Shown here one piece after another: positions 1 to 64,000 of a stretch of DNA of 64,000 bases (the stretch's first letter is position 1; each line of letters starts with the position of its first letter). A program made the translations under genes and the position numbers. Source of the DNA: Parabacteroides faecis (GTDB lineage: Bacteria; Bacteroidota; Bacteroidia; Bacteroidales; Tannerellaceae); assembly GCF_014647375.1 (NCBI RefSeq), contig NZ_BMPB01000008.1, positions 1-64,000 of the forward strand. The letters run 5' to 3'. A model generated the notes under the pieces. That model made no database searches, had not been told where the DNA came from, and worked only from the letters and a program-made list of their open reading frames with translations.

Positions 1-97
1 GATCCCCGACCGATGAGCTTGAAAGAAAAACAGCGCATGACACAGTTTATTTTACGCCCCCCGCCCTCGTGATTCTTTCCCAGGACGCCATGTTTCC
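1..97. other. Left edge, no assignable gene
   Basis: This is the stretch left of the first gene's stop codon. A frame on the plus strand stays open from base 3 to about base 197, but it runs antisense into the thioredoxin gene and has no start in the window, so it could at most be the end of a gene lying to the left. I see no terminator or RNA gene here. Confidence 0.4.
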
Positions 98-1660
98 TTA
101 TTCATTTGTCAACGGTAAGCCTAAAATCTTGAAGCAGGAATCGCAATCACTTTCGATGAAATCGACTGTTTTTGTACCTGCAGGAAGGGGCGGAAAATAG
201 AGTTTAAAGGCCTGTTCTCCTGATTCAGGCATGGTAAAACGTTCGTCCGGTGTAATACCGTCTGCCGATTTAAGTGTGAAGTGTGTACCGTTCTCGGTTT
301 TCAGATAAGTATCTTTGCTGATGCTGACCCAATATCCCGGAGCATTGAACGCCTTCATGTGAAAGACTGTTTCAGTGCCGGTCAGTTCTATTTTATTGAT
401 CTCTACCGTTTCGGTATTACTGGATTTTTCAATAGGAAATTCAATGATCGTCGTATTCCCTTCCTTTTTTACTGACATGACGCGATTAGCCTTGTTTACC
501 CATTTGTTGAGCTTACGTTTGAGCAGACCCTTGCTATATCCGCTCCAGGAATGCAGGATGATCCCTTCGGGTGAGATAATAACATAATGAGGTATTCCTC
601 TGACGTCATATTTAGCTGCCAGTCCGCTCATACCTCCGAAATCATTCAGGTTTACCCACGACATATCTTTTGTTTTGGAAATTTCTTTCCAACCTTTTTC
701 AGTGTCTGTGCTCAGGCTGATAACGGTTACTTTGTCTTTCATGGTTTCGGATATCTCTTTCATTTCCGGTAAAGCCATCATACAAGGACCGCAACCGCGG
801 CTCCAGAAATCGATCAGGAGGTATTTCCCTTTGTAATCCGCAAGATGATGTACATTTCCTTCCAAATCATACAGGTCAGCATCGGCCATTTCATCGCCGG
901 TTTTGACTGTAACAGGCGGATATAAATAGACGGAAATCTCTTTGCCTACTGCTGATTGTTTCTCGTCATTGGAGAGTTTTTCATACAGGGCGAATACTTC
1001 TTTTTTGTACGGAAAATCTTTCATATATTTCATTTCCATACTTAATCCCCGTAATTTATCCATCCAAATCGTTTCTACAGGAGTTTGCTGCATAATACCA
1101 ATCTCTTTTTTAGAGATAATGTGTCTTACTGAATCCTGTTTTTTTTCTACTTCGGCCATTTCTTTTTTCAGTTTGTCACTGTCTTCCGCAGAAAGATTTC
1201 CGGATCGTAGAAGAGAAATTTTCTTCATTCTTTCAATGGATAATTCCTGGTCCAGGTTGGTTTCGTCGAATGTCGCCTGCTTATATCGGTTCAGTATTTG
1301 TTGTTCCTTGATATTACTGGATACATCCCAGGTGCGTAGCAGTTTATTATTGCCGCTTACAGTACAGACAGCATTCGGAGCCACCCATACATCCAGCCAG
1401 GTATTAGAGAAATCTTTATCTCTTGCCATAAGCATTACTGCTTCCGGTTTATCTTCCGCTGTTTTCTCCCTAAAACAGAAAGATTCATTAAATACAGTGT
1501 CCTGAGCGATCGAACTCATGACCTGTCCGTCACTTCGAAAGAGCATTATCACGGTACTGTCTTTTAGTCCGGTTACTGTCCCTTTTATTGTAAACTCGTT
1601 TTGTGCTTGTGCGGATACCGCAAAGATGAGCGATATACCTGCAAAAAGTGCTTTTACCAT
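98..1660 (-). CDS. TlpA-family thiol-disulfide oxidoreductase with N-terminal DUF4369-like domain
   Basis: Predicted envelope protein of 520 residues. A signal peptide (about residues 1-19, ending AQAQ) is followed by a beta-rich DUF4369-like domain (23-120), a charged, probably helical stretch (130-190), and a thioredoxin/AhpC-TSA fold with the redox motif CGPC near residue 290. About 130 residues follow the thioredoxin fold and I cannot assign them. Family members reduce or isomerise disulfides in the periplasm; Bacteroidetes carry many paralogues with unknown clients, so the substrate is open. The start is the ATG directly before the hydrophobic leader. It stands alone, with ygiQ upstream on the same strand. 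A second TlpA-like gene lies at 58005-59465 with a different N-terminal part. Confidence 0.85.
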   Translation of the reverse strand: MVKALFAGISLIFAVSAQAQNEFTIKGTVTGLKDSTVIMLFRSDGQVMSSIAQDTVFNESFCFREKTAEDKPEAVMLMARDKDFSNTWLDVWVAPNAVCTVSGNNKLLRTWDVSSNIKEQQILNRYKQATFDETNLDQELSIERMKKISLLRSGNLSAEDSDKLKKEMAEVEKKQDSVRHIISKKEIGIMQQTPVETIWMDKLRGLSMEMKYMKDFPYKKEVFALYEKLSNDEKQSAVGKEISVYLYPPVTVKTGDEMADADLYDLEGNVHHLADYKGKYLLIDFWSRGCGPCMMALPEMKEISETMKDKVTVISLSTDTEKGWKEISKTKDMSWVNLNDFGGMSGLAAKYDVRGIPHYVIISPEGIILHSWSGYSKGLLKRKLNKWVNKANRVMSVKKEGNTTIIEFPIEKSSNTETVEINKIELTGTETVFHMKAFNAPGYWVSISKDTYLKTENGTHFTLKSADGITPDERFTMPESGEQAFKLYFPPLPAGTKTVDFIESDCDSCFKILGLPLTNE

Positions 1661-1735
1661 GTTTGTATGAATTAAGTAAATGCAATATTACGAATATTTC
1701 GTAATAAACAAGCAGGGTGACCGGAATATTATCGC

Positions 1736-3550
1736 TTAACGCCCGAATAATTTATTGAGCAGGTCTTTTTTACCTATTTTCTGCAATGCCTGTGTGATTT
1801 GCCGGCGAAATTCAGGTTTATACCAGAAGAAGAATTGGCGCTGTGCCAGTTTTTGTTCTTTTGTACGGGCTGTATAAACTTTTTCCAATGTATAAGGGTG
1901 GTAACCTGTGTAATACATTTCAGTAGCCAGTGTCATTGGTGTAGGAGTGAAGTCCTGTACCTGCTCCAATTGGAAATGTAGTTTTTTGGTTTCGATAGCC
2001 AGTTTTGCCATATCTTCTTCCGTACATCCCGGATGACTGGAAATGAAATAAGGAATTAACTGTTGGTTTAGTCCGTATTGTTTATTGACACGGTCGAATA
2101 TCTTCTTGAATTGCCCGAATTGATCGAAGGAAGGTTTACGCATCATTTTCAGAACATTATCTTCTGTATGTTCGGGAGCAACCTTTAAACGACCGGACAC
2201 ATGTCGGGCAATCAACTCTTCTGTATAACTTTGTGCCGACTTATTCACGATTTCATCGTCATAGCGGTGCAGAAGCAGATCGTAACGCACACCACTACCG
2301 ATAAACGATCTTTTGATGCCGGGCATACTGTCTACTGCTTTGTAAATATCGAGTAACGGCGTATGATCTGCATTCAGATTCCTGCAAACGACAGGAGAGA
2401 TACAGGAAGGTTTTTTACATTTGGCGCAGATACTCTGATCTTTGCCTCTCATCTTATACATATTGGCCGAAGGACCTCCCAGGTCGCTGAGATTTCCTTT
2501 GAAATCGGGCATTTCCGTAATAGCCTTCACCTCTTTCAGGATAGATTCTTTACTGCGGGAAGCTATAAACTTTCCCTGATGTGCAGAAATTGTACAAAAT
2601 GAACATCCTCCGAAACATCCCCGGTGCAGATTGACAGAGAACCTGATCATTTCGAATGCCGGTATCACTTTCCCTTTGTACTTCGGATGGGGTAATCTTG
2701 TATAGGGCAGATCAAACGAAGCATCTACCTCTGCTTCCGTCATGGGAGGGAAAGGCGGATTGACTACGATAGTTTGTTTTCCAACCTGCTGAAGGATACG
2801 TGACGCATTATATTTGTTTGACTCTTCTTCGATATGGCGGAAGTTTTTAGCCTGTTTCAATTTATCCCGCAAACATTCTTCATGCGAAAAGAGTACGATG
2901 TCATCGGTGCTTTTCTCCACCTTATCAGCCAAATAAGCTGTCTGGCGAATGTCTTTTAATTCATGAAAAGGTTTTCCTGCCTGCAGCTGCGTAATTAATT
3001 CTTTGAGGGGTAATTCCCCCATACCATAAATAAGGAGATCGGCAGGGCTGTCGACTAAAATACCCGGACGTAGTTTATCCTGCCAATAATCGTAATGAGT
3101 CAACCGGCGTAAAGAAGCCTCTATTCCGCCGAGTACGACAGGTACATCCGGATAGAGTTCCTTTAAGATTTTAGTATAGACAATACTGGGATAATCGGGG
3201 CGCATACCGGCACGGCGGTCCGGCGTATAGGCATCGTCGCTGCGTAAACGTTTATTGGCTGTGTAATGGTTGATCATTGAATCCATCGCTCCCGGTGAAA
3301 CACCGAAGAAGAGCCGGGGAATTCCCAGCTTCTTAAAATCACGATAATCCCCTCGCCAGTCCGGTTGTGGAACGATAGCCACCCGGAGTCCCATAGCTTC
3401 CAGAGTACGTCCGATAACGGCAGCACCAAACGAAGGATGATCCACATAGGCATCCCCGCTAAAAAGAATTACATCTATATAATCCCATCCACGTGCTTCG
3501 ACTTCCTTCTTAGTGGTGGGCAACCATGCTTCCGGTCTGAATGTTTTCAT
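1736..3550 (-). CDS. ygiQ: YgiQ family radical SAM protein (UPF0313)
   Basis: A 604-residue cytosolic radical SAM enzyme. The cluster-binding motif CxxxCxxC is seen as CFGGCSFC at about residues 311-318, preceded by HRG, with a B12-binding-like N-terminal half (residues 1-250) and a C-terminal DUF3362-type region. Cysteines at about 370-390 (CAKCKKPSC) could bind a second metal centre. Length matches the YgiQ family, whose reaction is not established. It is divergent from the mdh-like gene. A -7 promoter box lies only 4 bp from the ATG, so the transcript may be leaderless. Confidence 0.93.
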   Translation of the reverse strand: MKTFRPEAWLPTTKKEVEARGWDYIDVILFSGDAYVDHPSFGAAVIGRTLEAMGLRVAIVPQPDWRGDYRDFKKLGIPRLFFGVSPGAMDSMINHYTANKRLRSDDAYTPDRRAGMRPDYPSIVYTKILKELYPDVPVVLGGIEASLRRLTHYDYWQDKLRPGILVDSPADLLIYGMGELPLKELITQLQAGKPFHELKDIRQTAYLADKVEKSTDDIVLFSHEECLRDKLKQAKNFRHIEEESNKYNASRILQQVGKQTIVVNPPFPPMTEAEVDASFDLPYTRLPHPKYKGKVIPAFEMIRFSVNLHRGCFGGCSFCTISAHQGKFIASRSKESILKEVKAITEMPDFKGNLSDLGGPSANMYKMRGKDQSICAKCKKPSCISPVVCRNLNADHTPLLDIYKAVDSMPGIKRSFIGSGVRYDLLLHRYDDEIVNKSAQSYTEELIARHVSGRLKVAPEHTEDNVLKMMRKPSFDQFGQFKKIFDRVNKQYGLNQQLIPYFISSHPGCTEEDMAKLAIETKKLHFQLEQVQDFTPTPMTLATEMYYTGYHPYTLEKVYTARTKEQKLAQRQFFFWYKPEFRRQITQALQKIGKKDLLNKLFGR

Positions 3551-3554
3551 GCTG

Positions 3555-3562
3555 CAAAGGTA
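3555..3562 (-). promoter_or_regulatory. Bacteroidetes -7 box for ygiQ
   Basis: TACCTTTG on the minus strand matches the TAnnTTTG consensus. It ends 4 bp before the ygiQ ATG, so transcription would begin at or inside the start codon. Confidence 0.5.
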
Positions 3563-3608
3563 GGAATTTGAGCTATAACTTCAGCTTATAGGGGATAGAA
3601 TTTAATGA

Positions 3609-3640
3609 TTGGCGTATTAAAAAAGGATGCTTTACCTTTG
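3609..3640 (+). promoter_or_regulatory. Sigma-AB type promoter for the malate dehydrogenase gene
   Basis: TTGG at 3609-3612, then 20 bp, then TACCTTTG at 3633-3640, a good match to the Bacteroidetes -33/-7 promoter (TTTG, N19-21, TAnnTTTG). It implies a 5' leader of roughly 85 nt before the ATG at 3733. Confidence 0.65.
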
Positions 3641-3732
3641 TAACCGAAAAGAAAAATACAAGCGAAACAGCAAACATTATCAATAAGATATGTGTTCTCT
3701 TAGCAAACATAATTATTAAAAAGTAATACAGT

Positions 3733-4734
3733 ATGAAAGCATTAACAGACGAAAAGCTCACTATCGTAGGTGCAGCAGGTATGATCGGTTCTAACATGGC
3801 CCAGACAGCTTTAATGATGGGGTTAACCTCTAATATTTGTCTTTATGATCCTTTTGCTCCGGCTTTGGAAGGTGTTGCCGAAGAAATGTTCCAGTCCGGA
3901 TTTGAATATGCCAATATTACTTATACGTCTGATATCAGCGAAGCATTAAGAGGCGCTAAGTATGTCGTTTCATCCGGTGGTGCAGCCCGTAAAGCAGGTA
4001 TGACCCGTGAAGACTTGCTGAAAGGGAATGCCGAGATCGCTGCCCAGTTCGGAAAAGATATTCGTTCTTATTGTCCCGATGTAAAACATGTAGTAGTGAT
4101 CTTTAACCCGGCCGATATTACCGGATTGATCACGCTGTTATATTCCGGACTGAAACCATCACAGGTGAGTACATTGGCTGCATTGGACAGTACACGACTG
4201 CAAACAGCATTAGCACAGCATTTCGGTATCCGTCAGAACCTGGTAAAAGGTTGTCGTACATATGGAGGACATGGCGAGCAGATGGCTGTTTTTGCTTCTA
4301 CTGCCACGGTAGACGGAAAACCGTTACTGGATCTGATCGGTACACCGGAACTGACGGACGAACAATGGGAAGATCTGAAAGTTAAAGTAATACAAGGTGG
4401 AAAACGTATCATCGAACTTCGCGGCCGCTCTTCTTTCCAGAGTCCGTCTTATCTGTCTATCGAAATGATCCGTGCAGCTATGGGAGGTGAAGCATTCCGC
4501 TGGCCTGCCGGCACTTATGTTCATACCGGTAAATTCGACCATATCATGATGGCTATGGAAACTGAAATTACCAAAGACGGTATCTTCTATAAAGAGGTAG
4601 AGGGAACGGCTAAAGAAAATGCCGAACTGACAGAAAGTTACGTACACTTGAGTAAACTGCGTGACGAAGTAATCGGCATGGGGATTATTCCGGAAATTCA
4701 TTTGTGGCATACATTGAATCCCCACATGAAATAA
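3733..4734 (+). CDS. mdh: Malate/lactate-type dehydrogenase (annotated family: malate dehydrogenase)
   Basis: A 333-residue NAD-dependent 2-hydroxyacid dehydrogenase, expected to interconvert malate and oxaloacetate in the cytosol, which in this lineage feeds the reductive branch toward fumarate and succinate. Visible: the Rossmann motif GAAGMIG near residue 13, an Arg-rich substrate loop (GGAARKAGMTR, about 80-90), NPAD (about 126) for the catalytic Asp, and the catalytic His in GGHGEQM (about 178). Most malate dehydrogenases have Asp where this one has Glu after GGHG. Substrate choice within the LDH/MDH family is inferred from the family label, not proved by sequence. Single gene with its own promoter and a shared downstream terminator. 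Confidence 0.88.
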   Translation: MKALTDEKLTIVGAAGMIGSNMAQTALMMGLTSNICLYDPFAPALEGVAEEMFQSGFEYANITYTSDISEALRGAKYVVSSGGAARKAGMTREDLLKGNAEIAAQFGKDIRSYCPDVKHVVVIFNPADITGLITLLYSGLKPSQVSTLAALDSTRLQTALAQHFGIRQNLVKGCRTYGGHGEQMAVFASTATVDGKPLLDLIGTPELTDEQWEDLKVKVIQGGKRIIELRGRSSFQSPSYLSIEMIRAAMGGEAFRWPAGTYVHTGKFDHIMMAMETEITKDGIFYKEVEGTAKENAELTESYVHLSKLRDEVIGMGIIPEIHLWHTLNPHMK

Positions 4735-4763
4735 GCTGTTTCTTTAATGATATATATGCGAAG

Positions 4764-4793
4764 AAGGGAGTGACCGGTCATCGGCACTCCCTT
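4764..4793. terminator. Bidirectional terminator between mdh and the S9 peptidase
   Basis: Stem AAGGGAGTG (4764-4772) with CACTCCCTT (4785-4793) and a 12-nt loop, followed by T-rich sequence on the plus strand. It lies between two convergent genes and could serve both. Confidence 0.7.
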
Positions 4794-4814
4794 TCTTTAT
4801 ATAATGGAAAATGT

Positions 4815-7307
4815 TTATAAAGTTCTTTCCGGATACATCGCATCCCACCATTCCGGTTCGTCTTTCAACCATTTGGCAAACCAGGCAAAGATTGTATTTT
4901 GCCATTCCAGACGTTTCTTATAATCAGCCACTCCGTGGTTCTCGCCATCTACCTGAACGAACTCCACTGTTCTGCCAAGCAGTTTCAAGGCAAGGAACAT
5001 TTGGATACTTTCTCCGATCGGAACATTTGTATCGGCATTTCCATGCAATAATAATAACGGTGTCTTGATCTTATCGGCATTGAATAACGGACTGTGTTTG
5101 GTAAAGAATTCCGGATTGTTCCATGGGTAAGTACCCGTATTGGCTACCGAACAATAACCATAACCCCAATATCCTTCTCCCCAATAACTACTCAGGGCGC
5201 TGATACCTGCATGGCTGACTGCGGCTGCAAACAGATCTGTGCGTGTTTGAAGATATTGAGTCATGAAACCACCGTAGCTGGCACCTGCACAACCGATCTT
5301 CTTCGGGTTTACGAAAGGGTGTTCTTTACAGAACAGTTCCGTACCACGGATGATTTCGTCGGCAGTCGGTTCTCCCCATGCATTCACATGACGGGCGGCG
5401 AACTCTTGTCCGAATCCGGTCGTACCACTAGGATTAAGGGTATAGACAACATATCCCAGAGCGGCATACATGTGCATGGAATAGCTGAACTCCAACGCAC
5501 GGTTCGTCGGTGAAGTTCCTCCGTAATAATAGACGATCATCGGATATTTTTTATCCGGATCGAAGTTAGGTGGCAGGTAGTAACGCCCCTGTATGGTCGT
5601 TCCGTCTTCAGCCGTGAAGTTCCAGTCATGTACCTCTCCAAGTTTCACATCCCGTAGTTTTTCGGCCGACAGGTCATATATCAACCGGCTTTTCCCGTTT
5701 TTCAGGTCATAAGCATACAAACGGTTTGCATTAGAAACGCTCTGTCCGTAATAATACATCACAGGAGCGGTTTCTGCCAGAGAATAGTTATAAACTACAT
5801 CTTCGGATGTATTGATCTGTTTGATCTTTCCGTTTGCCGGGTTACAGGTATAGATACGTTGGTAATCCTGATCTTCTGTCATCATGTAGATCAGGCCATC
5901 ATATTTATTCCAAAGGGCACCTGTGACATTCGGATTGAAGTCTTTAGTCAATGCAGTCGCTTTCCGTGTAACCGGATCGTATAGGAATAACTGGCCGTCA
6001 TATGTGTTGGACATCTGCCCTTCTTTGATGTTCAGGCCTATTCCGCCGAAAGCATCACCCGAGCCGCTGACCAGTAATGTTTTTCCATCGGGAGAGAAGG
6101 TTCCGCCGTTTACATATTTGGCATGTTCCCAAAGCGTATCGACTGCCATCGTCTGCAAATCGAGTTTATATAATGAGTTGCGTGAATGAGGCAGAGAGGT
6201 ATAATCTTGCTCACTGGTACTGAACAACATGTAACGGCTGTCCGGACTAACGTCATTAATATATGTACTGTTATGGCCGAAAGTCAGTTGTTCATATAAT
6301 CCCGATTGCAGATCATATCGCCAGATAAAATAACGGTTACGGAATCCCGGCAGGCGGTCATTCGGTTCCAGAATACGGAGCATATCGGGACCATCCTTCG
6401 GGCCTTCTTCCTGTACGGTGAAAAGGAGTGTTTTTTCATCGGGAGTGAAGTTGAAACTTCCTTCCGGCAGATTCATTGCCAGCACTTCTTCCTGCATCGT
6501 TGCCGGATCGACCGTTACCAACTCTTTCCCATTGAACCCGGTACGTGTAAAATACATCTTGCTGCTGGTGGGCATCCAGCTTGCATTCATGATAAAACCT
6601 TTATCCTGTAACAAAATACGTCCGCTGGCGGCATCGCGTAACTGTGCATACGATTCACTTTTCCCTCCTTCCAGGCGCGTATAGTATTTTACCAACACAT
6701 ATTTACCGTTGGGGGAGACACTGGCTCCGCGGAAGTTTGTCCCTTCCAGTATGTCGCGGGAAGTATACCGTTTCTCAGGATTCAGTGAAGCAACAACTTT
6801 TGCTTTCTTGTCACTTTTATAAACTGCTTTCAACGTTGGAGGACAGGTATCGTTGTCGGCAGTCAGGTATTTTACTACTACTTCATACCGATGCGGTTCC
6901 ATCTCCAGTTCGGAGGTTGCATTTACTTTCTTGTTGTTTACATACACGTCGAATGATCCCGGACCGGAAACTTCCAATGTCCCTTTGGTATACTGGTCGC
7001 TGTTCAGGTAAAAAGAAAAGAAATGCAAGGCATATCCTTTTGGAGGTGCATCGAAACTGATCATTCCGGCGGTATCGGCATTCAGAACAGTTGCATTTGC
7101 CAATGCCCGGTCGAAGGGAACAGTTGAGTTCAACAGATTCTTGATTTCAAAGGGTTTTCCATTGACATTCAGGCTGTCTGCCATGATCGGTTTGTTCACC
7201 GGAACAGGACCGGCATGCAGGAATTGCATTACTTTTACATCCTCTGCCGCCTGTAAGGTAAAAGCAGATACAAGTAATACAGATAATAAGCTGGTACATT
7301 TATTCAT
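4815..7307 (-). CDS. Secreted S9 family serine peptidase (prolyl oligopeptidase/DPP-like)
   Basis: An 830-residue secreted peptidase. Start chosen at the ATG encoding MNKC, directly before a signal peptide ending LQAAE; an upstream in-frame start would overlap the methyltransferase gene. The order is signal peptide, a 150-residue beta-rich domain, a WD40/TolB-like propeller (about 200-560), and a C-terminal alpha/beta hydrolase. The triad is visible: Ser in GASYGGF (about 676), Asp in HGNADTNVP (about 758) and His in GENHG (about 790). S9 enzymes cleave short peptides, often after proline, and here probably in the periplasm for peptide scavenging. Cleavage preference is not readable from the sequence. 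Confidence 0.9.
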   Translation of the reverse strand: MNKCTSLLSVLLVSAFTLQAAEDVKVMQFLHAGPVPVNKPIMADSLNVNGKPFEIKNLLNSTVPFDRALANATVLNADTAGMISFDAPPKGYALHFFSFYLNSDQYTKGTLEVSGPGSFDVYVNNKKVNATSELEMEPHRYEVVVKYLTADNDTCPPTLKAVYKSDKKAKVVASLNPEKRYTSRDILEGTNFRGASVSPNGKYVLVKYYTRLEGGKSESYAQLRDAASGRILLQDKGFIMNASWMPTSSKMYFTRTGFNGKELVTVDPATMQEEVLAMNLPEGSFNFTPDEKTLLFTVQEEGPKDGPDMLRILEPNDRLPGFRNRYFIWRYDLQSGLYEQLTFGHNSTYINDVSPDSRYMLFSTSEQDYTSLPHSRNSLYKLDLQTMAVDTLWEHAKYVNGGTFSPDGKTLLVSGSGDAFGGIGLNIKEGQMSNTYDGQLFLYDPVTRKATALTKDFNPNVTGALWNKYDGLIYMMTEDQDYQRIYTCNPANGKIKQINTSEDVVYNYSLAETAPVMYYYGQSVSNANRLYAYDLKNGKSRLIYDLSAEKLRDVKLGEVHDWNFTAEDGTTIQGRYYLPPNFDPDKKYPMIVYYYGGTSPTNRALEFSYSMHMYAALGYVVYTLNPSGTTGFGQEFAARHVNAWGEPTADEIIRGTELFCKEHPFVNPKKIGCAGASYGGFMTQYLQTRTDLFAAAVSHAGISALSSYWGEGYWGYGYCSVANTGTYPWNNPEFFTKHSPLFNADKIKTPLLLLHGNADTNVPIGESIQMFLALKLLGRTVEFVQVDGENHGVADYKKRLEWQNTIFAWFAKWLKDEPEWWDAMYPERTL

Positions 7308-7323
7308 GTTATATTTGTATTTA

Positions 7324-7899
7324 TTAGTTTCGGATTCCGCTGACCATATAAAGCTGGTCGCTGTCTTCCATCGCATCGATATGGAAATAAGGTTCCATCA
7401 GGGCGGCAACTTCCCGGGCGGGAGGTAGTCCGAACGATATCCTGTTGGCTTGTTTGTTATGATGACCGTTTATATTTTCCCTTCCCTCACTGTGACAGAT
7501 CACAAGTTCGCCTCCCGGCACAAGCAGGTTTGCCAGATGATCGATCACCTGATCCGGATATTCGAAATGGGGAAATACGCTATATGCTATGATATAATCG
7601 AATTTTTCATCTTTCAGGTCCATAATATCCATACAACGAAAATCCACGATCGGTGTGGCATATTTCCTGCGTGCCTCTTCGATCATTCGGGGAGACAGGT
7701 CGATACCTGTGATGTGAACAGGGGCATAGGTCAGCAGATACTGTTCCAGTATGCCCGTTCCGCATCCTACATCGAGTATACGAAGTCCTTTATGCAGAGT
7801 GGTCTGTTCCAGTATATAATTGATCTTTTCCGGTGCATGGAAACAAAGTTCGTCCCAGCGGTCGGCCAAAGCATCGAAGAAATCGGCTATAACAGTCAT
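7324..7899 (-). CDS. Class I SAM-dependent methyltransferase
   Basis: A 191-residue methyltransferase with the SAM-binding motif LDVGCGTG (residues 41-48) and an acidic residue at the end of strand 2 (GIDLSPRM). Small cytosolic methyltransferases of this kind act on varied small molecules and the substrate cannot be told. Its ATG overlaps the ispE stop codon by 4 bp (ATGA), so it is translationally coupled to ispE and cotranscribed. The S9 peptidase gene begins 16 bp beyond its end. Confidence 0.85.
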   Translation of the reverse strand: MTVIADFFDALADRWDELCFHAPEKINYILEQTTLHKGLRILDVGCGTGILEQYLLTYAPVHITGIDLSPRMIEEARRKYATPIVDFRCMDIMDLKDEKFDYIIAYSVFPHFEYPDQVIDHLANLLVPGGELVICHSEGRENINGHHNKQANRISFGLPPAREVAALMEPYFHIDAMEDSDQLYMVSGIRN

Positions 7900-8705
7900 G
7901 GTAATTGTCCCTCCCAGACAAAGCTATCGCTAAATTGATTTTTTAACTGTGTCGGAGCTTCAAACAATCCGAAAACGGAGGAACCGGAACCGGACATAGA
8001 GGCATAAACGGCACCAGCCTTGTAAAGTGCCTCTTTGATCTGCCCGATGACCGGATGTTTGGTGAATACGCTTTGCTCAAAGTCATTTATCATTAACTTT
8101 TTCCATTCGGAAACGGGTCTGTTGACAACCTCTTTTAACGACAGGACAGGTGCAGCCGGTGTCACCAACGAATAGGCTTCAGGAGTGGAGACCGCTACGT
8201 CAGGTTTTATCAGGCAGAGGTGATAACCTTTCAGTGACAGTTCAACCGGTTCAAAAATATTCCCTGTCCCAGTAGCAAAGACGGGTATATTGCGGATAAA
8301 GAAAGGACAGTCGGCACCGATAGTTGCCGCTATCTTTTCCAATTCATCGTTTTGTATGTTCAATTTACAAAAATCGTTCAGTAATTTCAGCATGAAAGCT
8401 GCATCAGCTGATCCGCCGCCTAATCCGGCACCAAAAGGGATCGCTTTCAGTAAATGAATCTCCAAAGGTGGTACCTCGTAGTATGTTTTAAGCAGATTAA
8501 GTGCTTTTATCACCAGATTCTTTTCGATAGGGGCATCTACTTGTATGCCGGTTTGGGTGAAAGAGAGCTTTTCTGCATTTACTATTTCAAGCGCGTCTTT
8601 CACGGGTATTGGATAGAATACAGTTTCAATATTATGATAACCGTCCGGTCGCTTGCTGACGACATTCAGACCCAGGTTTATTTTGGCATTAGGAAAACAA
8701 ATCAT
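7896..8705 (-). CDS. ispE: 4-diphosphocytidyl-2-C-methyl-D-erythritol kinase
   Basis: GHMP kinase of 269 residues that phosphorylates CDP-methylerythritol with ATP in the MEP isoprenoid pathway, which supplies precursors for undecaprenyl carriers and the menaquinone side chain. Visible: the N-terminal AKINLGLNV motif with the catalytic Lys, the ATP loop PFGAGLGGGSADAA (about 90-103), and the C-terminal GSGSSVFG motif (about 240). Length is typical, slightly short. First gene of a two-gene unit with the downstream methyltransferase. Confidence 0.95.
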   Translation of the reverse strand: MICFPNAKINLGLNVVSKRPDGYHNIETVFYPIPVKDALEIVNAEKLSFTQTGIQVDAPIEKNLVIKALNLLKTYYEVPPLEIHLLKAIPFGAGLGGGSADAAFMLKLLNDFCKLNIQNDELEKIAATIGADCPFFIRNIPVFATGTGNIFEPVELSLKGYHLCLIKPDVAVSTPEAYSLVTPAAPVLSLKEVVNRPVSEWKKLMINDFEQSVFTKHPVIGQIKEALYKAGAVYASMSGSGSSVFGLFEAPTQLKNQFSDSFVWEGQLP

Positions 8706-8727
8706 AGATAGATTTTTTTAATTATGT

Positions 8728-8739
8728 TTTGTAGACAAA
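8728..8739. repeat. 12-bp palindrome TTTGTAGACAAA upstream of ispE
   Basis: Perfect palindrome apart from its 2-bp centre, 22 bp upstream of the ispE ATG. The same 12-bp sequence, read on the other strand, occurs at 48505-48516. Possible operator; no protein can be named. Confidence 0.35.
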
Positions 8740-8954
8740 CGTAAACAAAATAATCTTTATAAGCAAGCTGTATATCGTGGTAAATTATTACTTTATATAT
8801 TGTAGTTCAAAACTTTTTCATAGATCTGTAATATCCGGTTGAAATGATTAGGTATTGTAAGGTTACTTTTGAAGAATGAGGAAAGACTGATTTTACGGAA
8901 ATATTGATTATCTTCGCCGCGTGTTAATTTAATTCCAATCGAAAATTCAAGAAA

Positions 8955-10046
8955 ATGAAACGAATCGTTTTTTTAGACTATGTACGCGTGTTTGCCTGCT
9001 TCCTTGTTATGGTTGTTCACGCCAGTGAAAATTTTTATGGCGCTCCCGGGTCCACAGATATGGCGGGGCCGCAATCTTTTTTAGCCAATGAGGCAGACCG
9101 GCTGTGGGTGGCGGTGTATGACGGTTTCTCACGTATGGCAGTTCCCCTGTTTATGATTGTCTCCGCCTTTCTTCTTGCACCGATGAAGGAGGGACAGACC
9201 ATGTGGCAGTTTTACCGCCAGCGTTGTATCCGGATCCTGCCGCCGTTTTTCATATTCATGATATTATACAGCACTTTGCCTATGTTGTGGGGACAGATAG
9301 ATGGAGAAACATCCATAAAGGACTTATCGCGAATATTGCTAAATTTCCCTACGTTGGCCGGGCACTTATGGTTTATGTATCCCCTGATCAGTCTTTACCT
9401 CTTTATACCTATCATATCACCCTGGCTGAGTAAAGCCACGGCGAAGGAAGAACGTTTCTTTATCGGGCTGTTCCTGTTGACGACATGTATGCCATATCTC
9501 AACCGCTGGTGTGGTGAAGTGTGGGGACAGTGTTTCTGGAATGAATACCATATGTTGTGGTATTTCTCCGGTTATCTGGGGTATCTTGTTTTGGCACATT
9601 ACATACGTGTTCATCTTACCTGGGATCGCACCAAACGTCTTGCCATAGGATTCGTCCTGATGGTCGTAGGGGCTGCACTGACCATCTATTCGTTCTATAT
9701 CCAGGCTATACCCGGAGAACTTCATACTACTCCCGTAATAGAAATAGGGTGGGCTTTCTGTACGATCAACTGTGTGATTCTTACTGCGGGCACGTTCCTT
9801 ATGTTTACATGTATAGACCGTCCGAAGGCTCCAAAGCTGATAACAGAAATGTCGAAACTCAGTTATGGTATGTACCTGATGCATATATTCTGGCTCGGAT
9901 TATGGGTAACAGTGTTCAAGCAAACACTGGCATTACCGACTGTTGCCGCCATACCCTGCATTGCTGTGAGTACCTTCGCCAGCTGTTATGTTACGACAAA
10001 GATTCTCTCGCTTTTACCCGGTAGTAAATGGATAATCGGAGATTAA
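8955..10046 (+). CDS. Acyltransferase family 3 membrane protein
   Basis: A 363-residue integral membrane protein of the acyltransferase-3 (OafA/WecH-like) family with about ten hydrophobic segments. It starts with the family's typical LDYVRVFACFLVMVVHA, in which the His in the first membrane helix is the presumed catalytic residue, and has the RILPPF arginine motif near residue 94. Such proteins move acyl groups (often acetyl or succinyl) onto surface polysaccharides or lipids. The acceptor is unknown and no polysaccharide locus is nearby. It stands alone with a strong terminator behind it. Confidence 0.85.
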   Translation: MKRIVFLDYVRVFACFLVMVVHASENFYGAPGSTDMAGPQSFLANEADRLWVAVYDGFSRMAVPLFMIVSAFLLAPMKEGQTMWQFYRQRCIRILPPFFIFMILYSTLPMLWGQIDGETSIKDLSRILLNFPTLAGHLWFMYPLISLYLFIPIISPWLSKATAKEERFFIGLFLLTTCMPYLNRWCGEVWGQCFWNEYHMLWYFSGYLGYLVLAHYIRVHLTWDRTKRLAIGFVLMVVGAALTIYSFYIQAIPGELHTTPVIEIGWAFCTINCVILTAGTFLMFTCIDRPKAPKLITEMSKLSYGMYLMHIFWLGLWVTVFKQTLALPTVAAIPCIAVSTFASCYVTTKILSLLPGSKWIIGD

Positions 10047-10070
10047 AAGAATGTAAGTGTTTAGTATAAA

Positions 10071-10112
10071 AAAAGTCCCGGTATTTTACTCGAAGAAAAT
10101 ACCGGGACTTTT
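10071..10112. terminator. Strong bidirectional terminator
   Basis: A perfect 17-bp inverted repeat (10071-10087 with 10096-10112) around an 8-nt loop. The stem starts with AAAA and ends with TTTT, so it gives a U-tract in either direction. It separates the convergent acyltransferase and MFS genes. Confidence 0.85.
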
Positions 10113-10130
10113 TATGTTTACCTTAGTTCA

Positions 10131-11540
10131 TTAAGGCTCTGCAATCGTTTCTTCTGCAAGGATACGTGCTTTATCGGCATCGCTCTGGATATTGGGCTGT
10201 TCCAGACCGTAATGTTTGATCTTATCTTCACGCTTCAACAGTAAAGCGATGATCAATGCCAACACACCGAAACAGGTAAAGATTGCCATCGGCAGCGTAT
10301 AATCGTAGGCCGGTTTTCCGGTACCGTTGTCGATCTTGCAGTAGGTATCCAGTACCCATCCGATCAATAGTGGAACCATACTTAATCCGATATTCTGAAC
10401 CCAAAAGATCAGGGCATAAGCTGTACCCAGCTGTTTTTCCGGGATGATCTTCGGAACGGAAGGCCACATGGCTGACGGAACCAGGGAGAAAGCGATACCT
10501 AATACGACCATGACAATGGTAGCAAACCACCATTCGTTGAGGATCGGCAATGTGAATAGCAGGTGTACGCCGATCAGCATCAATGCACCGTAGATCATGA
10601 TAGTAGCTCCTTTTCCTTTACGGTCGTACAGGTTTCCGAAGAACGGTGTCAGCAGGATTGTACCGAAAGGCAGGATGGCCGGAATGTTACCAGCCAGGTC
10701 GGGGCTTACATTGTATTTGTTGACCATCAGGTCGGTTGCGTATTTCAGGAACGGGAATACGGCAGAATAGAACAATACGCACAACAGGGCGATCAACCAG
10801 AAACCTTTGCTGGAAATGATCAGACCGATATCTTTCAGACGGAACGGTTCTTCCTCTTCTGCCTGTTCGACGGCACTCATAGAAGCATCCAGCTTACGGT
10901 CCATCACACAGAATACAAGGAATGCGATCAGACCGATACACAACATACAGAGGCAAAGCAGGATAGGTGCGGAGATGCTACCGAAAAACTTCGCTGCCGG
11001 AACAGTAATAGACAGAGCGAGTGCCGTACCCAGACGGGCTGTAGCCATTTCAAGCCCCATAGCCAATGCCATTTCTTTCCCTTTGAACCATCTTACGATG
11101 ATCTTGGAAACGGTGATACCGGCTGTTTCAACACCAACACCGAAGATAGCATAACCGAGAGCCGCAACCATAACCTGGGCTTTCCATCCGAACAATTCAC
11201 CTTCCATGGTAAAGAAATCGGATATTGCATAATATTTAAGAGAACAACCGATAATCATTAAAATACAGGCACCGACTCCGGTAAAACGGACACCCATCTT
11301 ATCCAGTACGATACCTCCGATGATCAACATGAAAAGGAAGACATTGAACCAACCGTAGGCACTTGTGAAGAAGCCGTATTCGGTACTATTCCAGGAAAGT
11401 TGTTCTTCCAACATCGGTTTAAGCGGTGCCATCACATCGGTGAGGAAATACCCGCATAACATAGTAAAGGCGACAAGTGCCAGCACGCTCCATCGTGCCA
11501 CTTTTGAGTCGCTCAGTTTCTGATGAATTTGTTCAATCAT
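10131..11540 (-). CDS. MFS transporter
   Basis: A 469-residue inner-membrane transporter with 12 predicted helices in two halves, an intracellular loop at about residues 220-235 rich in Glu (EQAEEEEPF), and MFS-style loop motifs such as GIVLDKMGVRF (about 76-86) and FGNLYDRKGKG (about 300). Family sense: secondary uptake or efflux of a small solute; the substrate is not identifiable. It lies 24 bp downstream of folC on the same strand and is probably read with it, but I draw no functional link from that. Confidence 0.88.
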   Translation of the reverse strand: MIEQIHQKLSDSKVARWSVLALVAFTMLCGYFLTDVMAPLKPMLEEQLSWNSTEYGFFTSAYGWFNVFLFMLIIGGIVLDKMGVRFTGVGACILMIIGCSLKYYAISDFFTMEGELFGWKAQVMVAALGYAIFGVGVETAGITVSKIIVRWFKGKEMALAMGLEMATARLGTALALSITVPAAKFFGSISAPILLCLCMLCIGLIAFLVFCVMDRKLDASMSAVEQAEEEEPFRLKDIGLIISSKGFWLIALLCVLFYSAVFPFLKYATDLMVNKYNVSPDLAGNIPAILPFGTILLTPFFGNLYDRKGKGATIMIYGALMLIGVHLLFTLPILNEWWFATIVMVVLGIAFSLVPSAMWPSVPKIIPEKQLGTAYALIFWVQNIGLSMVPLLIGWVLDTYCKIDNGTGKPAYDYTLPMAIFTCFGVLALIIALLLKREDKIKHYGLEQPNIQSDADKARILAEETIAEP

Positions 11541-11564
11541 GATATTTGTTTTAATTAAGTTATA

Positions 11565-12872
11565 TTATTTGTTTTCTTTCATGAAAAGAGGCAGCGCATC
11601 GGCTACGATAAAAGTACTTCCTCCGATAAAGATCGTATCGTCTTCCCCGGCAGTTGCGAGGGCACGTTCGACAGCTACAGCTACATTATCGCAGGTGACA
11701 CCGCTTAAACCATGCATCATACCTAAAGCTGCGATATCGGTTGACGACATTGCCCGTTCGACAGACGCCTGTGTGAAAAAGTAAAAAGCATCGGTAGGCA
11801 TTAACTCCAGTACGCCGTTGACATCTTTATCGTTTACCATACCGACAATCATATATGTACGACGGGAACGTTTTATCACTTCTTTGAGCTGCATATTCAG
11901 ATATTGCCATCCGCCGGTGTTGTGACCTGTATCGCATATCACTTTCGGCTTTTCCTGTAAAACCTGCCATCGTCCCATTAATCCGGTGAACTCTACAACA
12001 TGCTCGAAACCTTCACGAACGGCTTCATCCGGAATATCGATATCTAGGCTGTGAAGCAGATTCAGGGCAGCGAGAACCGTTTTGGCATTTCTGACCTGGG
12101 CAACTCCGCCCAACTCGCCGAATAGCTGTCCGTATTCGACAGAGTCGAAATACCATTCACCCGTATCCATCAGATACGATTCGTTTAGCAGGTCCTCCTG
12201 CGAAGCAAAGTAAACCAACGTATCGTTCCTGTCTGCAGCATCGGCAAAGACCTGTGCGACACTTTGGGTATATATTTCTCCGACGAGTGCCGGAACTTTC
12301 GGTTTGATGATACCGGCCTTCTCGAATGCGATCTTTTCAACCGTATCACCCAGGAACTGCGTATGATCGAGGCTGATATTCGTAATGATGCTCAGGATCG
12401 GTGTGATAATGTTCGTACTGTCCAGTCGTCCGCCCATACCTACTTCAATAATGGCAAAGTCTACCTTTTCGGCACGGAAATAATCGAAAGCCATAGTAGA
12501 AGTGAGCTCAAAGAAGGAGGGATGAAGAGGTTCGAAAGTGGTACGGTGACGTTCAACAAAGTCTATAACATATTCCTGGGGGATCATTTTACCATTGACA
12601 CGGATACGCTCGCGGAAATCAATCAAGTGAGGCGAGGTGAAAAGTCCCACTTTATATCCGGACTGACGAAGGATCGCAGCCAGTAAATGGCTGACGGAAC
12701 CTTTTCCGTTTGTCCCTCCTACATGGATCGTTTTATAGGCTTTATGCGGATTACCCAGATAATTATCCAGTGCGATACTGGTATCTAATCCCGGCTTGTA
12801 AGCGGATGCCCCGCTGTGCTGAAATACCGGAATGCTTGTATATAGATAGTGAAGCGTTTCTTCGTAAGTCAT
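11565..12872 (-). CDS. folC: Bifunctional folylpolyglutamate synthase/dihydrofolate synthase
   Basis: A 435-residue Mur-ligase-family enzyme that adds glutamate to dihydropteroate and then to folates, using ATP. The P-loop is GGTNGKGSVSH (about residues 51-61), followed by the folate-binding and Mg-binding segments (SPHL, EVGMGGRLDSTN about 139-150) and HNTGG near 320. The start is the ATG for MTYEE; a TTG eight codons upstream belongs to the promoter's -7 box and is not used. Length is usual for FolC. It heads a probable two-gene unit with the MFS transporter. Confidence 0.93.
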   Translation of the reverse strand: MTYEETLHYLYTSIPVFQHSGASAYKPGLDTSIALDNYLGNPHKAYKTIHVGGTNGKGSVSHLLAAILRQSGYKVGLFTSPHLIDFRERIRVNGKMIPQEYVIDFVERHRTTFEPLHPSFFELTSTMAFDYFRAEKVDFAIIEVGMGGRLDSTNIITPILSIITNISLDHTQFLGDTVEKIAFEKAGIIKPKVPALVGEIYTQSVAQVFADAADRNDTLVYFASQEDLLNESYLMDTGEWYFDSVEYGQLFGELGGVAQVRNAKTVLAALNLLHSLDIDIPDEAVREGFEHVVEFTGLMGRWQVLQEKPKVICDTGHNTGGWQYLNMQLKEVIKRSRRTYMIVGMVNDKDVNGVLELMPTDAFYFFTQASVERAMSSTDIAALGMMHGLSGVTCDNVAVAVERALATAGEDDTIFIGGSTFIVADALPLFMKENK

Positions 12873-12893
12873 GCTGTTTGTTTTTATAATTGG

Positions 12894-12901
12894 CAAAAGT
12901 A
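12894..12901 (-). promoter_or_regulatory. -7 box for folC
   Basis: TACTTTTG on the minus strand, 21 bp upstream of the folC ATG. It fits TAnnTTTG; I see no clear -33 TTG. Confidence 0.5.
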
Positions 12902-12971
12902 GTTAGAAAAATACAGACAGGCAAAGAATTGAAAACCTTTTAATATCAGTGTCATGTTCCAGGAAATAAAG

Positions 12972-13007
12972 AAAAGAGCCGTAAATTACATCACTTACGG
13001 CTCTTTT
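12972..13007 (-). terminator. Terminator downstream of the GH84 gene
   Basis: 13-bp perfect inverted repeat (AAAAGAGCCGTAA at 12972-12984 and its complement at 12995-13007). It lies between folC and the GH84 gene and is placed to stop minus-strand transcription of the latter. Confidence 0.75.
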
Positions 13008-13025
13008 TATTGGTTGTTCAGTCGA

Positions 13026-15542
13026 TCATTCCCTTACGATCTGATGGATCAGGATCGGGGTTTTGCCTGCCGGAGTGATCGTTAGTGTTTGTATATCATC
13101 AAAAGATATCTTGTTCAGTCTGATGTAACCGGCATATCCGCAGTACAACATATTGGTTTCACCTTCTTTATCTTCTCCGGAAACGGATACCATACTTTCG
13201 TTGTCGCCTGACAGATAGAATTCGATATACTGATCTACACCTTCACATTTCACATTTACTTTTTCACCCGGTTTCAATGTCTTGTAGGTATTCAGGTTCA
13301 AATCGTACATCATCAGTTCTTCATTGATTTCAGGAACTTCTTTGGTCTTTACGGAGAAAGAGGCCACCTTTAATTCCATTTGTTTGCCGGAATTGTTACG
13401 CATCCGGATAAAGTGAGCTTTCGAATCAACATTGTTGACGGTAAATTTGGTCCGGTCCGCCGGAATATCGGAGAGGGGAGTCCATGTTTTACCGTCTGCC
13501 GACCATTCGAATACACGTCCTTCCACATTACTTTGCGGTAAGTTGAATGTGAAAGATTCGGCATCTTTCTGGATTTCCCATCCCAGGCCGATATACTCGT
13601 CCGGTTCCACTTTTACGACTTCGAGCATGGGGACATATGCGATCAGGCCATCATCTTCCGACCACGGTTGATTTTTCAACTGGTTTACATTCGTAATGGT
13701 TGAAGCCGTACTTACCCGGATCTCGTTGGACGGAGTTTCTGTTGTCGAGAGCAGGTTACGGCTGGTTTGCCTGTATATTCCTTCAATAAGAGGCATAAGT
13801 ACCCGCGTACTGACTTTGACGCCTTTCTGGTATGGATTCTGATTGAAAGAACGGTTGATTAATTTCATGCTATCCATAACGGCAGAGACAGCCAGGAAAC
13901 GTTGCCAGGTGTTCTGGCGGTCTTTTTCATACCAGGCATGCGCCATGTGTAATGCGTTGGTTCCGCATCTGCCGAGTAGCTCGAATTGCATCAGCCAGGG
14001 ATTGATCTCTTTGATCAGTTCTTTGTTGTCGCCCTGGTTATAGATCAGTTCAGGAGCCACCTGTATCTGTGCGAACAAAGCCCCGAGTTGATTCGCATCT
14101 CTTTCGCCGAAACGTCCGTTCCGATAACCGGATAGAAAATTATCGGCTAAAGCCTGATAGCGGGTCGATTCTTCCCTGCGGTATAAATGACCGTTAGGTC
14201 CCGGATCGCTGTTATTCTCGCAGAATGTTTTGAAAGCGATAGATGCTTTCGGCACTAAATATTCGCAAGCCTTTTCCCATGCCAGTTGCGGGTCGTAATT
14301 GTGTATATTCCAGCTATACATAGCGACACCGAACAGGGCCACTTTAGATGCTTCCGCATGTTCCATCGGATTGGCGACAAAGCCGGACATGGCGTTCGAA
14401 GCTTGTGTATCCAGACCGTAAGCCGGTCCCATCAATAAATGATCGCGGCAATAGTCGCTTACCGGGAAATTCCACCAGATATAAGCCGGACGTCGGATAC
14501 GTTTGTTTACCCATTCAAGACCTTCCAGGGTGATATCGTCTACTACACGGTTACCGGTCCACATGATCTGAATAGCCGGATGGAGTTGTTCGCCGAGAAT
14601 ATCCAGATAGTCGGTACGAGCCCAGGCACGGTTATATTCTGTCGGACACATGATCAATGGCTGGATATCGTTTTTCTTTTCTACAAACTCCTTTTGGATA
14701 TAATTCATCAGGCCTGCCTGTTTGGCTGCATTGGTCCCTTCCCCGGAAATGTCATCGAAGAAAACGGCGAAAGCACGTACGCCTAAATTGTACATCTGTT
14801 CGAATTTGGAAATAACATTACTGCTGTCGGTCGCATTCCATTGGATATCTTGTCCCGGATGGATTGCCCATACGAAATCGACTTTGTTACGCGCGGCTTC
14901 GGCTGTCAGTTCTTTGATCTGATTAGCCTGATCGACAGGGTAAGGTTCGCGCCAGCTGGCACTGTGGAAAGGATCGTCTTTCGGACCGTAAATGTAAGTG
15001 TTCATCTTAAACTCTCCGTAGAAGCGAAGCTGGCTGATACGGTCGGCATGGCTCCACGGAGTTCCGTAAAAGCCTTCGACAGTTCCCCGGTAAAGTACGT
15101 CGGGATAGTCTGTAATAGTGCAGAGGGGGAGTGTACGTTTTCCTGCTTCATTGTAGCTGACCAACTGTTTCAATGTCTGGGCTGCATAGAACAAGGAACG
15201 GTTGTCTACGATCTCGATGGTGATCTTTTTCTTGGATATATCCAGAATATAGGCACCGGAGCGTTCCATTTCGGGTGTTTTTGCTTTGAGCTTTTTGATT
15301 TCCAGCGGCAACGATTTGCCGGATTGGGCAAAAGGCAATGCTTTTTTCAATATCTTCACTGCATCGGCGTCCGGATTGCTGATACCTTGCAAGGTATATC
15401 CGTGGGAAGGGATATATTGCTGGTTGGAAATGACAATATGCTGCGGTTGGGGATATAGCTCCAGAGAGAGGCTTTGGGCATAAGTAATCCCCGGAATGCA
15501 ACATAATAAAAGTGTTAAGAGTAGATTTGATAGTATTTGCAT
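13026..15542 (-). CDS. Secreted beta-N-acetylglucosaminidase, glycoside hydrolase family 84
   Basis: An 838-residue secreted enzyme removing terminal beta-linked GlcNAc, probably from host mucin or O-GlcNAc glycoproteins, in the periplasm or at the cell surface. After a signal peptide (to about residue 22, TYAQ) come an N-terminal domain of the GH20/84 type (about 25-135), the catalytic barrel (about 140-440) and C-terminal helical and beta-sandwich domains. The paired catalytic aspartates of GH84 substrate-assisted catalysis appear as FFDDISG near residue 262. The family start VEGFYGTPWSH at about 155 is also present. It is about 100 residues longer than the studied Bacteroides enzyme as I remember it. 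Single gene. Confidence 0.92.
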   Translation of the reverse strand: MQILSNLLLTLLLCCIPGITYAQSLSLELYPQPQHIVISNQQYIPSHGYTLQGISNPDADAVKILKKALPFAQSGKSLPLEIKKLKAKTPEMERSGAYILDISKKKITIEIVDNRSLFYAAQTLKQLVSYNEAGKRTLPLCTITDYPDVLYRGTVEGFYGTPWSHADRISQLRFYGEFKMNTYIYGPKDDPFHSASWREPYPVDQANQIKELTAEAARNKVDFVWAIHPGQDIQWNATDSSNVISKFEQMYNLGVRAFAVFFDDISGEGTNAAKQAGLMNYIQKEFVEKKNDIQPLIMCPTEYNRAWARTDYLDILGEQLHPAIQIMWTGNRVVDDITLEGLEWVNKRIRRPAYIWWNFPVSDYCRDHLLMGPAYGLDTQASNAMSGFVANPMEHAEASKVALFGVAMYSWNIHNYDPQLAWEKACEYLVPKASIAFKTFCENNSDPGPNGHLYRREESTRYQALADNFLSGYRNGRFGERDANQLGALFAQIQVAPELIYNQGDNKELIKEINPWLMQFELLGRCGTNALHMAHAWYEKDRQNTWQRFLAVSAVMDSMKLINRSFNQNPYQKGVKVSTRVLMPLIEGIYRQTSRNLLSTTETPSNEIRVSTASTITNVNQLKNQPWSEDDGLIAYVPMLEVVKVEPDEYIGLGWEIQKDAESFTFNLPQSNVEGRVFEWSADGKTWTPLSDIPADRTKFTVNNVDSKAHFIRMRNNSGKQMELKVASFSVKTKEVPEINEELMMYDLNLNTYKTLKPGEKVNVKCEGVDQYIEFYLSGDNESMVSVSGEDKEGETNMLYCGYAGYIRLNKISFDDIQTLTITPAGKTPILIHQIVRE

Positions 15543-15602
15543 AGATCAACGGTTTAAGTGATTAATATTAGGTTGTAAAGTTATCACTATTCAATAAAAA
15601 AA

Positions 15603-15640
15603 CAAGGATGGAACAAGATAATTCTGTCATTCCATCCTTG
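15603..15640 (-). terminator. Terminator behind the DUF3857 gene pair
   Basis: 11-bp inverted repeat (CAAGGATGGAA at 15603-15613, complement at 15630-15640). Read on the minus strand it is followed by a run of seven T, so it ends the unit transcribed from the right. Confidence 0.8.
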
Positions 15641-15663
15641 AATAAATTATTGTTTGTATTTAC

Positions 15664-17373
15664 TTAGTCGACTGACAATAACAGCACCTTATTCGATTTA
15701 TTTCCCCATTCTGTCAACAAGTCGCGTAAGTTAACGAATTGGGCCGGCGTATATAATTGCTTGTTCAGTTGCAAAGAACGTTCTACTTCTGCTTTATTAC
15801 CGTCCTGTTTGACGGAAATGACGACTTTCCCGGCTGCATTTTCGATTGTTTTTACAGATTCAGGGGTTGCGAGTTCCATACCTGTCGGTATCGTTACCGT
15901 GTAAGCATAATGTTCGTTCGACTTACAGGGTAATAACAGGTTTTCTTTACGGGTACTGTTCATATGGCAATAGCTGCTGTACGCCAGACTGACAGGGGCA
16001 TCCGGTAAAGTGACCATTACATAGCCGTTGTTCGCTTTCAATGGCTGTGAAGATGATTCGCTTCCTGCATACGCAGATCTGTTTCCACCGTAATAAGGTG
16101 CGTAGGCGTCACCGATCGTAGCCTTCACCTGCGATTCTGCTTTTTCCGGAGAAACAGATATAGCTACTTCATAATTTATACCGGCGTCAGGTGTACTGAT
16201 AGCTACCGGGGTCCCGGCATTTGTCAGGCTGATGACCGGTGTTTGGTTGTTCCAACCGGCTGCAGCCATTTTACTGGACATCGGAGACATGATGTATTGT
16301 TTGCCGTCTGCGTTAGCAATAACGACCAGTTCCTTTATGGCATTCAATCCGAGGCTGGCAGGATCTGCATTGACACGATAATATGCGGCTGTTTCTGCCT
16401 TGATACCGGCTGCATTTAACAGACCGTTCAGCAAGTTTGTTTTTTCCGCTTCTGTTCCGTAAGCGGAGTAGAATACATCGTTAATTGAACGGATCTTGAA
16501 TCCGGTATCGCGTAAAGGTACCTGGCTGTAACCGACATCTTCGGTCACATGTTTGAGGATCGCCTGTAGCTTTTCGGTGTCATTCTTTTTATCGGCTGTC
16601 AGGTTTTCAGCGATAGCATTCAACTGTACATCATTGGCAGGAGTGAACTGGGCAAATAACGTATGCAGGGCATCTTTGTTGGATGCATAAGTAGAGGCTG
16701 TCAGGAATGGAACATCTCCATTGGCAGTCGATACGAACGGATCACGGGAAGAGGCCGGCTGATTATTCAGTTTCCAGGTGACGGTTTTCATTCCGTCGGC
16801 AGTTGCCACTATGGGTTTGGAATTGACATTCTCCAGGGTATAGGCAAGCGGTTTGTTTTCAGGAACAGACAAGCAGATCGTATATTCCTTTACCGGAGAA
16901 GTCTGTAAAATCTCATCGTAGATATCCAGTTCCGGAAGGTAACCCGGTTTGGAGGTCAGGGTATAATCCAGATAAATGGTTGCCCCCAGTTCCAGTCCGG
17001 TATGGACAACAACCATCTCTTTCAGATTATTGTAAGCCGGAGCATCGGCTGCCGCGCGGGGTAGTACTTCGACAAAAGCATTATCCGGCGTTTTAACGAT
17101 GTTACCGTCTTTCTGTTTGGTGTAAGAAGCATTGATCTTCAAATCCTGATATTGGGGATTGTATACAATGAAACTTTCTCCGTATGTACCGTTCATGGCA
17201 GTATGGGTGAAAAGGGTCAGTTCCATAGTATAGCGGAACTCCTGACTGCCGTCTGCATTCAAAATATATGCTTTCGATAACTTCCTGTATTCAGCTTCCG
17301 ATGCAGCAAATATAGATGCTGTGAGGGCGAGCAGACAGAGAAGCAGCGCGAATTTATTTAATATCCTAGTCAT
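15664..17373 (-). CDS. DUF3857 protein with degenerate transglutaminase domain
   Basis: A 569-residue exported protein with a signal peptide (1-23), a DUF3857 beta domain (about 30-230), a transglutaminase-like fold (about 240-350) and a C-terminal beta domain. In the neighbouring paralogue the transglutaminase core reads CGVCKD; here the matching segment reads AYGTEAEKTNLL near residue 300, so the catalytic Cys is absent and this copy is unlikely to be an active transglutaminase or peptidase. It starts 6 bp after the stop of the paralogue, so the two are cotranscribed and may form a complex in which one partner is catalytic. No function is known to me for the family. Confidence 0.8.
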   Translation of the reverse strand: MTRILNKFALLLCLLALTASIFAASEAEYRKLSKAYILNADGSQEFRYTMELTLFTHTAMNGTYGESFIVYNPQYQDLKINASYTKQKDGNIVKTPDNAFVEVLPRAAADAPAYNNLKEMVVVHTGLELGATIYLDYTLTSKPGYLPELDIYDEILQTSPVKEYTICLSVPENKPLAYTLENVNSKPIVATADGMKTVTWKLNNQPASSRDPFVSTANGDVPFLTASTYASNKDALHTLFAQFTPANDVQLNAIAENLTADKKNDTEKLQAILKHVTEDVGYSQVPLRDTGFKIRSINDVFYSAYGTEAEKTNLLNGLLNAAGIKAETAAYYRVNADPASLGLNAIKELVVIANADGKQYIMSPMSSKMAAAGWNNQTPVISLTNAGTPVAISTPDAGINYEVAISVSPEKAESQVKATIGDAYAPYYGGNRSAYAGSESSSQPLKANNGYVMVTLPDAPVSLAYSSYCHMNSTRKENLLLPCKSNEHYAYTVTIPTGMELATPESVKTIENAAGKVVISVKQDGNKAEVERSLQLNKQLYTPAQFVNLRDLLTEWGNKSNKVLLLSVD

Positions 17374-17379
17374 CGTCTT

Positions 17380-19344
17380 TTACTTTTTAATAATTAAATA
17401 ATCTCCGAAACTTTTGTGTGCATTGACGGCTGAACGGAAACCGTCCCAGTCGTTCGCTTCGTATACACGTTTTTTTAAAGCGAGCTTCTGGTGAAGCATC
17501 ACTTTATCGCCTTGCTGGCTTAATGAACCTTCAAAGTCGGCGGCGTCGCTTTGCTTACTTTCGTTTTTAGCTTCATTCAGCAGGCTATATCCTTTGGGCA
17601 GCTGGATTGTTTCGTCCAGTTCAACCAGTCGGGAACAAGCATCTTTGAAACCATACTGACGTTCGGCGAGGTCGGTGTCAATGCGCAGATAGCTTTTTAC
17701 CTGATTATACAGGTTGTTCATTACCATCGGTTTAAATACCAGTTCTTCTTTACCGGCAATAGCATATTCCGGTATCTCGTAGCGGAAAGTGATCTTAATA
17801 GGGGCAGCCTGATAGTCTTTCGGGTCTTTACCGTAATCAACGCTGATCAGACGGGCTTTAGGAGAAACATTCAATAACTGGCTTTCCAGCATATTCTTCC
17901 ATTGTGACTGCCAGCCACGGGTAAACATACCGCGGATATTACTGTCCGACTGGCCTTCGGCAGTGATAGTAAACTGTCCGGTCAGTGTACCTTTCGCATC
18001 CAGTTTGTTGTTTGCATGAATGCGTACATAATGGTTTTCCGGAGCGGAGACGGGAGTCAGGCAAAGATCGGAACCTTCCGGAACGCCCGGCAGATAGTTT
18101 TGCTGTTGTTCGGCACTGCTCCATAATTCACGGCAGAAAGGAACCCAGGTCGGGTCGAGAGGCATATAAGTACCGCTTGATAATTTAACGACAGCGACAC
18201 AGTGGTTGAAATGGTCGGCGGGGATACTTTCCACCCGGCTGCCTGCCATTGTCATAGCCGGATAAGCCTCAAAGCCTGCCATGCGGAGGAAGGAGATCAA
18301 TGTCCCGGCGATATCTTTACAAACACCACAGCGGTCGGTATAATTCATCTGGGTATTATGAAGTGTAAAACCTTCTCCTTTTCCCATCGAGATACCCGAA
18401 TAACGAATATTATCGGCAACCCAATGGGTGAGGACGGCGATCTTTTCCATTTCCGTTTTCTTCCCTTTGATAAGTTCGTCTACTTTTTTCTGGGCTTCGG
18501 GTAATGGAGCAAAACTTCCGTAATCTTCGTTAACCTTATTGAACCACAATGATTTATCCTGCCATTTCGGAGTGGATGACATCATTAGTTTCGGAGCCGC
18601 ATCGAACAGGTCTACCATATTGGGTTCCCGTTTGGTCGGCATGATATCGTTCGTCGAGAATGTATATGCTTTACGTCCGTCTTCGTAACGCATAGAGGAA
18701 GCACAGTCACCCTGATAGAACTGGAACTGCATCTCTTTTTCCATCGGAATGGATACTTTGTACACTTTACGCACAGTCGGTTCGGTAACCCAGAAAGGAA
18801 CGATATCATAAAATTGCCCGCGCATAGGAGGGATGAAACGGGATTCGTCATCACCGCCATCTGCCAATAATGCGTAGGTGAAACCTTTCTTGTCGATCTC
18901 ATAGTCCAGAATATCGCCCGGATTCAACTGGCCTACTTCAAGCATGATCTGGCGGGCACCCCAATAAATGGCACGTGCCGGTGCTGCGTAATCACAGGCT
19001 TGTGTGACATCCAGGTTGATCACGTCTCCGTTGGCACGGTAAACGGTCGCTCTCTTGAATTGGGCAAAAGCTGTCAGCGGGTCGTAATCGTATTTGATGA
19101 TACGGTTGGCGACTGCTCCGCGGGGAGTCTGTATCTTGATGGTTTTGCAGACAGAAAAAGACCCCGAACCGGTTGGTTGTACGGTTACGGATGTACTGTC
19201 CAGGAGGTTGACGCAATCATATCCGGCATAAACCTCCGGTTTTTGAAGCGTCGGGTCCGGTGCGAACCGGCAACTTTCTCCACTCTGTCCGTAGGCGGAC
19301 GATAGCGTGAGAAATGATAATACGGTAAGTGTCAAATACCTCAT
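17380..19344 (-). CDS. DUF3857 and transglutaminase domain protein with intact catalytic residues
   Basis: A 654-residue exported protein (signal peptide to about residue 19). DUF3857 covers about 40-240, the transglutaminase-like core about 265-400, and a DUF2569/C-terminal beta region follows. The core keeps Cys in RCGVCKD (near 335), His in HFNHCVAV (near 375) and Asp in PLDPTW (near 390), the order expected for a papain-like transglutaminase triad. Substrate is unknown; envelope protein processing is plausible. It begins 24 bp downstream of the menC-menE stop, so it may be read from the menaquinone operon, and is followed at 6 bp by its degenerate paralogue. Confidence 0.82.
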   Translation of the reverse strand: MRYLTLTVLSFLTLSSAYGQSGESCRFAPDPTLQKPEVYAGYDCVNLLDSTSVTVQPTGSGSFSVCKTIKIQTPRGAVANRIIKYDYDPLTAFAQFKRATVYRANGDVINLDVTQACDYAAPARAIYWGARQIMLEVGQLNPGDILDYEIDKKGFTYALLADGGDDESRFIPPMRGQFYDIVPFWVTEPTVRKVYKVSIPMEKEMQFQFYQGDCASSMRYEDGRKAYTFSTNDIMPTKREPNMVDLFDAAPKLMMSSTPKWQDKSLWFNKVNEDYGSFAPLPEAQKKVDELIKGKKTEMEKIAVLTHWVADNIRYSGISMGKGEGFTLHNTQMNYTDRCGVCKDIAGTLISFLRMAGFEAYPAMTMAGSRVESIPADHFNHCVAVVKLSSGTYMPLDPTWVPFCRELWSSAEQQQNYLPGVPEGSDLCLTPVSAPENHYVRIHANNKLDAKGTLTGQFTITAEGQSDSNIRGMFTRGWQSQWKNMLESQLLNVSPKARLISVDYGKDPKDYQAAPIKITFRYEIPEYAIAGKEELVFKPMVMNNLYNQVKSYLRIDTDLAERQYGFKDACSRLVELDETIQLPKGYSLLNEAKNESKQSDAADFEGSLSQQGDKVMLHQKLALKKRVYEANDWDGFRSAVNAHKSFGDYLIIKK

Positions 19345-19368
19345 AAGTATAGTGTTTTTAAATGATGA

Positions 19369-21534
19369 TCAGATTAGTTGTGCAGCCAGTAAGCGACAGG
19401 CTTTCCGGTCTGTTTTGCCACTCCCTGTAAGTGGGATGGCGTCTACCTGCCTGATATATTTAGGCTGTTGATATCTGGGCAGGAGGGAGGCGATCTTATC
19501 AGGAAGGCCGTCCGTATCTGCTGCCTTTTCCACCAATAGCACAATTGCTTCCCCTAATCCCGGATGTGGAACAGCCGTTACCGCAAAGGTAACAGAAATT
19601 ATTGAACGAAGTGTTTCTTCTACACATTCTATCTGTACTTTTATTCCTCCGGTATTGATGGTGTTGTCTTTTCTTCCCAGGATGGTGAAAGTACCGTCCG
19701 GATGTATCTCGGCAATGTCGTTCGTTACTAAAGTTTCGTCGCACACCAGAGGGGCATCGATAACAAGTGTTTCCTCCGGTGACAGAGAAAGTTGTACGGA
19801 AGGGAAAGGAGTGTAGGAAGAAGAGGCCTCCGGCCCGTTCAACCTGCGTAATGCGATATGCGAGAGCGTTTCCGTCATGCCGTAGGTAGAATAGACGGTG
19901 TTGGGAAATGCCCTGATCTCTGTTTCCAGTTCTTTGTTGATTGCTCCGCCTCCGATGATCAGTATTTCCGTTTGGTAGAGACGTACCTTTTCTTCCGGTA
20001 TTCGAAGTGTATTGTATACCTGCAAAGGAATCATTGCTGCAAAGCGGAGCGGGGTTTTTACATCAGCCAGCGGATGTCCTGACGGCGTACGCAGGATGAG
20101 TTTTAATCCGGCAACCAGTGCACGTACGACTACCATCTTCCCGGCAATATATTGTAAAGGCATACATAATAAGGCTGTGTCGCCTTTTTGTAATTGGAGA
20201 AAAGAACAGGTGAGGATTGCGCTTTGCATCATCTGCTCTTTGCGAACGATAAATGCTTTGGGTGTTCCGGTAGAACCGGAGGTGTGTACCGTTATATAAG
20301 GAGATTCATTGAACCAGTCTGCCAGGAAGTTGTAAAGATCACGTTGTATTTGCGGCGTATTGTCGGAGAGTTCGGAAATTAATTGCTGTATATTATCTGC
20401 ATGGCAAATAATATCGTTTTCCAGATGTAACTCCTGTTTATTAGGGTCTGTTGACAGTTCTTTTCTCTCCGGCTGTAGCACACTCTCTACCACCTCTCCG
20501 GAAGGGAAAGAGTTACCATCGTACCATAAACAATCTTTATGGATGGACAAAGGCATCTCTATGTTGTCTGTAAACAATGCCCCCGTTCCCAGCCCTTGTG
20601 GTAACGGATTATTGAATGTGGCACACCATTGTGCTATCGCGTTCAATCCGATATTAGATTCCAGGGCGGAAGTGATCCACCAACCGATCTTTTGTTTTTC
20701 AGCTTCATCTATCCATTCCTGACCGCCGCTTATGCCGCCATGCAGGGAAGGTTTCAATATGATATATTGCGGTTGGATAGCAGACAAAAGCTCTTTTTTT
20801 TCCTGCAGGGTATTATAACCGATCAGTTCTTCATCCAGTGCAATAGGAAGCGGTGTCTGTGCTGTAAGACGTGCCATCTCTTCCCATTGTCCGGCACGGA
20901 TAGGCTGCTCGATAGAATGCAGGTCGAGTTCGGATAGCCGATATAATTTATCCAGGGCATCTACCGGAGAGAATGCGCCATTCGCATCTACCCGTAGTTC
21001 TATTTCTTTCGCAGAGAAATGGGCGCGGATATGTTTTAGCAACGCCAGTTCTTCCTCAAAGTTGATCGCTCCGATTTTCAGTTTGATGCAACGGAAGCCG
21101 GTTTGCATTTTTGTTTCGATCTGCTCCAGCATTTTTTTATAATCGCCCATCCAGATCAGGCCGTTGATCGGAATACCTGCCTCACTCCTTGAAAAAGGGG
21201 TGTCCCAGAGGGCAAAATCTCCTGTACTGAAATGACGGAAAGCTGTTTCCAGTCCGAAGAGGATGGAAGGATAGGGACGGAGCGCTTCCGTATCAGGCAT
21301 TCCTGTTCGTTCCGTTTGCCGGCAGATCGTTGCCAGTATTTGTTCATAATCCGGCAGATCATCACAACTTAATTTAGGAAGGGGAGCACATTCCCCTATA
21401 CCAATTCGTCCGGGATCTTCTTTCGAAGTAAGATATAAGTACCAGCTTTTCCGCGTAGTATATGTTCCCCTCGATGTTCCTGCCGGTTGTTTGAAATGCA
21501 GTACCCTGGGGATGATTTGTATATGATAAGACAT
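19369..21534 (-). CDS. menC-menE: Fused o-succinylbenzoate synthase (MenC) and o-succinylbenzoate-CoA ligase (MenE)
   Basis: One 721-residue frame holds two consecutive enzymes of menaquinone synthesis. Residues 1 to about 345 are an enolase-superfamily MenC: KLKIG with the catalytic Lys pair, metal ligands in RVDANGAF, IEQPI and ALDEE, and LKPS for the second Lys. Residues about 365-721 are a short adenylating MenE: P-loop HTSGSTGTPKAF (near 420), STYGMTE (near 560), GRKDNTINTGG (near 630) and the C-terminal catalytic Lys in TGSGKTDR. The junction is rich in charged residues, a likely linker. The frame is uninterrupted, so this is a true fusion, allowing the succinylbenzoate product to pass to the ligase. 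It follows menB by 12 bp. Confidence 0.93.
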   Translation of the reverse strand: MSYHIQIIPRVLHFKQPAGTSRGTYTTRKSWYLYLTSKEDPGRIGIGECAPLPKLSCDDLPDYEQILATICRQTERTGMPDTEALRPYPSILFGLETAFRHFSTGDFALWDTPFSRSEAGIPINGLIWMGDYKKMLEQIETKMQTGFRCIKLKIGAINFEEELALLKHIRAHFSAKEIELRVDANGAFSPVDALDKLYRLSELDLHSIEQPIRAGQWEEMARLTAQTPLPIALDEELIGYNTLQEKKELLSAIQPQYIILKPSLHGGISGGQEWIDEAEKQKIGWWITSALESNIGLNAIAQWCATFNNPLPQGLGTGALFTDNIEMPLSIHKDCLWYDGNSFPSGEVVESVLQPERKELSTDPNKQELHLENDIICHADNIQQLISELSDNTPQIQRDLYNFLADWFNESPYITVHTSGSTGTPKAFIVRKEQMMQSAILTCSFLQLQKGDTALLCMPLQYIAGKMVVVRALVAGLKLILRTPSGHPLADVKTPLRFAAMIPLQVYNTLRIPEEKVRLYQTEILIIGGGAINKELETEIRAFPNTVYSTYGMTETLSHIALRRLNGPEASSSYTPFPSVQLSLSPEETLVIDAPLVCDETLVTNDIAEIHPDGTFTILGRKDNTINTGGIKVQIECVEETLRSIISVTFAVTAVPHPGLGEAIVLLVEKAADTDGLPDKIASLLPRYQQPKYIRQVDAIPLTGSGKTDRKACRLLAAQLI

Positions 21535-21546
21535 AAGACAACAGCT

Positions 21547-22371
21547 TTATGGGAACTTCGGATAATCCTCAAAACGAGGGCGGCGTTTTTCCAGGAATGC
21601 TTTACCGCCTTCCTGCGCTTCGTCGGTCATGTAGTAAAGCATGGTTGCATCACCGGCAAGTTCCTGGATGCCTGCCTGGCCGTCGAGTTCGGCGTTTAAG
21701 CCGGCTTTGATCATACGGAGGGCAAGCGGACTGTGCATCATCATGGTCTCAGACCATTCAACGTACTCGTCTTCCAGCTTATCCAAAGGAACAACCTTGT
21801 TTACCAGTCCCATATCGAGTGCTTCCTGTGCATTATACTTACGGCAGAGGAACCATATTTCACGTGCTTTCTTTTGTCCGACGATGCGGGCCAGATAAGA
21901 AGAACCGAAACCGGCGTCAAAACTACCTACACGAGGACCCGTTTGTCCGAAGATCGCATTTTCCGAAGCAATAGTCAAATCACAAACTACATGTAATACG
22001 TGGCCTCCACCGATTGCAAAACCATTTACGGCAGCAATGACCGGTTTAGGCATAGAGCGGATCTGCTTCTGTACATCGAGCACATTCAGGCGTGCCACGC
22101 CATCTTTACCGATATAACCGCCGTGACCTTTTACATTCATATCCCCTCCGGCGCAGAATGCGGTATCACCGGCTCCTGTCAGAACGATCACATTTACATC
22201 CTGGCGTTCACGGCAAATATAAAGTGCATCGCTCATCTCCGTCGTTGTAGTAGGCGTGAAGGCATTACGGTAACGTTCGCGGTTGATAGTGATACGGGCA
22301 ATCCCGTTATAAAAATCAAAAAGAATATCTTCGTATTCCTTTATTGTTTTCCATTCTCTTTGTGTAGACAT
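21547..22371 (-). CDS. menB: 1,4-dihydroxy-2-naphthoyl-CoA synthase
   Basis: A 274-residue crotonase-family enzyme that closes the second ring of menaquinone from o-succinylbenzoyl-CoA. The crotonase oxyanion-hole residues are seen in AFCAGGDMN (about 82-90) and the MenB-specific block [20 protein letters not shown] starts near residue 142. Length and motifs fit MenB closely. It lies between menD (57 bp upstream) and the MenC-MenE fusion, an expected pathway neighbourhood. Confidence 0.96.
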
Positions 22372-22428
22372 AATATATAATTATTTAATTTGCCAATGTG
22401 CCAATGAAAGTAACTCCTGATTGGCATA

Positions 22429-24090
22429 TTATTTTAGTTTATGATAATATTCTTTCAACAAGCGGACATCTTTTTCTTTTTCGGTAAACACTTCCATCAG
22501 GATCGGCTGGCTGGCTGGGTTCGGTTCCGTAAAGGCTTTCATCGCTTCTTCCAGTTCTTCGGTATTATGTACTCCCTGATAAAGGAATCCCCGTTCAGTC
22601 GCCCAACCTTGTGCAGACGTTTTATGCGAGGCCGTGACAAAACGGTGTGTCTTGTCCGACAAAGATAAGCCGGGTAATGCTTGGAAAATCTCGCCTCCTC
22701 CGTTGTTCAGCAACAAAATACGAACATTACAGCCATAATTACTGTTCCAGAGAGCATTCATATCATAAAAGAAACTCAGATCGCCAATCACGATAAAGTT
22801 CAGCTTGTCCGAAGCTGTAGCATATCCCAAGGCTGTTGAAAGCGAACCTTCTATGCCGCTCGTACCCCGGTTACAACAAACCTCCACCTCTTCCGGTAAT
22901 GTATATAACTGGGCATAACGCACTGTCGAGCTATTCCCTAAGTGTAAAGCGGAAGGAGTCGGCAACGACTTGATCAGCGTACCGATCGCGGCCATTTCGG
23001 AGTAAGCGAATTCCGGTTCGGGCAATTCCTTTGTATTATTTTCCCAGACGCGGGGGAACTCGCTCGTTTTATTCTCCAGTAAATAGGCTATCTTCTCTAA
23101 AAATTCAAACGGGTCCATCTCGATCACTGTCGTCAGAGAGCCGTAAAGGTCGGCAACCTCGCCGTCTGCCGATACATGCCAGTGTTCTTTGGGCGGATGG
23201 TTACGCAGGAATTTTTTCAAACGTTTGGATACGATATGGCCTCCGTAAGTAATTACCAGTTCGGGGACCATTTTCTCTAACGTCTCTTCGGGCAGGGCAT
23301 AAAGCGCTGCATCGAAATTCTTGACCGGAATACCGGGAATGGTCCTGTTTCCGGTATGTTCCGTCAACCATGCAAAATGTTTGTATAACAGTTTGGATAT
23401 TTTCTTTTCAAAAAGATAGATTAGGCTCATCTGTCCGACTACCACCATGCGTTTGTTGTACTTGTTCAGCCGTTCGATCAATGAATTATATTCCCGGTCG
23501 TATATGTTGAGCCCCTGGTAACGGGTGATGACACGGACGTCGGGTAATTCGGTTGTCGTGAATTGGAACAAAGGTTCCGAGATCGGCACATTGATATGGA
23601 CCGGACCTTTTCCATGATGATTCAACTCCAATAAAGCCTCGTTGACGAGACGGTTACAATACCATTCATCTTCGTCAGTCTGTATTTCCGGCAGGTTGAC
23701 GGCTTTCTTTACCAGCGAACCGAATACGCCGGGTTGCGGCAATGTTTGTCCGTCCATTTGTCCGATCCAGGCAGCAGGCCTGTCTGCAGAAATAACTACC
23801 AAAGGAACCTGCTGATAGAATGCTTCCGCTACAGCCGGATGTATGTTCAGCAAAGCCGTACCAGAAGTGCAACAAATAGCAGCCGGTTTTCCTCCGTGCA
23901 ATGCCAGTCCGAGAGCGAAAAAGCCAGCGCTCCGCTCGTCTGTGACGGAATAACAGGAAAAAGACGGATGATTTGCCAACGTATGAACGATCGGGGAATT
24001 TCGGCTTCCCGGACATAATACTACTTTGCTGATATTGTGCTCTTTTAGCAGAGCAACGAGTTGAAGAATATTCTTTTTATCTGAATACAT
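22429..24090 (-). CDS. menD: 2-succinyl-5-enolpyruvyl-6-hydroxy-3-cyclohexene-1-carboxylate synthase
   Basis: A 553-residue thiamin-diphosphate enzyme that joins isochorismate with 2-oxoglutarate, the first committed step to menaquinone. Typical MenD features: SPGSRNSP near residue 27, a conserved [12 protein letters not shown] block near 50 holding the ThDP-activating Glu, and the ThDP/Mg motif near residue 440 ([10 protein letters not shown]). It has its own -7 promoter box and lies 371 bp downstream of menF, with the 22-bp repeat array in between. Confidence 0.96.
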
Positions 24091-24118
24091 ATCAAATTCT
24101 CATATTGGAGTTTATATG

Positions 24119-24126
24119 CAAAAGTA
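24119..24126 (-). promoter_or_regulatory. -7 box for menD
   Basis: TACTTTTG on the minus strand, 28 bp upstream of the menD ATG. It would let menD-menB-menCE be expressed apart from menF. Confidence 0.45.
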
Positions 24127-24358
24127 ACCATAATATCTGATTTAATAATAAGGATACGCATCAAATCAACCTTCCGCTGTCTATTGTTTGTTGATGATTT
24201 ATAAAGTATTTATTATCAAATGTTTGGGGGTGAAAAATCACAAATATTTCTCTTGCCGGATGTCTGTCACGTCTAACTGGTTGATATTCTGCAGGTAACA
24301 GGGTGCTCTGTCAAAAGGTTGTCAAAACCCTACATATATAATAAGAATAAATAAAAGA

Positions 24359-24446
24359 GACTATTGTTTTTACTTTAAAATACAACTGTATTTGATTACA
24401 AAAACAATTGTATTCTGTTACGAAAACAATTGTTTTTGTGACCGGA
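24359..24446. repeat. 22-bp tandem repeat array with ACAATTGT palindromes
   Basis: Four 22-bp units begin at 24359 (weak), 24381, 24403 and 24425. Units 2-4 carry ACAACTGT (24382), ACAATTGT (24404) and ACAATTGT (24426), exactly 22 bp apart; the positions halfway between (11 bp on) read TGATTACA, CTGTTACG and TGTGACCG. It is located just beyond the menF stop in the menF-menD gap. Same helical register as the arrays at 47597 and 61627. Confidence 0.6.
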
Positions 24447-24461
24447 AACGTATAGTCGTTT

Positions 24462-25550
24462 TTACAACAAAGCTTTCATCGTTTGTAGTTTATCTTCCGT
24501 TTCCTGCCATTCGTCGTTAAGTTCTGAGGAAGAGAGCAGACCTCCGCCGGCATAAAGCGTAAGTATTTTGTCTTCGATATGCATACAACGCAGGTTGACG
24601 TACAGGTCGGTTCTGCCTTCGGGGTTTAGCCACCCGATAAAGCCGGAATAATAGCGGCGGTCGTAACCTTCATGGTCCAGAATGAACCGGTAAGCATCGG
24701 CTTTTGGTAATCCGCAGACGGCAGGGGTAGGATGGAGCAAATTGAGCAGGTCGCCCAACTTATTGTTTTCACGCAAGGTAAACCTGAAATCGCTTTTCAG
24801 ATGGCATAAAGCGCCGGCACGTGCCGAATACGGACCTTCCATGATCGAGTCGATACCGAGTGAAGTAAGCTGGTCGTGGATATAGGTGGCGACAATCTGC
24901 TGTTCTCTCTTATTCTTCTCGTCCCAATAGGTCGGCAGTTCGCCGTTTTGAAGCGGCTGTGTCCCGGCCAGGGCGACCGTGTTCCACGCTCCTTTTTCTC
25001 CGGAGAGGATGATTTCGGGTGTACCTCCGATCCAAGTCCCGGTCTGTGGCGTATGGCACAGATAGACATACGAACGGGTATATTGTTGGCAGGCTTTGTA
25101 AAAAGCCTTTGCAGGTGAAAAACCGGACAGACGGTTTTGTGTCAGACTGCGTGAAAGGACCAGCTTATCCAGTTTCTTTTCCTGCAAAGGTTTGATGAAG
25201 GAATCGAAACAACGGATATAATCACCTTCCGTTTTCCATTCGGATGGATTTTCAGTTCCATTCGGATGAAACTCCAGATCCATTCGAATGGAATCCATTG
25301 GCAAGACAGCCGGTACCTCTGTTAGATCGCGGCGGATCAATACAATGGGACAATCCGGGGTGACCCGGAAAGGAGCGATCACGAATCCTGTTTGTCCGTT
25401 CAGCTCTTCTATGCTGTATAAAAGGCGGGCAGAACCGGAACTCTGCATGACGAATCGCGGGTGTTTTTCTCCCGGTATACGGTAAATTGCAAAACTCCGG
25501 CCCTGCCTGATCAATGAATCTATTGCTTCGCTTGTTTCTTCTGAATTCAT
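24462..25550 (-). CDS. menF: Isochorismate synthase
   Basis: A 362-residue chorismate-binding-family enzyme converting chorismate to isochorismate, the entry to the menaquinone branch. It is at the short end for the family; the chorismate-binding domain covers most of the protein. Visible: LVLSRSLTQ (about 130), TPEIILSG (about 178), ALAGTQP (about 195), and GPYSARAGALCHL followed by HPTPAVCGLPK (about 285). Its ATG overlaps the stop codon of the HAD-hotdog gene by 4 bp, so the two are translationally coupled. Confidence 0.93.
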   Translation of the reverse strand: MNSEETSEAIDSLIRQGRSFAIYRIPGEKHPRFVMQSSGSARLLYSIEELNGQTGFVIAPFRVTPDCPIVLIRRDLTEVPAVLPMDSIRMDLEFHPNGTENPSEWKTEGDYIRCFDSFIKPLQEKKLDKLVLSRSLTQNRLSGFSPAKAFYKACQQYTRSYVYLCHTPQTGTWIGGTPEIILSGEKGAWNTVALAGTQPLQNGELPTYWDEKNKREQQIVATYIHDQLTSLGIDSIMEGPYSARAGALCHLKSDFRFTLRENNKLGDLLNLLHPTPAVCGLPKADAYRFILDHEGYDRRYYSGFIGWLNPEGRTDLYVNLRCMHIEDKILTLYAGGGLLSSSELNDEWQETEDKLQTMKALL

Positions 25551-26779
25551 TTCTTTTTTAATATACTATTCACTACGCGTATGGAGGATACCAGTTTATC
25601 AGTAGAGGTAAACACATCTACGTTCCATACATGTGAAGAACGACCTTTGTGGATAATTGTTCCTACGGCCCGTACAGTATCTCCCTCATGGGCCGATGAC
25701 ATATGGCTACCGCTTACCTGCATTCCGACAACGATCTCGTCCGGTTTTGCCAGGATCATGGAACCCAATCCGGCAACAGTTTCAGCCAGGGCCAGTGTCG
25801 CACCACCGTGCAGGATACCGAAAGGCTGGCGCGTACGCTCGTCTACCGGCATGGTTGCTTCCACGCGGTCTTCAGAAGCATAAGTATATTGAATGCCCAG
25901 ATTGCCCATCAGTGCATGTTTGGCACGTATGTTCAACTGGTCCAAAGGAACTTCCGTCGGTTTGATCGCTGCCAGGATCGCTGTTTCCACAGCGACTGCA
26001 ACACCGTCCATATCGTTAGCCAAAGTGGTGAAGTCCGTACAACTCTTTACTGAATCGCGGGCGTTGCCCATCGCAACACTGGTTCCGGCAAGCTGTAACA
26101 TCGGTACGTCGGCAATACCGTCGCCGATGGCTACCACTTCTTCTGTCGTGATATTCAGTTTTGCCATCAGAACGCCCAATGTATTCCCTTTGTTGATAAA
26201 CTGGGGGACAACTTCCAGATAGTAATCTTCCGACCGGAATACGTCCAGTACACCGTCCAAACGTTTCTTCCAATGATTTTCCAAACCTACCAGTTCTGCT
26301 TCATCGTCGCTGGCAAGAACACATTTGCAGGGACTGAAGTCGACAGCCTCCGGAAAATTATCGACGCCGATCACACGCATATTGTTCAAGGCGGCTTCTT
26401 CCTGCACATGTTTGTTGTCAGGTTTGTCCGTCAGGATGTAATCTTTATGGTAAGTGAAAATGGCAAAGTCGTTTTTCTTTGCTTTCTTATCCAGATAGGG
26501 CAACATTTCCGGATTGATACGTTTTTCAAAAAGTAATTCACCCGTTTGTACATTGATGATCTGTCCACCGTTATATGAAAGAATGAAACCACCGTAATGA
26601 TCCAGTTCCAGAGCCTTAGCCAGCGGCATGACCCCGTTGGTCGGTCTGCCGGATGCCAATACAATATGTATTCCCATCTGCTGAACTTTCAGTAAAGCAG
26701 CCTGGGTACGGGCAGTTATCTCTTTATTGCTGTTGAGCAATGTCCCGTCTACGTCTAAAACTAATAATTTGTACTTCAT
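25547..26779 (-). CDS. Fusion of a Cof-type HAD hydrolase and a hotdog thioesterase (candidate DHNA-CoA thioesterase)
   Basis: A 410-residue two-domain protein. Residues 1 to about 268 are a Cof/HAD-IIB phosphatase: DVDGTLL at 9-15 with the nucleophile Asp, SGRP near 44, and GDGIADVPM near 220 (Asp kept, the usual Asn replaced by Ala). Residues about 280-410 are a PaaI/YbdB-like hotdog thioesterase with the HGGA motif near 325 and a GRSSHVW strand near 385. Coupled to menF by a 4-bp overlap, the hotdog half is a strong candidate for hydrolysing 1,4-dihydroxy-2-naphthoyl-CoA, the step otherwise missing here. The role of the HAD half is unclear. Confidence 0.85.
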   Translation of the reverse strand: MKYKLLVLDVDGTLLNSNKEITARTQAALLKVQQMGIHIVLASGRPTNGVMPLAKALELDHYGGFILSYNGGQIINVQTGELLFEKRINPEMLPYLDKKAKKNDFAIFTYHKDYILTDKPDNKHVQEEAALNNMRVIGVDNFPEAVDFSPCKCVLASDDEAELVGLENHWKKRLDGVLDVFRSEDYYLEVVPQFINKGNTLGVLMAKLNITTEEVVAIGDGIADVPMLQLAGTSVAMGNARDSVKSCTDFTTLANDMDGVAVAVETAILAAIKPTEVPLDQLNIRAKHALMGNLGIQYTYASEDRVEATMPVDERTRQPFGILHGGATLALAETVAGLGSMILAKPDEIVVGMQVSGSHMSSAHEGDTVRAVGTIIHKGRSSHVWNVDVFTSTDKLVSSIRVVNSILKKK

Positions 26780-26805
26780 GGCTTGCTGTTTTTTTGTTTA
26801 GATGA

Positions 26806-26813
26806 CAAATATA
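26806..26813 (-). promoter_or_regulatory. -7 box for the HAD-hotdog/menF unit
   Basis: TATATTTG on the minus strand, 26 bp upstream of the ATG. A possible -33 TTG lies 24 bp farther, slightly beyond the usual spacing. Confidence 0.4.
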
Positions 26814-26870
26814 CATAATTCTGACTTACCTTTTTACCAATCCTTGCATGAAATATACGGATAAACCATA

Positions 26871-28799
26871 CTATTTATCCGTTTCAGGGATTGGTTTTAT
26901 TGGAATTACAAGGCCGTTTGCCGTAATATATTTGTAAAGTTCCCTGTAAAAGGCATGCTTTGTCAAGGTAGAAGCGTCTCCCAGGATGATCAACTTCATG
27001 CGGGCACGGGTGATCGCGACGTTCATACGGCGAAGATCGTTCAGGAAACCGATATTTCCCTGATCATTGGCACGGACCAGGCTGATCATGATCACATCGC
27101 GTTCCTGTCCCTGGAAGCCGTCCACCGTGTGTACGGTGATCAGTCTCCGGAACGGTTTGAAAAAAGAGTTCCGCTTGATCAGGCTCCGGATATATTGTAC
27201 CTGCGATTTATAGGGAGAGATCAGTCCGAAGTCGATACTCTCATCCAGCACGCGTTCTTTGCTGATCTTCTCGATATAACTTTGTAGTTGTTCGATCAAC
27301 AGTTCTGCTTCCTGCCGGTTGATCCGGCTCTGGCTTTCAGACTGTTGGTCTTCTTCAAAATTACAATCAGCCGTATCGAACCAGACGATAGGAGTATCGT
27401 AAGCCAGGATACCACGATATTTTACTTCCGGTGCCGCCTGCAGTTCATCCCGGTAAAACCAGTGGGATGAAAAGCGCATAATATCGTCATGCATCCGGTA
27501 TTGTATTTTAAGCAGCGATACCGTTTCAGGTTTACTGATGGCTATTTTCTGCATCAGCGTGCGATCGAGTCCGCCACGTGCCGCTTCTATACATTTGATG
27601 GTAGGAGGGAGTTGGTGGTGGTCGCCTGCGAGTATCACCCTGTCTGCTTTACTGATCGCGATCCAGCAGGCAGCCTCCAGAGCCTGTGCCGCTTCATCGA
27701 TAAACAGGGTAGTAAAGTGCCGGTTCGTCAGGACCCGGTTGGCTGATCCCACTAAGGTACATGCGATGACACGAGCCTCATCGAACAGGTCCGTATCTAT
27801 CTTTACTTCCAGTTCGGTGGCCCGGAAACGCAGGCGTGAAAGGCGGTTGCGGGCAGTATCTTTTTCCGCATGGCTTTTCTTACGGAAAGAAGATTGTATG
27901 TCCCGGATAGCCTTACGGATTCCCCAAAGTTCCGGATAGTCCGGATGCGATTCGAAGCGTCGTTCGTAGGTGAATGAGAGCATCTTGTCGTTCACTCGTG
28001 TCGGATTACCGATGCGGAGCACGTTAATTCCCCTGTCTACCAGCTTTTCGGATATCCAGTCGACAGCCGTATTGCTTTGTGCACAGACCATTACCTGGTT
28101 TTCCCTGTGCAGTGTTTCATAGATGGCTTCTACCAGCGTAGTCGTTTTCCCTGTCCCGGGAGGACCGTGTACGATCGATACCTCTTTCGTTGCCAGTACA
28201 TGATTGACCGCCTCTTCCTGGGTTGTATTCAACCACGGGAAGCGGATGGGGAAAAGCGTTCTTCGGGTCACCGATGATTTCCCGAGTAAGACGTCGCGTA
28301 AATAAGCCAGCCGGTCGTTTTTCGCTTTCATGACACCGGAGAGTGCATTGAACATCGTCTTGTAGCTTGTCTCATCGAAATAAAGCTGAACTCCCAGTTC
28401 GCTGTTCACATTTTGCAGGTCGAATAAAGCGGATGGTGTCGGCAAGACGACAACCATCCGGTCATCCTGCACATAACTGATGACAGCCGAAAAGTTCAGA
28501 TATTTGGGTTTCCCGCTGACATCTGTCGTGAAGAAACAGACCGGACGGCCGTATTCGAAATTGTGTTCTATCTCCTTATCATCCCGGCGTTCGACTTCGA
28601 CGACGAGCTGGTTCAGCGAATTGTAATAACTTCTTCCCGGAATAGCAGGATACCAGCAAACTCCCTGTTGGATACGCCGGTGTATTCCGGTCCGCTCTGT
28701 CTGCTCCCTGTACATCTCTTTTTCGTATTCAAATTCTTTTTGCAGAAGATCATACTGATGTTGCAAGTCTGCAGATGGAGTCTGAAATTGATTGATCAT
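26871..28799 (-). CDS. UPF1/IGHMBP2-like superfamily 1 DNA/RNA helicase
   Basis: A 642-residue AAA helicase. The start is the ATG for MINQF; a TTG eight codons upstream belongs to the promoter. An N-terminal beta-barrel-like region (about 60-175) precedes the SF1 core: Walker A HGPPGTGKTTT (near 210), motif II IDEAAQ (DEAA, near 370), GDHHQLPP (motif III, near 395), and motifs V/VI as VDGFQGQE and NVAITRAR near 560-600. DEAA and overall plan match the UPF1/SMUBP-2 family; these are 5'-3' helicases on single-stranded nucleic acid. Its bacterial role is not established. It sits 91 bp upstream of the menaquinone block. Confidence 0.88.
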   Translation of the reverse strand: MINQFQTPSADLQHQYDLLQKEFEYEKEMYREQTERTGIHRRIQQGVCWYPAIPGRSYYNSLNQLVVEVERRDDKEIEHNFEYGRPVCFFTTDVSGKPKYLNFSAVISYVQDDRMVVVLPTPSALFDLQNVNSELGVQLYFDETSYKTMFNALSGVMKAKNDRLAYLRDVLLGKSSVTRRTLFPIRFPWLNTTQEEAVNHVLATKEVSIVHGPPGTGKTTTLVEAIYETLHRENQVMVCAQSNTAVDWISEKLVDRGINVLRIGNPTRVNDKMLSFTYERRFESHPDYPELWGIRKAIRDIQSSFRKKSHAEKDTARNRLSRLRFRATELEVKIDTDLFDEARVIACTLVGSANRVLTNRHFTTLFIDEAAQALEAACWIAISKADRVILAGDHHQLPPTIKCIEAARGGLDRTLMQKIAISKPETVSLLKIQYRMHDDIMRFSSHWFYRDELQAAPEVKYRGILAYDTPIVWFDTADCNFEEDQQSESQSRINRQEAELLIEQLQSYIEKISKERVLDESIDFGLISPYKSQVQYIRSLIKRNSFFKPFRRLITVHTVDGFQGQERDVIMISLVRANDQGNIGFLNDLRRMNVAITRARMKLIILGDASTLTKHAFYRELYKYITANGLVIPIKPIPETDK

Positions 28800-28820
28800 T
28801 ATTCTTTGTTTAAGAGACCG

Positions 28821-28828
28821 CAAACTTA
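28821..28828 (-). promoter_or_regulatory. -7 box for the helicase gene
   Basis: TAAGTTTG on the minus strand, 21 bp upstream of the ATG at 28799. Confidence 0.45.
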
Positions 28829-28931
28829 CATAAAAAAAAGGAAACGGATGGGGGTTTTTCCCCTTTCTTCTGTCATAAAGTCAAACCGGAAGATCTTATT
28901 TGCCGGTAAACAGTAAAGAAATAGTTGATAT

Positions 28932-29594
28932 ATGAAAAATGTAGTTCTCTTCCTGATGATTTCTTTGTTGATACTGCCTGGTTGCGGGGCAATGAGGAAT
29001 ATGAGCACTGAAGACAAGGCCGGCTTTGGGGCACAGGTCGGTTCTTTTATCGGCTGGATCTTTGGCGGATTGATCGGGGAGGCAATCGATGATGACGGAG
29101 GAGGTGAAATCGGTTCTTTCATAGGAACGGCAGTCGGTGGTATTGCCGGAGCATCGATCGCTGCCAGTACGGATAATGAAACTTATGTCGAGCGGAGCAG
29201 ACCGGCTAAATATACGCCATCGTCTCATGTGCTTCTTCCTGACTTGAGGATAGAAGACATCTTGCTGGATGAGGATAGCCTGACTTATAACCAAAAGATC
29301 GATGCCGGTGAAACTTGCCGTATCTCGTTCGTGATCGTAAATAACAGTTTTCAGGAAGCAGTGAATGTTGTTCCCATAGTGAAAATAAAGGAAGGGGAAC
29401 ATCTGGAAATATCGGATCCTGTGCGGATAGCCAGGGTTTCACAGGATGAGCCTGTCACGTATGAAGTGACAGTACGTGCCTCACAAGAGTTAAAAACAGG
29501 TGAAGCAGTTTTCAGTGTCCGTCTGGAAGAAGGACGCGGTAATGGGACAGATGAGGAAATATTTACTGTCGAAACGATAGGCGCTGATAACTAG
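28932..29594 (+). CDS. Glycine-zipper lipoprotein of unknown function
   Basis: A 220-residue protein with a lipobox at LPGC (residues 15-18), so probably a lipidated envelope protein. Two glycine-rich hydrophobic segments (about 33-52 and 63-82: GSFIGWIFGGLIG and GSFIGTAVGGIAGASI) form a glycine zipper, known to pack or oligomerise in membranes. Residues about 105-215 look like an Ig-like domain (PDLRIEDILL... FSVRLEEGRG). No family function is known to me. Divergent from the helicase and convergent with the PepSY-like gene. Confidence 0.75.
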   Translation: MKNVVLFLMISLLILPGCGAMRNMSTEDKAGFGAQVGSFIGWIFGGLIGEAIDDDGGGEIGSFIGTAVGGIAGASIAASTDNETYVERSRPAKYTPSSHVLLPDLRIEDILLDEDSLTYNQKIDAGETCRISFVIVNNSFQEAVNVVPIVKIKEGEHLEISDPVRIARVSQDEPVTYEVTVRASQELKTGEAVFSVRLEEGRGNGTDEEIFTVETIGADN

Positions 29595-29625
29595 CTTATA
29601 AGAACCGGAAAAATCAGAATAAACG

Positions 29626-29667
29626 AGTATGTTTCAAAAGTTCCATTCAGTACTTTTGAAACATACT
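29626..29667. terminator. Inverted repeat between convergent genes
   Basis: A perfect 16-bp inverted repeat (AGTATGTTTCAAAAGT at 29626-29641, complement at 29652-29667) with a 10-nt loop. There is no pure T-run on either side, so it is a likely but atypical bidirectional terminator. Confidence 0.6.
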
Positions 29668-29685
29668 TGTCTTATATAATAATCT

Positions 29686-30849
29686 TTACCACTTATCGGG
29701 CAAGGATGAAATTTTCTTCCGCAGCTTCGTATTCGAATTATAATGATAATATGTCGGCTTAGAAGAAGGGAAATAATAGAGATCCTGTGCCTTGTTGTCA
29801 ATTTCAACTTTGTATACGGGCAAAGGCAGTGTTTTCAGGCCGGACCCCGGACGGTAATATTCATCATATTCTTCCAATAAAGACATCTTCAATAAAGGAA
29901 TAGGTTTGCCGTATAGTTTTTCCAGTGAATGCAGAATATCCGGCCGGGTAACGACGAACCGCCTCGGCGTACTTTTCGCTGCGTAAATATATTCCGGTTG
30001 CACGGTACCGTCATCCGCCTGCCGGATAATTTCCACCAGAGGCTTGTCCAAATACGAACGTAGTTTCAGCATACAGACTTTTTCACCGCCTGTAGCCGAG
30101 ATACCGTAAGCATCCGGTTGGAGCAGTTTGCCGGGGTCCATACTAAAACCTTCCAGGCGAAGAGGCGGATGCAATTTACTCTCTTCGTTTTTCCTGTGGC
30201 TGTCGCCCAGCCATTTCGGGATTGGTGACATGGATAATAATCCGGTCATAATAAATACGCTGATACAGATATAAACTCCAGTGTCCGTTATCTGTATCCA
30301 CTGACCTTTACCCCAGCGGCAGGGAAGAGGTTGTGGCTTACTTTCGTCTATGTGTACCCATTTCCGGCGAAGTATTCCCGCTGTAAGACAAGCTCCCCGT
30401 ACTGATAACAGAAATAGCAGGAATACGACATAGATTGTTGTCGGTATCCATAATTCCGGATATTCTATATTAAAAAAGCTATCTTCACCTTCCGGTATGG
30501 TGGCCAGGAATGTTTGATAATGGTGTTCCGGATGATGAGTTGGGGTAGAAGGAGCAAAAATCGGAGAGATAAGTCTGGTGATAAGAGTATCTGGATAACA
30601 ATAATCCAGTTTTAACGAGTCGTTGTGAGAATAAACAGAAACAGAATGTAAAGCTGGAATACCTTCCGGCTGATGGGTCCGGATATATTCGAGTGAAGGG
30701 AGCGCGCGTTCCAGAAGATCATCGTTTTCAGACAACAGGCTTTCCGGCGGCGAAGAGGAGGGCGGTGATGCCGGTATCAATATTTTAGCCACTAACAATA
30801 ACGCTACGAGCATCGCCAACCCGTAGAAAATAAATCTTTTCCTTTCCAT
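29686..30849 (-). CDS. PepSY-like membrane protein of unknown function
   Basis: A 387-residue membrane protein. The start is the ATG for MERKR, two codons inside a TTG-started frame. Predicted helices: about residues 7-26, 135-155 and 195-215. A soluble outer segment lies between the first two. The C-terminal 160 residues resemble PepSY repeats (RRFVVTRPDILHSLEKLYG and then PVYKVEIDNKAQDLYYF), as in PepSY-TM proteins tied to iron or copper uptake, but the last membrane helix of that family is missing. No siderophore receptor or related gene is next to it. The assignment is tentative. Confidence 0.6.
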   Translation of the reverse strand: MERKRFIFYGLAMLVALLLVAKILIPASPPSSSPPESLLSENDDLLERALPSLEYIRTHQPEGIPALHSVSVYSHNDSLKLDYCYPDTLITRLISPIFAPSTPTHHPEHHYQTFLATIPEGEDSFFNIEYPELWIPTTIYVVFLLFLLSVRGACLTAGILRRKWVHIDESKPQPLPCRWGKGQWIQITDTGVYICISVFIMTGLLSMSPIPKWLGDSHRKNEESKLHPPLRLEGFSMDPGKLLQPDAYGISATGGEKVCMLKLRSYLDKPLVEIIRQADDGTVQPEYIYAAKSTPRRFVVTRPDILHSLEKLYGKPIPLLKMSLLEEYDEYYRPGSGLKTLPLPVYKVEIDNKAQDLYYFPSSKPTYYHYNSNTKLRKKISSLPDKW

Positions 30850-31037
30850 AAACAATCTTTTATTTTTAATTCATTCAGTTTTCCCCGCTATGGCGTTGGA
30901 CGCTGCGAATTTATCATATTCATTCTAAATTTAGCGAAACGTATAACATAAATTACAAATCATTTTGTATCTGCCTTTTCTGCCTGAAAACAAGTGATAA
31001 TTTTGATCATATAAAGTCCGGTAATTAATTAAATCAT

Positions 31038-31045
31038 TACCTTTG
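31038..31045 (+). promoter_or_regulatory. -7 box for the UPF0597 gene
   Basis: TACCTTTG, 30 bp upstream of the ATG at 31076. No convincing -33 element at the right distance. Confidence 0.5.
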
Positions 31046-31075
31046 CCCCAATCTAACGCATAAAACATAGTTTTC

Positions 31076-32365
31076 ATGGATAATACGACAAAATCACAAA
31101 TTATATCCCTCATACATCAGGAGGTAATTCCTGCTATTGGCTGTACTGAACCTGTTGCTGTCGCTTTGGCTGCTGCCAAGGCTGCCGAAGTTTTAGGACA
31201 CCGTCCCGAAAAGATCGAGGTGTTACTTAGCGCCAACATTCTGAAGAATGCCATGGGCGTAGGAATTCCCGGAACCGGAATGGTAGGATTGCCCATTGCC
31301 GTTGCTTTGGGTACGCTGATCGGAAAGTCTGCTTACGAACTGGAGGTGCTGCGGGATATAACGCCGGAAGCTCTGGAGTTGGGAAAGGCCATGATAGAGA
31401 ATAAGATTATCCATATTGCTTTAAAGGAAAATGTCGACAAATTATATATAGAGGTTATTTGTACTGCCGGCGAAGAGACGTCGAAGGTTGTCATCTGCCA
31501 CGAACATACGCATATAATCTATGTGGAAAAGGATGGGGTGGTACTGACCGATCTGCGGAAAGAGTTATCCGGCGATACTATCTGCCACGAGGAAGAATTA
31601 AAATTATCTTTTTCTACCGTTTATGAGTTTGCGATGGAAATGCCGCTCGATGAAATCCGCTTTATCCTTGAAACAGCCGATCTAAATAAGAAGGCTGCAC
31701 AAGCCTCTATAAAAGGTCATTACGGGCATACTGTCAGCAAAACCGTATCCGGAGAATACGGACGGAAATACATGGGCGATTCGGCCTATACACATATGTT
31801 GGTGATGACGGCTGCTGCCTGTGATGCCCGTATGGATGGAGCGATGATCCCGGTTATGAGTAACTCAGGAAGCGGTAACCAGGGTATTGCGGCCACGTTA
31901 CCGGTTTTATCTTTCGCCGAAGATATCGATTGTCCGGAAGAGCAGTTGATACGCGCCCTGACACTTAGCCATCTGATGGTTATTTACATTAAGCAGAGCC
32001 TCGGACGATTGTCTGCCCTTTGTGGTTGTGTGGTTGCAGCTACCGGTTCCAGTTGCGGTATTACTTATCTGATGGGTGGTAATAAGGCACAGATTTCGTA
32101 TGCGATCAAGAATATGATCGGAAATATTACGGGGATGATTTGCGACGGGGCTAAGCCCAGTTGCGCCTTGAAGGTTTCGAGCGGTGTCTCTACGGCAATG
32201 ATCTCCGCTTTGATGGCGATGGAGAACAAAGTGGTGACTCCTGTGGAAGGTATTATCGACGAGGATGTGGATAAATCGATCTCGAATCTGACAGCGATAG
32301 GTTCCCGTGGAATGGAAGAAACAGACAAATTGGTATTAGATATTATGACAGGCAAGTCTTGCTAA
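31076..32365 (+). CDS. UPF0597 family protein (YhaM/CyuA-like cysteine desulfidase or serine dehydratase alpha type)
   Basis: A 429-residue cytosolic protein of the UPF0597/serine-dehydratase-alpha family. Conserved pieces: PAIGCTEPVAVALAAAKA (residues 19-36), SANILKNAMGVGIPGTG (about 57-73), NSGSGNQGI near 263 and cysteines at about 316, 326 and 360 that could hold an iron-sulfur cluster. The E. coli relative YhaM (CyuA) degrades L-cysteine to pyruvate, ammonia and sulfide; that this copy does so is inference. Single gene with its own promoter and terminator. Confidence 0.85.
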   Translation: MDNTTKSQIISLIHQEVIPAIGCTEPVAVALAAAKAAEVLGHRPEKIEVLLSANILKNAMGVGIPGTGMVGLPIAVALGTLIGKSAYELEVLRDITPEALELGKAMIENKIIHIALKENVDKLYIEVICTAGEETSKVVICHEHTHIIYVEKDGVVLTDLRKELSGDTICHEEELKLSFSTVYEFAMEMPLDEIRFILETADLNKKAAQASIKGHYGHTVSKTVSGEYGRKYMGDSAYTHMLVMTAAACDARMDGAMIPVMSNSGSGNQGIAATLPVLSFAEDIDCPEEQLIRALTLSHLMVIYIKQSLGRLSALCGCVVAATGSSCGITYLMGGNKAQISYAIKNMIGNITGMICDGAKPSCALKVSSGVSTAMISALMAMENKVVTPVEGIIDEDVDKSISNLTAIGSRGMEETDKLVLDIMTGKSC

Positions 32366-32391
32366 AAGATTGTTTTTGTTCATTACTTTGG

Positions 32392-32427
32392 CCTCCCAAC
32401 TGTTTCTTTGCAGTTGGGAGGTTTTTT
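32392..32427 (+). terminator. Rho-independent terminator
   Basis: CCTCCCAACTG (32392-32402) pairs with 32411-32421, 8-nt loop, then six T. It ends the UPF0597 transcript; it also lies just past the end of the sialidase gene from the other side. Confidence 0.88.
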
Positions 32428-32435
32428 ATTTTATC

Positions 32436-33560
32436 TTACTTTTTGAGCTTATTAAAAGGGATGATAGTGAATCCTATTTTTTCGTATGGATTGTTAACAC
32501 CATATTCATATAGTAATCCTATATTTCCATCAGACAAATTGACCAAATCTGAATAAGCACTAGGACCGGGATATACCAAATAGGTATGTGGCCACATTTG
32601 ACCGTTGTCTTCACTTAATTTGATCGTCATTTTTTCTCTATTCTCTGTTGATGCCGGATTTGAAAATAAAATATAGTTACTGATTTTTCCACTTCTCATA
32701 AAATTAATCGTACTTCCCTGGCAAATAGGTTCTATCAATTCAGGGAGGTAATGCATTTTTGAAATTGTTTCTCCGCCATCTTTGCTGATTGCATAGGAGC
32801 GGGTTTTACTTTCTTCCCGATTATAATTTCGCATATTCAACATAAGCTCACCATTACCTAGTTCAACAACGCTACTTTCATTTCCTCCATGTTCGCTAAC
32901 CACACCTCCGAGTTTCCAGGTGTCACCTTTGTCATCAGAATATATAAGTTGGGAATGATAGGATTTTGTACCAGCAACCATATGATTAGCAGAAACCACT
33001 ATTCGTCCTTTATATTTTTTATTTTGTATTTGGATACCGTGGCAAGGACCTGTAGCATACCATGTCCAATCTGAATGTTTAACAGAAGATGTTATATCTT
33101 TGGGGACGGACCATTTTTTTCCGTCATCATCAGAGTAGAGAACAAATATTCTTCGTGAGTCTTTGCTGGTTTGGTCGATAATGTCTTTTTCATGGTCTTC
33201 TCCCAAATTCCAGCAACTTACTAAAATAATACGTCCGGTTTCTTGGTCTACAACAGGGGCTGGATTACCACACACATTCTCACCATCATCCCATATAATA
33301 ATCAGACTACTCCATGTTCTTCCTCCATCTTCTGAACGTTTTAATACAATATCTATATCTCCGGTATCAGAACAACTGTTTTTGCGTGCTTCAGCAAAAG
33401 CTAATAGAGTTCCGGTTTTACTTTGAACAATTGCAGGAATACGGAAACAACTATATCCGTCCTGATCTTTCCGAAAAATATCAGTAGTTGGTTCCTGTGC
33501 TTGCAAAATGTAGCCTAATTGTAGAGCCAAAGTAAAACATGTTATTAATAATTTCTTCAT
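32436..33560 (-). CDS. Secreted exo-alpha-sialidase, glycoside hydrolase family 33
   Basis: A 374-residue enzyme releasing terminal sialic acid from host glycans, exported by a signal peptide (to about residue 22, LQAQ). The six-bladed propeller marks are clear: FRIP with the first arginine (residues 39-42), and Asp boxes SEDGGRTW, SDDDGKKW, SDDKGDTW, SKDGGETI and SEDNGQMW. Candidate catalytic residues are Asp in CSDTGDID, Glu in GNESSVVE and Tyr in PSAYSD. It has only the catalytic domain, shorter than Bacteroides sialidases with an added lectin-like domain. The gene and its upstream region are visibly more AT-rich than the neighbours, which hints at separate acquisition. Confidence 0.93.
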   Translation of the reverse strand: MKKLLITCFTLALQLGYILQAQEPTTDIFRKDQDGYSCFRIPAIVQSKTGTLLAFAEARKNSCSDTGDIDIVLKRSEDGGRTWSSLIIIWDDGENVCGNPAPVVDQETGRIILVSCWNLGEDHEKDIIDQTSKDSRRIFVLYSDDDGKKWSVPKDITSSVKHSDWTWYATGPCHGIQIQNKKYKGRIVVSANHMVAGTKSYHSQLIYSDDKGDTWKLGGVVSEHGGNESSVVELGNGELMLNMRNYNREESKTRSYAISKDGGETISKMHYLPELIEPICQGSTINFMRSGKISNYILFSNPASTENREKMTIKLSEDNGQMWPHTYLVYPGPSAYSDLVNLSDGNIGLLYEYGVNNPYEKIGFTIIPFNKLKK

Positions 33561-33955
33561 AAATGTATCTTATTTGTGAGATAAATTAACAGAAAGGTTT
33601 TTTGATATCCAATAAACAGTTCGTTATATTTATGTAAATTAACTTGTCGGTCGGTTATTTTTTGGCTAAAAAGAATAAATCAGGAGACTTTTAGTATATA
33701 AACCTTATGGATAATAACATTTTTATCAGATCGAAAAGATATTTGATATAGACCTTATCGATAACTCTATCGATAAATTCGATTGGTTTCCGTAACAGTT
33801 TCATACTTTCAAATGTTTATCTTGTAAAGGCGTTAAGATCATGGAATATTTACTGTGTAATATATAATACAGTTTAAGATAGTTGTTACTCTTACTTTTG
33901 TATATATCACCAGTAGTAATAAAATAAAGTTCATCAATAAAAACCGACAATCGCC
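33561..33955. other. AT-rich intergenic region between sialidase and carboxylase genes
   Basis: 395 bp with no gene. It holds a direct repeat of 17 bp with two mismatches (33697-33713 and 33747-33763; TATA-A/G-ACCTTAT core), two TATCGATA palindromes (33756 and 33769), and a -7 box near the right end. Short frames here have no coding character. Confidence 0.5.
33893..33900 (+). promoter_or_regulatory. -7 box for the carboxylase operon
   Basis: TACTTTTG, 55 bp upstream of the first ATG of the operon. Confidence 0.45.
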
Positions 33956-35500
33956 ATGAAAGAAAAAATTGAACAATTGGCAGCTCTGAACCATCAGGCA
34001 GAGCTGGGAGGCGGCGAAGACCGTATCGCAAAACAACACGCAGCGGGTAAACTGACTGCCCGTGAAAGAATCGAATTACTTCTTGAAAAAGGAAGTTTTG
34101 TGGAAGTCGACAAATTTGTAACCCATCGTTGTACAGAATTCGGACTGGAGAAACAGCGTCCGTTGGGCGATGGGGTAGTGACAGGTTACGGTTTGATAGG
34201 TAAACGTACGGTATTTGTATTTGCCCAGGATTTTACGGTATTCGGTGGTGCTCTTTCCGAGACATATGCACGGAAGATCTGTAAGATTATGGATATGGCG
34301 ATGCAACTGGGTGCACCGGTGATCGGTCTGAACGATTCAGGCGGAGCACGTATTCAGGAGGGTGTACGCTCGCTGGCCGGTTACGCGGAGATCTTTTTGC
34401 GTAACTCGCTGGCTTCGGGGGTTATTCCACAGATCAGTGCGATCATGGGGCCGTGTGCCGGAGGTGCAGTCTATTCACCGGCTCTGACCGATTTCATCTT
34501 TATGGTGAAAGATTCCAGCTATATGTTTATTACGGGGCCGGAAGTGGTAAAGAGTGTGACGCAAGAAGAGGTGACAATGCAGGATTTAGGCGGCTCGGAA
34601 GTGCACAGCAGTCGTTCCGGAGTAGCTCATTTCACAGGGGATAACGATATGGATTGTATTCTGAAGATACGCGAACTTATGTCATTCCTTCCAAGTAATA
34701 ATATGGAAGAACCTCCGTTCATCCCGACGACCGACAGCGCGAACCGGATCGATGAACAGTTGAATAATCTGATTCCGACCAATCCGAATCAGCCTTACGA
34801 TATGAAAGAACTGATCGAATCGGTTGCCGACGATCATAATTTCTTTGAAGTACAGGAAGAATATGCCAAGAACATCGTTATCGGCTATATCCGGTTGAAC
34901 GGAAAAACGATCGGTGTTGTAGCCAATCAACCGGCCGCTCTGGCAGGGACGCTGGATATAAATGCTTCCGTGAAGGCGGCCCGTTTCGTGCGCTTCTGCG
35001 ATGCTTTCAATATTCCGTTGCTGACATTGGTGGATGTGCCGGGATTCCTTCCGGGCGTTAACCAGGAATATGAAGGTATTATCCGCCACGGGGCAAAATT
35101 GCTTTATGCCTATTGTGAAGCGACAGTGCCGAAAGTAACGGTTATTACCCGTAAGGCATACGGCGGAGCTTATGATGTGATGAGCTCCAAGCATATCCGC
35201 GGCGATATCAATTTCGCTTATCCGACTGCCGAGATCGCTGTAATGGGACCGGACGGTGCCGTGAATATCCTTTTCCGCAAAGAACTGAAAAAGGCCGAGG
35301 ATGTAGAGAAGAAACGCAAGGAATTGCAGGATGATTACCGTGAGAAATTCGCTAATCCCTACCGGGCAGCCGAACTGGGCTATGTGGACGAGATCATCGA
35401 ACCGTCGGGAACACGTGCCCGCCTGATCCGCAGCTTCGAACTGCTGGCTAATAAACGGCAATCCAATCCGCCGAAGAAACATTCCAATTTACCACTTTAA
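33956..35500 (+). CDS. Acyl-CoA carboxylase carboxyltransferase subunit (propionyl/methylmalonyl-CoA type)
   Basis: A 514-residue crotonase-fold carboxyltransferase of the PccB/MmdA family, which moves CO2 between carboxybiotin and the acyl-CoA. Visible: GDGVVTGYG (near 65), the oxyanion loops [12 protein letters not shown] (about 126-137) and [11 protein letters not shown] (near 165), and the second pair [18 protein letters not shown] (near 365) and [10 protein letters not shown] (about 402). Length fits PccB. With a biotin carboxylase and carrier downstream (13 and 15 bp gaps) it should form an ATP-dependent acyl-CoA carboxylase of the succinate-propionate pathway; direction and substrate are inferred. 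Confidence 0.93.
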
Positions 35501-35513
35501 TACGCGAACGATT

Positions 35514-37025
35514 ATGATAAAGAAAGTATTAGTAGCCAATCGCGGCGAAATTGCGATGCGAATCTTTCGTACCTGCCGCGTAATGAATATACCGACCGTT
35601 GCGATCTATACACATGTAGACCGGGGTGCCTTGCATGTACGATATGCCGAAGAAGCCTACTGTATCTCGGAAGATGAAACAGACACTTCTTATCTGAAAC
35701 CCGATCTGATCCTGGCAATCGCCCGGAAAACCGGTGCCGCTATCCATCCGGGATACGGTTTTCTATCTGAAAATGCAGATTTTGCCCGCAGATGTGAAGA
35801 AGAAGGTGTCATATTTATTGGTCCGAGTGCCGATGTTATTGCTAAAATGGGGATTAAGACCGAGGCCCGCAAGATCATGAAAGCAGCCGGTGTACCTGTC
35901 GTTCCCGGAACAGAAGAGCCGGTTAACAATATAGCCGAAGTCCGCAAGGTGGCTAAAGAGGTCGGTTATCCGATCATGCTGAAAGCATTGGCTGGCGGAG
36001 GTGGTAAAGGCATGCGTCTGGTCCGGGATGAAGAAGGACTGGAAGAAGCTTTCCGTCTGTCGTGCTCCGAAGCCGGAAATTCATTCGGGAATGATGCTAT
36101 TTACATTGAAAAATATATTGAGAATCCGCATCATATCGAAGTACAGGTTTTGGGTGATAAATATGGGAATGTGATCCATCTCTATGAACGTGAATGCTCT
36201 ATCCAGCGCCGTAACCAGAAAGTGATCGAGGAATCGCCGTCACCTTTTGTAAAGGAAGAGACGCGCAAGAAGATGCTGGCTGTTGCTGTGGAAGCCTGTA
36301 AGAAGATCGGTTATTACAGTGCCGGAACGTTGGAATTTATGATGGATAAAGACCAGAACTTCTATTTCCTGGAAATGAATACCCGTCTGCAGGTGGAACA
36401 TCCGGTGACGGAAGAGGTTACGGGTGTCGATCTGGTACGTGATATGATCCTGGTGGCTGCCGGTAATCCGTTGCCATACAAACAGGAAGATGTAGAGTTC
36501 AGAGGGGCGGCCATCGAATGCCGTATCTATGCGGAAGACCCGGAGAATAACTTTATGCCTTCGCCGGGTGTCATCAAGGTTCGTGAAGCGCCCGAAGGAC
36601 GTAATGTACGTCTGGACAGTGCCGCGTATGCCGGATTTGAAGTCTCTTTGCATTACGACCCGATGATCGCCAAACTGTGTACTTGGGGACGTAACCGCGA
36701 ATCAGCCATCTCCAATATGGCACGTGCGTTGCGGGAATATAAGATTCTGGGAATTAAAACGACGATCCCGTTCCATCAGCGTGTCTTGCACAACGAGACG
36801 TTCCTGAAAGGGAATTACGATACGACTTTCATCGATACCAAATTCGATAAGGAAGATCTGAAACGTCGTCAGAACAACGATCCGCTGGTTGCCGTGATTG
36901 CTGCGGCCATCAAGCATTTCGAACAGGAGAAGGAGGCCTCTGCCCGTATGACAACAGTCCCGTTGGTAGGCGAGTCTTTATGGAAATATTACGGTAAACT
37001 GCAGATGACTGCCAATAACTATTAA
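35514..37025 (+). CDS. accC: Biotin carboxylase subunit
   Basis: A 503-residue ATP-grasp enzyme that carboxylates biotin on the carrier protein. Shown by the N-terminal KKVLVANRGEIAMRI, the glycine-rich ATP loop LAGGGGKGMR (about 161-170), EKYIENPHHIEVQ (about 200), the catalytic region EMNTRLQVEHPVTE (about 285-298) and C-terminal YDPMIAKL. Slightly longer than plain AccC, like the PccA N-terminal part. It stands between the carboxyltransferase and the biotin carrier, so it belongs to that complex rather than necessarily to fatty-acid synthesis. Confidence 0.94.
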   Translation: MIKKVLVANRGEIAMRIFRTCRVMNIPTVAIYTHVDRGALHVRYAEEAYCISEDETDTSYLKPDLILAIARKTGAAIHPGYGFLSENADFARRCEEEGVIFIGPSADVIAKMGIKTEARKIMKAAGVPVVPGTEEPVNNIAEVRKVAKEVGYPIMLKALAGGGGKGMRLVRDEEGLEEAFRLSCSEAGNSFGNDAIYIEKYIENPHHIEVQVLGDKYGNVIHLYERECSIQRRNQKVIEESPSPFVKEETRKKMLAVAVEACKKIGYYSAGTLEFMMDKDQNFYFLEMNTRLQVEHPVTEEVTGVDLVRDMILVAAGNPLPYKQEDVEFRGAAIECRIYAEDPENNFMPSPGVIKVREAPEGRNVRLDSAAYAGFEVSLHYDPMIAKLCTWGRNRESAISNMARALREYKILGIKTTIPFHQRVLHNETFLKGNYDTTFIDTKFDKEDLKRRQNNDPLVAVIAAAIKHFEQEKEASARMTTVPLVGESLWKYYGKLQMTANNY

Positions 37026-37040
37026 AAGGAGGATCTGATT

Positions 37041-37565
37041 ATGTCAAAAGCATTAGCAACCTATTTTGCAACAGTAAATGATATGCCCGACACCGAATTC
37101 AAGGTGGAAATACTGGAAGACGGCCCGGTAAAGAAAGTCTCCGTAAACGGCAAGATATATAATGTAGATTATAATGTGGGAGGGGATAGCATCTATTCCA
37201 TCATCCTCAATCATAAATCGCACGGTGTCCAGATATCCAATATATCCGACGATGTGTACGAAGTTAAGAACAAAGGCGATTATTTCCAGGTACAGGTAAT
37301 CGACGAACTGAAGAAGATGCGCCTGTCGCGTATCCAGTCGGTGGCTGTCGGCCGTCAGGTGATCACTGCACAGATGCCGGGCGTGATCCTGAAAGTGAAT
37401 GTGAAACCCGGTGATGAAGTTACGGCGGGAACTCCGCTTTGTGTATTGGTCGCCATGAAAATGGAAAACGAGATACGCAGCCCGATAGACGGGATAGTGA
37501 AGGAGGTTTATATTACCGGTGGCGATAAAGTCGCTGTCAATGATAAAATGTTAGTGGTAGAATAA
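37041..37565 (+). CDS. Biotin carboxyl carrier subunit
   Basis: A 174-residue protein whose last 75 residues form a biotinyl domain with the biotinylation site VAMKMEN (Lys near residue 141). The first about 95 residues probably bind the carboxyltransferase, as the BT domain does in propionyl-CoA carboxylase. Third gene of the carboxylase operon; a good Shine-Dalgarno-like AGGAGG (37026-37031) lies 9 bp before the ATG, uncommon for this lineage. Confidence 0.92.
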   Translation: MSKALATYFATVNDMPDTEFKVEILEDGPVKKVSVNGKIYNVDYNVGGDSIYSIILNHKSHGVQISNISDDVYEVKNKGDYFQVQVIDELKKMRLSRIQSVAVGRQVITAQMPGVILKVNVKPGDEVTAGTPLCVLVAMKMENEIRSPIDGIVKEVYITGGDKVAVNDKMLVVE

Positions 37566-37595
37566 ATCCTATTTATTGTTTTTACTAAACAAATG

Positions 37596-37603
37596 TAAAT
37601 TTG
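37596..37603 (+). promoter_or_regulatory. -7 box for the CDGSH gene
   Basis: TAAATTTG, 58 bp upstream of the ATG at 37662. Confidence 0.4.
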
Positions 37604-37661
37604 TCATTGTTCTTATATAAAGCTTACATAATATAAATAAAAACCAATAGAATTAGAAGTT

Positions 37662-37847
37662 ATGGAAAACAAAGAACAACCTTTAGTAGAACTGAAAGCA
37701 ATGGATAAAGGTCCGTTGTTGGTGAAAGGCCCGGTAAAACTGATCACACCCGATGGAAAAGAAATGATCATGGAAAGAACGGCGATTTGCCGTTGCGGTC
37801 ATTCAAAGAACCAACCGTTTTGCGACGGATCACATATGAAACTGTGA
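37662..37847 (+). CDS. CDGSH iron-sulfur domain protein
   Basis: A 61-residue protein almost wholly made of a CDGSH domain. The 2Fe-2S ligands are visible in CRCGHSKNQPFCDGSH (three Cys and one His, residues 43-58). Such small bacterial proteins may carry electrons or clusters; the partner is unknown. It has its own promoter and a strong terminator, so it is a single-gene unit. Confidence 0.92.
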   Translation: MENKEQPLVELKAMDKGPLLVKGPVKLITPDGKEMIMERTAICRCGHSKNQPFCDGSHMKL

Positions 37848-37878
37848 CCTGGTAATAATAGATATACATTTACATTCG

Positions 37879-37913
37879 GAAAATCCGTAGCTCCTCAAGA
37901 GCTACGGATTTTC
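37879..37913 (+). terminator. Terminator after the CDGSH gene
   Basis: Perfect 15-bp stem (37879-37893 with 37899-37913) around CTCAA, with a T-rich 3' side. Confidence 0.8.
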
Positions 37914-37933
37914 TTTGGTTATAAATGATGGAT

Positions 37934-38185
37934 TTATTCTATCTCCGGTCGGTCGCCACCACCTTCACCACCACCTTCTTCGGGAGGAATGATCGGCTTA
38001 TCATCCGGCTCGACCTTCGCTTTCTTCCCTACACCACGACGCGACAGTGTTTCCGAGAATTGAACGATCTCTGCATTCACGGCATCGATCACAGTGCCGA
38101 TCGCCGTTTCTTTCGCCTGATCTTTATCGACCAACTGTTCGAATCTAAAAAAAATGTAAATAAAATGGATTCCGACTGTCGGAAA
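37934..38185 (-). pseudogene. C-terminal remnant of a larger protein
   Basis: An open frame on the minus strand begins right after an in-frame stop at 38186-38188 and runs about 83 codons with no ATG. From about 38143 it has coding character (FEQLVDKDQAKETAIGTVID, then a SRRGVGKK stretch) and ends in an acidic, Gly/Pro-rich tail DRPEIE. It reads like the last 65-70 residues of a longer protein that has lost its 5' part; the tail recalls DUF6261-type Parabacteroides proteins, from memory only. The break coincides with two palindromes (38171-38223). It could instead be a very short gene starting at TTG 38134. Confidence 0.4.
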
Positions 38186-38223
38186 CTATTTTTTTTCGTT
38201 TTTGAAGCTTTCCGATAGTCGGA
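38171..38223. repeat. Twin palindromes TCCGA-N3-TCGGA
   Basis: TCCGACTGTCGGA at 38171-38183 and TCCGATAGTCGGA at 38211-38223. Each is a palindrome with a 3-nt centre, and the two together form a 15-bp inverted repeat with one mismatch (38171-38185 with 38209-38223). They flank a T-rich stretch at the broken edge of the remnant gene. Confidence 0.55.
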
Positions 38224-38330
38224 CGAGCTAAATGTAGGTAAAAAATGGAAGAAAAATAGTTTTCTTAGGGGAAATTTGGGTTCTGATGTTAGAAAATGTT
38301 TTTTTTAGTCGTAAAGTTAAAAATCAGAAC

Positions 38331-38338
38331 TATATTTG
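38331..38338 (+). promoter_or_regulatory. -7 box for the first surface lipoprotein
   Basis: TATATTTG, 30 bp upstream of the ATG at 38369. The TTG inside it is not a start codon. Confidence 0.5.
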
Positions 38339-38368
38339 CACCCAATTAATATTAAACTTATAAAAAGG

Positions 38369-39541
38369 ATGAAGAAAAATTTATTGTATTTATTTACTGT
38401 ACTTTGTATCTTAAGTTTTTTCACCGCTTGTAGCGATGATGATGATGATGTAAAATGCCCTGTGGAAAATACTGTATTTACCGATAAGAACGGCTTGCAG
38501 TTGACCTATAGTGGTGAGGCTATGTTGGGAAAAGAGGTTTCGTTTACATCACAAAGTGTTGACAAAGCTGTATTGACTTTATCCGGTGCAAGTCTTGACC
38601 TGTCAGGTTTAATACCTGCTGGAAAATCAACTAACAATACTTCGACTGAGGGAATTGCTACAGCCGGTGTCGTACCGGGAGAATTGACGACTACCCTGAA
38701 TGTTGATTTATTGGTAGAAGGCGAAAAAGTGTCTTTCGAAGGAACTGATGAGAAAGATGGCCGTGTCATTAACTATAAAGGAGAAGCAACCAAGGATGGT
38801 TTGAAATTGGATTTGAAAGTGACCATGCCTAAAACTGATTTGGTAGGTACATCATGGAAGTTGGCTCCGGTGGGTTTTATGGCTGCTGATCCTATCCATA
38901 TTGTTTGGAATGCTGATGAATTTCCATTTAATGGAGGAACATGGGATATTCAAAGTGCTCTACTGTTGACAATGGGAATGGCCCCGATTAAGGATGGAAT
39001 GACAGTCCCGCAATTGTTGTTCGGCATTTTGAATGAAGTGACTTTCTTGCCTGATGGAAACATCCAAGCCAAATATAAAAATACTCCTGCCGATACTGAA
39101 TGGAAGGAGTCGCCATTGAATTTGGCCATGTATGCCGTAAAAGGGGATAAATTGTATGTTTATCTGAATGCAAATCAGATCATGGCTGTGGCAAATAAAT
39201 CGCGTGCGGCTGACTTGAGTTTTGTTATGGGGCTGCTTAAAAATATTGTACCGATGTTGGCAGAAGGCGTTCCTCTGTCTTATACAACAAATGAAGACGG
39301 GAATACTGTCGTTTATTTAGGCAAAGACGTGTTACTTCCTTTGTTGCAGCAAATAGCTCCTCTGTTCGAAGATGAGCAGACTGTTAATTCATTGGTTGAA
39401 CTTTTGAAAGGAAGTGCCGGTGAGGAGTTAGGCGCTTTGGTGGATGCCTTTTTGAAACCGGTCTTGGTAGCTATGCCTGATATTATTGCTACAACAACAG
39501 ACATTCAGATCGGTCTTACATTGCTTCCTGTGACAGAATAA
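38369..39541 (+). CDS. Lipoprotein, DUF4925-like
   Basis: A 390-residue lipoprotein. Start at the ATG for MKKNLLYLF; lipobox FTAC followed by SDDDDD, an acidic patch after the Cys typical of surface-exposed Bacteroidetes lipoproteins (lipoprotein export signal). The body is beta-rich in its first 150 residues with a helical, hydrophobic C-terminal half (LLPLLQQIAPLF and similar). It resembles DUF4925 proteins, whose function is unknown. Its leader is nearly the same as that of the next gene. Confidence 0.7.
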   Translation: MKKNLLYLFTVLCILSFFTACSDDDDDVKCPVENTVFTDKNGLQLTYSGEAMLGKEVSFTSQSVDKAVLTLSGASLDLSGLIPAGKSTNNTSTEGIATAGVVPGELTTTLNVDLLVEGEKVSFEGTDEKDGRVINYKGEATKDGLKLDLKVTMPKTDLVGTSWKLAPVGFMAADPIHIVWNADEFPFNGGTWDIQSALLLTMGMAPIKDGMTVPQLLFGILNEVTFLPDGNIQAKYKNTPADTEWKESPLNLAMYAVKGDKLYVYLNANQIMAVANKSRAADLSFVMGLLKNIVPMLAEGVPLSYTTNEDGNTVVYLGKDVLLPLLQQIAPLFEDEQTVNSLVELLKGSAGEELGALVDAFLKPVLVAMPDIIATTTDIQIGLTLLPVTE

Positions 39542-39589
39542 TTTTAATTTGGAATTGAAGAAATATCCCCAATAATTTATTAAAATCAA

Positions 39590-39623
39590 AAAGAAGGTAT
39601 CTCAAAAGGATGCCTTCTTTTTT
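39590..39623 (+). terminator. Terminator after the first lipoprotein
   Basis: AAAGAAGGTAT (39590-39600) pairs with 39610-39620 allowing one G-U, then a T-run. Confidence 0.7.
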
Positions 39624-39776
39624 GTTTAGTATGCAGGTATACCTTTATATCCCAAACAATTTATCCGTCAACGCCTTTCCTGAACAAAATGTTTTATCGA
39701 AAATTATCCTTATCTTCGTGCTGTTTTGAAGAACTTTATTTTAATAATTAAAAGGTATTAGTTTACTAACAGATTT

Positions 39777-41246
39777 ATGAAAACAAAACTAATGTATTTA
39801 TTCAGCATGCTTTGCATGCTAAGTTTGTTCACGGCTTGTAGTGATGACGATAAGGCAGGACCTATCGGAACAGAATTTGACGGCGTATATAAAGGAACGC
39901 TCGATGTAGATCTGGACGGAACCAAAGTCGGTGAAAATCTTCCCCAGAAAGTGTATGTGACCAAAGTCGGCGACAACCAGATCAAGATGGAACTGAAAAA
40001 CTTCAGCTTCGGGGCTATGGTACTCGGAAACATTTCCGTAGACAAATGTAATGTAGAAAAACAAAGTGATGACGTTTGTAAGTTCGATGGCGAACAAAAG
40101 TTGACGTTACCTATCGTCGGCGATTGCGATGTGGTAATGAACGGTACTATTGCCGGTGAAAAACTTGATATGGTGATCAATGTAAAAGCTACCCAGTCAG
40201 GTGCAGCCATCACGGTGAAAGTCGATTTCACGGGTACGAAACTGGCTACCGACCAGAGTTCGGAGGCTAAGATCACAGAATTTACTTTCGACAGCAAAGA
40301 AGTCGTTTCACAGCCGGAAATTGATGGAACAAACATCACCTTTATGGTCTCAGATACCATCAAAGCGGAAGAATTGGCAACTTTAGTTCCAACAATCAAA
40401 ATTTCTGATAAAGCGACTATCACTCCGGCAAGCGGTGTAGCGCAGGATTTCTCTAAACCTGTCACTTACACTGTGACTTCGGAGGATGGAATTACGACCA
40501 CGACTTATACTGTTTCCGTAGCTGGCAAAATGCAGAAATATTCACTAGACGAATGGGTTGACAAAGGAACCGGTAAGGCTGCCTACAAAACGCCATTCCC
40601 TGATGATAAATGGGCTACCAGTACCGCCGGAGCCAGCTTATTAGCGCTTTTTGGTTATACGGGCGAATTTCCGGTTGTTCCAACAGATGACGCTGTTAGC
40701 GGAACGGCTGCTAAACTGGTTACTAAGAATACAGCGGATATATCTATGGCACCTGCTATTACTTCCGGCTCTTTATATACAGGTCGTTTTGCAATTGATT
40801 TTTCGAACCAGTTGAACAGTACGAAATTCGGTATCATGTGTGATAAAAAACCGTTGCTCTTTAATGGATATTATAAATATACTCCTGGTGAATTATTTTT
40901 AGATGGTTCTGAAAAAGCAAATATTATAGAACATCCGGAATTGACGGACGAATGCAGCATAATGGGAGTTTTATATGAAGTAGCTGACGAGAAGGAAACA
41001 TTGACAGGCGTAGATATCGGCGATTCTGATAAACGTGTAGCAGTAGCGAAGCTGGCCGACGGTACGGCGAAAGCGGAATATACTCCGTTCAGCCTCGAAT
41101 TCAATTTTCTGGATGGCAAAACGTATGATTCAACCAAATTGTATAAGCTGGCTCTAATTTTCTCTTCCAGCAGTAAAGGTGATGCTTTCCAGGGAGCACC
41201 CGGAAGTACCTTATATATAGATGAACTGGAAGTCGTTTTCGAATAA
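39777..41246 (+). CDS. Surface lipoprotein with calycin-like, Ig-like and PCMD domains
   Basis: A 489-residue lipoprotein: lipobox FTAC plus SDDDK, then a calycin-like beta-barrel domain (about 30-165), an Ig-like segment of the DUF5018 type (about 170-250, ending TTTYTVSVAG), and a PCMD domain (putative carbohydrate metabolism domain, about 255-489) with LYIDELEVVFE at the end. PCMD proteins are thought to bind carbohydrate at the cell surface; no catalytic residues can be named. Separate transcription unit with its own terminator. Confidence 0.78.
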   Translation: MKTKLMYLFSMLCMLSLFTACSDDDKAGPIGTEFDGVYKGTLDVDLDGTKVGENLPQKVYVTKVGDNQIKMELKNFSFGAMVLGNISVDKCNVEKQSDDVCKFDGEQKLTLPIVGDCDVVMNGTIAGEKLDMVINVKATQSGAAITVKVDFTGTKLATDQSSEAKITEFTFDSKEVVSQPEIDGTNITFMVSDTIKAEELATLVPTIKISDKATITPASGVAQDFSKPVTYTVTSEDGITTTTYTVSVAGKMQKYSLDEWVDKGTGKAAYKTPFPDDKWATSTAGASLLALFGYTGEFPVVPTDDAVSGTAAKLVTKNTADISMAPAITSGSLYTGRFAIDFSNQLNSTKFGIMCDKKPLLFNGYYKYTPGELFLDGSEKANIIEHPELTDECSIMGVLYEVADEKETLTGVDIGDSDKRVAVAKLADGTAKAEYTPFSLEFNFLDGKTYDSTKLYKLALIFSSSSKGDAFQGAPGSTLYIDELEVVFE

Positions 41247-41273
41247 TATACGATTCGTAAAATCCATATAGTG

Positions 41274-41316
41274 AAAAAGGAATGTGTCAAAGTTAGTTTT
41301 GATACATTCCTTTTTT
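41274..41316 (+). terminator. Terminator after the PCMD lipoprotein
   Basis: An 18-bp stem (41274-41291 with 41298-41315, one G-U pair), 6-nt loop and T-run. Confidence 0.85.
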
Positions 41317-41368
41317 ATTTTTCAGCTACCACAAACATTTCATGGCTCATAAGCAGGGATACCAGTGA

Positions 41369-42454
41369 TTATCTCGGCGCTTTCCGGTACAGATAAATGG
41401 CAATGAACGTATAGAGAATATTCGGGATCCAGGCGGCCACCATCGCACTTACATATCCGTTGATCGCAAAGGTCGATGTAACCGTGGTGAACAGGATGTA
41501 AGAGAAACTCAAAGCCAGTCCGATACCGATATTCATACCCATACCTCCCTTGATTTTGCGTGAGGAGAGAGAAGCCCCGATAGAGGTCAGGATAAATGCC
41601 GCCATGATGGAAGCGAAACGTTTATGATATTCGATCTGGAATGTCTGGATATTACCTATACCACGCGTTTTCTGCCGTTCGATATAAGTTGCCAACTGTG
41701 GGGAGGTCATCGTCTCACAATCGTTTACCGAGATCAGGAAGTCGGACGGAATGATCGTCAGCGTCGTGTCTTTACGGGAACCTTGGGTGATATGTTCGCG
41801 CATTCCTTCAAAGTCGCGGATCATATAATCGATCACGGTCCATTTGTATAGCGAGTCGTATTTGATCGAATTGGCCGTCAGCTTGGAGATCAGCTTCTTT
41901 CCTTCGAAATGTTCGAGTGAGAAACGATAACCCATGTTCGGGCGTGCGTCATAACGGTCGAAATAAGCGAACACACCCGGTTCCACTTCAATCTGTATGT
42001 TTCGGGCATATTCCACTTTTTTGTTCCTGATATATTTGTTCTGAAAATCGATACGCGTCACATTGGCCGGGGGAATGATGAAAGCACTCAATACAAAACT
42101 GGCTATCGCAATGATCGCAGCCGAGATCGCATAAGGCAGCATCAGCCGCCGGAAACTCATTCCGCTTGCCAACATGGCGATAATCTCCGAATTGTCCGCC
42201 AGCTTCGAGGTAAAGAAGATGACCGCGATAAACGTGAACAGTGGACTGAACAAGTTGGCGAAATAGGGGATAAAGTTCATATAATAATCCAGAATGATCG
42301 CCTGCAGCGGAACTTCGGGTTTCAGGAACTTATCGATCTTTTCGTTTATATCGAATACGACGGAGATAGAGATGATCAGCATGATCGCGAAAACATACGT
42401 TCCGAGAAACTGCTTGATGATATACCAGTCTATCCGTTTTAATTTGAATTTCAT
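41369..42454 (-). CDS. LptF/LptG family lipopolysaccharide export permease
   Basis: A 361-residue inner-membrane permease of the YjgP/YjgQ family, part of the Lpt machine that pulls LPS from the inner membrane to the outer membrane. It has the family plan: two or three helices at the N-terminus (RIDWYIIKQFLGTYVF start; SFRRLMLPY loop near 105), a periplasmic beta-jellyroll (about 130-260) and three C-terminal helices. LptF and LptG cannot be told apart here. It follows tgt on the same strand, separated by the heptad inverted repeat. Confidence 0.9.
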   Translation of the reverse strand: MKFKLKRIDWYIIKQFLGTYVFAIMLIISISVVFDINEKIDKFLKPEVPLQAIILDYYMNFIPYFANLFSPLFTFIAVIFFTSKLADNSEIIAMLASGMSFRRLMLPYAISAAIIAIASFVLSAFIIPPANVTRIDFQNKYIRNKKVEYARNIQIEVEPGVFAYFDRYDARPNMGYRFSLEHFEGKKLISKLTANSIKYDSLYKWTVIDYMIRDFEGMREHITQGSRKDTTLTIIPSDFLISVNDCETMTSPQLATYIERQKTRGIGNIQTFQIEYHKRFASIMAAFILTSIGASLSSRKIKGGMGMNIGIGLALSFSYILFTTVTSTFAINGYVSAMVAAWIPNILYTFIAIYLYRKAPR

Positions 42455-42468
42455 GCGAATGTCTTTTT

Positions 42469-42549
42469 AATTGAAAATTGAGAATTGAAAATTGAAAACT
42501 GGAATAGATTATGGAAATTCTCAATTTTCAATCTTCAATTTTCAATTCT
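42469..42549. repeat. Heptad inverted repeat (TTGAAAA units)
   Basis: Left arm 42469-42500 is four copies of a 7-bp unit like AATTGAA; right arm 42514-42549 is its inverted copy in 7-bp units like AATTTTC. Ten bases separate them. It fills the gap between tgt and the LPS permease gene and reaches the tgt stop codon. It could form a long hairpin in RNA. Confidence 0.7.
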
Positions 42550-43679
42550 TAAAGTCGATTATTTAGTTGCTGCACCATACCGCTTTTCCAGATAGCAAAG
42601 TCACCGGCGATGATATGCTTTCGTGCTTCCTTCACCAGCCACAGATAGAAGGCGAGGTTATGGATGGAAGCAATTTGCAGACCCAGGAGTTCGTTTACTT
42701 TGATCAGATGATGCAGGTATGCTTTGCTGTAAAGCGTATCTACGTATGAGTGGGCATCCGGATCGACAGGGGAGAAGTCGTCCTCCCATTTCTTATTGCG
42801 CAGGTTGATCGTACCGTATTGCGTGAAGATCTGCCCGTTACGTCCGTTACGGGTCGGCATGATACAGTCGAACATATCCACGCCGCGCTCGATCGCCTCC
42901 AGCAGATTAATCGGAGTCCCAACCCCCATCAGGTAGCGAGGTTTGTCTTTGGGTAATATTTCATTGACAACCTCGATCATTTCGTACATCTTCTCGGTAG
43001 GTTCGCCGACAGCCAGTCCGCCGATAGCATTTCCGTCAGCCCCTTTCTTTGCTATGTTCTCAGCCGCATGACGGCGCAGATCTGGATATACACAACCCTG
43101 TACGATCGGGAAGAGGCATTGGCTGTAGCCATATTTCGGCTCCGTGGAATTGAAACGGTCGAAACAACGGTCCAGCCATCGTTCGGTCAACCCCAGTGAC
43201 TTTTTTGCATAATCATAGTCGGCATCTCCCGGACAACATTCGTCGAAAGCCATAATGATGTCGGCACCGATGATACGCTGGATATCCATTACCTTTTCGG
43301 GGGTGAAAAGATGCTTTGAACCATCTATATGAGAACGGAACTCGGCTCCTTCCTCGTGCAATTTGCGGTTGTCGGAAAGCGAGAATACCTGGAAACCTCC
43401 GCTGTCGGTCAGGATAGGGCGGTCCCATGTATTAAACTTGTGCAATCCCCCGGCTTTCTCCAGGATTTCAAGACCCGGACGCAGGTATAGATGATAGGTG
43501 TTACCCAGGATGATCTGTGCCTTAATATCCTCTTTCAGTTCGGTCATGTGGACGCCTTTCACTGTGCCTTGTGTTCCGACAGGCATAAAAATGGGCGTCT
43601 CGATTACCCCGTGATCGGTTGTAATCAAGCCCGCCCTTGCATTTGTCTTAGTATCGTTGTGTTGTAATTCGAATTTCAT
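42549..43679 (-). CDS. tgt: Queuine tRNA-ribosyltransferase
   Basis: A 376-residue enzyme that swaps G34 for a queuosine precursor in tRNAs with GUN anticodons. Diagnostic pieces: LGNTYHLYLRPG (about 58-69), DSGGFQVFSL (about 92-101), FDECCPG (about 143), GGLAVGEP (about 220), and the catalytic Asp in MFDCIMPTRNGRNG near 266. The expected zinc site is not clearly intact: the end of the sequence shows HNLAFYLWL with the His, while the usual CxCxxC after the RNA-binding Asp is replaced by NLRNKKWEDDFSPVDPDAHS, so the zinc-binding cysteines are absent. Such zinc-less bacterial Tgt variants are worth noting. Confidence 0.93.
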   Translation of the reverse strand: MKFELQHNDTKTNARAGLITTDHGVIETPIFMPVGTQGTVKGVHMTELKEDIKAQIILGNTYHLYLRPGLEILEKAGGLHKFNTWDRPILTDSGGFQVFSLSDNRKLHEEGAEFRSHIDGSKHLFTPEKVMDIQRIIGADIIMAFDECCPGDADYDYAKKSLGLTERWLDRCFDRFNSTEPKYGYSQCLFPIVQGCVYPDLRRHAAENIAKKGADGNAIGGLAVGEPTEKMYEMIEVVNEILPKDKPRYLMGVGTPINLLEAIERGVDMFDCIMPTRNGRNGQIFTQYGTINLRNKKWEDDFSPVDPDAHSYVDTLYSKAYLHHLIKVNELLGLQIASIHNLAFYLWLVKEARKHIIAGDFAIWKSGMVQQLNNRL

Positions 43680-43700
43680 TCTTTATCTTTGCTTTGGGCG

Positions 43701-43708
43701 CAAAGGTA
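43701..43708 (-). promoter_or_regulatory. -7 box for tgt
   Basis: TACCTTTG on the minus strand, 21 bp before the tgt ATG. Confidence 0.55.
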
Positions 43709-43719
43709 ATATAATTCTA

Positions 43720-45333
43720 TCAGAATCCGAAGTCATCTACTTCTACGTTTTTGACTTCTTCCTCTTCCGGTAAAACAATGGTTTGATGCACCACATTCGA
43801 CTTCACGATAATAGCCCGCATCGGACGCACCGGACAGATCGATTCGCAGCCGCCGCAACCTACACATAAGTCGGGATTTACCTGCGGGATCGTCAGTGTT
43901 CCTTCGTAAGGCACCATGTGTACAGCCTGTGTCGGACAGTGTTCGGAGCAGGCACCGCAGTCGGTTCCTTCCGTCTTCACAATACAACGGTTGATAAAGA
44001 AAGTGGCAATACCTACCTGCAACGATTTCTTTTCTTCCACCGTGATAGGCATAATGGCACCGGCCGGGCAAACTTCCGAGCATATCGTGCATTCGTAATT
44101 ACAATAACTACTGAGATAGGCCATGCGCGGCTTCAGCAGATAATCGAAACCATATTCCAATCCGGCCGGACGCAATACCTGGCTCGGACACTTCACCACA
44201 CAGATATGGCATCCGGTACATTTGTCTTTGAAACGTTCCAGGCTCAGTGATCCCGGAGGTGTAACGGGCGGCCATTTTTTACGGCCTTTTCTCTTTCCGT
44301 GACCATTCCCATGTCCATTACCTTTGGCTTGTTCAACACCTTCCGCAATAGCCGAAACGATCGGGAGGGTAGCGGCAACAGTAGCTCCGGTAGCCAGAAA
44401 AGTACGACGGCTGTTCACTGCCGGTTGCGGTTCTGCTTCCATATTCATGGCAGCTTCGGCAATCTTCTTTTCTTCTTTCCTGAAAGGAGGGTTGAAACGG
44501 TATTGCAATCCGCCTTTGGAACAGGATGAAACACAGTTGAAACAATCCACGCAACGCGATGTGTCGACCGTCAGATTTTTAGCGTCGATCGCTTCTGCTT
44601 TACAGGTATGTTCACAGTTCCCACAATGAGTACAAGCCTCTTTGTCGAACGTAATACGGAAGAATGAATAACGCGAAACCAGACTAAGCAAAGCTCCAAC
44701 CGGACATAACGAGTTACAAAACAGACGGCCGCGGAAAATAACCATCACGGCAAATACAACCAATGCCACGATACCGGCCATCAGACCTGCAATACTCACG
44801 GTACTGATCGTTACATGAAACAACGAGTAGTTATCCATTTTCATTAACCAGTCGGCCAATATATTATTTCCCCACATGACGGAAGGGCGGAACAAATTTG
44901 CTGCGATGCGTCCAAAATTACTGTAGGGATCGAGTAACAGGCACAGACCGGAAAATCCCAGTGCAGCCGTTATCGCTGTTGCCGCCAGTAGAACATAACG
45001 TACCCAGTTCAAGGGTTTATGATATTTGAACCGTCGTATCCCTTTTTTCTTCTTTTTGCCTATACAGAACAGGCGATTGATCATATCCTGGAAAACTCCG
45101 GCCGGACAGATTACCGAACAGTAGATACGCCCGAAGAATAACGTCAGCAGAAGTAGAACGGCTACGATCCCGAACATACCGCCCAAAATAGCAGGCAGTA
45201 ACTGGACATGCAGCAGTTTATGTATATCCATCGGCATCTTATTCGTAAAGTCCAGGAAGAAAAGAAGGATGGGTATAAAAAACAGGACTGCGAGCAGAAC
45301 TCTCAGTCCTTTTAAATAATTAGGTCGCTTCAT
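43720..45333 (-). CDS. Membrane polyferredoxin, NapH-like half joined to an iron-sulfur half with an internal Tat-like motif
   Basis: A 537-residue protein. The N-terminal 215 residues hold five predicted helices and the CxxxCP motifs CSVICPAG and CNSLCPVG typical of NapH/NosR/CcoG membrane ferredoxins. Then two 4Fe-4S motifs (CTHCGNCEHTC, CVDCFNCVSSC), a second hydrophobic stretch led by SRRTFLATGATVAA (near 310), and at least four more clusters (CTGCHICVVKC, CTICSEVC, CGACSEHC, CVGCGGCESIC). It probably moves electrons between the quinone pool and an unknown partner. Its ATG overlaps the stop of the DUF362 gene (TAATG), so the two are coupled. Confidence 0.88.
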   Translation of the reverse strand: MKRPNYLKGLRVLLAVLFFIPILLFFLDFTNKMPMDIHKLLHVQLLPAILGGMFGIVAVLLLLTLFFGRIYCSVICPAGVFQDMINRLFCIGKKKKKGIRRFKYHKPLNWVRYVLLAATAITAALGFSGLCLLLDPYSNFGRIAANLFRPSVMWGNNILADWLMKMDNYSLFHVTISTVSIAGLMAGIVALVVFAVMVIFRGRLFCNSLCPVGALLSLVSRYSFFRITFDKEACTHCGNCEHTCKAEAIDAKNLTVDTSRCVDCFNCVSSCSKGGLQYRFNPPFRKEEKKIAEAAMNMEAEPQPAVNSRRTFLATGATVAATLPIVSAIAEGVEQAKGNGHGNGHGKRKGRKKWPPVTPPGSLSLERFKDKCTGCHICVVKCPSQVLRPAGLEYGFDYLLKPRMAYLSSYCNYECTICSEVCPAGAIMPITVEEKKSLQVGIATFFINRCIVKTEGTDCGACSEHCPTQAVHMVPYEGTLTIPQVNPDLCVGCGGCESICPVRPMRAIIVKSNVVHQTIVLPEEEEVKNVEVDDFGF

Positions 45334-46265
45334 TAAATCTTAATACGTTTGATATTGACTTTCTTTAAATCCGTTGTTCCCAGTTTTAATTCTTCTCCTT
45401 TACCGATGTGTCCGACAGCTTCCATATCCAGTTTCTTTACCTGGTTGAACAGAGCCAGAGCGGCCGTGTCGATCGCAATGATATTCGGAGAGACAATCAT
45501 GGATTTCAATGTGGCTACGTCTGCAGCGCTTTTACCCTGCGGCCCGTTCTGGTGCATCATACGGTAAGCATCTACGATATTCAGTACCGGTTTCTTCTGC
45601 CAGGTACAAATATCGGCGATACATTGCTGCAGGTCGTTCTGATGGAAGAACCGGCGGTCCCAAACGATCCCCATATAATTCTTCATGGCACAGGACAGTT
45701 TTGCTCCACCATGATTCTTCAGGATAGGAACGTTGATCCAGGCATCGGCTTCGATCAGTGCTTCATGTATCTTGGCTGATTTTACTTTTACTCCGTTGGG
45801 GATAGATACTTCTTTGAAATACTTTTCGTCATTACCCGGCATGATAATACCTCCGGCTTCTTTTACGGCTGCAGCGATACCACTGCTTTCATAACATTTC
45901 TGCCAGTTATCGCAGGTATGGTCGAAAACGGTTACTTTTTCTGCTCCAGCATCCAGGCATTTCTTTACCAGCGCCTTGATAAGCTGTGGGTTGGTATTTC
46001 CTGCCAGTTCCGGTGTACGGTCCCATCCGATGTTCGGTTTGATAACGACTTTTTGCCCTTTTTTGATATACTTTCCGATTCCCCCCAGGGTCTCCAATGC
46101 TTTGTCAAGCATGACTTCAGGCTCGCCACCCATAACGGCTACCATTTCAGGGGCTTGTTCCACTGCCATCGTATTGGTTGATAAGGCAGCTTGCAACCCT
46201 TTAAAGTCTATTGAAAGAGCGGCACCAGCTACTACACTGGTCTTTAAGAAATCACGACGTTTCAT
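45333..46265 (-). CDS. DUF362 protein with Tat-type signal
   Basis: A 310-residue protein starting at the ATG for MKRRDFLK, a twin-arginine signal (RRDFLKTSVVAGAALS). The DUF362 body (about 40-300) includes GQKVVIKPNIGWDRTPE and an internal VPILKNHGGAKLSCAMKNYMG-like block with a Cys. DUF362 proteins are often linked to iron-sulfur proteins; activity is unknown. It is the first gene of the operon with the polyferredoxin, so it may be its redox partner or a factor for its maturation. Confidence 0.85.
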   Translation of the reverse strand: MKRRDFLKTSVVAGAALSIDFKGLQAALSTNTMAVEQAPEMVAVMGGEPEVMLDKALETLGGIGKYIKKGQKVVIKPNIGWDRTPELAGNTNPQLIKALVKKCLDAGAEKVTVFDHTCDNWQKCYESSGIAAAVKEAGGIIMPGNDEKYFKEVSIPNGVKVKSAKIHEALIEADAWINVPILKNHGGAKLSCAMKNYMGIVWDRRFFHQNDLQQCIADICTWQKKPVLNIVDAYRMMHQNGPQGKSAADVATLKSMIVSPNIIAIDTAALALFNQVKKLDMEAVGHIGKGEELKLGTTDLKKVNIKRIKI

Positions 46266-46304
46266 CTTGTTGTAATTGGTTATTAGAATTATTGATAGTT
46301 GAAA

Positions 46305-46312
46305 CAAAGGTA
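46305..46312 (-). promoter_or_regulatory. -7 box for the DUF362-polyferredoxin operon
   Basis: TACCTTTG on the minus strand, 39 bp upstream of the ATG. It is back-to-back with the plus-strand box at 46334. Confidence 0.5.
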
Positions 46313-46333
46313 GCAATTCTCTGAATTATAGTG

Positions 46334-46341
46334 TATCTTTG
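46334..46341 (+). promoter_or_regulatory. -7 box for the 46363 gene
   Basis: TATCTTTG, 21 bp upstream of the ATG at 46363. Confidence 0.55.
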
Positions 46342-46362
46342 CCCGTAAAAAATATTAATTTA

Positions 46363-47160
46363 ATGGAATTATATACTTATATATCACTGCATTCCTTTGT
46401 CGAAGGTTGCATGAAACCGGCTGGGGAACCGGCATTTATCTTACAAGCTGAAAATTTATTATATACCGTTGCCAGGGAAGAATATCAATATGGATTGTCG
46501 TTGCTAAGGAAAGCCATAGGTGAGTATGAAGTACAGAAAGGAATTCCAAAGGAAGAGAGTAAACAAGCCATTCCTTTTTTTCGTGAAAAGCGGCGGATGC
46601 TGATCGGGCCGGAGATGGATCTTTATAAGTTATCTTTTTATGAAGACGGCACTTTTCTTCCCGGGAAAGTAAAAGACTCCGGATTGCCATATCTGCGTTT
46701 GTCACTCGATTATGAGCAATTGGCTGAACATTGTCTTTTTGAAAACATGTTCCTGATCCGCTGTAAATACGATGAAGGGCAGGTGTTCGCCAATTTTGTT
46801 ACACAGATGGAGCGTGAATACGATAAGTTCTTTTTCGATGAAGAGCACAGTGGTTTTACGGCTGATTCGCGTTTCTTCTCACTTTTATGTAATGCTTGCC
46901 TGGAAGTAAAGAATCCGGCATGTGCACCGGAGAAAGAATGGCGGTTGACAGTCCTTCGCAATCCTGCCGATGCCGGTTACCGGTATGAGGACGGGCAATT
47001 GCGACCTTTCGTTCCCATCTCTTTGCCCCTGAATGTCATCCGCAAAGTAACTTTACTTGACAGTGAGACTGAAGAACTGAACTTTAGTGCCCTTGCCGGA
47101 TTCATGCAACAGGTCGGTTTATCACCGGAACGTTATCTGGAAGGATTACTGGAACAATAA
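46363..47160 (+). CDS. DUF2971-like protein
   Basis: A 265-residue soluble protein. Start at the ATG for MELYTY; the TTG eight codons upstream is inside the -7 box. No signal peptide or membrane segment. The stretch EKEWRLTVLR near residue 200 and the following VIRKVTL resemble the DUF2971 core, with FLIRCKYDEGQVF near 125. Function is unknown. It is followed at 14 bp by yjbQ and is probably cotranscribed with it. Confidence 0.6.
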   Translation: MELYTYISLHSFVEGCMKPAGEPAFILQAENLLYTVAREEYQYGLSLLRKAIGEYEVQKGIPKEESKQAIPFFREKRRMLIGPEMDLYKLSFYEDGTFLPGKVKDSGLPYLRLSLDYEQLAEHCLFENMFLIRCKYDEGQVFANFVTQMEREYDKFFFDEEHSGFTADSRFFSLLCNACLEVKNPACAPEKEWRLTVLRNPADAGYRYEDGQLRPFVPISLPLNVIRKVTLLDSETEELNFSALAGFMQQVGLSPERYLEGLLEQ

Positions 47161-47174
47161 ACCGGAGATTTATC

Positions 47175-47582
47175 ATGGCTACAACATTCGATATACAATT
47201 GCCTCATTATAACCGGGGATTCCATCTCGTCACACGGGATATTGTTTCCCGTCTGCCGGAACTACCGGAAAATGGCCTGTTATTCCTGTTTATCAAACAT
47301 ACTTCTGCCGCGCTTACCCTGAATGAGAATGCGGACCCGTCTGTCCGTCACGACTTCAATACCTTTTTCAATAAATTGGTGCCCGACGGAGCTTCTTATT
47401 TTACCCATACGCTGGAAGGTGACGATGATATGTTTGCCCATATCAAGGCTTCGCTATTAGGATCGTCTGTAACTATTCCGATAAAGAACCATCGTCTGAA
47501 CCTGGGAACCTGGCAAGGTATCTATCTTTGTGAATTCCGCGACGGCGGGGACAGCCGCAGGTTGAGTATTACAATTATATAG
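47175..47582 (+). CDS. yjbQ: YjbQ family protein (UPF0047, secondary thiamine-phosphate synthase type)
   Basis: A 135-residue protein of the YjbQ family. Conserved pieces: FIKHTSAALTLNENADPSVRHD (residues about 41-62; HTS and NENAD), LEGDDDMFAHIKASLLGSSV and LGTWQGIYLCEFRD near the C-terminus, which includes family metal-binding or catalytic His and Glu. Overproduced E. coli YjbQ can replace ThiE, hence the name; the natural role is unclear. Length is typical. Confidence 0.92.
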   Translation: MATTFDIQLPHYNRGFHLVTRDIVSRLPELPENGLLFLFIKHTSAALTLNENADPSVRHDFNTFFNKLVPDGASYFTHTLEGDDDMFAHIKASLLGSSVTIPIKNHRLNLGTWQGIYLCEFRDGGDSRRLSITII

Positions 47583-47596
47583 TTAGTTTCCGTAAA

Positions 47597-47689
47597 TTTC
47601 CTAAGTAGGAAACTCCAGTTCCCTGCCTGGGAAATTACAGTTTCCTGCGGAGGGAACTGGAGTTTCCAAACCCGGGAATTACGAGGAAA
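47597..47689. repeat. 11-bp phased array of GGAAA/TTTCC half-sites
   Basis: Nine 5-bp cores start exactly every 11 bp: 47597 TTTCC, 47608 GGAAA, 47619 TTCCC, 47630 GGAAA, 47641 TTTCC, 47652 GGGAA, 47663 TTTCC, 47674 GGGAA, 47685 GGAAA. Orientation alternates through the first eight. Spacers CTCCAG (47613) and CTGGAG (47657), and TTACAG (47635) and CTGTAA (47690), are reverse complements. The result is two interlocked perfect inverted repeats: 47608-47623 with 47652-47667, and 47634-47645 with 47685-47696. The array lies between the 3' ends of yjbQ and the acetyltransferase gene. Confidence 0.85.
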
Positions 47690-47755
47690 CTGTAATCGAT
47701 TGTCAATTAGTTGGGTACGTTAAAATAGACAATAGGGAACAAATGACTATTCCTG

Positions 47756-48349
47756 TCAATTGGAATTTTTTCTGATAACTCTACAAGGATTTCCAACCGC
47801 TATACTGTTGGCGGGTATTGATTGGGTTACCACACTTCCGGCACCGATGACGCAATTATCTCCGATTGTGACGCCCGGAAGGATGATAGCGCCGCCTCCG
47901 ATCCATACATAATTTCCGATAGTGATCGAGAGGGCTTTCGTTTTGAAAAAGAGTTCCCCTGAATTTTCATCCCAGTTTTCTACAAATCTTTCGCTGGCAG
48001 CTACCGGGTGTGTTGCTGTATATAGTTGTACGTTGGGAGCAATTAAAACATGGTTTCCGATCGTAATAATGTTATCATCTAAAAAGGTACAATTCATATT
48101 TATAACGACCTTATCCCCAATAAAGATATGTTTACCGCATTCGCAATGAAAATTGATATCCACGCTGACATGCTTGCCCACTTTCCCGAACATTTCATGC
48201 AAAAGTTCCGTCCTCGCTTCCGTATCGGAAATATCCGTTGCATTAAATTTCGAGAGTAATCTTTTATTCCGGATGATCATATCCAAAACCTCTTTGTCGA
48301 GCCGGTTGCAGTATTCACCGGCTAAAAATTTTTGATAATTGGTTTTCAT
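47756..48349 (-). CDS. Sugar O-acetyltransferase (maltose/galactoside acetyltransferase type)
   Basis: A 197-residue left-handed beta-helix acetyltransferase. An N-terminal Mac domain (about 5-55, FLAGEYCNRLDKEVLDM) precedes hexapeptide repeats (about 70-190), with the CoA-binding turn near WIGGGAIILPGVTIGDNCVIGAGS and the family His in YTATHPV (near 115) as the catalytic base. It acetylates sugars using acetyl-CoA, perhaps as detoxification; the substrate is unknown. Single gene on the minus strand. Confidence 0.9.
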   Translation of the reverse strand: MKTNYQKFLAGEYCNRLDKEVLDMIIRNKRLLSKFNATDISDTEARTELLHEMFGKVGKHVSVDINFHCECGKHIFIGDKVVINMNCTFLDDNIITIGNHVLIAPNVQLYTATHPVAASERFVENWDENSGELFFKTKALSITIGNYVWIGGGAIILPGVTIGDNCVIGAGSVVTQSIPANSIAVGNPCRVIRKNSN

Positions 48350-48504
48350 GTTCTGATAACTGTATTAAATGCATAGTCGAATGGCAGTCTGCTTTGTAGA
48401 CTTGCTACACCCGTAAAAATACGAATAAATCTATATGTATCATTATATTCCTCATGGAAATACGATATTCTGAATTTCTGTAATTTGGGTTATGATACCA
48501 GTAA

Positions 48505-48516
48505 TTTGTCTACAAA
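48505..48516. repeat. 12-bp palindrome TTTGTCTACAAA
   Basis: Reverse complement of the palindrome at 8728-8739 and thus the same site. It lies 20 bp upstream of the -7 box at 48536, where an operator or -33 region would be. Confidence 0.4.
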
Positions 48517-48535
48517 AGATATTATATCCCGATTG

Positions 48536-48543
48536 TAATTTTG
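48536..48543 (+). promoter_or_regulatory. -7 box for the DUF3737-patB operon
   Basis: TAATTTTG, implying a leader of about 100 nt before the ATG at 48653. Confidence 0.4.
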
Positions 48544-48652
48544 TAGTGTAGAAAATAACCATGCGGAAAAGCAGACGGATTTCTTCAGTAAAGTCTTGCT
48601 ATAAAAAACAAATAGAAATTATAAAATAACGAATAAACTAATTAATTGAATT

Positions 48653-49519
48653 ATGGAAATTATTAAGAACAGAGAATATGAAGGCGAACGTCCTTTATTT
48701 GCGACACATGATTTACAACTGGAAAATGTAACGATTCATACAGGTGAATCAGCTTTAAAAGAATGCAGTAATATCATCGCGGTAAACTGCCGCTTCGAGG
48801 GTAAATATCCCTTTTGGCATAACGATGGCTTTATCCTGAAAAATTGTCTTTTTACTGATGGAGCACGTGCTGCCTTATGGTATTCAAGGAATCTGCAAAT
48901 GACTGACACTATTGTAGAAGCCCCGAAGATGTTCCGTGATATGGATGGGATCAAATTAGAGAATGTGCAACTATCCAATGCGTTGGAAACATTCTGGCAT
49001 TGCCGCAACGTTGAACTGAAGAATGTACAGGTCGACAAAGCAGATTACCTGTTTATGCACGGAGAGAATATTCATATTGAGAATTACAGCCAGAATGGGA
49101 ATTATTCATTCCAGTACTGCAAGAATGTCGAAATCCGTAATGCCGTTATCCATTCGAAAGATGCCTTCTGGAATACTGAAAATGTGACAGTGTACGATTC
49201 TGAACTGACCGGTGAATATCTGGGATGGCACTCACATAACCTGCGTCTGGTAAATTGCAAAATATCAGGAACACAGGCTCTTTGCTATGCACATGACCTG
49301 GTGATGGAGAACTGTACAATGGCGGATGATGCTGATCTTTGTTTTGAATATAGCAGTGTACAAGCTACCATTAACAGCCCGGTACATAGCATAAAAAATC
49401 CGCGTACCGGATGTATTACGGCTGAAAGTTATAATGAAATCATTATTGATGAAAACATCCTGCGACCGGCAAATTGTGAACTGAGACTGTGGGATAACAT
49501 AACTTGCTTCAATCAATGA
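48653..49519 (+). CDS. DUF3737 family protein, predicted right-handed beta-helix
   Basis: A 288-residue soluble protein built of about ten short repeats with N-x-x-L/V-x-N/D-C-type turns (for example NVTIHTG, CRFEGKYPFWHNDG, NVQLSNALETFWHC), giving a pectate-lyase-like parallel beta-helix. No signal peptide. DUF3737 has no known activity that I can state; the recurring Trp-His (FWH, GWH) positions along one face suggest a ligand groove. Its stop overlaps the next start by 4 bp (ATGA), which ties it to the PatB-type lyase. Confidence 0.85.
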   Translation: MEIIKNREYEGERPLFATHDLQLENVTIHTGESALKECSNIIAVNCRFEGKYPFWHNDGFILKNCLFTDGARAALWYSRNLQMTDTIVEAPKMFRDMDGIKLENVQLSNALETFWHCRNVELKNVQVDKADYLFMHGENIHIENYSQNGNYSFQYCKNVEIRNAVIHSKDAFWNTENVTVYDSELTGEYLGWHSHNLRLVNCKISGTQALCYAHDLVMENCTMADDADLCFEYSSVQATINSPVHSIKNPRTGCITAESYNEIIIDENILRPANCELRLWDNITCFNQ

Positions 49520-50673
49520 AATACTATTTTGATGAAATAATACCCCGTCGTGGAAGTAATTCCTATAAATGGGATACAGCGAAAGAAGAGGATGTCCTTC
49601 CCATGTGGGTAGCCGATATGGATTTCCGCACAGCCCCTTGTGTGGTTGAAGCATTGCACAAACGAGTGGAACATGGCATTTTCGGTTATACCAAAGTGCC
49701 TTCCGCTTATTACGAAGCTGTAACGAACTGGTTCATGCGACGGCACGGTTGGCAAATAAAGGAAGATTGGATTATCTATACTTCTGGTGTAGTTCCGGCC
49801 TTATCAGCCATAATCAAAGCTCTGACCATGCCGGGCGATCGTGTATTGGTACAAACTCCGGTTTACAATTGCTTTTTCTCCTCTATTCGTAATAACGGTT
49901 GCGAAGTGGTCACCAATCCACTTCTTTATACCGATGGAACTTACCGGATCGATTTCGATGGTTTGGAAAAAGAAGCTTCCGATCCAAAAGTCAAATTATT
50001 ACTTTTATGCAACCCGCATAATCCGGCAGGCAGAGTTTGGACCCGGCAGGAATTGATGCATATCGGCGAAATTTGTTTTCGGAATGAGGTATGGGTGGTC
50101 GCTGATGAGATTCATTGCGAACTCGTTTTTCCGGGGCATTCTTATACACCTTTTGCCTCCATCTCGAAAGAGTTCCTGATGAATTCCGTTACCTGTATTT
50201 CACCTAGCAAGGCTTTTAATCTGGCTGGATTACAGATAGCAAACATTATTTCTGCCAATGAATATGTGCGTATGAAAATAGACAAGGCGATTAATATCAA
50301 CGAGGTCTGCGATGTGAATCCTTTTGGAGTTGAAGCCCTGATCTCTGCCTACAATGAAGGTGAAGAATGGTTGGAAGAACTTAAACAATACCTGCTGGGC
50401 AACTATAATTACCTGAAAAGATATTTTGAGAAGTATCTCCCTCATTTGAAAGTTTTACCGTTGGAAGGAACCTATTTGGTTTGGGTCGATTGTTCCGCCC
50501 GGAAACAATCTTCGGAAGAGATTGTGAAGACTTTGCTGGATAAGGAAAAACTGTTGGTAAACGAAGGAAACATGTATGGTGAAGTGGGTAAGTACTTTAT
50601 TCGCATCAATATTGCTTGTCCGAGAGCGCTTCTGATCGATGGTTTAGGCAGGCTTAGACGTGCTTTGAAATAA
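49516..50673 (+). CDS. patB: MalY/PatB family PLP-dependent C-S lyase (cystathionine beta-lyase type)
   Basis: A 385-residue class I/II aminotransferase-fold enzyme of the MalY/PatB group, which splits cystathionine or other cysteine conjugates to a thiol, pyruvate and ammonia. Visible: MWVADMDF (near 31), CNPHNPAGRVW (near 161), ADEIHCEL (near 195) and the PLP lysine in ISPSKAFNLAGLQ (near 230). The ATG is chosen over an upstream TTG because it forms an ATGA overlap with the DUF3737 gene. Cytosolic. Confidence 0.92.
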   Translation: MKYYFDEIIPRRGSNSYKWDTAKEEDVLPMWVADMDFRTAPCVVEALHKRVEHGIFGYTKVPSAYYEAVTNWFMRRHGWQIKEDWIIYTSGVVPALSAIIKALTMPGDRVLVQTPVYNCFFSSIRNNGCEVVTNPLLYTDGTYRIDFDGLEKEASDPKVKLLLLCNPHNPAGRVWTRQELMHIGEICFRNEVWVVADEIHCELVFPGHSYTPFASISKEFLMNSVTCISPSKAFNLAGLQIANIISANEYVRMKIDKAININEVCDVNPFGVEALISAYNEGEEWLEELKQYLLGNYNYLKRYFEKYLPHLKVLPLEGTYLVWVDCSARKQSSEEIVKTLLDKEKLLVNEGNMYGEVGKYFIRINIACPRALLIDGLGRLRRALK

Positions 50674-50688
50674 GAGGATATAAATACC

Positions 50689-51582
50689 TCATTCAGTGAG
50701 GTATTTATAAATCACGTCCGATATAGAAGCTATGATTTTCGCATTTGTTTCCATACTTTCATTTGAATCTTTGATAAATACAGCAACAGTGTATCTGCTT
50801 CCATCCGGAAGCAGAACAAAACCGATGTCATTTGTACCAATAAATTGTCCCTTTTCATTCAGATCACTGGTACCGGTTTTGTGTCCTATAACTGCCTTTG
50901 TTTTTAATAATGGCAGTGGCAAACGGTCTTTTCCGGTTTCACATTCGATCATGATATTTTTGATAAATTCCTGATATTCCTCTTTAAATAATGGCCGGGT
51001 AAGTAAGATGTCTAATAAACGGGCAGCCTCCAACGGAGTGCTCCAGTTCAGGTAGCAAGCTGATAAATCCAGATGCATATCATCTTCGGTGATTACGATA
51101 GAGAATTGCTGTAGACCTAAGGAACGGATATACTTATCCGCAACAGAAGGACCGCCTATATATTTGAATAAGACGTCGCAAGCTATATTATCACTTAGCT
51201 GGATAGTGTACTTCAACAGTTCACTGATCGGAAGGGATACATTTCCCTGGGGATATTTATCACGCAACGGACTGTAGGTGTTTTCGATCATATCCTCTTT
51301 CTCTATCCATATTTGGGTATCGAGAGGCAGATTGTTTTGTTGCAAATAATTGAGTACAGCCAATGCCTGATGAAACTTGAATACACTCATCATCGGATAC
51401 CGGTCTTCGTTATTAACGGTAACAGTGTCTTTGCCATTTAATATGATGCCTACACCTATCCGGGCTTTTTTATCTTTGATAATTTCTTGAATATTGGCTT
51501 TTAATTGCTCTGACTGTGCCTGCAAACCGGCAATGTAGCAGAAACAGAAAAGAGTACAAAAAATAATACGTATGTGTTTCAT
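50689..51582 (-). CDS. Class A beta-lactamase, subclass A2 (CblA/CepA-like)
   Basis: A 297-residue exported serine beta-lactamase, expected to hydrolyse penicillins and cephalosporins in the periplasm. Signal peptide to about residue 22 (LQAQ). Active-site motifs are complete: SVFK (SxxK, near 66-69), SDN (near 127), the A2-type omega loop TEDDMH with the general-base Glu (near 165), and KTG in GHKTGTSD (near 233). The A2 set includes the chromosomal Bacteroides enzymes CblA and CepA and transferable CfxA; this one looks like the chromosomal kind. It lies 20 bp downstream of a membrane regulator gene and is probably cotranscribed with it. Confidence 0.94.
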   Translation of the reverse strand: MKHIRIIFCTLFCFCYIAGLQAQSEQLKANIQEIIKDKKARIGVGIILNGKDTVTVNNEDRYPMMSVFKFHQALAVLNYLQQNNLPLDTQIWIEKEDMIENTYSPLRDKYPQGNVSLPISELLKYTIQLSDNIACDVLFKYIGGPSVADKYIRSLGLQQFSIVITEDDMHLDLSACYLNWSTPLEAARLLDILLTRPLFKEEYQEFIKNIMIECETGKDRLPLPLLKTKAVIGHKTGTSDLNEKGQFIGTNDIGFVLLPDGSRYTVAVFIKDSNESMETNAKIIASISDVIYKYLTE

Positions 51583-51602
51583 AAATATAAAATGAATAAC
51601 AT

Positions 51603-52520
51603 TTATACCGCAATGCTTTCTTTGATCTCCAACTGATAAGCTCTTCCTCTGTCGGTCGTTATTTTTAAATTGCTGTTATCTTCTACTAGCGGACGCAGAC
51701 GTCGGATCAAAGTGTTCAACGTTTCGTCGGCATTGTCTTTCCCCGGCCATAGTGTATCGCAGATATCTGCTCTTGGCAGGATATGGGAGGAGGAGAGGAA
51801 AAACATTTCCATGATCTTGTATTGTTGCGGAGTAAGTTTTAGTTTCTCCCGGTCTTCCTTATAGAAACATGCATGGTGACAGGAAAAAGTCAGATTTCCG
51901 AAGACCAACGTCTTTTCTTCTTGTGGCTGGCTTGCGCTTCTGCGACGAAATAAAAAGACAGAAAGGGCACCGGACAAGATGGCAACGATCAACAGTATCA
52001 AAGGAGTTCGTTTATCTGTAAGTGCCAGAATATCCGTAGTCGAGTAATTGATATATCCTTGAAAAGAAATTCCCAGTTCTTCCTGTGATGCTTCGGGGAT
52101 ATTCAGGTTGGCACTCAGCCAGATAACGGTATCGCTTGCCAGATAATTCTGTGTTTGGTCTTTTTCAGGAGTTACGTATGCGATAGATTTATCTGTTGTT
52201 TTCTTATTTTTTACGTGTACAATAATACCGCTTTTCTTTTTCAGTTGCTCAAACTTCAATGCTTCGGCAAAATCTTTATTATAACTTTCGATAGAGACCG
52301 GATTTCCGAAAAGAGCAGACAAGCGCGAATAAGTTTTAAGTGTATCCTGATTCATCCATTGTCCGGACTTTTGCATAATAGTCTGCTGCAATGCCTGATT
52401 CAGATCCGAAACGATTGCTTTCTGTGCTTCCGAATAATTATGAAAGCCGAAACTGAATGATAGTACAAGCATGCAGGCTGTAAAAATAACCGATAGATTT
52501 GCTGCTAACCGTGTGTTCAT
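51603..52520 (-). CDS. Membrane-anchored winged-helix transcription regulator
   Basis: A 305-residue protein starting at the ATG for MNTRLAAN. Helix 1 (about 8-25) and helix 2 (about 175-195, LILLIVAILSGALSVFLF) enclose a 150-residue periplasmic sensor region, and the C-terminal 95 residues are an OmpR-type winged helix (LKLTPQQYKIMEMFFLSSSH, then LNTLIRRLRPLV). Thus DNA binding is C-terminal and cytoplasmic, the reverse of ToxR/CadC order. It reads a periplasmic signal directly with no kinase. The flanking TGTCA repeats at 52617-52656 are its likely site. It precedes the beta-lactamase gene and is divergent from an outer-membrane barrel gene. Confidence 0.85.
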   Translation of the reverse strand: MNTRLAANLSVIFTACMLVLSFSFGFHNYSEAQKAIVSDLNQALQQTIMQKSGQWMNQDTLKTYSRLSALFGNPVSIESYNKDFAEALKFEQLKKKSGIIVHVKNKKTTDKSIAYVTPEKDQTQNYLASDTVIWLSANLNIPEASQEELGISFQGYINYSTTDILALTDKRTPLILLIVAILSGALSVFLFRRRSASQPQEEKTLVFGNLTFSCHHACFYKEDREKLKLTPQQYKIMEMFFLSSSHILPRADICDTLWPGKDNADETLNTLIRRLRPLVEDNSNLKITTDRGRAYQLEIKESIAV

Positions 52521-52616
52521 CGTTTTTCTTTTATTAACGCCCGAAGATAAGAATTTATTGTAATCCGTACCGGTAACATTCGTATCTATTTTCGTGAAAT
52601 CCGCTAAATAACGGGA

Positions 52617-52656
52617 TGTCATGCAATTGTCAGATAAATGTCAGACAGATGTACGC
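52617..52656. promoter_or_regulatory. Four 11-bp direct repeats of TGTCA type, likely operator
   Basis: TGTCA begins at 52617, 52628 and 52639, and a degenerate TGTAC at 52650: exact 11-bp steps in one orientation. This is the arrangement of OmpR/PhoB-type tandem sites. It ends 33 bp before the -7 box of the outer-membrane gene and lies 97 bp upstream of the regulator ATG. Confidence 0.65.
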
Positions 52657-52688
52657 CAATTATTTATACCGTCGTTCCTTTTGCCGTC

Positions 52689-52696
52689 TACTTTTG
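52689..52696 (+). promoter_or_regulatory. -7 box for the outer-membrane barrel gene
   Basis: TACTTTTG, 29 bp upstream of the ATG at 52726. Confidence 0.5.
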
Positions 52697-52725
52697 TTTC
52701 GGATAATTCAATTAAAATATATTAT

Positions 52726-54936
52726 ATGAAAAAAATAGTTGGTTTATGCGTGTTGATCTTACTTTCTAAAAGTATCGAAGTATGCGGACAGGTTGATTCC
52801 CTGTCCCTCAAAGAAATCGAACTATCGGAAGTGAGCGTGGTTGCAGCCAAGCCATTAATAAAGGCAGATGTGGATAAGACCGTTTATAATATAGCGGACG
52901 ATCCCGATTCGAAAACTAATACATTGCTTGAGATGCTTCGGAAAGTCCCGTTTGTAACTGTCGACGGTAATGACGATATCAAAGTAAACGGCAGCAGTAG
53001 CTTCCGTGTTTATATGAATGGTAAACCGTCCGGTATATTATCGAATAATCCGAAAGAAGCATTGCGGAGTATACCGGCTAATACGATTAAAAAGATAGAG
53101 GTCATTACCGATCCCGGGGCACGTTATGATGCAGAAGGGGTTAGCGGGGTACTGAATATTATAACCAAAGGTTCGGAGTTCGAAGGATACAATGCAGATC
53201 TGAACACGATCTTGTTGAACAGAATGCAGATGATAGGAGGATATGCTACGATCAAATACGGCAAGTTATCACTCTCTGCCAATTATTCTTTCAGCCATTA
53301 TAAAAGTAAGATAAAGGCCGAATCTTTTCAGCAGCAGTTTAACAGGCCTGAAGAAACTTACCTGAACCAATATAACAATAGTTCCTATAAAACACCCGGA
53401 CATTATGGAGGCCTGGAAGCTAGTCTGGAGATCGATTCTCTTAACCTGATAACCTTATCTGGCTTTTTGAATAATGGGCATAACAAATCGAACAGTTTCG
53501 TTAGCTATTCCATGGAAGACGCCGGATATGAACCTGTATATTCTTATGGGCATGACCGGAATGATTATGATAAATGGGGATATAATTCGATAAAAGCAGA
53601 TTATCAACGTTCTTTCAGGCGAAATAAGAAAGAGATGCTTACATTGTCATATCAGTATGGTTATTCTCCACAAAACACCAATAATTATTCAGAAATTATA
53701 GATAAACAAGGAGATGCTGTTTCGTTGGAATATCTGGAAAATTTTAACCATCAACGGAATAAAGCAAAGAGTGACGAACATACATTACAACTGGATTATA
53801 CAAATCCGTTTACTGAAAAACATAGTATGGAAAGCGGATTGAAATATATACGCCGGGTCAGTAGCAGCAAAGCGATTTCAGAAGTGAAAAGACAGGAATC
53901 GGATGACTGGAGTCCTTCGGATTATCAACCTTTTCTCGATTATAGACATTTGCAGAATATAATGGCTGTTTATGCAGGTTACGGCTATTCATATAAAAAA
54001 TGGGGAGTCAAAAGCGGCCTTCGGATGGAACATACCTGGCAGGACGTAACCTATAAGGAAGGCGATGGAAAGGATTTCGGTTATCAGGCAACCGACTGGG
54101 TGCCGTCTTTGTCCGGATCATTTAAAATAAGCGATCTTCAGAGTCTTCGTTTGTCTTATAATTTACGTTTGCGCAGGCCGGGTATCGACCGTCTGAATCC
54201 TTATATCTCGATAACGGGAAAGAGTATCAACTACGGAAATCCGGATTTGAAATCGGAGAAACATCATCGCATTACATTGGCTTATAGCTATTTTGCCTCC
54301 AACTTCAATATGCAGGCAACCGTGCTTTATACTGAATCCCGCAAAGGGGTCGGTGAGTATCAGTTCCTGGATGCGAATAATGTGCAGAATCATACCTATG
54401 CAAATCTGGAAAATATAAGAGGCGGAGGACTAGGTGGTTATGTTGGATATAATCCTTCCGCTAAGACTTCGTTGTCGGTCAATGCATCTCTTTATTATCT
54501 GAACTTGTGGGTCGACAAGAAGTATGAAACTCTACTTCCCGGACTGGATAATCAGGGAGTAAGTGGAGGTATATATGCCAATTTCTCACAGAAGCTGAAC
54601 CGGGGATGGCGTATCAATTTATCCGGTGGTTGCGGTAAACAGGAAATATCGCTGGGTTATCATCCTGATTTATTTTACTATTACGGAGCAACGATCTCTA
54701 AATCGTTTATGAAAGAGAAACTGACGCTGGCTTTACGCGGACAAAATTTCCTGCAACCTAACCGGAAAGGAACCGGTAAACAAATTTATCCGGATTTTAA
54801 TCTCACCCAGAAAATCCGGTATTACGATAATACATTCGGTATTTCAGTAAGTTACCGTTTCGGGGAATTGAAGGAGAATGTGAGGAAGGTTGCCCGTAGT
54901 ATCACGAACGACGACCTGGAACGTTCAAATAAATAA
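52726..54936 (+). CDS. Outer-membrane beta-barrel protein (TonB-receptor-like, OMP_b-brl_3 type)
   Basis: A 736-residue outer-membrane protein, start at the ATG for MKKIVGL before a signal peptide. It has a plug domain (about 40-145: VDGNDDIKVNGSSSFRVYMNG, IPANTIKKIEVIT, GVSGVLNIIT) and then a large barrel rich in aromatic strands to the C-terminus (FGISVSYRFGEL). The usual N-terminal carboxypeptidase-like domain is missing, and I see no clear TonB box. In Bacteroidetes such proteins often pair with a membrane wHTH regulator, as here. The cargo is unknown. Confidence 0.85.
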   Translation: MKKIVGLCVLILLSKSIEVCGQVDSLSLKEIELSEVSVVAAKPLIKADVDKTVYNIADDPDSKTNTLLEMLRKVPFVTVDGNDDIKVNGSSSFRVYMNGKPSGILSNNPKEALRSIPANTIKKIEVITDPGARYDAEGVSGVLNIITKGSEFEGYNADLNTILLNRMQMIGGYATIKYGKLSLSANYSFSHYKSKIKAESFQQQFNRPEETYLNQYNNSSYKTPGHYGGLEASLEIDSLNLITLSGFLNNGHNKSNSFVSYSMEDAGYEPVYSYGHDRNDYDKWGYNSIKADYQRSFRRNKKEMLTLSYQYGYSPQNTNNYSEIIDKQGDAVSLEYLENFNHQRNKAKSDEHTLQLDYTNPFTEKHSMESGLKYIRRVSSSKAISEVKRQESDDWSPSDYQPFLDYRHLQNIMAVYAGYGYSYKKWGVKSGLRMEHTWQDVTYKEGDGKDFGYQATDWVPSLSGSFKISDLQSLRLSYNLRLRRPGIDRLNPYISITGKSINYGNPDLKSEKHHRITLAYSYFASNFNMQATVLYTESRKGVGEYQFLDANNVQNHTYANLENIRGGGLGGYVGYNPSAKTSLSVNASLYYLNLWVDKKYETLLPGLDNQGVSGGIYANFSQKLNRGWRINLSGGCGKQEISLGYHPDLFYYYGATISKSFMKEKLTLALRGQNFLQPNRKGTGKQIYPDFNLTQKIRYYDNTFGISVSYRFGELKENVRKVARSITNDDLERSNK

Positions 54937-54943
54937 AAATTAG

Positions 54944-54951
54944 TACCTTTG
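54944..54951 (+). promoter_or_regulatory. -7 box for the PcrA-type helicase
   Basis: TACCTTTG, 22 bp upstream of the GTG start. Confidence 0.5.
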
Positions 54952-54973
54952 TATTCCTAAAAAGAGAAGGTAC

Positions 54974-57310
54974 GTGGAAGAATATCTGGATCAACTAAAT
55001 GAGAGTCAGCGCGAAGCTGTTAAATATAATGAAGGGCCGTCGCTGGTGATTGCCGGCGCCGGTTCCGGTAAGACAAGAGTACTTACTTATAAGATAGCTT
55101 ATCTGGTACATTTGGGGCTGGCACCTCAGAGTATTCTTGCACTTACTTTTACCAACAAAGCGGCACGTGAAATGAAAGAACGTATTGCAAAGATAACCGG
55201 TGACCAGACGGCACGCCGGTTATGGATGGGAACGTTCCACTCGATCTTTTCACGTATCCTTCGCTATGAAGCAGAACATATCGGTTACCCTTCCAACTTC
55301 ACGATTTACGACGCATCCGACTCGAAGAGTCTGCTGAAAGCGATTATCAAAGAGATGCAGCTGGATGATAAAGTGTATCGTATCGGAATGATACAGAGCC
55401 GTATTTCGAATGCTAAAAATGCGTTGGTCACCTGGAAGGCTTATGAGCAATCCAAGGAGTTGATGCAGCATGATATAGATTCGAAAGTCCCTTTGTTACG
55501 TGAAATATATAAGCGCTATCAGAACCGTTGCCAGCAGGCAGGAGCAATGGACTTCGACGATCTGCTGCTTCAAACGAATATCCTGTTTCGCGACCATCCG
55601 CAAGTATTGGAAAAATATCGTAGCTTCTTTCAGTTTGTACTGGTTGACGAGTATCAGGATACAAACTTTGCCCAGCATTTGATCGTTCAGAAACTTTGCG
55701 AGCAACATCGCCGTATTTGTGTGGTGGGAGATGATGCTCAAAGTATATACTCTTTCCGCGGAGCCAATATCGATAATATCCTGCAATTCAAAAATCAATA
55801 TCCGGGTTGCCGTATCTTCAAATTGGAACGCAATTACCGTTCTACACAGAATATCGTAAATGCGGCAAACAGTCTGATCCATAAGAATAAAGAACAGATA
55901 TTCAAGAACGTATATTCGGAAAAGGAGCAAGGCAGTAAAGTCCGTGTCTCTTCTTCCTATTCCGATTATGAAGAAGGATACGCAGTAGCAGCTATGATCA
56001 ATGAAATGCGGATGCGCAAGGATTATGATTATTCCGAATTTGCCATTCTGTACCGGACAAATGCCCAATCGCGTATTCTGGAAGAGGCGCTTCGTAAAAG
56101 AGGAATACCCTACAAAATATATGGCGGCTTGTCTTTTTATCAGCGTAAAGAAGTGAAGGATGTAATTTCTTATCTGCGCCTGATAGTCAACCCGCATGAT
56201 GAAGAGGCTTTTAAACGTGTTATCAATTATCCTTCCAGGGGAATCGGTGATACAACGGTTAATAAGGTAATCAGTGCTGCTACGGAAAATAACGTAAGTC
56301 TTTGGACCGTACTGAATGCGCCGATTGATTATGCGTTGCCGATCAATAGTGGGACGGCGAAGAAGTTGTCCGATTTCCGTGAAATGATCGAACGGTTTAT
56401 ACAGGAGAATGCACGTCTTTCCGCTGAAGAAATGGCTGCTATGGTCGTAAAGGAGAGTGGAATCGTCAGTACGCTCTTTCAGGATCGTTCGGTAGAAGGG
56501 ATCAGTAAACAGGAGAATCTGCAGGAGTTATTGAAAGGCATCGCTGAATTTTGCGAACTGAGACGCGAGGAAGGAGTCGAACAAGTTTCTCTGGCAGACT
56601 TTCTTTCTGAAATATCCCTGTTGACGGATCAGGATAATGACAAAGACGAACAGGCGAATAAAGTTACCATGATGACTGTTCATGCTGCCAAAGGATTGGA
56701 ATTTAGAAATGTGTTTGTAGTCGGTCTGGAAGAAGAACTATTCCCGTCGTCCATGTCGAAAGATAATCCGCGTGCGGTGGAGGAAGAACGTCGTTTATTT
56801 TATGTAGCAATTACCCGTGCCGAAGAAAACTGTGTACTGACTTATGCCAAGAGCCGTTTCCGGAACGGGCAGAGTGCCATGTGTTCTCCCAGTCGTTTCC
56901 TGAAAGATATCGATGTGCAGTTTCTGGAACTTCCGGCAGACTCGTCAGCAGATACGTTTGCTGCTGCCCGTGAACGCTTTGAACGTCCGGCTTTTTCTTC
57001 ACCTTTCCAGCAGCCTCGGGCAGTGGAGAAAGAAGAACCGTCTTTTATCTCTCCTGTGGCACAGGCACAACAACGTCAGCGTTTGAGAAAGGTGGAAACT
57101 GCAACTTCCTCTCCGGTATCGTCTTCTGCACCAGCTTCCGATCTCTCCGGTTTATGTGTCGGAGCCAAAGTACGCCATGACCGCTTCGGGGAAGGTGAAG
57201 TTATTGCTATCGAAGGAGATGGAGGCAATGCCAAAGCGACAGTGGCATTTACTCATTTCGGACAAAAACAGTTACTTTTAAAATTTGCCCGGTTGACAAT
57301 CATAAAGTAA
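54974..57310 (+). CDS. pcrA: ATP-dependent 3'-5' DNA helicase, UvrD/PcrA/Rep type
   Basis: A 778-residue SF1A helicase for DNA repair and replication restart. Motifs in order: Q motif LNESQREAV (8-16), Walker A AGAGSGKTRVL (28-38), VDEYQDT (motif II, near 222), GDDAQSIYSFRGA (motif III, near 250), ERNYRS (motif IV, near 280), MMTVHAAKGLEF (motif V, near 565) and VAITRAE (motif VI, near 610). The C-terminal tail (about 715-778, RHDRFGEGEV) is the Tudor-like domain of PcrA/UvrD that binds RNA polymerase. Start is GTG with AGAAGG upstream (54964-54970). Confidence 0.95.
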   Translation: MEEYLDQLNESQREAVKYNEGPSLVIAGAGSGKTRVLTYKIAYLVHLGLAPQSILALTFTNKAAREMKERIAKITGDQTARRLWMGTFHSIFSRILRYEAEHIGYPSNFTIYDASDSKSLLKAIIKEMQLDDKVYRIGMIQSRISNAKNALVTWKAYEQSKELMQHDIDSKVPLLREIYKRYQNRCQQAGAMDFDDLLLQTNILFRDHPQVLEKYRSFFQFVLVDEYQDTNFAQHLIVQKLCEQHRRICVVGDDAQSIYSFRGANIDNILQFKNQYPGCRIFKLERNYRSTQNIVNAANSLIHKNKEQIFKNVYSEKEQGSKVRVSSSYSDYEEGYAVAAMINEMRMRKDYDYSEFAILYRTNAQSRILEEALRKRGIPYKIYGGLSFYQRKEVKDVISYLRLIVNPHDEEAFKRVINYPSRGIGDTTVNKVISAATENNVSLWTVLNAPIDYALPINSGTAKKLSDFREMIERFIQENARLSAEEMAAMVVKESGIVSTLFQDRSVEGISKQENLQELLKGIAEFCELRREEGVEQVSLADFLSEISLLTDQDNDKDEQANKVTMMTVHAAKGLEFRNVFVVGLEEELFPSSMSKDNPRAVEEERRLFYVAITRAEENCVLTYAKSRFRNGQSAMCSPSRFLKDIDVQFLELPADSSADTFAAARERFERPAFSSPFQQPRAVEKEEPSFISPVAQAQQRQRLRKVETATSSPVSSSAPASDLSGLCVGAKVRHDRFGEGEVIAIEGDGGNAKATVAFTHFGQKQLLLKFARLTIIK

Positions 57311-57316
57311 ATAAGT

Positions 57317-57482
57317 TCACAAATTCTCAAAATGCAGGATTCGAGCGAAAAGGTCATAACTTCCATCTTCATATAGACGAACTGGAATGGTACATCAGCA
57401 TTCAAAAAGATCCGTTTGGATATAGTTCTGATTTTTGTCTTTGAGATAGAGATCGGCATCACCTTCAAAGAATATTATCCAT
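57317..57482 (-). pseudogene. Broken small gene remnant
   Basis: A minus-strand frame with clear coding character but two defects. From ATG 57482 it reads MDNIL, then needs a 1-nt shift to continue as EGDADLYLKDKNQNYIQTDL, meets an in-frame TGA (probably from CGA, Arg) after FEC, and goes on as CTIPVRLYEDGSYDLFARIL to a stop at 57317-57319. I do not recognise the family. It lies between pcrA and the DUF6722 gene. Confidence 0.4.
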
Positions 57483-57585
57483 TAATGCCCCAGTCTAATT
57501 TGTATCTTGCAATATCTTAATACTAAATCCGGTTTACTTGAATGAAAATAATTTGATAATCTATCCTTATAGATGAAAAAATAAT

Positions 57586-57593
57586 TACATTTG
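57586..57593 (+). promoter_or_regulatory. -7 box for the DUF6722 gene
   Basis: TACATTTG, 28 bp upstream of the ATG at 57622. Confidence 0.45.
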
Positions 57594-57621
57594 TAACTGA
57601 TTACAATTAAAATCTTACGTT

Positions 57622-57840
57622 ATGGGAAAGTTTATAGTTCAACAAGAAAAGCAAAAAGTCCGTAAAGAGACAATGGGTAAGTACTTTTACGATCTGTCAA
57701 GGTTAACTTTTGCGGCAATGGTTTTGGGGGGAATAATATCATTTTTTCAGGGAATTGAAATTAAATGGTGTTATGTAGTATTTTTGGGACTCATAGTCGT
57801 TTTTGCATTTGCCCGTATTGGTAATAACATCTTAAAATAA
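57622..57840 (+). CDS. Small membrane protein, DUF6722-like
   Basis: A 72-residue protein with a charged N-terminus (about 1-22) and two hydrophobic helices (about 26-45 and 48-68), so a small inner-membrane hairpin. It resembles DUF6722 proteins common in gut Bacteroidales; function unknown. A 30-codon frame follows at 5 bp and both lie before a terminator, so they form a unit. Confidence 0.7.
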   Translation: MGKFIVQQEKQKVRKETMGKYFYDLSRLTFAAMVLGGIISFFQGIEIKWCYVVFLGLIVVFAFARIGNNILK

Positions 57841-57845
57841 AGAAA

Positions 57846-57938
57846 ATGATAACTTTTGGAATATTAGCAATCGTCGCAGTTGGTATTTATATTTATACGA
57901 TAACCCCAGCAGGTAAGCGGTGGATCGATAAATTGTAA
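57846..57938 (+). CDS. 30-residue single-helix membrane protein
   Basis: ATG at 57846, stop TAA at 57936-57938. The product begins MITFGILAIVAVGIYIY (one hydrophobic helix) and ends with a basic tail, TPAGKRWIDKL. It starts 5 bp after the DUF6722 stop and is followed by a terminator, which supports translation as the second gene of the unit. No homologue can be named from sequence alone. Confidence 0.55.
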   Translation: MITFGILAIVAVGIYIYTITPAGKRWIDKL

Positions 57939-57965
57939 AAGGAGATTTCTAAAACAAATAAAATC

Positions 57966-58001
57966 AAGCCAATAGATCAATTATGAATCTATTGGCTTTT
58001 T
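57966..58001. terminator. Terminator after the small membrane genes
   Basis: AAGCCAATAGAT (57966-57977) pairs with 57987-57998, then T-rich. It is also positioned at the 3' end of the convergent TlpA gene. Confidence 0.8.
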
Positions 58002-58004
58002 ATA

Positions 58005-59465
58005 TCATAACAGACTGTTTATTTTTTGTTTGGTTCGAGGATCACTGGGGCGTACTACTGTTCCGTAATCCACAATGATTCCTTCGCGGTTGAGCAATAG
58101 ATAATGAGGATAGCCTTTTAGTTCCAGTCGGTTCAATATTTTTATTAAAGATTTATCATCCGCAAAGTCCGTTTGATACAGGCAATCGATTCCCGGTTGT
58201 TGCAGATCCAGCCGTTTCACTAAATCTTCCCATGTCTTTCTGGGACCACCGGCACAAATGCTTACCATAACGACATCCTCCGGAGAAAACTCTTTACGAA
58301 GTTTTTTGAGCGGTTCCATTTCACCCAGGCAGGGAGAACAAGCTGTAGTCCAGAAATCCAGATAAATTACTTTTCCTTTATATTTGTCCATTATCTCATA
58401 AACAGGTTTCATAAAATCCATATCGACTTTCAAACCCGGCATATCGGAATAGTTCCCGTAAAGCATATAATTAGATACGGTACGGGGATTTTTCAGAAAA
58501 TCTTTTTTGTTCTGATAAGCCGAATGAAGCACCTGGCTTAGAACAGGAATATGTACAATCGAATCAAGTTGTTTCTGCCGACTGGAGAAAAGCGTTGTGT
58601 CGTTTGATACTAGCGACCGTGAGATTGATGCAGCATAAAGATATTGCTTGATATTTTTCCCTGTGGGATAAGCCACGAAATCATCAAAAGTAGTCTTCTC
58701 TTTCTTTACTTTATATATTTGACAAGTAATAAAAGAACTAATGGTTTCTGTCAACTTGAATATATTTGACGGAATGATCTCCCCTTCAAAAAGAGAGTCG
58801 GCTTTAGCAAATATCTCCTGTTCGTTGTATCTTGAGATATCTTTATTTTGCCAGCTCCGGGTGCTGAGATAGTCGATCAATATGCGATAATAATCGATTT
58901 TCAAAAGTTTGTCCGTATATTGCCGTATCTCTTCGTCCGGTTTGTATGTGTCGAGAAACTCCTGTCTGCGTTCTTGCCGCAGTTGATATTCCTGTTGTAA
59001 CTCAGTCTCAAAGGCTTCCGGTTCCAGATCTCTTCTGATTAAATAGTCTTCTATATAATAGCGTCCGCTCTGTGCGAAAGTATTTATTTCCTGATTCCTT
59101 TTTTCGGCATCTCCGGATATCTTCGGATTAAGAATGTTTTTAAAGTCTATCTCCACATGCAGGCTATCGCCCGGACTGACAAATAAATGGTCTGCATACT
59201 TACTGATCTGCACATTCCGGAGTTTGGCGTAAGGAGAGAAACGGAACGAAAAACTTCCATCTTCAGCAATAGGTACAACATATTTCGTCTCCTGGTCACG
59301 GAAAAACGGAACGATAAGTGTTAAGTCTTTTTCCTGCGGGTAAAAATCACTGTTCAAGACTTTTCCGGTAATAATAACTTCCTTCGAGTAATCCTTATAT
59401 TCTTTGTCGGATGGATTACAAGACAGGCATAAAAAAGGAATCAGAGGTAATAATAGTCGTTTCAT
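58005..59465 (-). CDS. TlpA-family thioredoxin-like lipoprotein
   Basis: A 486-residue lipoprotein starting at the ATG for MKRLLLP, with lipobox CLSC (about residues 13-16). An N-terminal beta domain of the DUF4369 type (about 30-120), a helical middle (about 130-330) and a C-terminal thioredoxin fold with ACSPC, the CxxC redox pair, near residue 367. It probably reduces disulfides in the periplasm. It is the third gene after blaI and blaR1-tonB on the same strand but separated from them by a 200-bp gap with a long inverted repeat, so membership in that operon is uncertain. Confidence 0.85.
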   Translation of the reverse strand: MKRLLLPLIPFLCLSCNPSDKEYKDYSKEVIITGKVLNSDFYPQEKDLTLIVPFFRDQETKYVVPIAEDGSFSFRFSPYAKLRNVQISKYADHLFVSPGDSLHVEIDFKNILNPKISGDAEKRNQEINTFAQSGRYYIEDYLIRRDLEPEAFETELQQEYQLRQERRQEFLDTYKPDEEIRQYTDKLLKIDYYRILIDYLSTRSWQNKDISRYNEQEIFAKADSLFEGEIIPSNIFKLTETISSFITCQIYKVKKEKTTFDDFVAYPTGKNIKQYLYAASISRSLVSNDTTLFSSRQKQLDSIVHIPVLSQVLHSAYQNKKDFLKNPRTVSNYMLYGNYSDMPGLKVDMDFMKPVYEIMDKYKGKVIYLDFWTTACSPCLGEMEPLKKLRKEFSPEDVVMVSICAGGPRKTWEDLVKRLDLQQPGIDCLYQTDFADDKSLIKILNRLELKGYPHYLLLNREGIIVDYGTVVRPSDPRTKQKINSLL

Positions 59466-59577
59466 GGGATTCGGGATTACAAGATACTTTGTAAACAAAA
59501 ATACGATTTTATATCGAGTAAGGAGTACGAATCTAATAAAAATCTATACTTTTGTAAGTACTAACTACTAATAAAAA

Positions 59578-59680
59578 TATTTCCCTTTTTCGAGAGGGTG
59601 GGGCATGTTATCTTTATTATCGCCTGGCAGCATTTTGAAGATTTCATGCCTTCTTTGTGTCTACTCAAAAAAGGGAAATA
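59578..59680. repeat. 103-bp element with 17-bp terminal inverted repeats
   Basis: Ends 59578-59594 and 59664-59680 are inverted copies with one mismatch (TATTTCCCTTTTT...). Inside, GGCATG (59602-59607) pairs with CATGCC (59645-59650). On the minus strand it is followed by TTTTTATT, so it may act as a terminator or structured RNA behind blaR1-tonB; it could also be a small MITE-like insertion. I see no target-site duplication. Confidence 0.55.
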
Positions 59681-59698
59681 GATGTTAAACCGGATTGA

Positions 59699-61036
59699 TT
59701 ATTGTAATCTGAAAATAACAGGTACAGTATAAGCGACTCTTATGATTTCACCTGATTTGTTTTTACCCGGAGTCCATTTAGGCATTAATTTAACAACCCG
59801 TAAGGCTTCTGCATCCAGCGAAGGAGAGATGCTGCGTACAACTTTGATGTCTGATATGCTACCATCTTTCTCTACGATAAATGTCAGAGACACACGCCCT
59901 TCTTCTTTCTTTTCAAAAGCCTCTGTCGGATACTTTATGCTTTTTGATAAAAACTGTAACAGCGCTTCCTGTCCACCTGGAAATTCAGGCATCACTTCAC
60001 AAACAGTGTGCACTTTGTCATCATCCGGAGGAAGCGGTGCTTCCGCTATCGTTGCCGGGACAAATTCGGGAGTCGTTGCAGCAACAAGCGCTTTAGGGGC
60101 TTCCGTTGTCCGGCTATTTACAATCCGCGCCATTACATCGATGTTGTTGAATAACAACATGGCAGCAGCCATCGGGATTAATGCCAGATACTTTACTTTT
60201 CCGACATTATTCGTCCTTTTTTTGTTTAACATAGAAATTCTCTTTTTTAATGGTAAGACACTGAAATTATTATATAGATTTGCTATAGCCGTATCTGAAT
60301 GTTCCAATCCTATGAGGTGATACTGATATTTTTTCTTGTTGTATCCGGCATGCATAACTTCCTGATCTGCCAGATATTCCAGGTTTATGCCGATCTCTTT
60401 CTTGAAGAGCCACACAAACGGATTTATCCAGCAAATAACAGAAACCAACTCTCCGAGCAAGACATCGAAAGAGTGAACTTGCCGGACATGGGCCGCTTCA
60501 TGCTGGAGTATTTCTCCCAATATGAGCTCATTCTGTAGTTTCGCAGGGATGAAGATCCATCGGAAAAAAGAATAAGGTTCTTCCGTTTCCGGGATCAGAT
60601 ATACCTTAATTCCGTCGATCATACGCTTTTTACTCCGCCGATGTGTTACGAATAAATTTATCATTTCAGCTATGCACCGGATGGTTAAGATCAGCACTCC
60701 GGACAGATAGATGATGATAAAGCCGTTCATGCCTGCTTTTCCCCAATCCATATTCGCTTCATTGGCCGTTTTGTCCATACTTGCGGCAGCCTCGACAGGT
60801 ATCTCCTTGGGTAAGATCGTTGAATAATAGGAAATCATTTCCGATATGGTCGGACGTGTTGACAGCCAATTACTGATATCAGGCAATTGATATAGAAAAG
60901 CGATCAGCAACATGCCCAATAACGTTATCCGTCTCAGTCCGAAAAATGTATCATTACGGAATAACAGGCGGTAACTTATATAAAGTAAAGCCAACGCCAG
61001 GTTTACTTTGATGAAATAGATAAATAGCGGCGTCAT
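59699..61036 (-). CDS. BlaR1-type M56 metallopeptidase fused to a TonB C-terminal domain
   Basis: A 445-residue inner-membrane protein. Helices at about 5-22, 36-52, 103-122, 190-212 and 283-300 frame an M56 peptidase with the zinc motif HEAAH (near 180). After the last helix, a periplasmic linker (about 300-350) leads to a TonB C-terminal domain (about 355-445: GRVSLTFIVEKDGSISDIKV, LDAEALRVVKLMPKWTPG). M56 proteins cleave BlaI-type repressors; the TonB part normally contacts outer-membrane receptors. It starts 17 bp after blaI. Confidence 0.9.
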   Translation of the reverse strand: MTPLFIYFIKVNLALALLYISYRLLFRNDTFFGLRRITLLGMLLIAFLYQLPDISNWLSTRPTISEMISYYSTILPKEIPVEAAASMDKTANEANMDWGKAGMNGFIIIYLSGVLILTIRCIAEMINLFVTHRRSKKRMIDGIKVYLIPETEEPYSFFRWIFIPAKLQNELILGEILQHEAAHVRQVHSFDVLLGELVSVICWINPFVWLFKKEIGINLEYLADQEVMHAGYNKKKYQYHLIGLEHSDTAIANLYNNFSVLPLKKRISMLNKKRTNNVGKVKYLALIPMAAAMLLFNNIDVMARIVNSRTTEAPKALVAATTPEFVPATIAEAPLPPDDDKVHTVCEVMPEFPGGQEALLQFLSKSIKYPTEAFEKKEEGRVSLTFIVEKDGSISDIKVVRSISPSLDAEALRVVKLMPKWTPGKNKSGEIIRVAYTVPVIFRLQ

Positions 61037-61053
61037 AGCAGAGCGTTTTTTAA

Positions 61054-61413
61054 TTATTCTTCATTTTCAATCAGGTTCATCAAATCCTGCAGATCGCTTT
61101 TAGATAACTTCCGGTCTTTTACAAAAAACGTAACCATTTCTTTGTAAGAGCCCGTAAAGTAGTCCCTGACAACATTCGACATGAAAGTCCGCTTGTAGTC
61201 TGCCTCTTTGATCAAAGGTGAGAATTCGGTAATTGTTCCGTACTTCTTCGGCGAGACATATTTTTTACGTTCCAGGTTGCGCACAACGGATGCGACACTG
61301 GTATAAGGAGGACGGGGTTCCTGCATTTCATTCAGGATATCCCGGATAAAGCAAGGACCTAACTTCCATATATACAACATGATCTCTTCTTCTTGTGCTG
61401 TCAATCGTTCCAT
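61054..61413 (-). CDS. blaI: BlaI/MecI/CopY family repressor
   Basis: A 119-residue winged-helix repressor: LTAQEEEIMLYIWKLGP at the start, recognition-helix region YTSVASVVRNLERKKYVSPKKYG (about 37-59), and a C-terminal dimerisation part that BlaR1-like peptidases cleave. It is paired with blaR1-tonB and preceded by a palindrome over its own promoter, so it likely represses its own operon. Its target need not be the beta-lactamase at 50689, which has a different regulator next to it. Confidence 0.92.
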   Translation of the reverse strand: MERLTAQEEEIMLYIWKLGPCFIRDILNEMQEPRPPYTSVASVVRNLERKKYVSPKKYGTITEFSPLIKEADYKRTFMSNVVRDYFTGSYKEMVTFFVKDRKLSKSDLQDLMNLIENEE

Positions 61414-61453
61414 CTGTCTATAATTTTCTGATTAATAGTCTACTATTTTTTAG

Positions 61454-61484
61454 CAAATCTACTAATATTTAGTAGATATACAAC
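61454..61484 (-). promoter_or_regulatory. blaI promoter with overlapping palindromic operator
   Basis: On the minus strand, GTTG (61481-61484), 19 bp, TAGATTTG (61454-61461). The perfect palindrome ATCTACTAA-N3-TTAGTAGAT (61457-61477) covers the space between and part of the -7 box. A second, weaker palindrome AATAGT-CT-ACTATT sits at 61434-61447. This is where a dimeric BlaI repressor would block transcription. Confidence 0.7.
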
Positions 61485-61626
61485 CGGAAGCCTTGTAAAT
61501 ATTGTTAAAGGGGACCAAATACTATTGTGTCATTGCAGGGGTAATACTACTGCAAATGTCGGATGCTTGCTAGTTGCCTATGTAATACCTATATAAAAGT
61601 ACTTTTTTCATGTTACTGACAACTGG

Positions 61627-61708
61627 TGCCATTACTATGGCAAAAGAGTGCCACAGGCATGGCACAGTAATGCCACTAGCTTGGCACTCTTCTGCCAACG
61701 TTGTGGCA
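61627..61708. repeat. 11-bp phased array of alternating TGCCA/TGGCA half-sites
   Basis: Eight 5-bp cores start exactly 11 bp apart: TGCCA at 61627, 61649, 61671 and 61693; TGGCA at 61638, 61660, 61682 and 61704. Spacers are 6 bp; spacer AAAGAG (61643) is nearly complementary to CTCTTC (61687), and TTACTA (61632) to CAGTAA (61665). It lies about 90 bp upstream of the nspC -7 box and 140 bp from the blaI promoter. The arrangement is too regular to be chance. Confidence 0.9.
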
Positions 61709-61795
61709 GAGGGTTTACTCTCTTATCTGTATTAAGATTTGTAGCTGACGTTATCTTCTTCCGCTTGGTATACTGGGATATTCTGAATATAACAT

Positions 61796-61803
61796 TATCT
61801 TTG
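61796..61803 (+). promoter_or_regulatory. -7 box for nspC
   Basis: TATCTTTG, 29 bp upstream of the ATG. A weak CTGG lies 19 bp farther upstream. Confidence 0.5.
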
Positions 61804-61832
61804 TAGCTTATTTAATTGAATAAAGAAACTAA

Positions 61833-62972
61833 ATGATCGATTTCAACGTAATACCATCTCCTTGTTATGTGATGGAAGAGAAACTGCTTCGTAATAACCT
61901 GGCACTTATTAAAAGTGTAAAAGAGCGGGCAGGAGTGAATATAATTCTTGCATTCAAGGCATTCGCTTTGTGGAAATCTTTTCCGATCGTTCGTGAGTAT
62001 ATACCGTATTCAACGGCCAGTTCGAAGTTTGAAGCACAGTTGGCTTTTGAAGAAATGGGAAGTCCGGCTCATACGTATTCCCCGGCTTATACGGAAGCTG
62101 ATTTTCCTGCCATATTGAAATATAGCAGTCATATAACTTTCAATTCGTTATCTCAGTTTGAGCGTTTTTATCCGATGGTAAAAGCGGATGGGAACCGGGT
62201 CTCATGCGGTTTGCGCATCAATCCGGAATATTCGGATGTGGAAACCGAGTTATACAATCCTTGCGCACCGGGTTCAAGGATGGGAGTTATTTCAGACCTG
62301 TTGGGCGACAAGTTACCGGAAGGAGTAGAAGGACTCCATTTTCATACGCTTTGCGAATCCTCTTCGTATGATCTGGAAAAAACATTGGGGGAAGTGGAAA
62401 AGCGTTTCGGACGTTTCCTTCCTCATATCAAATGGTTGAATATGGGAGGCGGACATCTGATGACACGAAAAGGATATGACACGGAACACCTGATATCTTT
62501 ACTTCAGTCATTCAAGGCTAAATACCCTAATTTAGAAATCATTATGGAACCGGGAAGTGCTTTTGCCTGGCAAACAGGCTTCCTGTTGACCACAGTTGTG
62601 GATATCGTGGAGAACCACGGTATAAAGACTGCTATAATCGATGCGTCGTTTACCTGCCACATGCCGGATTGCCTGGAAATGCCGTATAAGCCGGCCATCC
62701 GTAATGCCACTGACCGGATAGAAGGAAAACCGACTTACCGTATCGGTGGAAACAGTTGCCTGAGCGGTGATTATATGGGAGACTGGTCGTTTGATGAACC
62801 GTTGAAAATAGGAGATAAGATTATCTTTGAAGATATGATCCATTATACAATCGTAAAAACGTCCATGTTCAACGGAATACCACATCCGTCATTGGCTCTG
62901 TGGAGTAAGGATGACAAACTGGTTCTATACCGGACATTCGGCTACGAAGATTATAAAGGGAGAAATGGTTAA
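61833..62972 (+). CDS. nspC: Carboxynorspermidine/carboxyspermidine decarboxylase
   Basis: A 379-residue PLP enzyme of the alanine-racemase fold that makes spermidine (or norspermidine) by decarboxylating carboxyspermidine; gut Bacteroidales use this route. The PLP lysine is in LAFKAFALW (Lys near 42), with HTLCESS (near 173), a glycine-rich phosphate loop MGGGHL (near 210), EPGSAFAWQTG (near 236) and GNSCLSGDYMGDW (near 308), which holds the active-site Cys and Asp. Length is typical. Single gene next to ftsY. Confidence 0.94.
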   Translation: MIDFNVIPSPCYVMEEKLLRNNLALIKSVKERAGVNIILAFKAFALWKSFPIVREYIPYSTASSKFEAQLAFEEMGSPAHTYSPAYTEADFPAILKYSSHITFNSLSQFERFYPMVKADGNRVSCGLRINPEYSDVETELYNPCAPGSRMGVISDLLGDKLPEGVEGLHFHTLCESSSYDLEKTLGEVEKRFGRFLPHIKWLNMGGGHLMTRKGYDTEHLISLLQSFKAKYPNLEIIMEPGSAFAWQTGFLLTTVVDIVENHGIKTAIIDASFTCHMPDCLEMPYKPAIRNATDRIEGKPTYRIGGNSCLSGDYMGDWSFDEPLKIGDKIIFEDMIHYTIVKTSMFNGIPHPSLALWSKDDKLVLYRTFGYEDYKGRNG

Positions 62973-63036
62973 GTTGACAGTTTACAAGTGACAGTTTTTA
63001 GATAACTTTCCACTGTCAACTGTCACCTGTCAACTA
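62972..63036. repeat. Heptad inverted repeat (GTTGACA/CTGTCAA units)
   Basis: Left arm in 7-bp steps (GTTGACA, GTTTACA, AGTGACA) and right arm in inverted 7-bp steps (ACTGTCA twice, CCTGTCA), about ten bases between them. It fills the nspC-ftsY gap and has the same design as the element at 42469-42549 with a different unit. Confidence 0.65.
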
Positions 63037-63094
63037 AAAAAGTTGTAACTTAGCGGTCTCATTCTAAGCAGAAATAAATTAAGCGGATTAATAT

Positions 63095-64000
63095 ATGGGT
63101 ATTTTTAGCTTTTTCAGTAAAGAAAAAAAGGAAACTTTAGACAAAGGGTTATCTAAGACCAAAGAAAATGTTTTTTCTAAACTCACCAGGGCCATTGCCG
63201 GTAAGAGCAAAGTCGATGATGAAGTATTGGATAACCTGGAAGAGGTGCTTATTACTTCCGATGTCGGTGTAGACACAACGTTGAAGATCATCGAACGCAT
63301 CGAGAAGCGCGTAGCCCGTGACAAATATGTGACTACCCAGGAACTGACAACATTGTTGCGTGATGAAATCGCAACTCTGCTGACCGAAAATAATACGGAA
63401 GATGCTGAAAGTTTTACTCTGCCGGAAGATAAAAAGCCTTATGTCATTATGGTGGTCGGTGTGAACGGGGTCGGTAAAACGACTACGATCGGAAAGCTCG
63501 CTTATCAGTTCAAGAAAGCCGGGAAAAATGTTTACCTGGGAGCTGCCGATACATTCCGTGCAGCGGCTGTGGAGCAACTCGTTATCTGGAGTGAACGTGT
63601 CGGTGTCCCTATCGTAAAACAGAAAATGGGTTCAGATCCGGCTTCTGTGGCATTCGATACGCTTAGTTCGGCCAAGGCTAATAATGCCGATGTGGTGATT
63701 ATCGATACGGCAGGTCGTCTGCATAACAAGATAAACCTGATGAATGAGCTGACCAAGATCAAGAATGTGATGAAGAAAGTCATTCCGGATGCTCCCCACG
63801 AAGTTTTACTGGTGCTGGACGGTTCCACAGGGCAAAATGCTTTTGAACAGGCTAAGCAGTTTACGGCCGCAACGGAGGTGAATGCGTTGGCTGTCACTAA
63901 ATTGGACGGAACAGCTAAAGGAGGTGTGGTGATCGGTATTTCCGACCATTTCCGTATCCCAGTGAAATATATCGGTCTGGGTGAAGGGATGGAAGATCTG
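63095..64000 (+). CDS. ftsY: Signal recognition particle receptor FtsY (5' part, runs off the window)
   Basis: The first 302 codons of FtsY, the SRP receptor GTPase that brings ribosomes making membrane proteins to the translocon. ATG at 63095 (MGIFSFFSKEKK). The N domain is at about 20-105, then the G domain: G1 GVNGVGKTTT (near 129), G2 DTFRAAAVEQL (near 152), G3 DTAGRLHNK (near 206), G4 TKLDGTAKGG (near 269), and GLGEGMEDL at the edge. The acidic A domain of E. coli FtsY is missing, as in many non-proteobacteria. Only a short C-terminal piece should lie outside. Confidence 0.96.
   Translation, partial: MGIFSFFSKEKKETLDKGLSKTKENVFSKLTRAIAGKSKVDDEVLDNLEEVLITSDVGVDTTLKIIERIEKRVARDKYVTTQELTTLLRDEIATLLTENNTEDAESFTLPEDKKPYVIMVVGVNGVGKTTTIGKLAYQFKKAGKNVYLGAADTFRAAAVEQLVIWSERVGVPIVKQKMGSDPASVAFDTLSSAKANNADVVIIDTAGRLHNKINLMNELTKIKNVMKKVIPDAPHEVLLVLDGSTGQNAFEQAKQFTAATEVNALAVTKLDGTAKGGVVIGISDHFRIPVKYIGLGEGMEDL

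Follow-up and report, generated by a model that had tools for sequence, protein, structure and literature searches.

Short palindromic repeats that are dispersed, lie mainly outside genes and come in flavours that each sit beside their own gene characterize the REPIN-RAYT systems, as described in excerpts of PMC3116915. The arrays considered here share these properties, and REPIN-RAYT is their closest working analogy. The arrays that accompany DUF6078 proteins are 11-bp-phased dyads with free spacers, whereas a REPIN has a near-fixed sequence; likewise, RAYT is a Y1 tyrosine transposase, whereas DUF6078 proteins have no match to PF01797. Because the Y1 domain is absent and the enzyme fails to co-occur with the arrays, these have not been filed as REPIN-RAYT.

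BrickBuilt, a MITE/minisatellite of Porphyromonas gingivalis, resembles the arrays in consisting of tandem intergenic units of ~22-23 nt in a Bacteroidales genome. According to excerpts of PMC4596501, its 23-nt consensus, AGAYCATARTATCCTCTCRTRTG, is fixed and it is bounded by terminal inverted repeats. Neither trait is seen in the arrays, and identity with BrickBuilt was rejected, as both sequence and design differ. No conserved body or terminal inverted repeats of the MITE type were found when arrays from one genome were compared: they align over the array only, and strong base preference ends ~3 bp beyond it.

Small helix-turn-helix (HTH) proteins of the lambda-repressor/XRE type act on dyad operators, and DUF6078 residues ~70-140 bear a weak resemblance in sequence and fold to this group, including the C proteins of restriction-modification systems and PrgX. 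DUF6078 differs in having arrays both 3' of the gene and throughout the genome, in its Cys-rich N-terminal part, and in a similarity that stays below accepted cut-offs. In mycobacteriophage stoperators and the plasmid parC/ParR iterons, multiple dispersed or phased sites serve one small protein, but these are phage and plasmid elements, whereas the four-half-site TGCCA pattern of the present arrays has 0 matches on IMG/VR viral contigs, a result on which a phage origin was rejected. A description of such arrays was not found among the matches listed from the open-licence PMC literature; the repeat class is real and widespread, and apparently undescribed in the literature searched.

The array between blaI and nspC

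The window, that is, the whole 64,000-nucleotide stretch of Parabacteroides faecis DNA that was analysed, carries an array of TGCCA/TGGCA half-sites between two divergent genes. A spacers lie within TGCCA..TGGCA and B spacers between dyads.

61054..61413, minus strand: BlaI/MecI/CopY-like repressor gene, every NCBIfam match below the curated cut-off; start-to-array distance 213 bp
61624..61711, no strand: TGCCA-family array, 8 alternating 11-bp units, read as 4 abutting 22-bp dyads
61624-61645, 61646-61667, 61668-61689 and 61690-61711: dyads 1, 2, 3 and 4
61632..61637, no strand: A-type 6-bp spacer inside dyad 1, TTACTA
61654-61659, 61676-61681 and 61698-61703: A-type spacers of dyads 2-4
61643..61648, no strand: B-type 6-bp spacer at the junction of dyads 1 and 2
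61665-61670 and 61687-61692: remaining B-type spacers
61833..62972, plus strand: nspC, carboxynorspermidine decarboxylase (TIGR01047, 513 bits, cut-off 409); array 124 bp from the start

The half-sites start at 61627, 61638, 61649, 61660, 61671, 61682, 61693 and 61704, so that TGCCA-N6-TGGCA-N6 is repeated four times over 61627-61708 with a core-to-core step of 11 bp throughout and zero slip. An earlier sequence-only reading had reported eight half-sites whose orientation flips at each exact 11-bp step, and both the sequence and a scan for 11-bp units of alternating orientation, run without a preset word, confirm it. The array scores 16, whereas the maximum was 10-12 when the whole window was shuffled 20 times; with steps of 8, 9, 10, 12, 13 or 14 the best score in 61001-62300 was 7-10, and none of these lay at the array. 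It is best taken as four abutting 22-bp dyads, bounded at 61624-61711 because the strong base preference of the family spans 3 bp beyond the end half-sites. Two finer claims of that reading stand in part. The relaxed DNA helix turns in ~10.5 bp; since this differs from 11 bp, the placing of all cores on one helical face is merely approximate over seven steps. Two spacer pairs described as reverse complements (TTACTA/CAGTAA and AAAGAG/CTCTTC) are so at 5 of 6 positions, a full match failing in each.

The position of the array between the divergent start codons of the blaI-like gene and nspC suggests a local operator, and a multi-dimer operator for one or the other had been proposed. Yet the array is absent from 14 of 14 nearest nspC orthologues (L138-L151), among them the blaI-adjacent L142, L145 and L146 and four that are 95-96% identical in protein, and the same genome has 13 further copies at other places. 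A conserved role at this locus thus fails and the operator explanation is scarcely credible, although a species-specific side effect on nspC is possible. At three nspC loci (L143, L147 and L149, of genomes G004, G024 and G005, respectively) an alternating 11-bp array of GTGTT/AACAC lies upstream of nspC.

Three further arrays in the window have the same architecture.

24353..24454, no strand: ACAATTGT-like word array, ~8 bp from the stop codon of ORF 24462-25550 (minus strand)
25231..25307, no strand: TTCCATTCGGATGGA-like word array, within the coding frame of ORF 24462-25550 (minus strand)
47583..47681, no strand: GTTTCC-like word array, between the convergent 3' ends of ORFs 47175-47582 (plus strand) and 47756-48349 (minus strand)

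The window's four arrays had suggested hundreds per genome, an estimate dropped after a word-free scan of wider loci, in which 78 kb of own-genome loci had 0 non-TGCCA arrays, 893 kb of GTDB loci had 3 and 118 kb of nspC loci had 5. Because the scan of other loci gave few, arrays per genome are put at dozens.

Dispersal and position relative to genes

In the genome from which the window comes (G000; 6.66 Mb in 33 contigs) the pattern TGCCAN6TGGCAN6TGCCA has 33 forward and 33 reverse matches at 14 loci, 13 of them besides the window array; the reversed control has 0. The pattern is present in 7 of the 39 genomes of the genus, in one of the seven by a single match, and in at least 115 stretches of the GTDB species-representative genomes. 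The 80 titles among the matches listed are nearly all of Bacteroides, Parabacteroides, Tannerellaceae, Bacteroidaceae or Mediterranea, with one labelled Acidimicrobiales. The four-half-site version occurs in 3 of 393 genomes sampled over the order, all 3 from the window's own family. A role as a chromosome macrodomain marker was rejected: in the one-contig genome G004 the arrays are distributed round the chromosome, as judged by eye.

Most copies sit just behind genes. The ORF caller was crude: with ORFs of at least 70 aa, 49 of 140 arrays fell inside ORFs, many of these short, and 91 outside (47 tandem, 38 convergent and 6 divergent), the median distance to a facing stop codon being 37 bp (123 distances). 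With ORFs of at least 110 aa, 143 arrays were divided into 71 tandem, 49 convergent and 16 divergent, another 6 lying inside long ORFs and 1 at an edge; among the 71 tandem arrays, 57 are nearer the upstream stop than the downstream start. Lying between divergent genes, the window array departs from this 3'-end placement.

DUF6078, the protein beside the arrays

When the 630 ORFs lying no more than 1.5 kb from a TGCCA array were clustered, the largest cluster (56) consisted of frames through the arrays themselves, and the second was DUF6078, found at 15 loci, some of them orthologous, with the array downstream in 15 of 15, 4-77 bp past the stop codon. The third cluster (11 loci) holds mainly long proteins at scattered distances from the array. 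PF19555 (DUF6078) is matched by four of four array-associated proteins (132-164 bits against a cut-off of 27; E 2e-44 and, at best, 4e-48) and by 37 of 37 aligned members; the own-genome gene G000:C23:6272-6703 is followed by a TGCCA array.

DUF6078 has 77 matches in 30 of the 39 genomes of the genus, and downstream DNA was taken for 50 of them. With an array called at a score of at least 13, an alternating 11-bp array lies within 220 bp downstream of 41 of these 50 genes, as opposed to 4 of 87 genes from unselected loci of the same genus (Fisher 1.7e-21), and 0 of 50 upstream regions reach that score. Since the 50 genes are partly non-independent, redundancy was removed; the fraction with a downstream array was then 30/37, 16/21 and 8/10 at 80%, 50% and 40% identity, respectively. 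No array was detected behind 9 of the 50. Order-wide, 6 genomes out of 198 have DUF6078, 4 of them beyond the genus, as does 1 of 14 controls (Bacteroides ihuae); in other families the genes have a downstream array in 3 of 7 cases (2/2, 1/3 and 0/2 by family).

The AF2 model of the protein has a pLDDT of 92.3 and places helices at 83-96, 99-106 and 114-126. A weak match to the Xre-like HTH family PF20432 was returned for 10 of 37 members (best E 0.0021), the four listed scoring 14-18 bits against a cut-off of 25.8; in a sequence comparison with solved structures nothing fell under E 0.28. No catalytic family was matched in Pfam, NCBIfam, PHROGs or PADLOC, and a defence role was set aside, four DUF6078 proteins having no PADLOC match. 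DUF6078 is unmentioned in the open-licence PMC papers searched. At L267 the TGCCA-type DUF6078 of G004 is without its N-terminal part (the match begins at residue 46-47), and the genome keeps 24 forward TGCCA matches.

Words that vary with the protein

The words that follow DUF6078 paralogues include TGCCA, GTTTCA, GTTTCC, TTTTC, AGTAC, TTGCA, TCCCA, TCTCAT and TTTACA. Word and protein sequence co-vary (Mantel r 0.497, 0 of 5000 permutations) among 30 genes below 80% identity that were chosen for having an array. Protein segments paired with words, the latter assigned by eye, include RTYYRVRKG with TGCCA, RNPYFERRRG with AGTAC, RKNYYLKRKG with GTTTCC and RTHFYRLWRK with GTTTCA. Behind the DUF6078 genes of L270 (in G019), L302 and L304 the period of the GTTTC arrays, judged by eye, seems to be 21 rather than 22 bp.

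A second word, GTTTC, is dispersed too: GTTTCN8GAAACN4GTTTC occurs in 25 of 39 genomes, with 0 control matches in each. Forward matches reach 57 (G009) and number 20 in the own genome, where one GTTTC array lies directly 3' of a GTTTCA-type DUF6078 gene. The two exact patterns give at least 32 array loci in that genome, 14 TGCCA and 18 GTTTC. Four IMG/VR viral contigs carry the four-half-site GTTTC pattern, two dyads each, and look unrelated by eye. The 19 GTTTC arrays whose placement was scored show a weaker 3' preference, with 10 tandem, 7 divergent and 2 convergent and a median stop distance of 56 bp.

Gene and word also tend to occur together. The 30 genomes that have DUF6078 show more GTTTC matches than the 9 that lack it (Mann-Whitney p 0.017), the latter having up to 2 forward matches. 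Of the 10 genomes with a TGCCA-type gene, 6 have TGCCA arrays, compared with 1 of the 29 others (Fisher 4e-4); the tier of 10, in which one gene is truncated, was drawn by identity after inspection of the table. Four genomes have the TGCCA-type gene without an exact TGCCA array, and the own genome has GTTTCC arrays, yet no gene with the GTTTCC word.

Architecture of the arrays and mode of recognition

The modal array has 8 half-sites (36 of 92 arrays parsed) and the number of half-sites is even in 50 of 92; given the odd-numbered arrays, the laying of 22-bp dyads edge to edge is a tendency, not a rule. A and B spacers have differing patterns of excluded bases. The oriented unit is mostly (T/C)(T/C)(T/G/C)-TGCCA-(A/C/T)-N-(G/A/C), exceptions being a G first after TGCCA in 9 of 418 units and a T third in 19 of 418, and the dyad consensus here is YTK-TGCCA-HNVBND-TGGCA-MAR. 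In 71 tandem arrays taken in the sense orientation, the strong edge preference extends 3 bases beyond the outer half-sites and gives way there to weaker skews. Identical repeated dyads, the mark of recent 22-bp tandem duplication, are seen at L011 2986-3111, L012 3026-3107 and L172 1496-1577.

Since adjacent half-sites are complementary and the arrays lie 3' of genes, with that median of 37 bp past stops, a string of 3'-UTR hairpins acting as a transcript, whether as terminator, stabiliser or sRNA sponge, has to be weighed. A complementarity excess between next-nearest loops also speaks for it: 9 of 64 pairs of next-nearest A spacers are complementary at five or more positions against 1.6 expected (30 arrays). 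That test used a coarse clustering, in which 66 arrays gave 33 clusters, one of 23, and three more were removed as tandem duplicates; the excess is absent under far harder clustering (10 clusters). Nearest inner A spacers are directly similar, and next-nearest ones are reverse complements above expectation.

Against action as RNA, spacer composition in the sense orientation is close to its own reverse complement, the largest gap being at A-spacer position 2 (T 0.31 vs 0.17), and among half-site variants of the 71 tandem arrays the wobble-keeping TGTCA (16) is not preferred over TGACA (23). The 11-bp phase, moreover, is preserved through gain and loss of units. Hairpin folding between neighbouring half-sites, which the sequence-only reading had envisaged, is therefore not supported. 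An intrinsic terminator was also rejected, since no T run directly follows the last half-site of the 71 tandem arrays in the sense orientation: the first base past it is A 0.54, C 0.27, G 0.11 and T 0.08, positions 2-3 are mostly A, and T reaches 0.42-0.44 only at positions 6-7. Rfam 15 gave no family at the arrays of 10 loci scanned (one cobalamin riboswitch lay elsewhere), the best E at the window array being 0.74, far under gathering. An RNA element is thus very unlikely. The spacer composition is nearly strand-symmetric, and therefore recognition is probably on duplex DNA.

The base after TGGCA is species-specific across loci, being A in 97% of cases in B. oleiciplenus and C in 86% in B. 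faecis and 67% in G004 (chi2 p 1.5e-32, 14 groups). Such a common flanking base within a genome fits one trans-acting protein with a species-specific fine specificity, and recent common descent could contribute.

Evolution of the arrays

In 19 orthologous array pairs, set in best register and some sharing a member, changes were found at 17 of 750 half-site positions, 171 of 786 spacer positions and 538 of 10542 positions of the 300-bp flanks, with 937 of 6220 at four-fold degenerate sites of the flanking genes. Detection by exact pattern biases the half-site count downwards. With the same proviso, comparison of orthologous gaps, a check put forward with the first description of the window array, shows half-sites and phase kept where arrays are orthologous while spacers drift. 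Array size changes in 22-bp units, with the 11-bp phase retained. Spacer hypermutation was rejected, the overall spacer rate being 1.4-fold the four-fold rate and thus near neutral. Single pairs lie far above their four-fold rates: L181/L183 with 28/54 (0.10), L167/L190 with 10/54 (0.02), and L200/L218, from sister species with a common gap, with 17/36 (0.09) and 0/35 half-site changes. For L173/L184 and L178/L185, spacer changes were 0/42.

Two loci of the own genome bear on gain. At L010 each of 9 relatives has the two flanks, separated by at most 93 bp as against 166-210 bp, and in five relatives whose gaps were examined base by base there is no array. At L018 both flanks are found in 6 of 9 relatives; five of the six (G038, G013, G009, G012 and G004) are without the array, G015 having been left out, and G005 also is without it. 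The simplest reading of these sequences is that arrays were gained in the own lineage, loss in the relatives being the alternative. At L199/L213 and L202/L211, arrays lie at synteny breaks where a single flank is homologous between G004 and G005, resembling recombination points.

The absence of the array from relatives at both loci tested, the patchy distribution of TGCCA arrays (7 of 39 genomes) and the private repeat adjoining each gene, a RAYT-REPIN pattern in the excerpts of PMC3116915, would suit a mobile repeat of that kind, with non-autonomous arrays and DUF6078 as mobilising enzyme or obligate accessory, each paralogue moving its own word. Absence in relatives could also be loss, however, and no target duplication was noticed at the two loci, where boundaries are blurred by divergence. 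Because copies in one genome align over the array only, and the extra stretch at L010 and L018 includes other sequence, no fixed element is seen moving. Nine of the 39 genomes have the Y1 transposase PF01797, the array-rich G004, G005 and G013 not being among them, so that a link to Y1 transposase/RAYT was rejected on co-occurrence, and DUF6078 itself lacks a catalytic match in the four collections named above. In light of these points a mobile repeat of this kind is unlikely, though less so than an RNA element.

A proposed protein-loaded site at gene ends

The sequences display dispersal, gene-array adjacency, word-protein co-variation, half-site conservation, near strand symmetry and a species-wide spacer flavour. 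We consider it probable that DUF6078 is a sequence-specific double-stranded DNA-binding protein and the array one of its dispersed binding sites, each paralogue being an HTH protein with its own dyad array. Of the first proposals for the window array, a nucleoid-protein array and an intergenic repeat would each hold in part, there being a dispersed family and, in DUF6078, a strong candidate protein.

In the proposed scheme each DUF6078 paralogue would have a private half-site word, with the 22-bp dyad as the recurrent unit. DUF6078 would bind as a dimer through its C-terminal HTH, alongside a Cys-rich N-terminal part, and where about four dyads abut, as they often do, so that units alternate at 11-bp steps, a row of dimers could load side by side. 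Most copies lie just 3' of a stop codon, the protein's own gene being among those so followed, and placements vary by species. We conjecture that a row bound at gene 3' ends may act as a roadblock or insulator against read-through and convergent transcription or, alternatively, as a chromosome-organising site.

We lean slightly towards regarding the whole as a new gene-plus-repeat class, in which a diversifying family of small HTH proteins would keep a private 22-bp dyad array behind its own stop codon, with copies seeded behind many genes and spread without a known transposase. This raises the questions of why a chromosome should place private protein sites at many gene 3' ends and by what route, without a transposase, the arrays have reached different positions in different species. 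If binding holds, the natural DUF6078/word pairs would provide DNA-binding modules that are orthogonal to one another and whose specificity code can be read. The hitherto uncharacterised DUF6078 would gain a testable role, and a conspicuous repeat class of common gut bacteria would be accounted for. If the proposal is true, gene ends on Bacteroidales chromosomes would be marked by several mutually orthogonal layers of protein-loaded sites.
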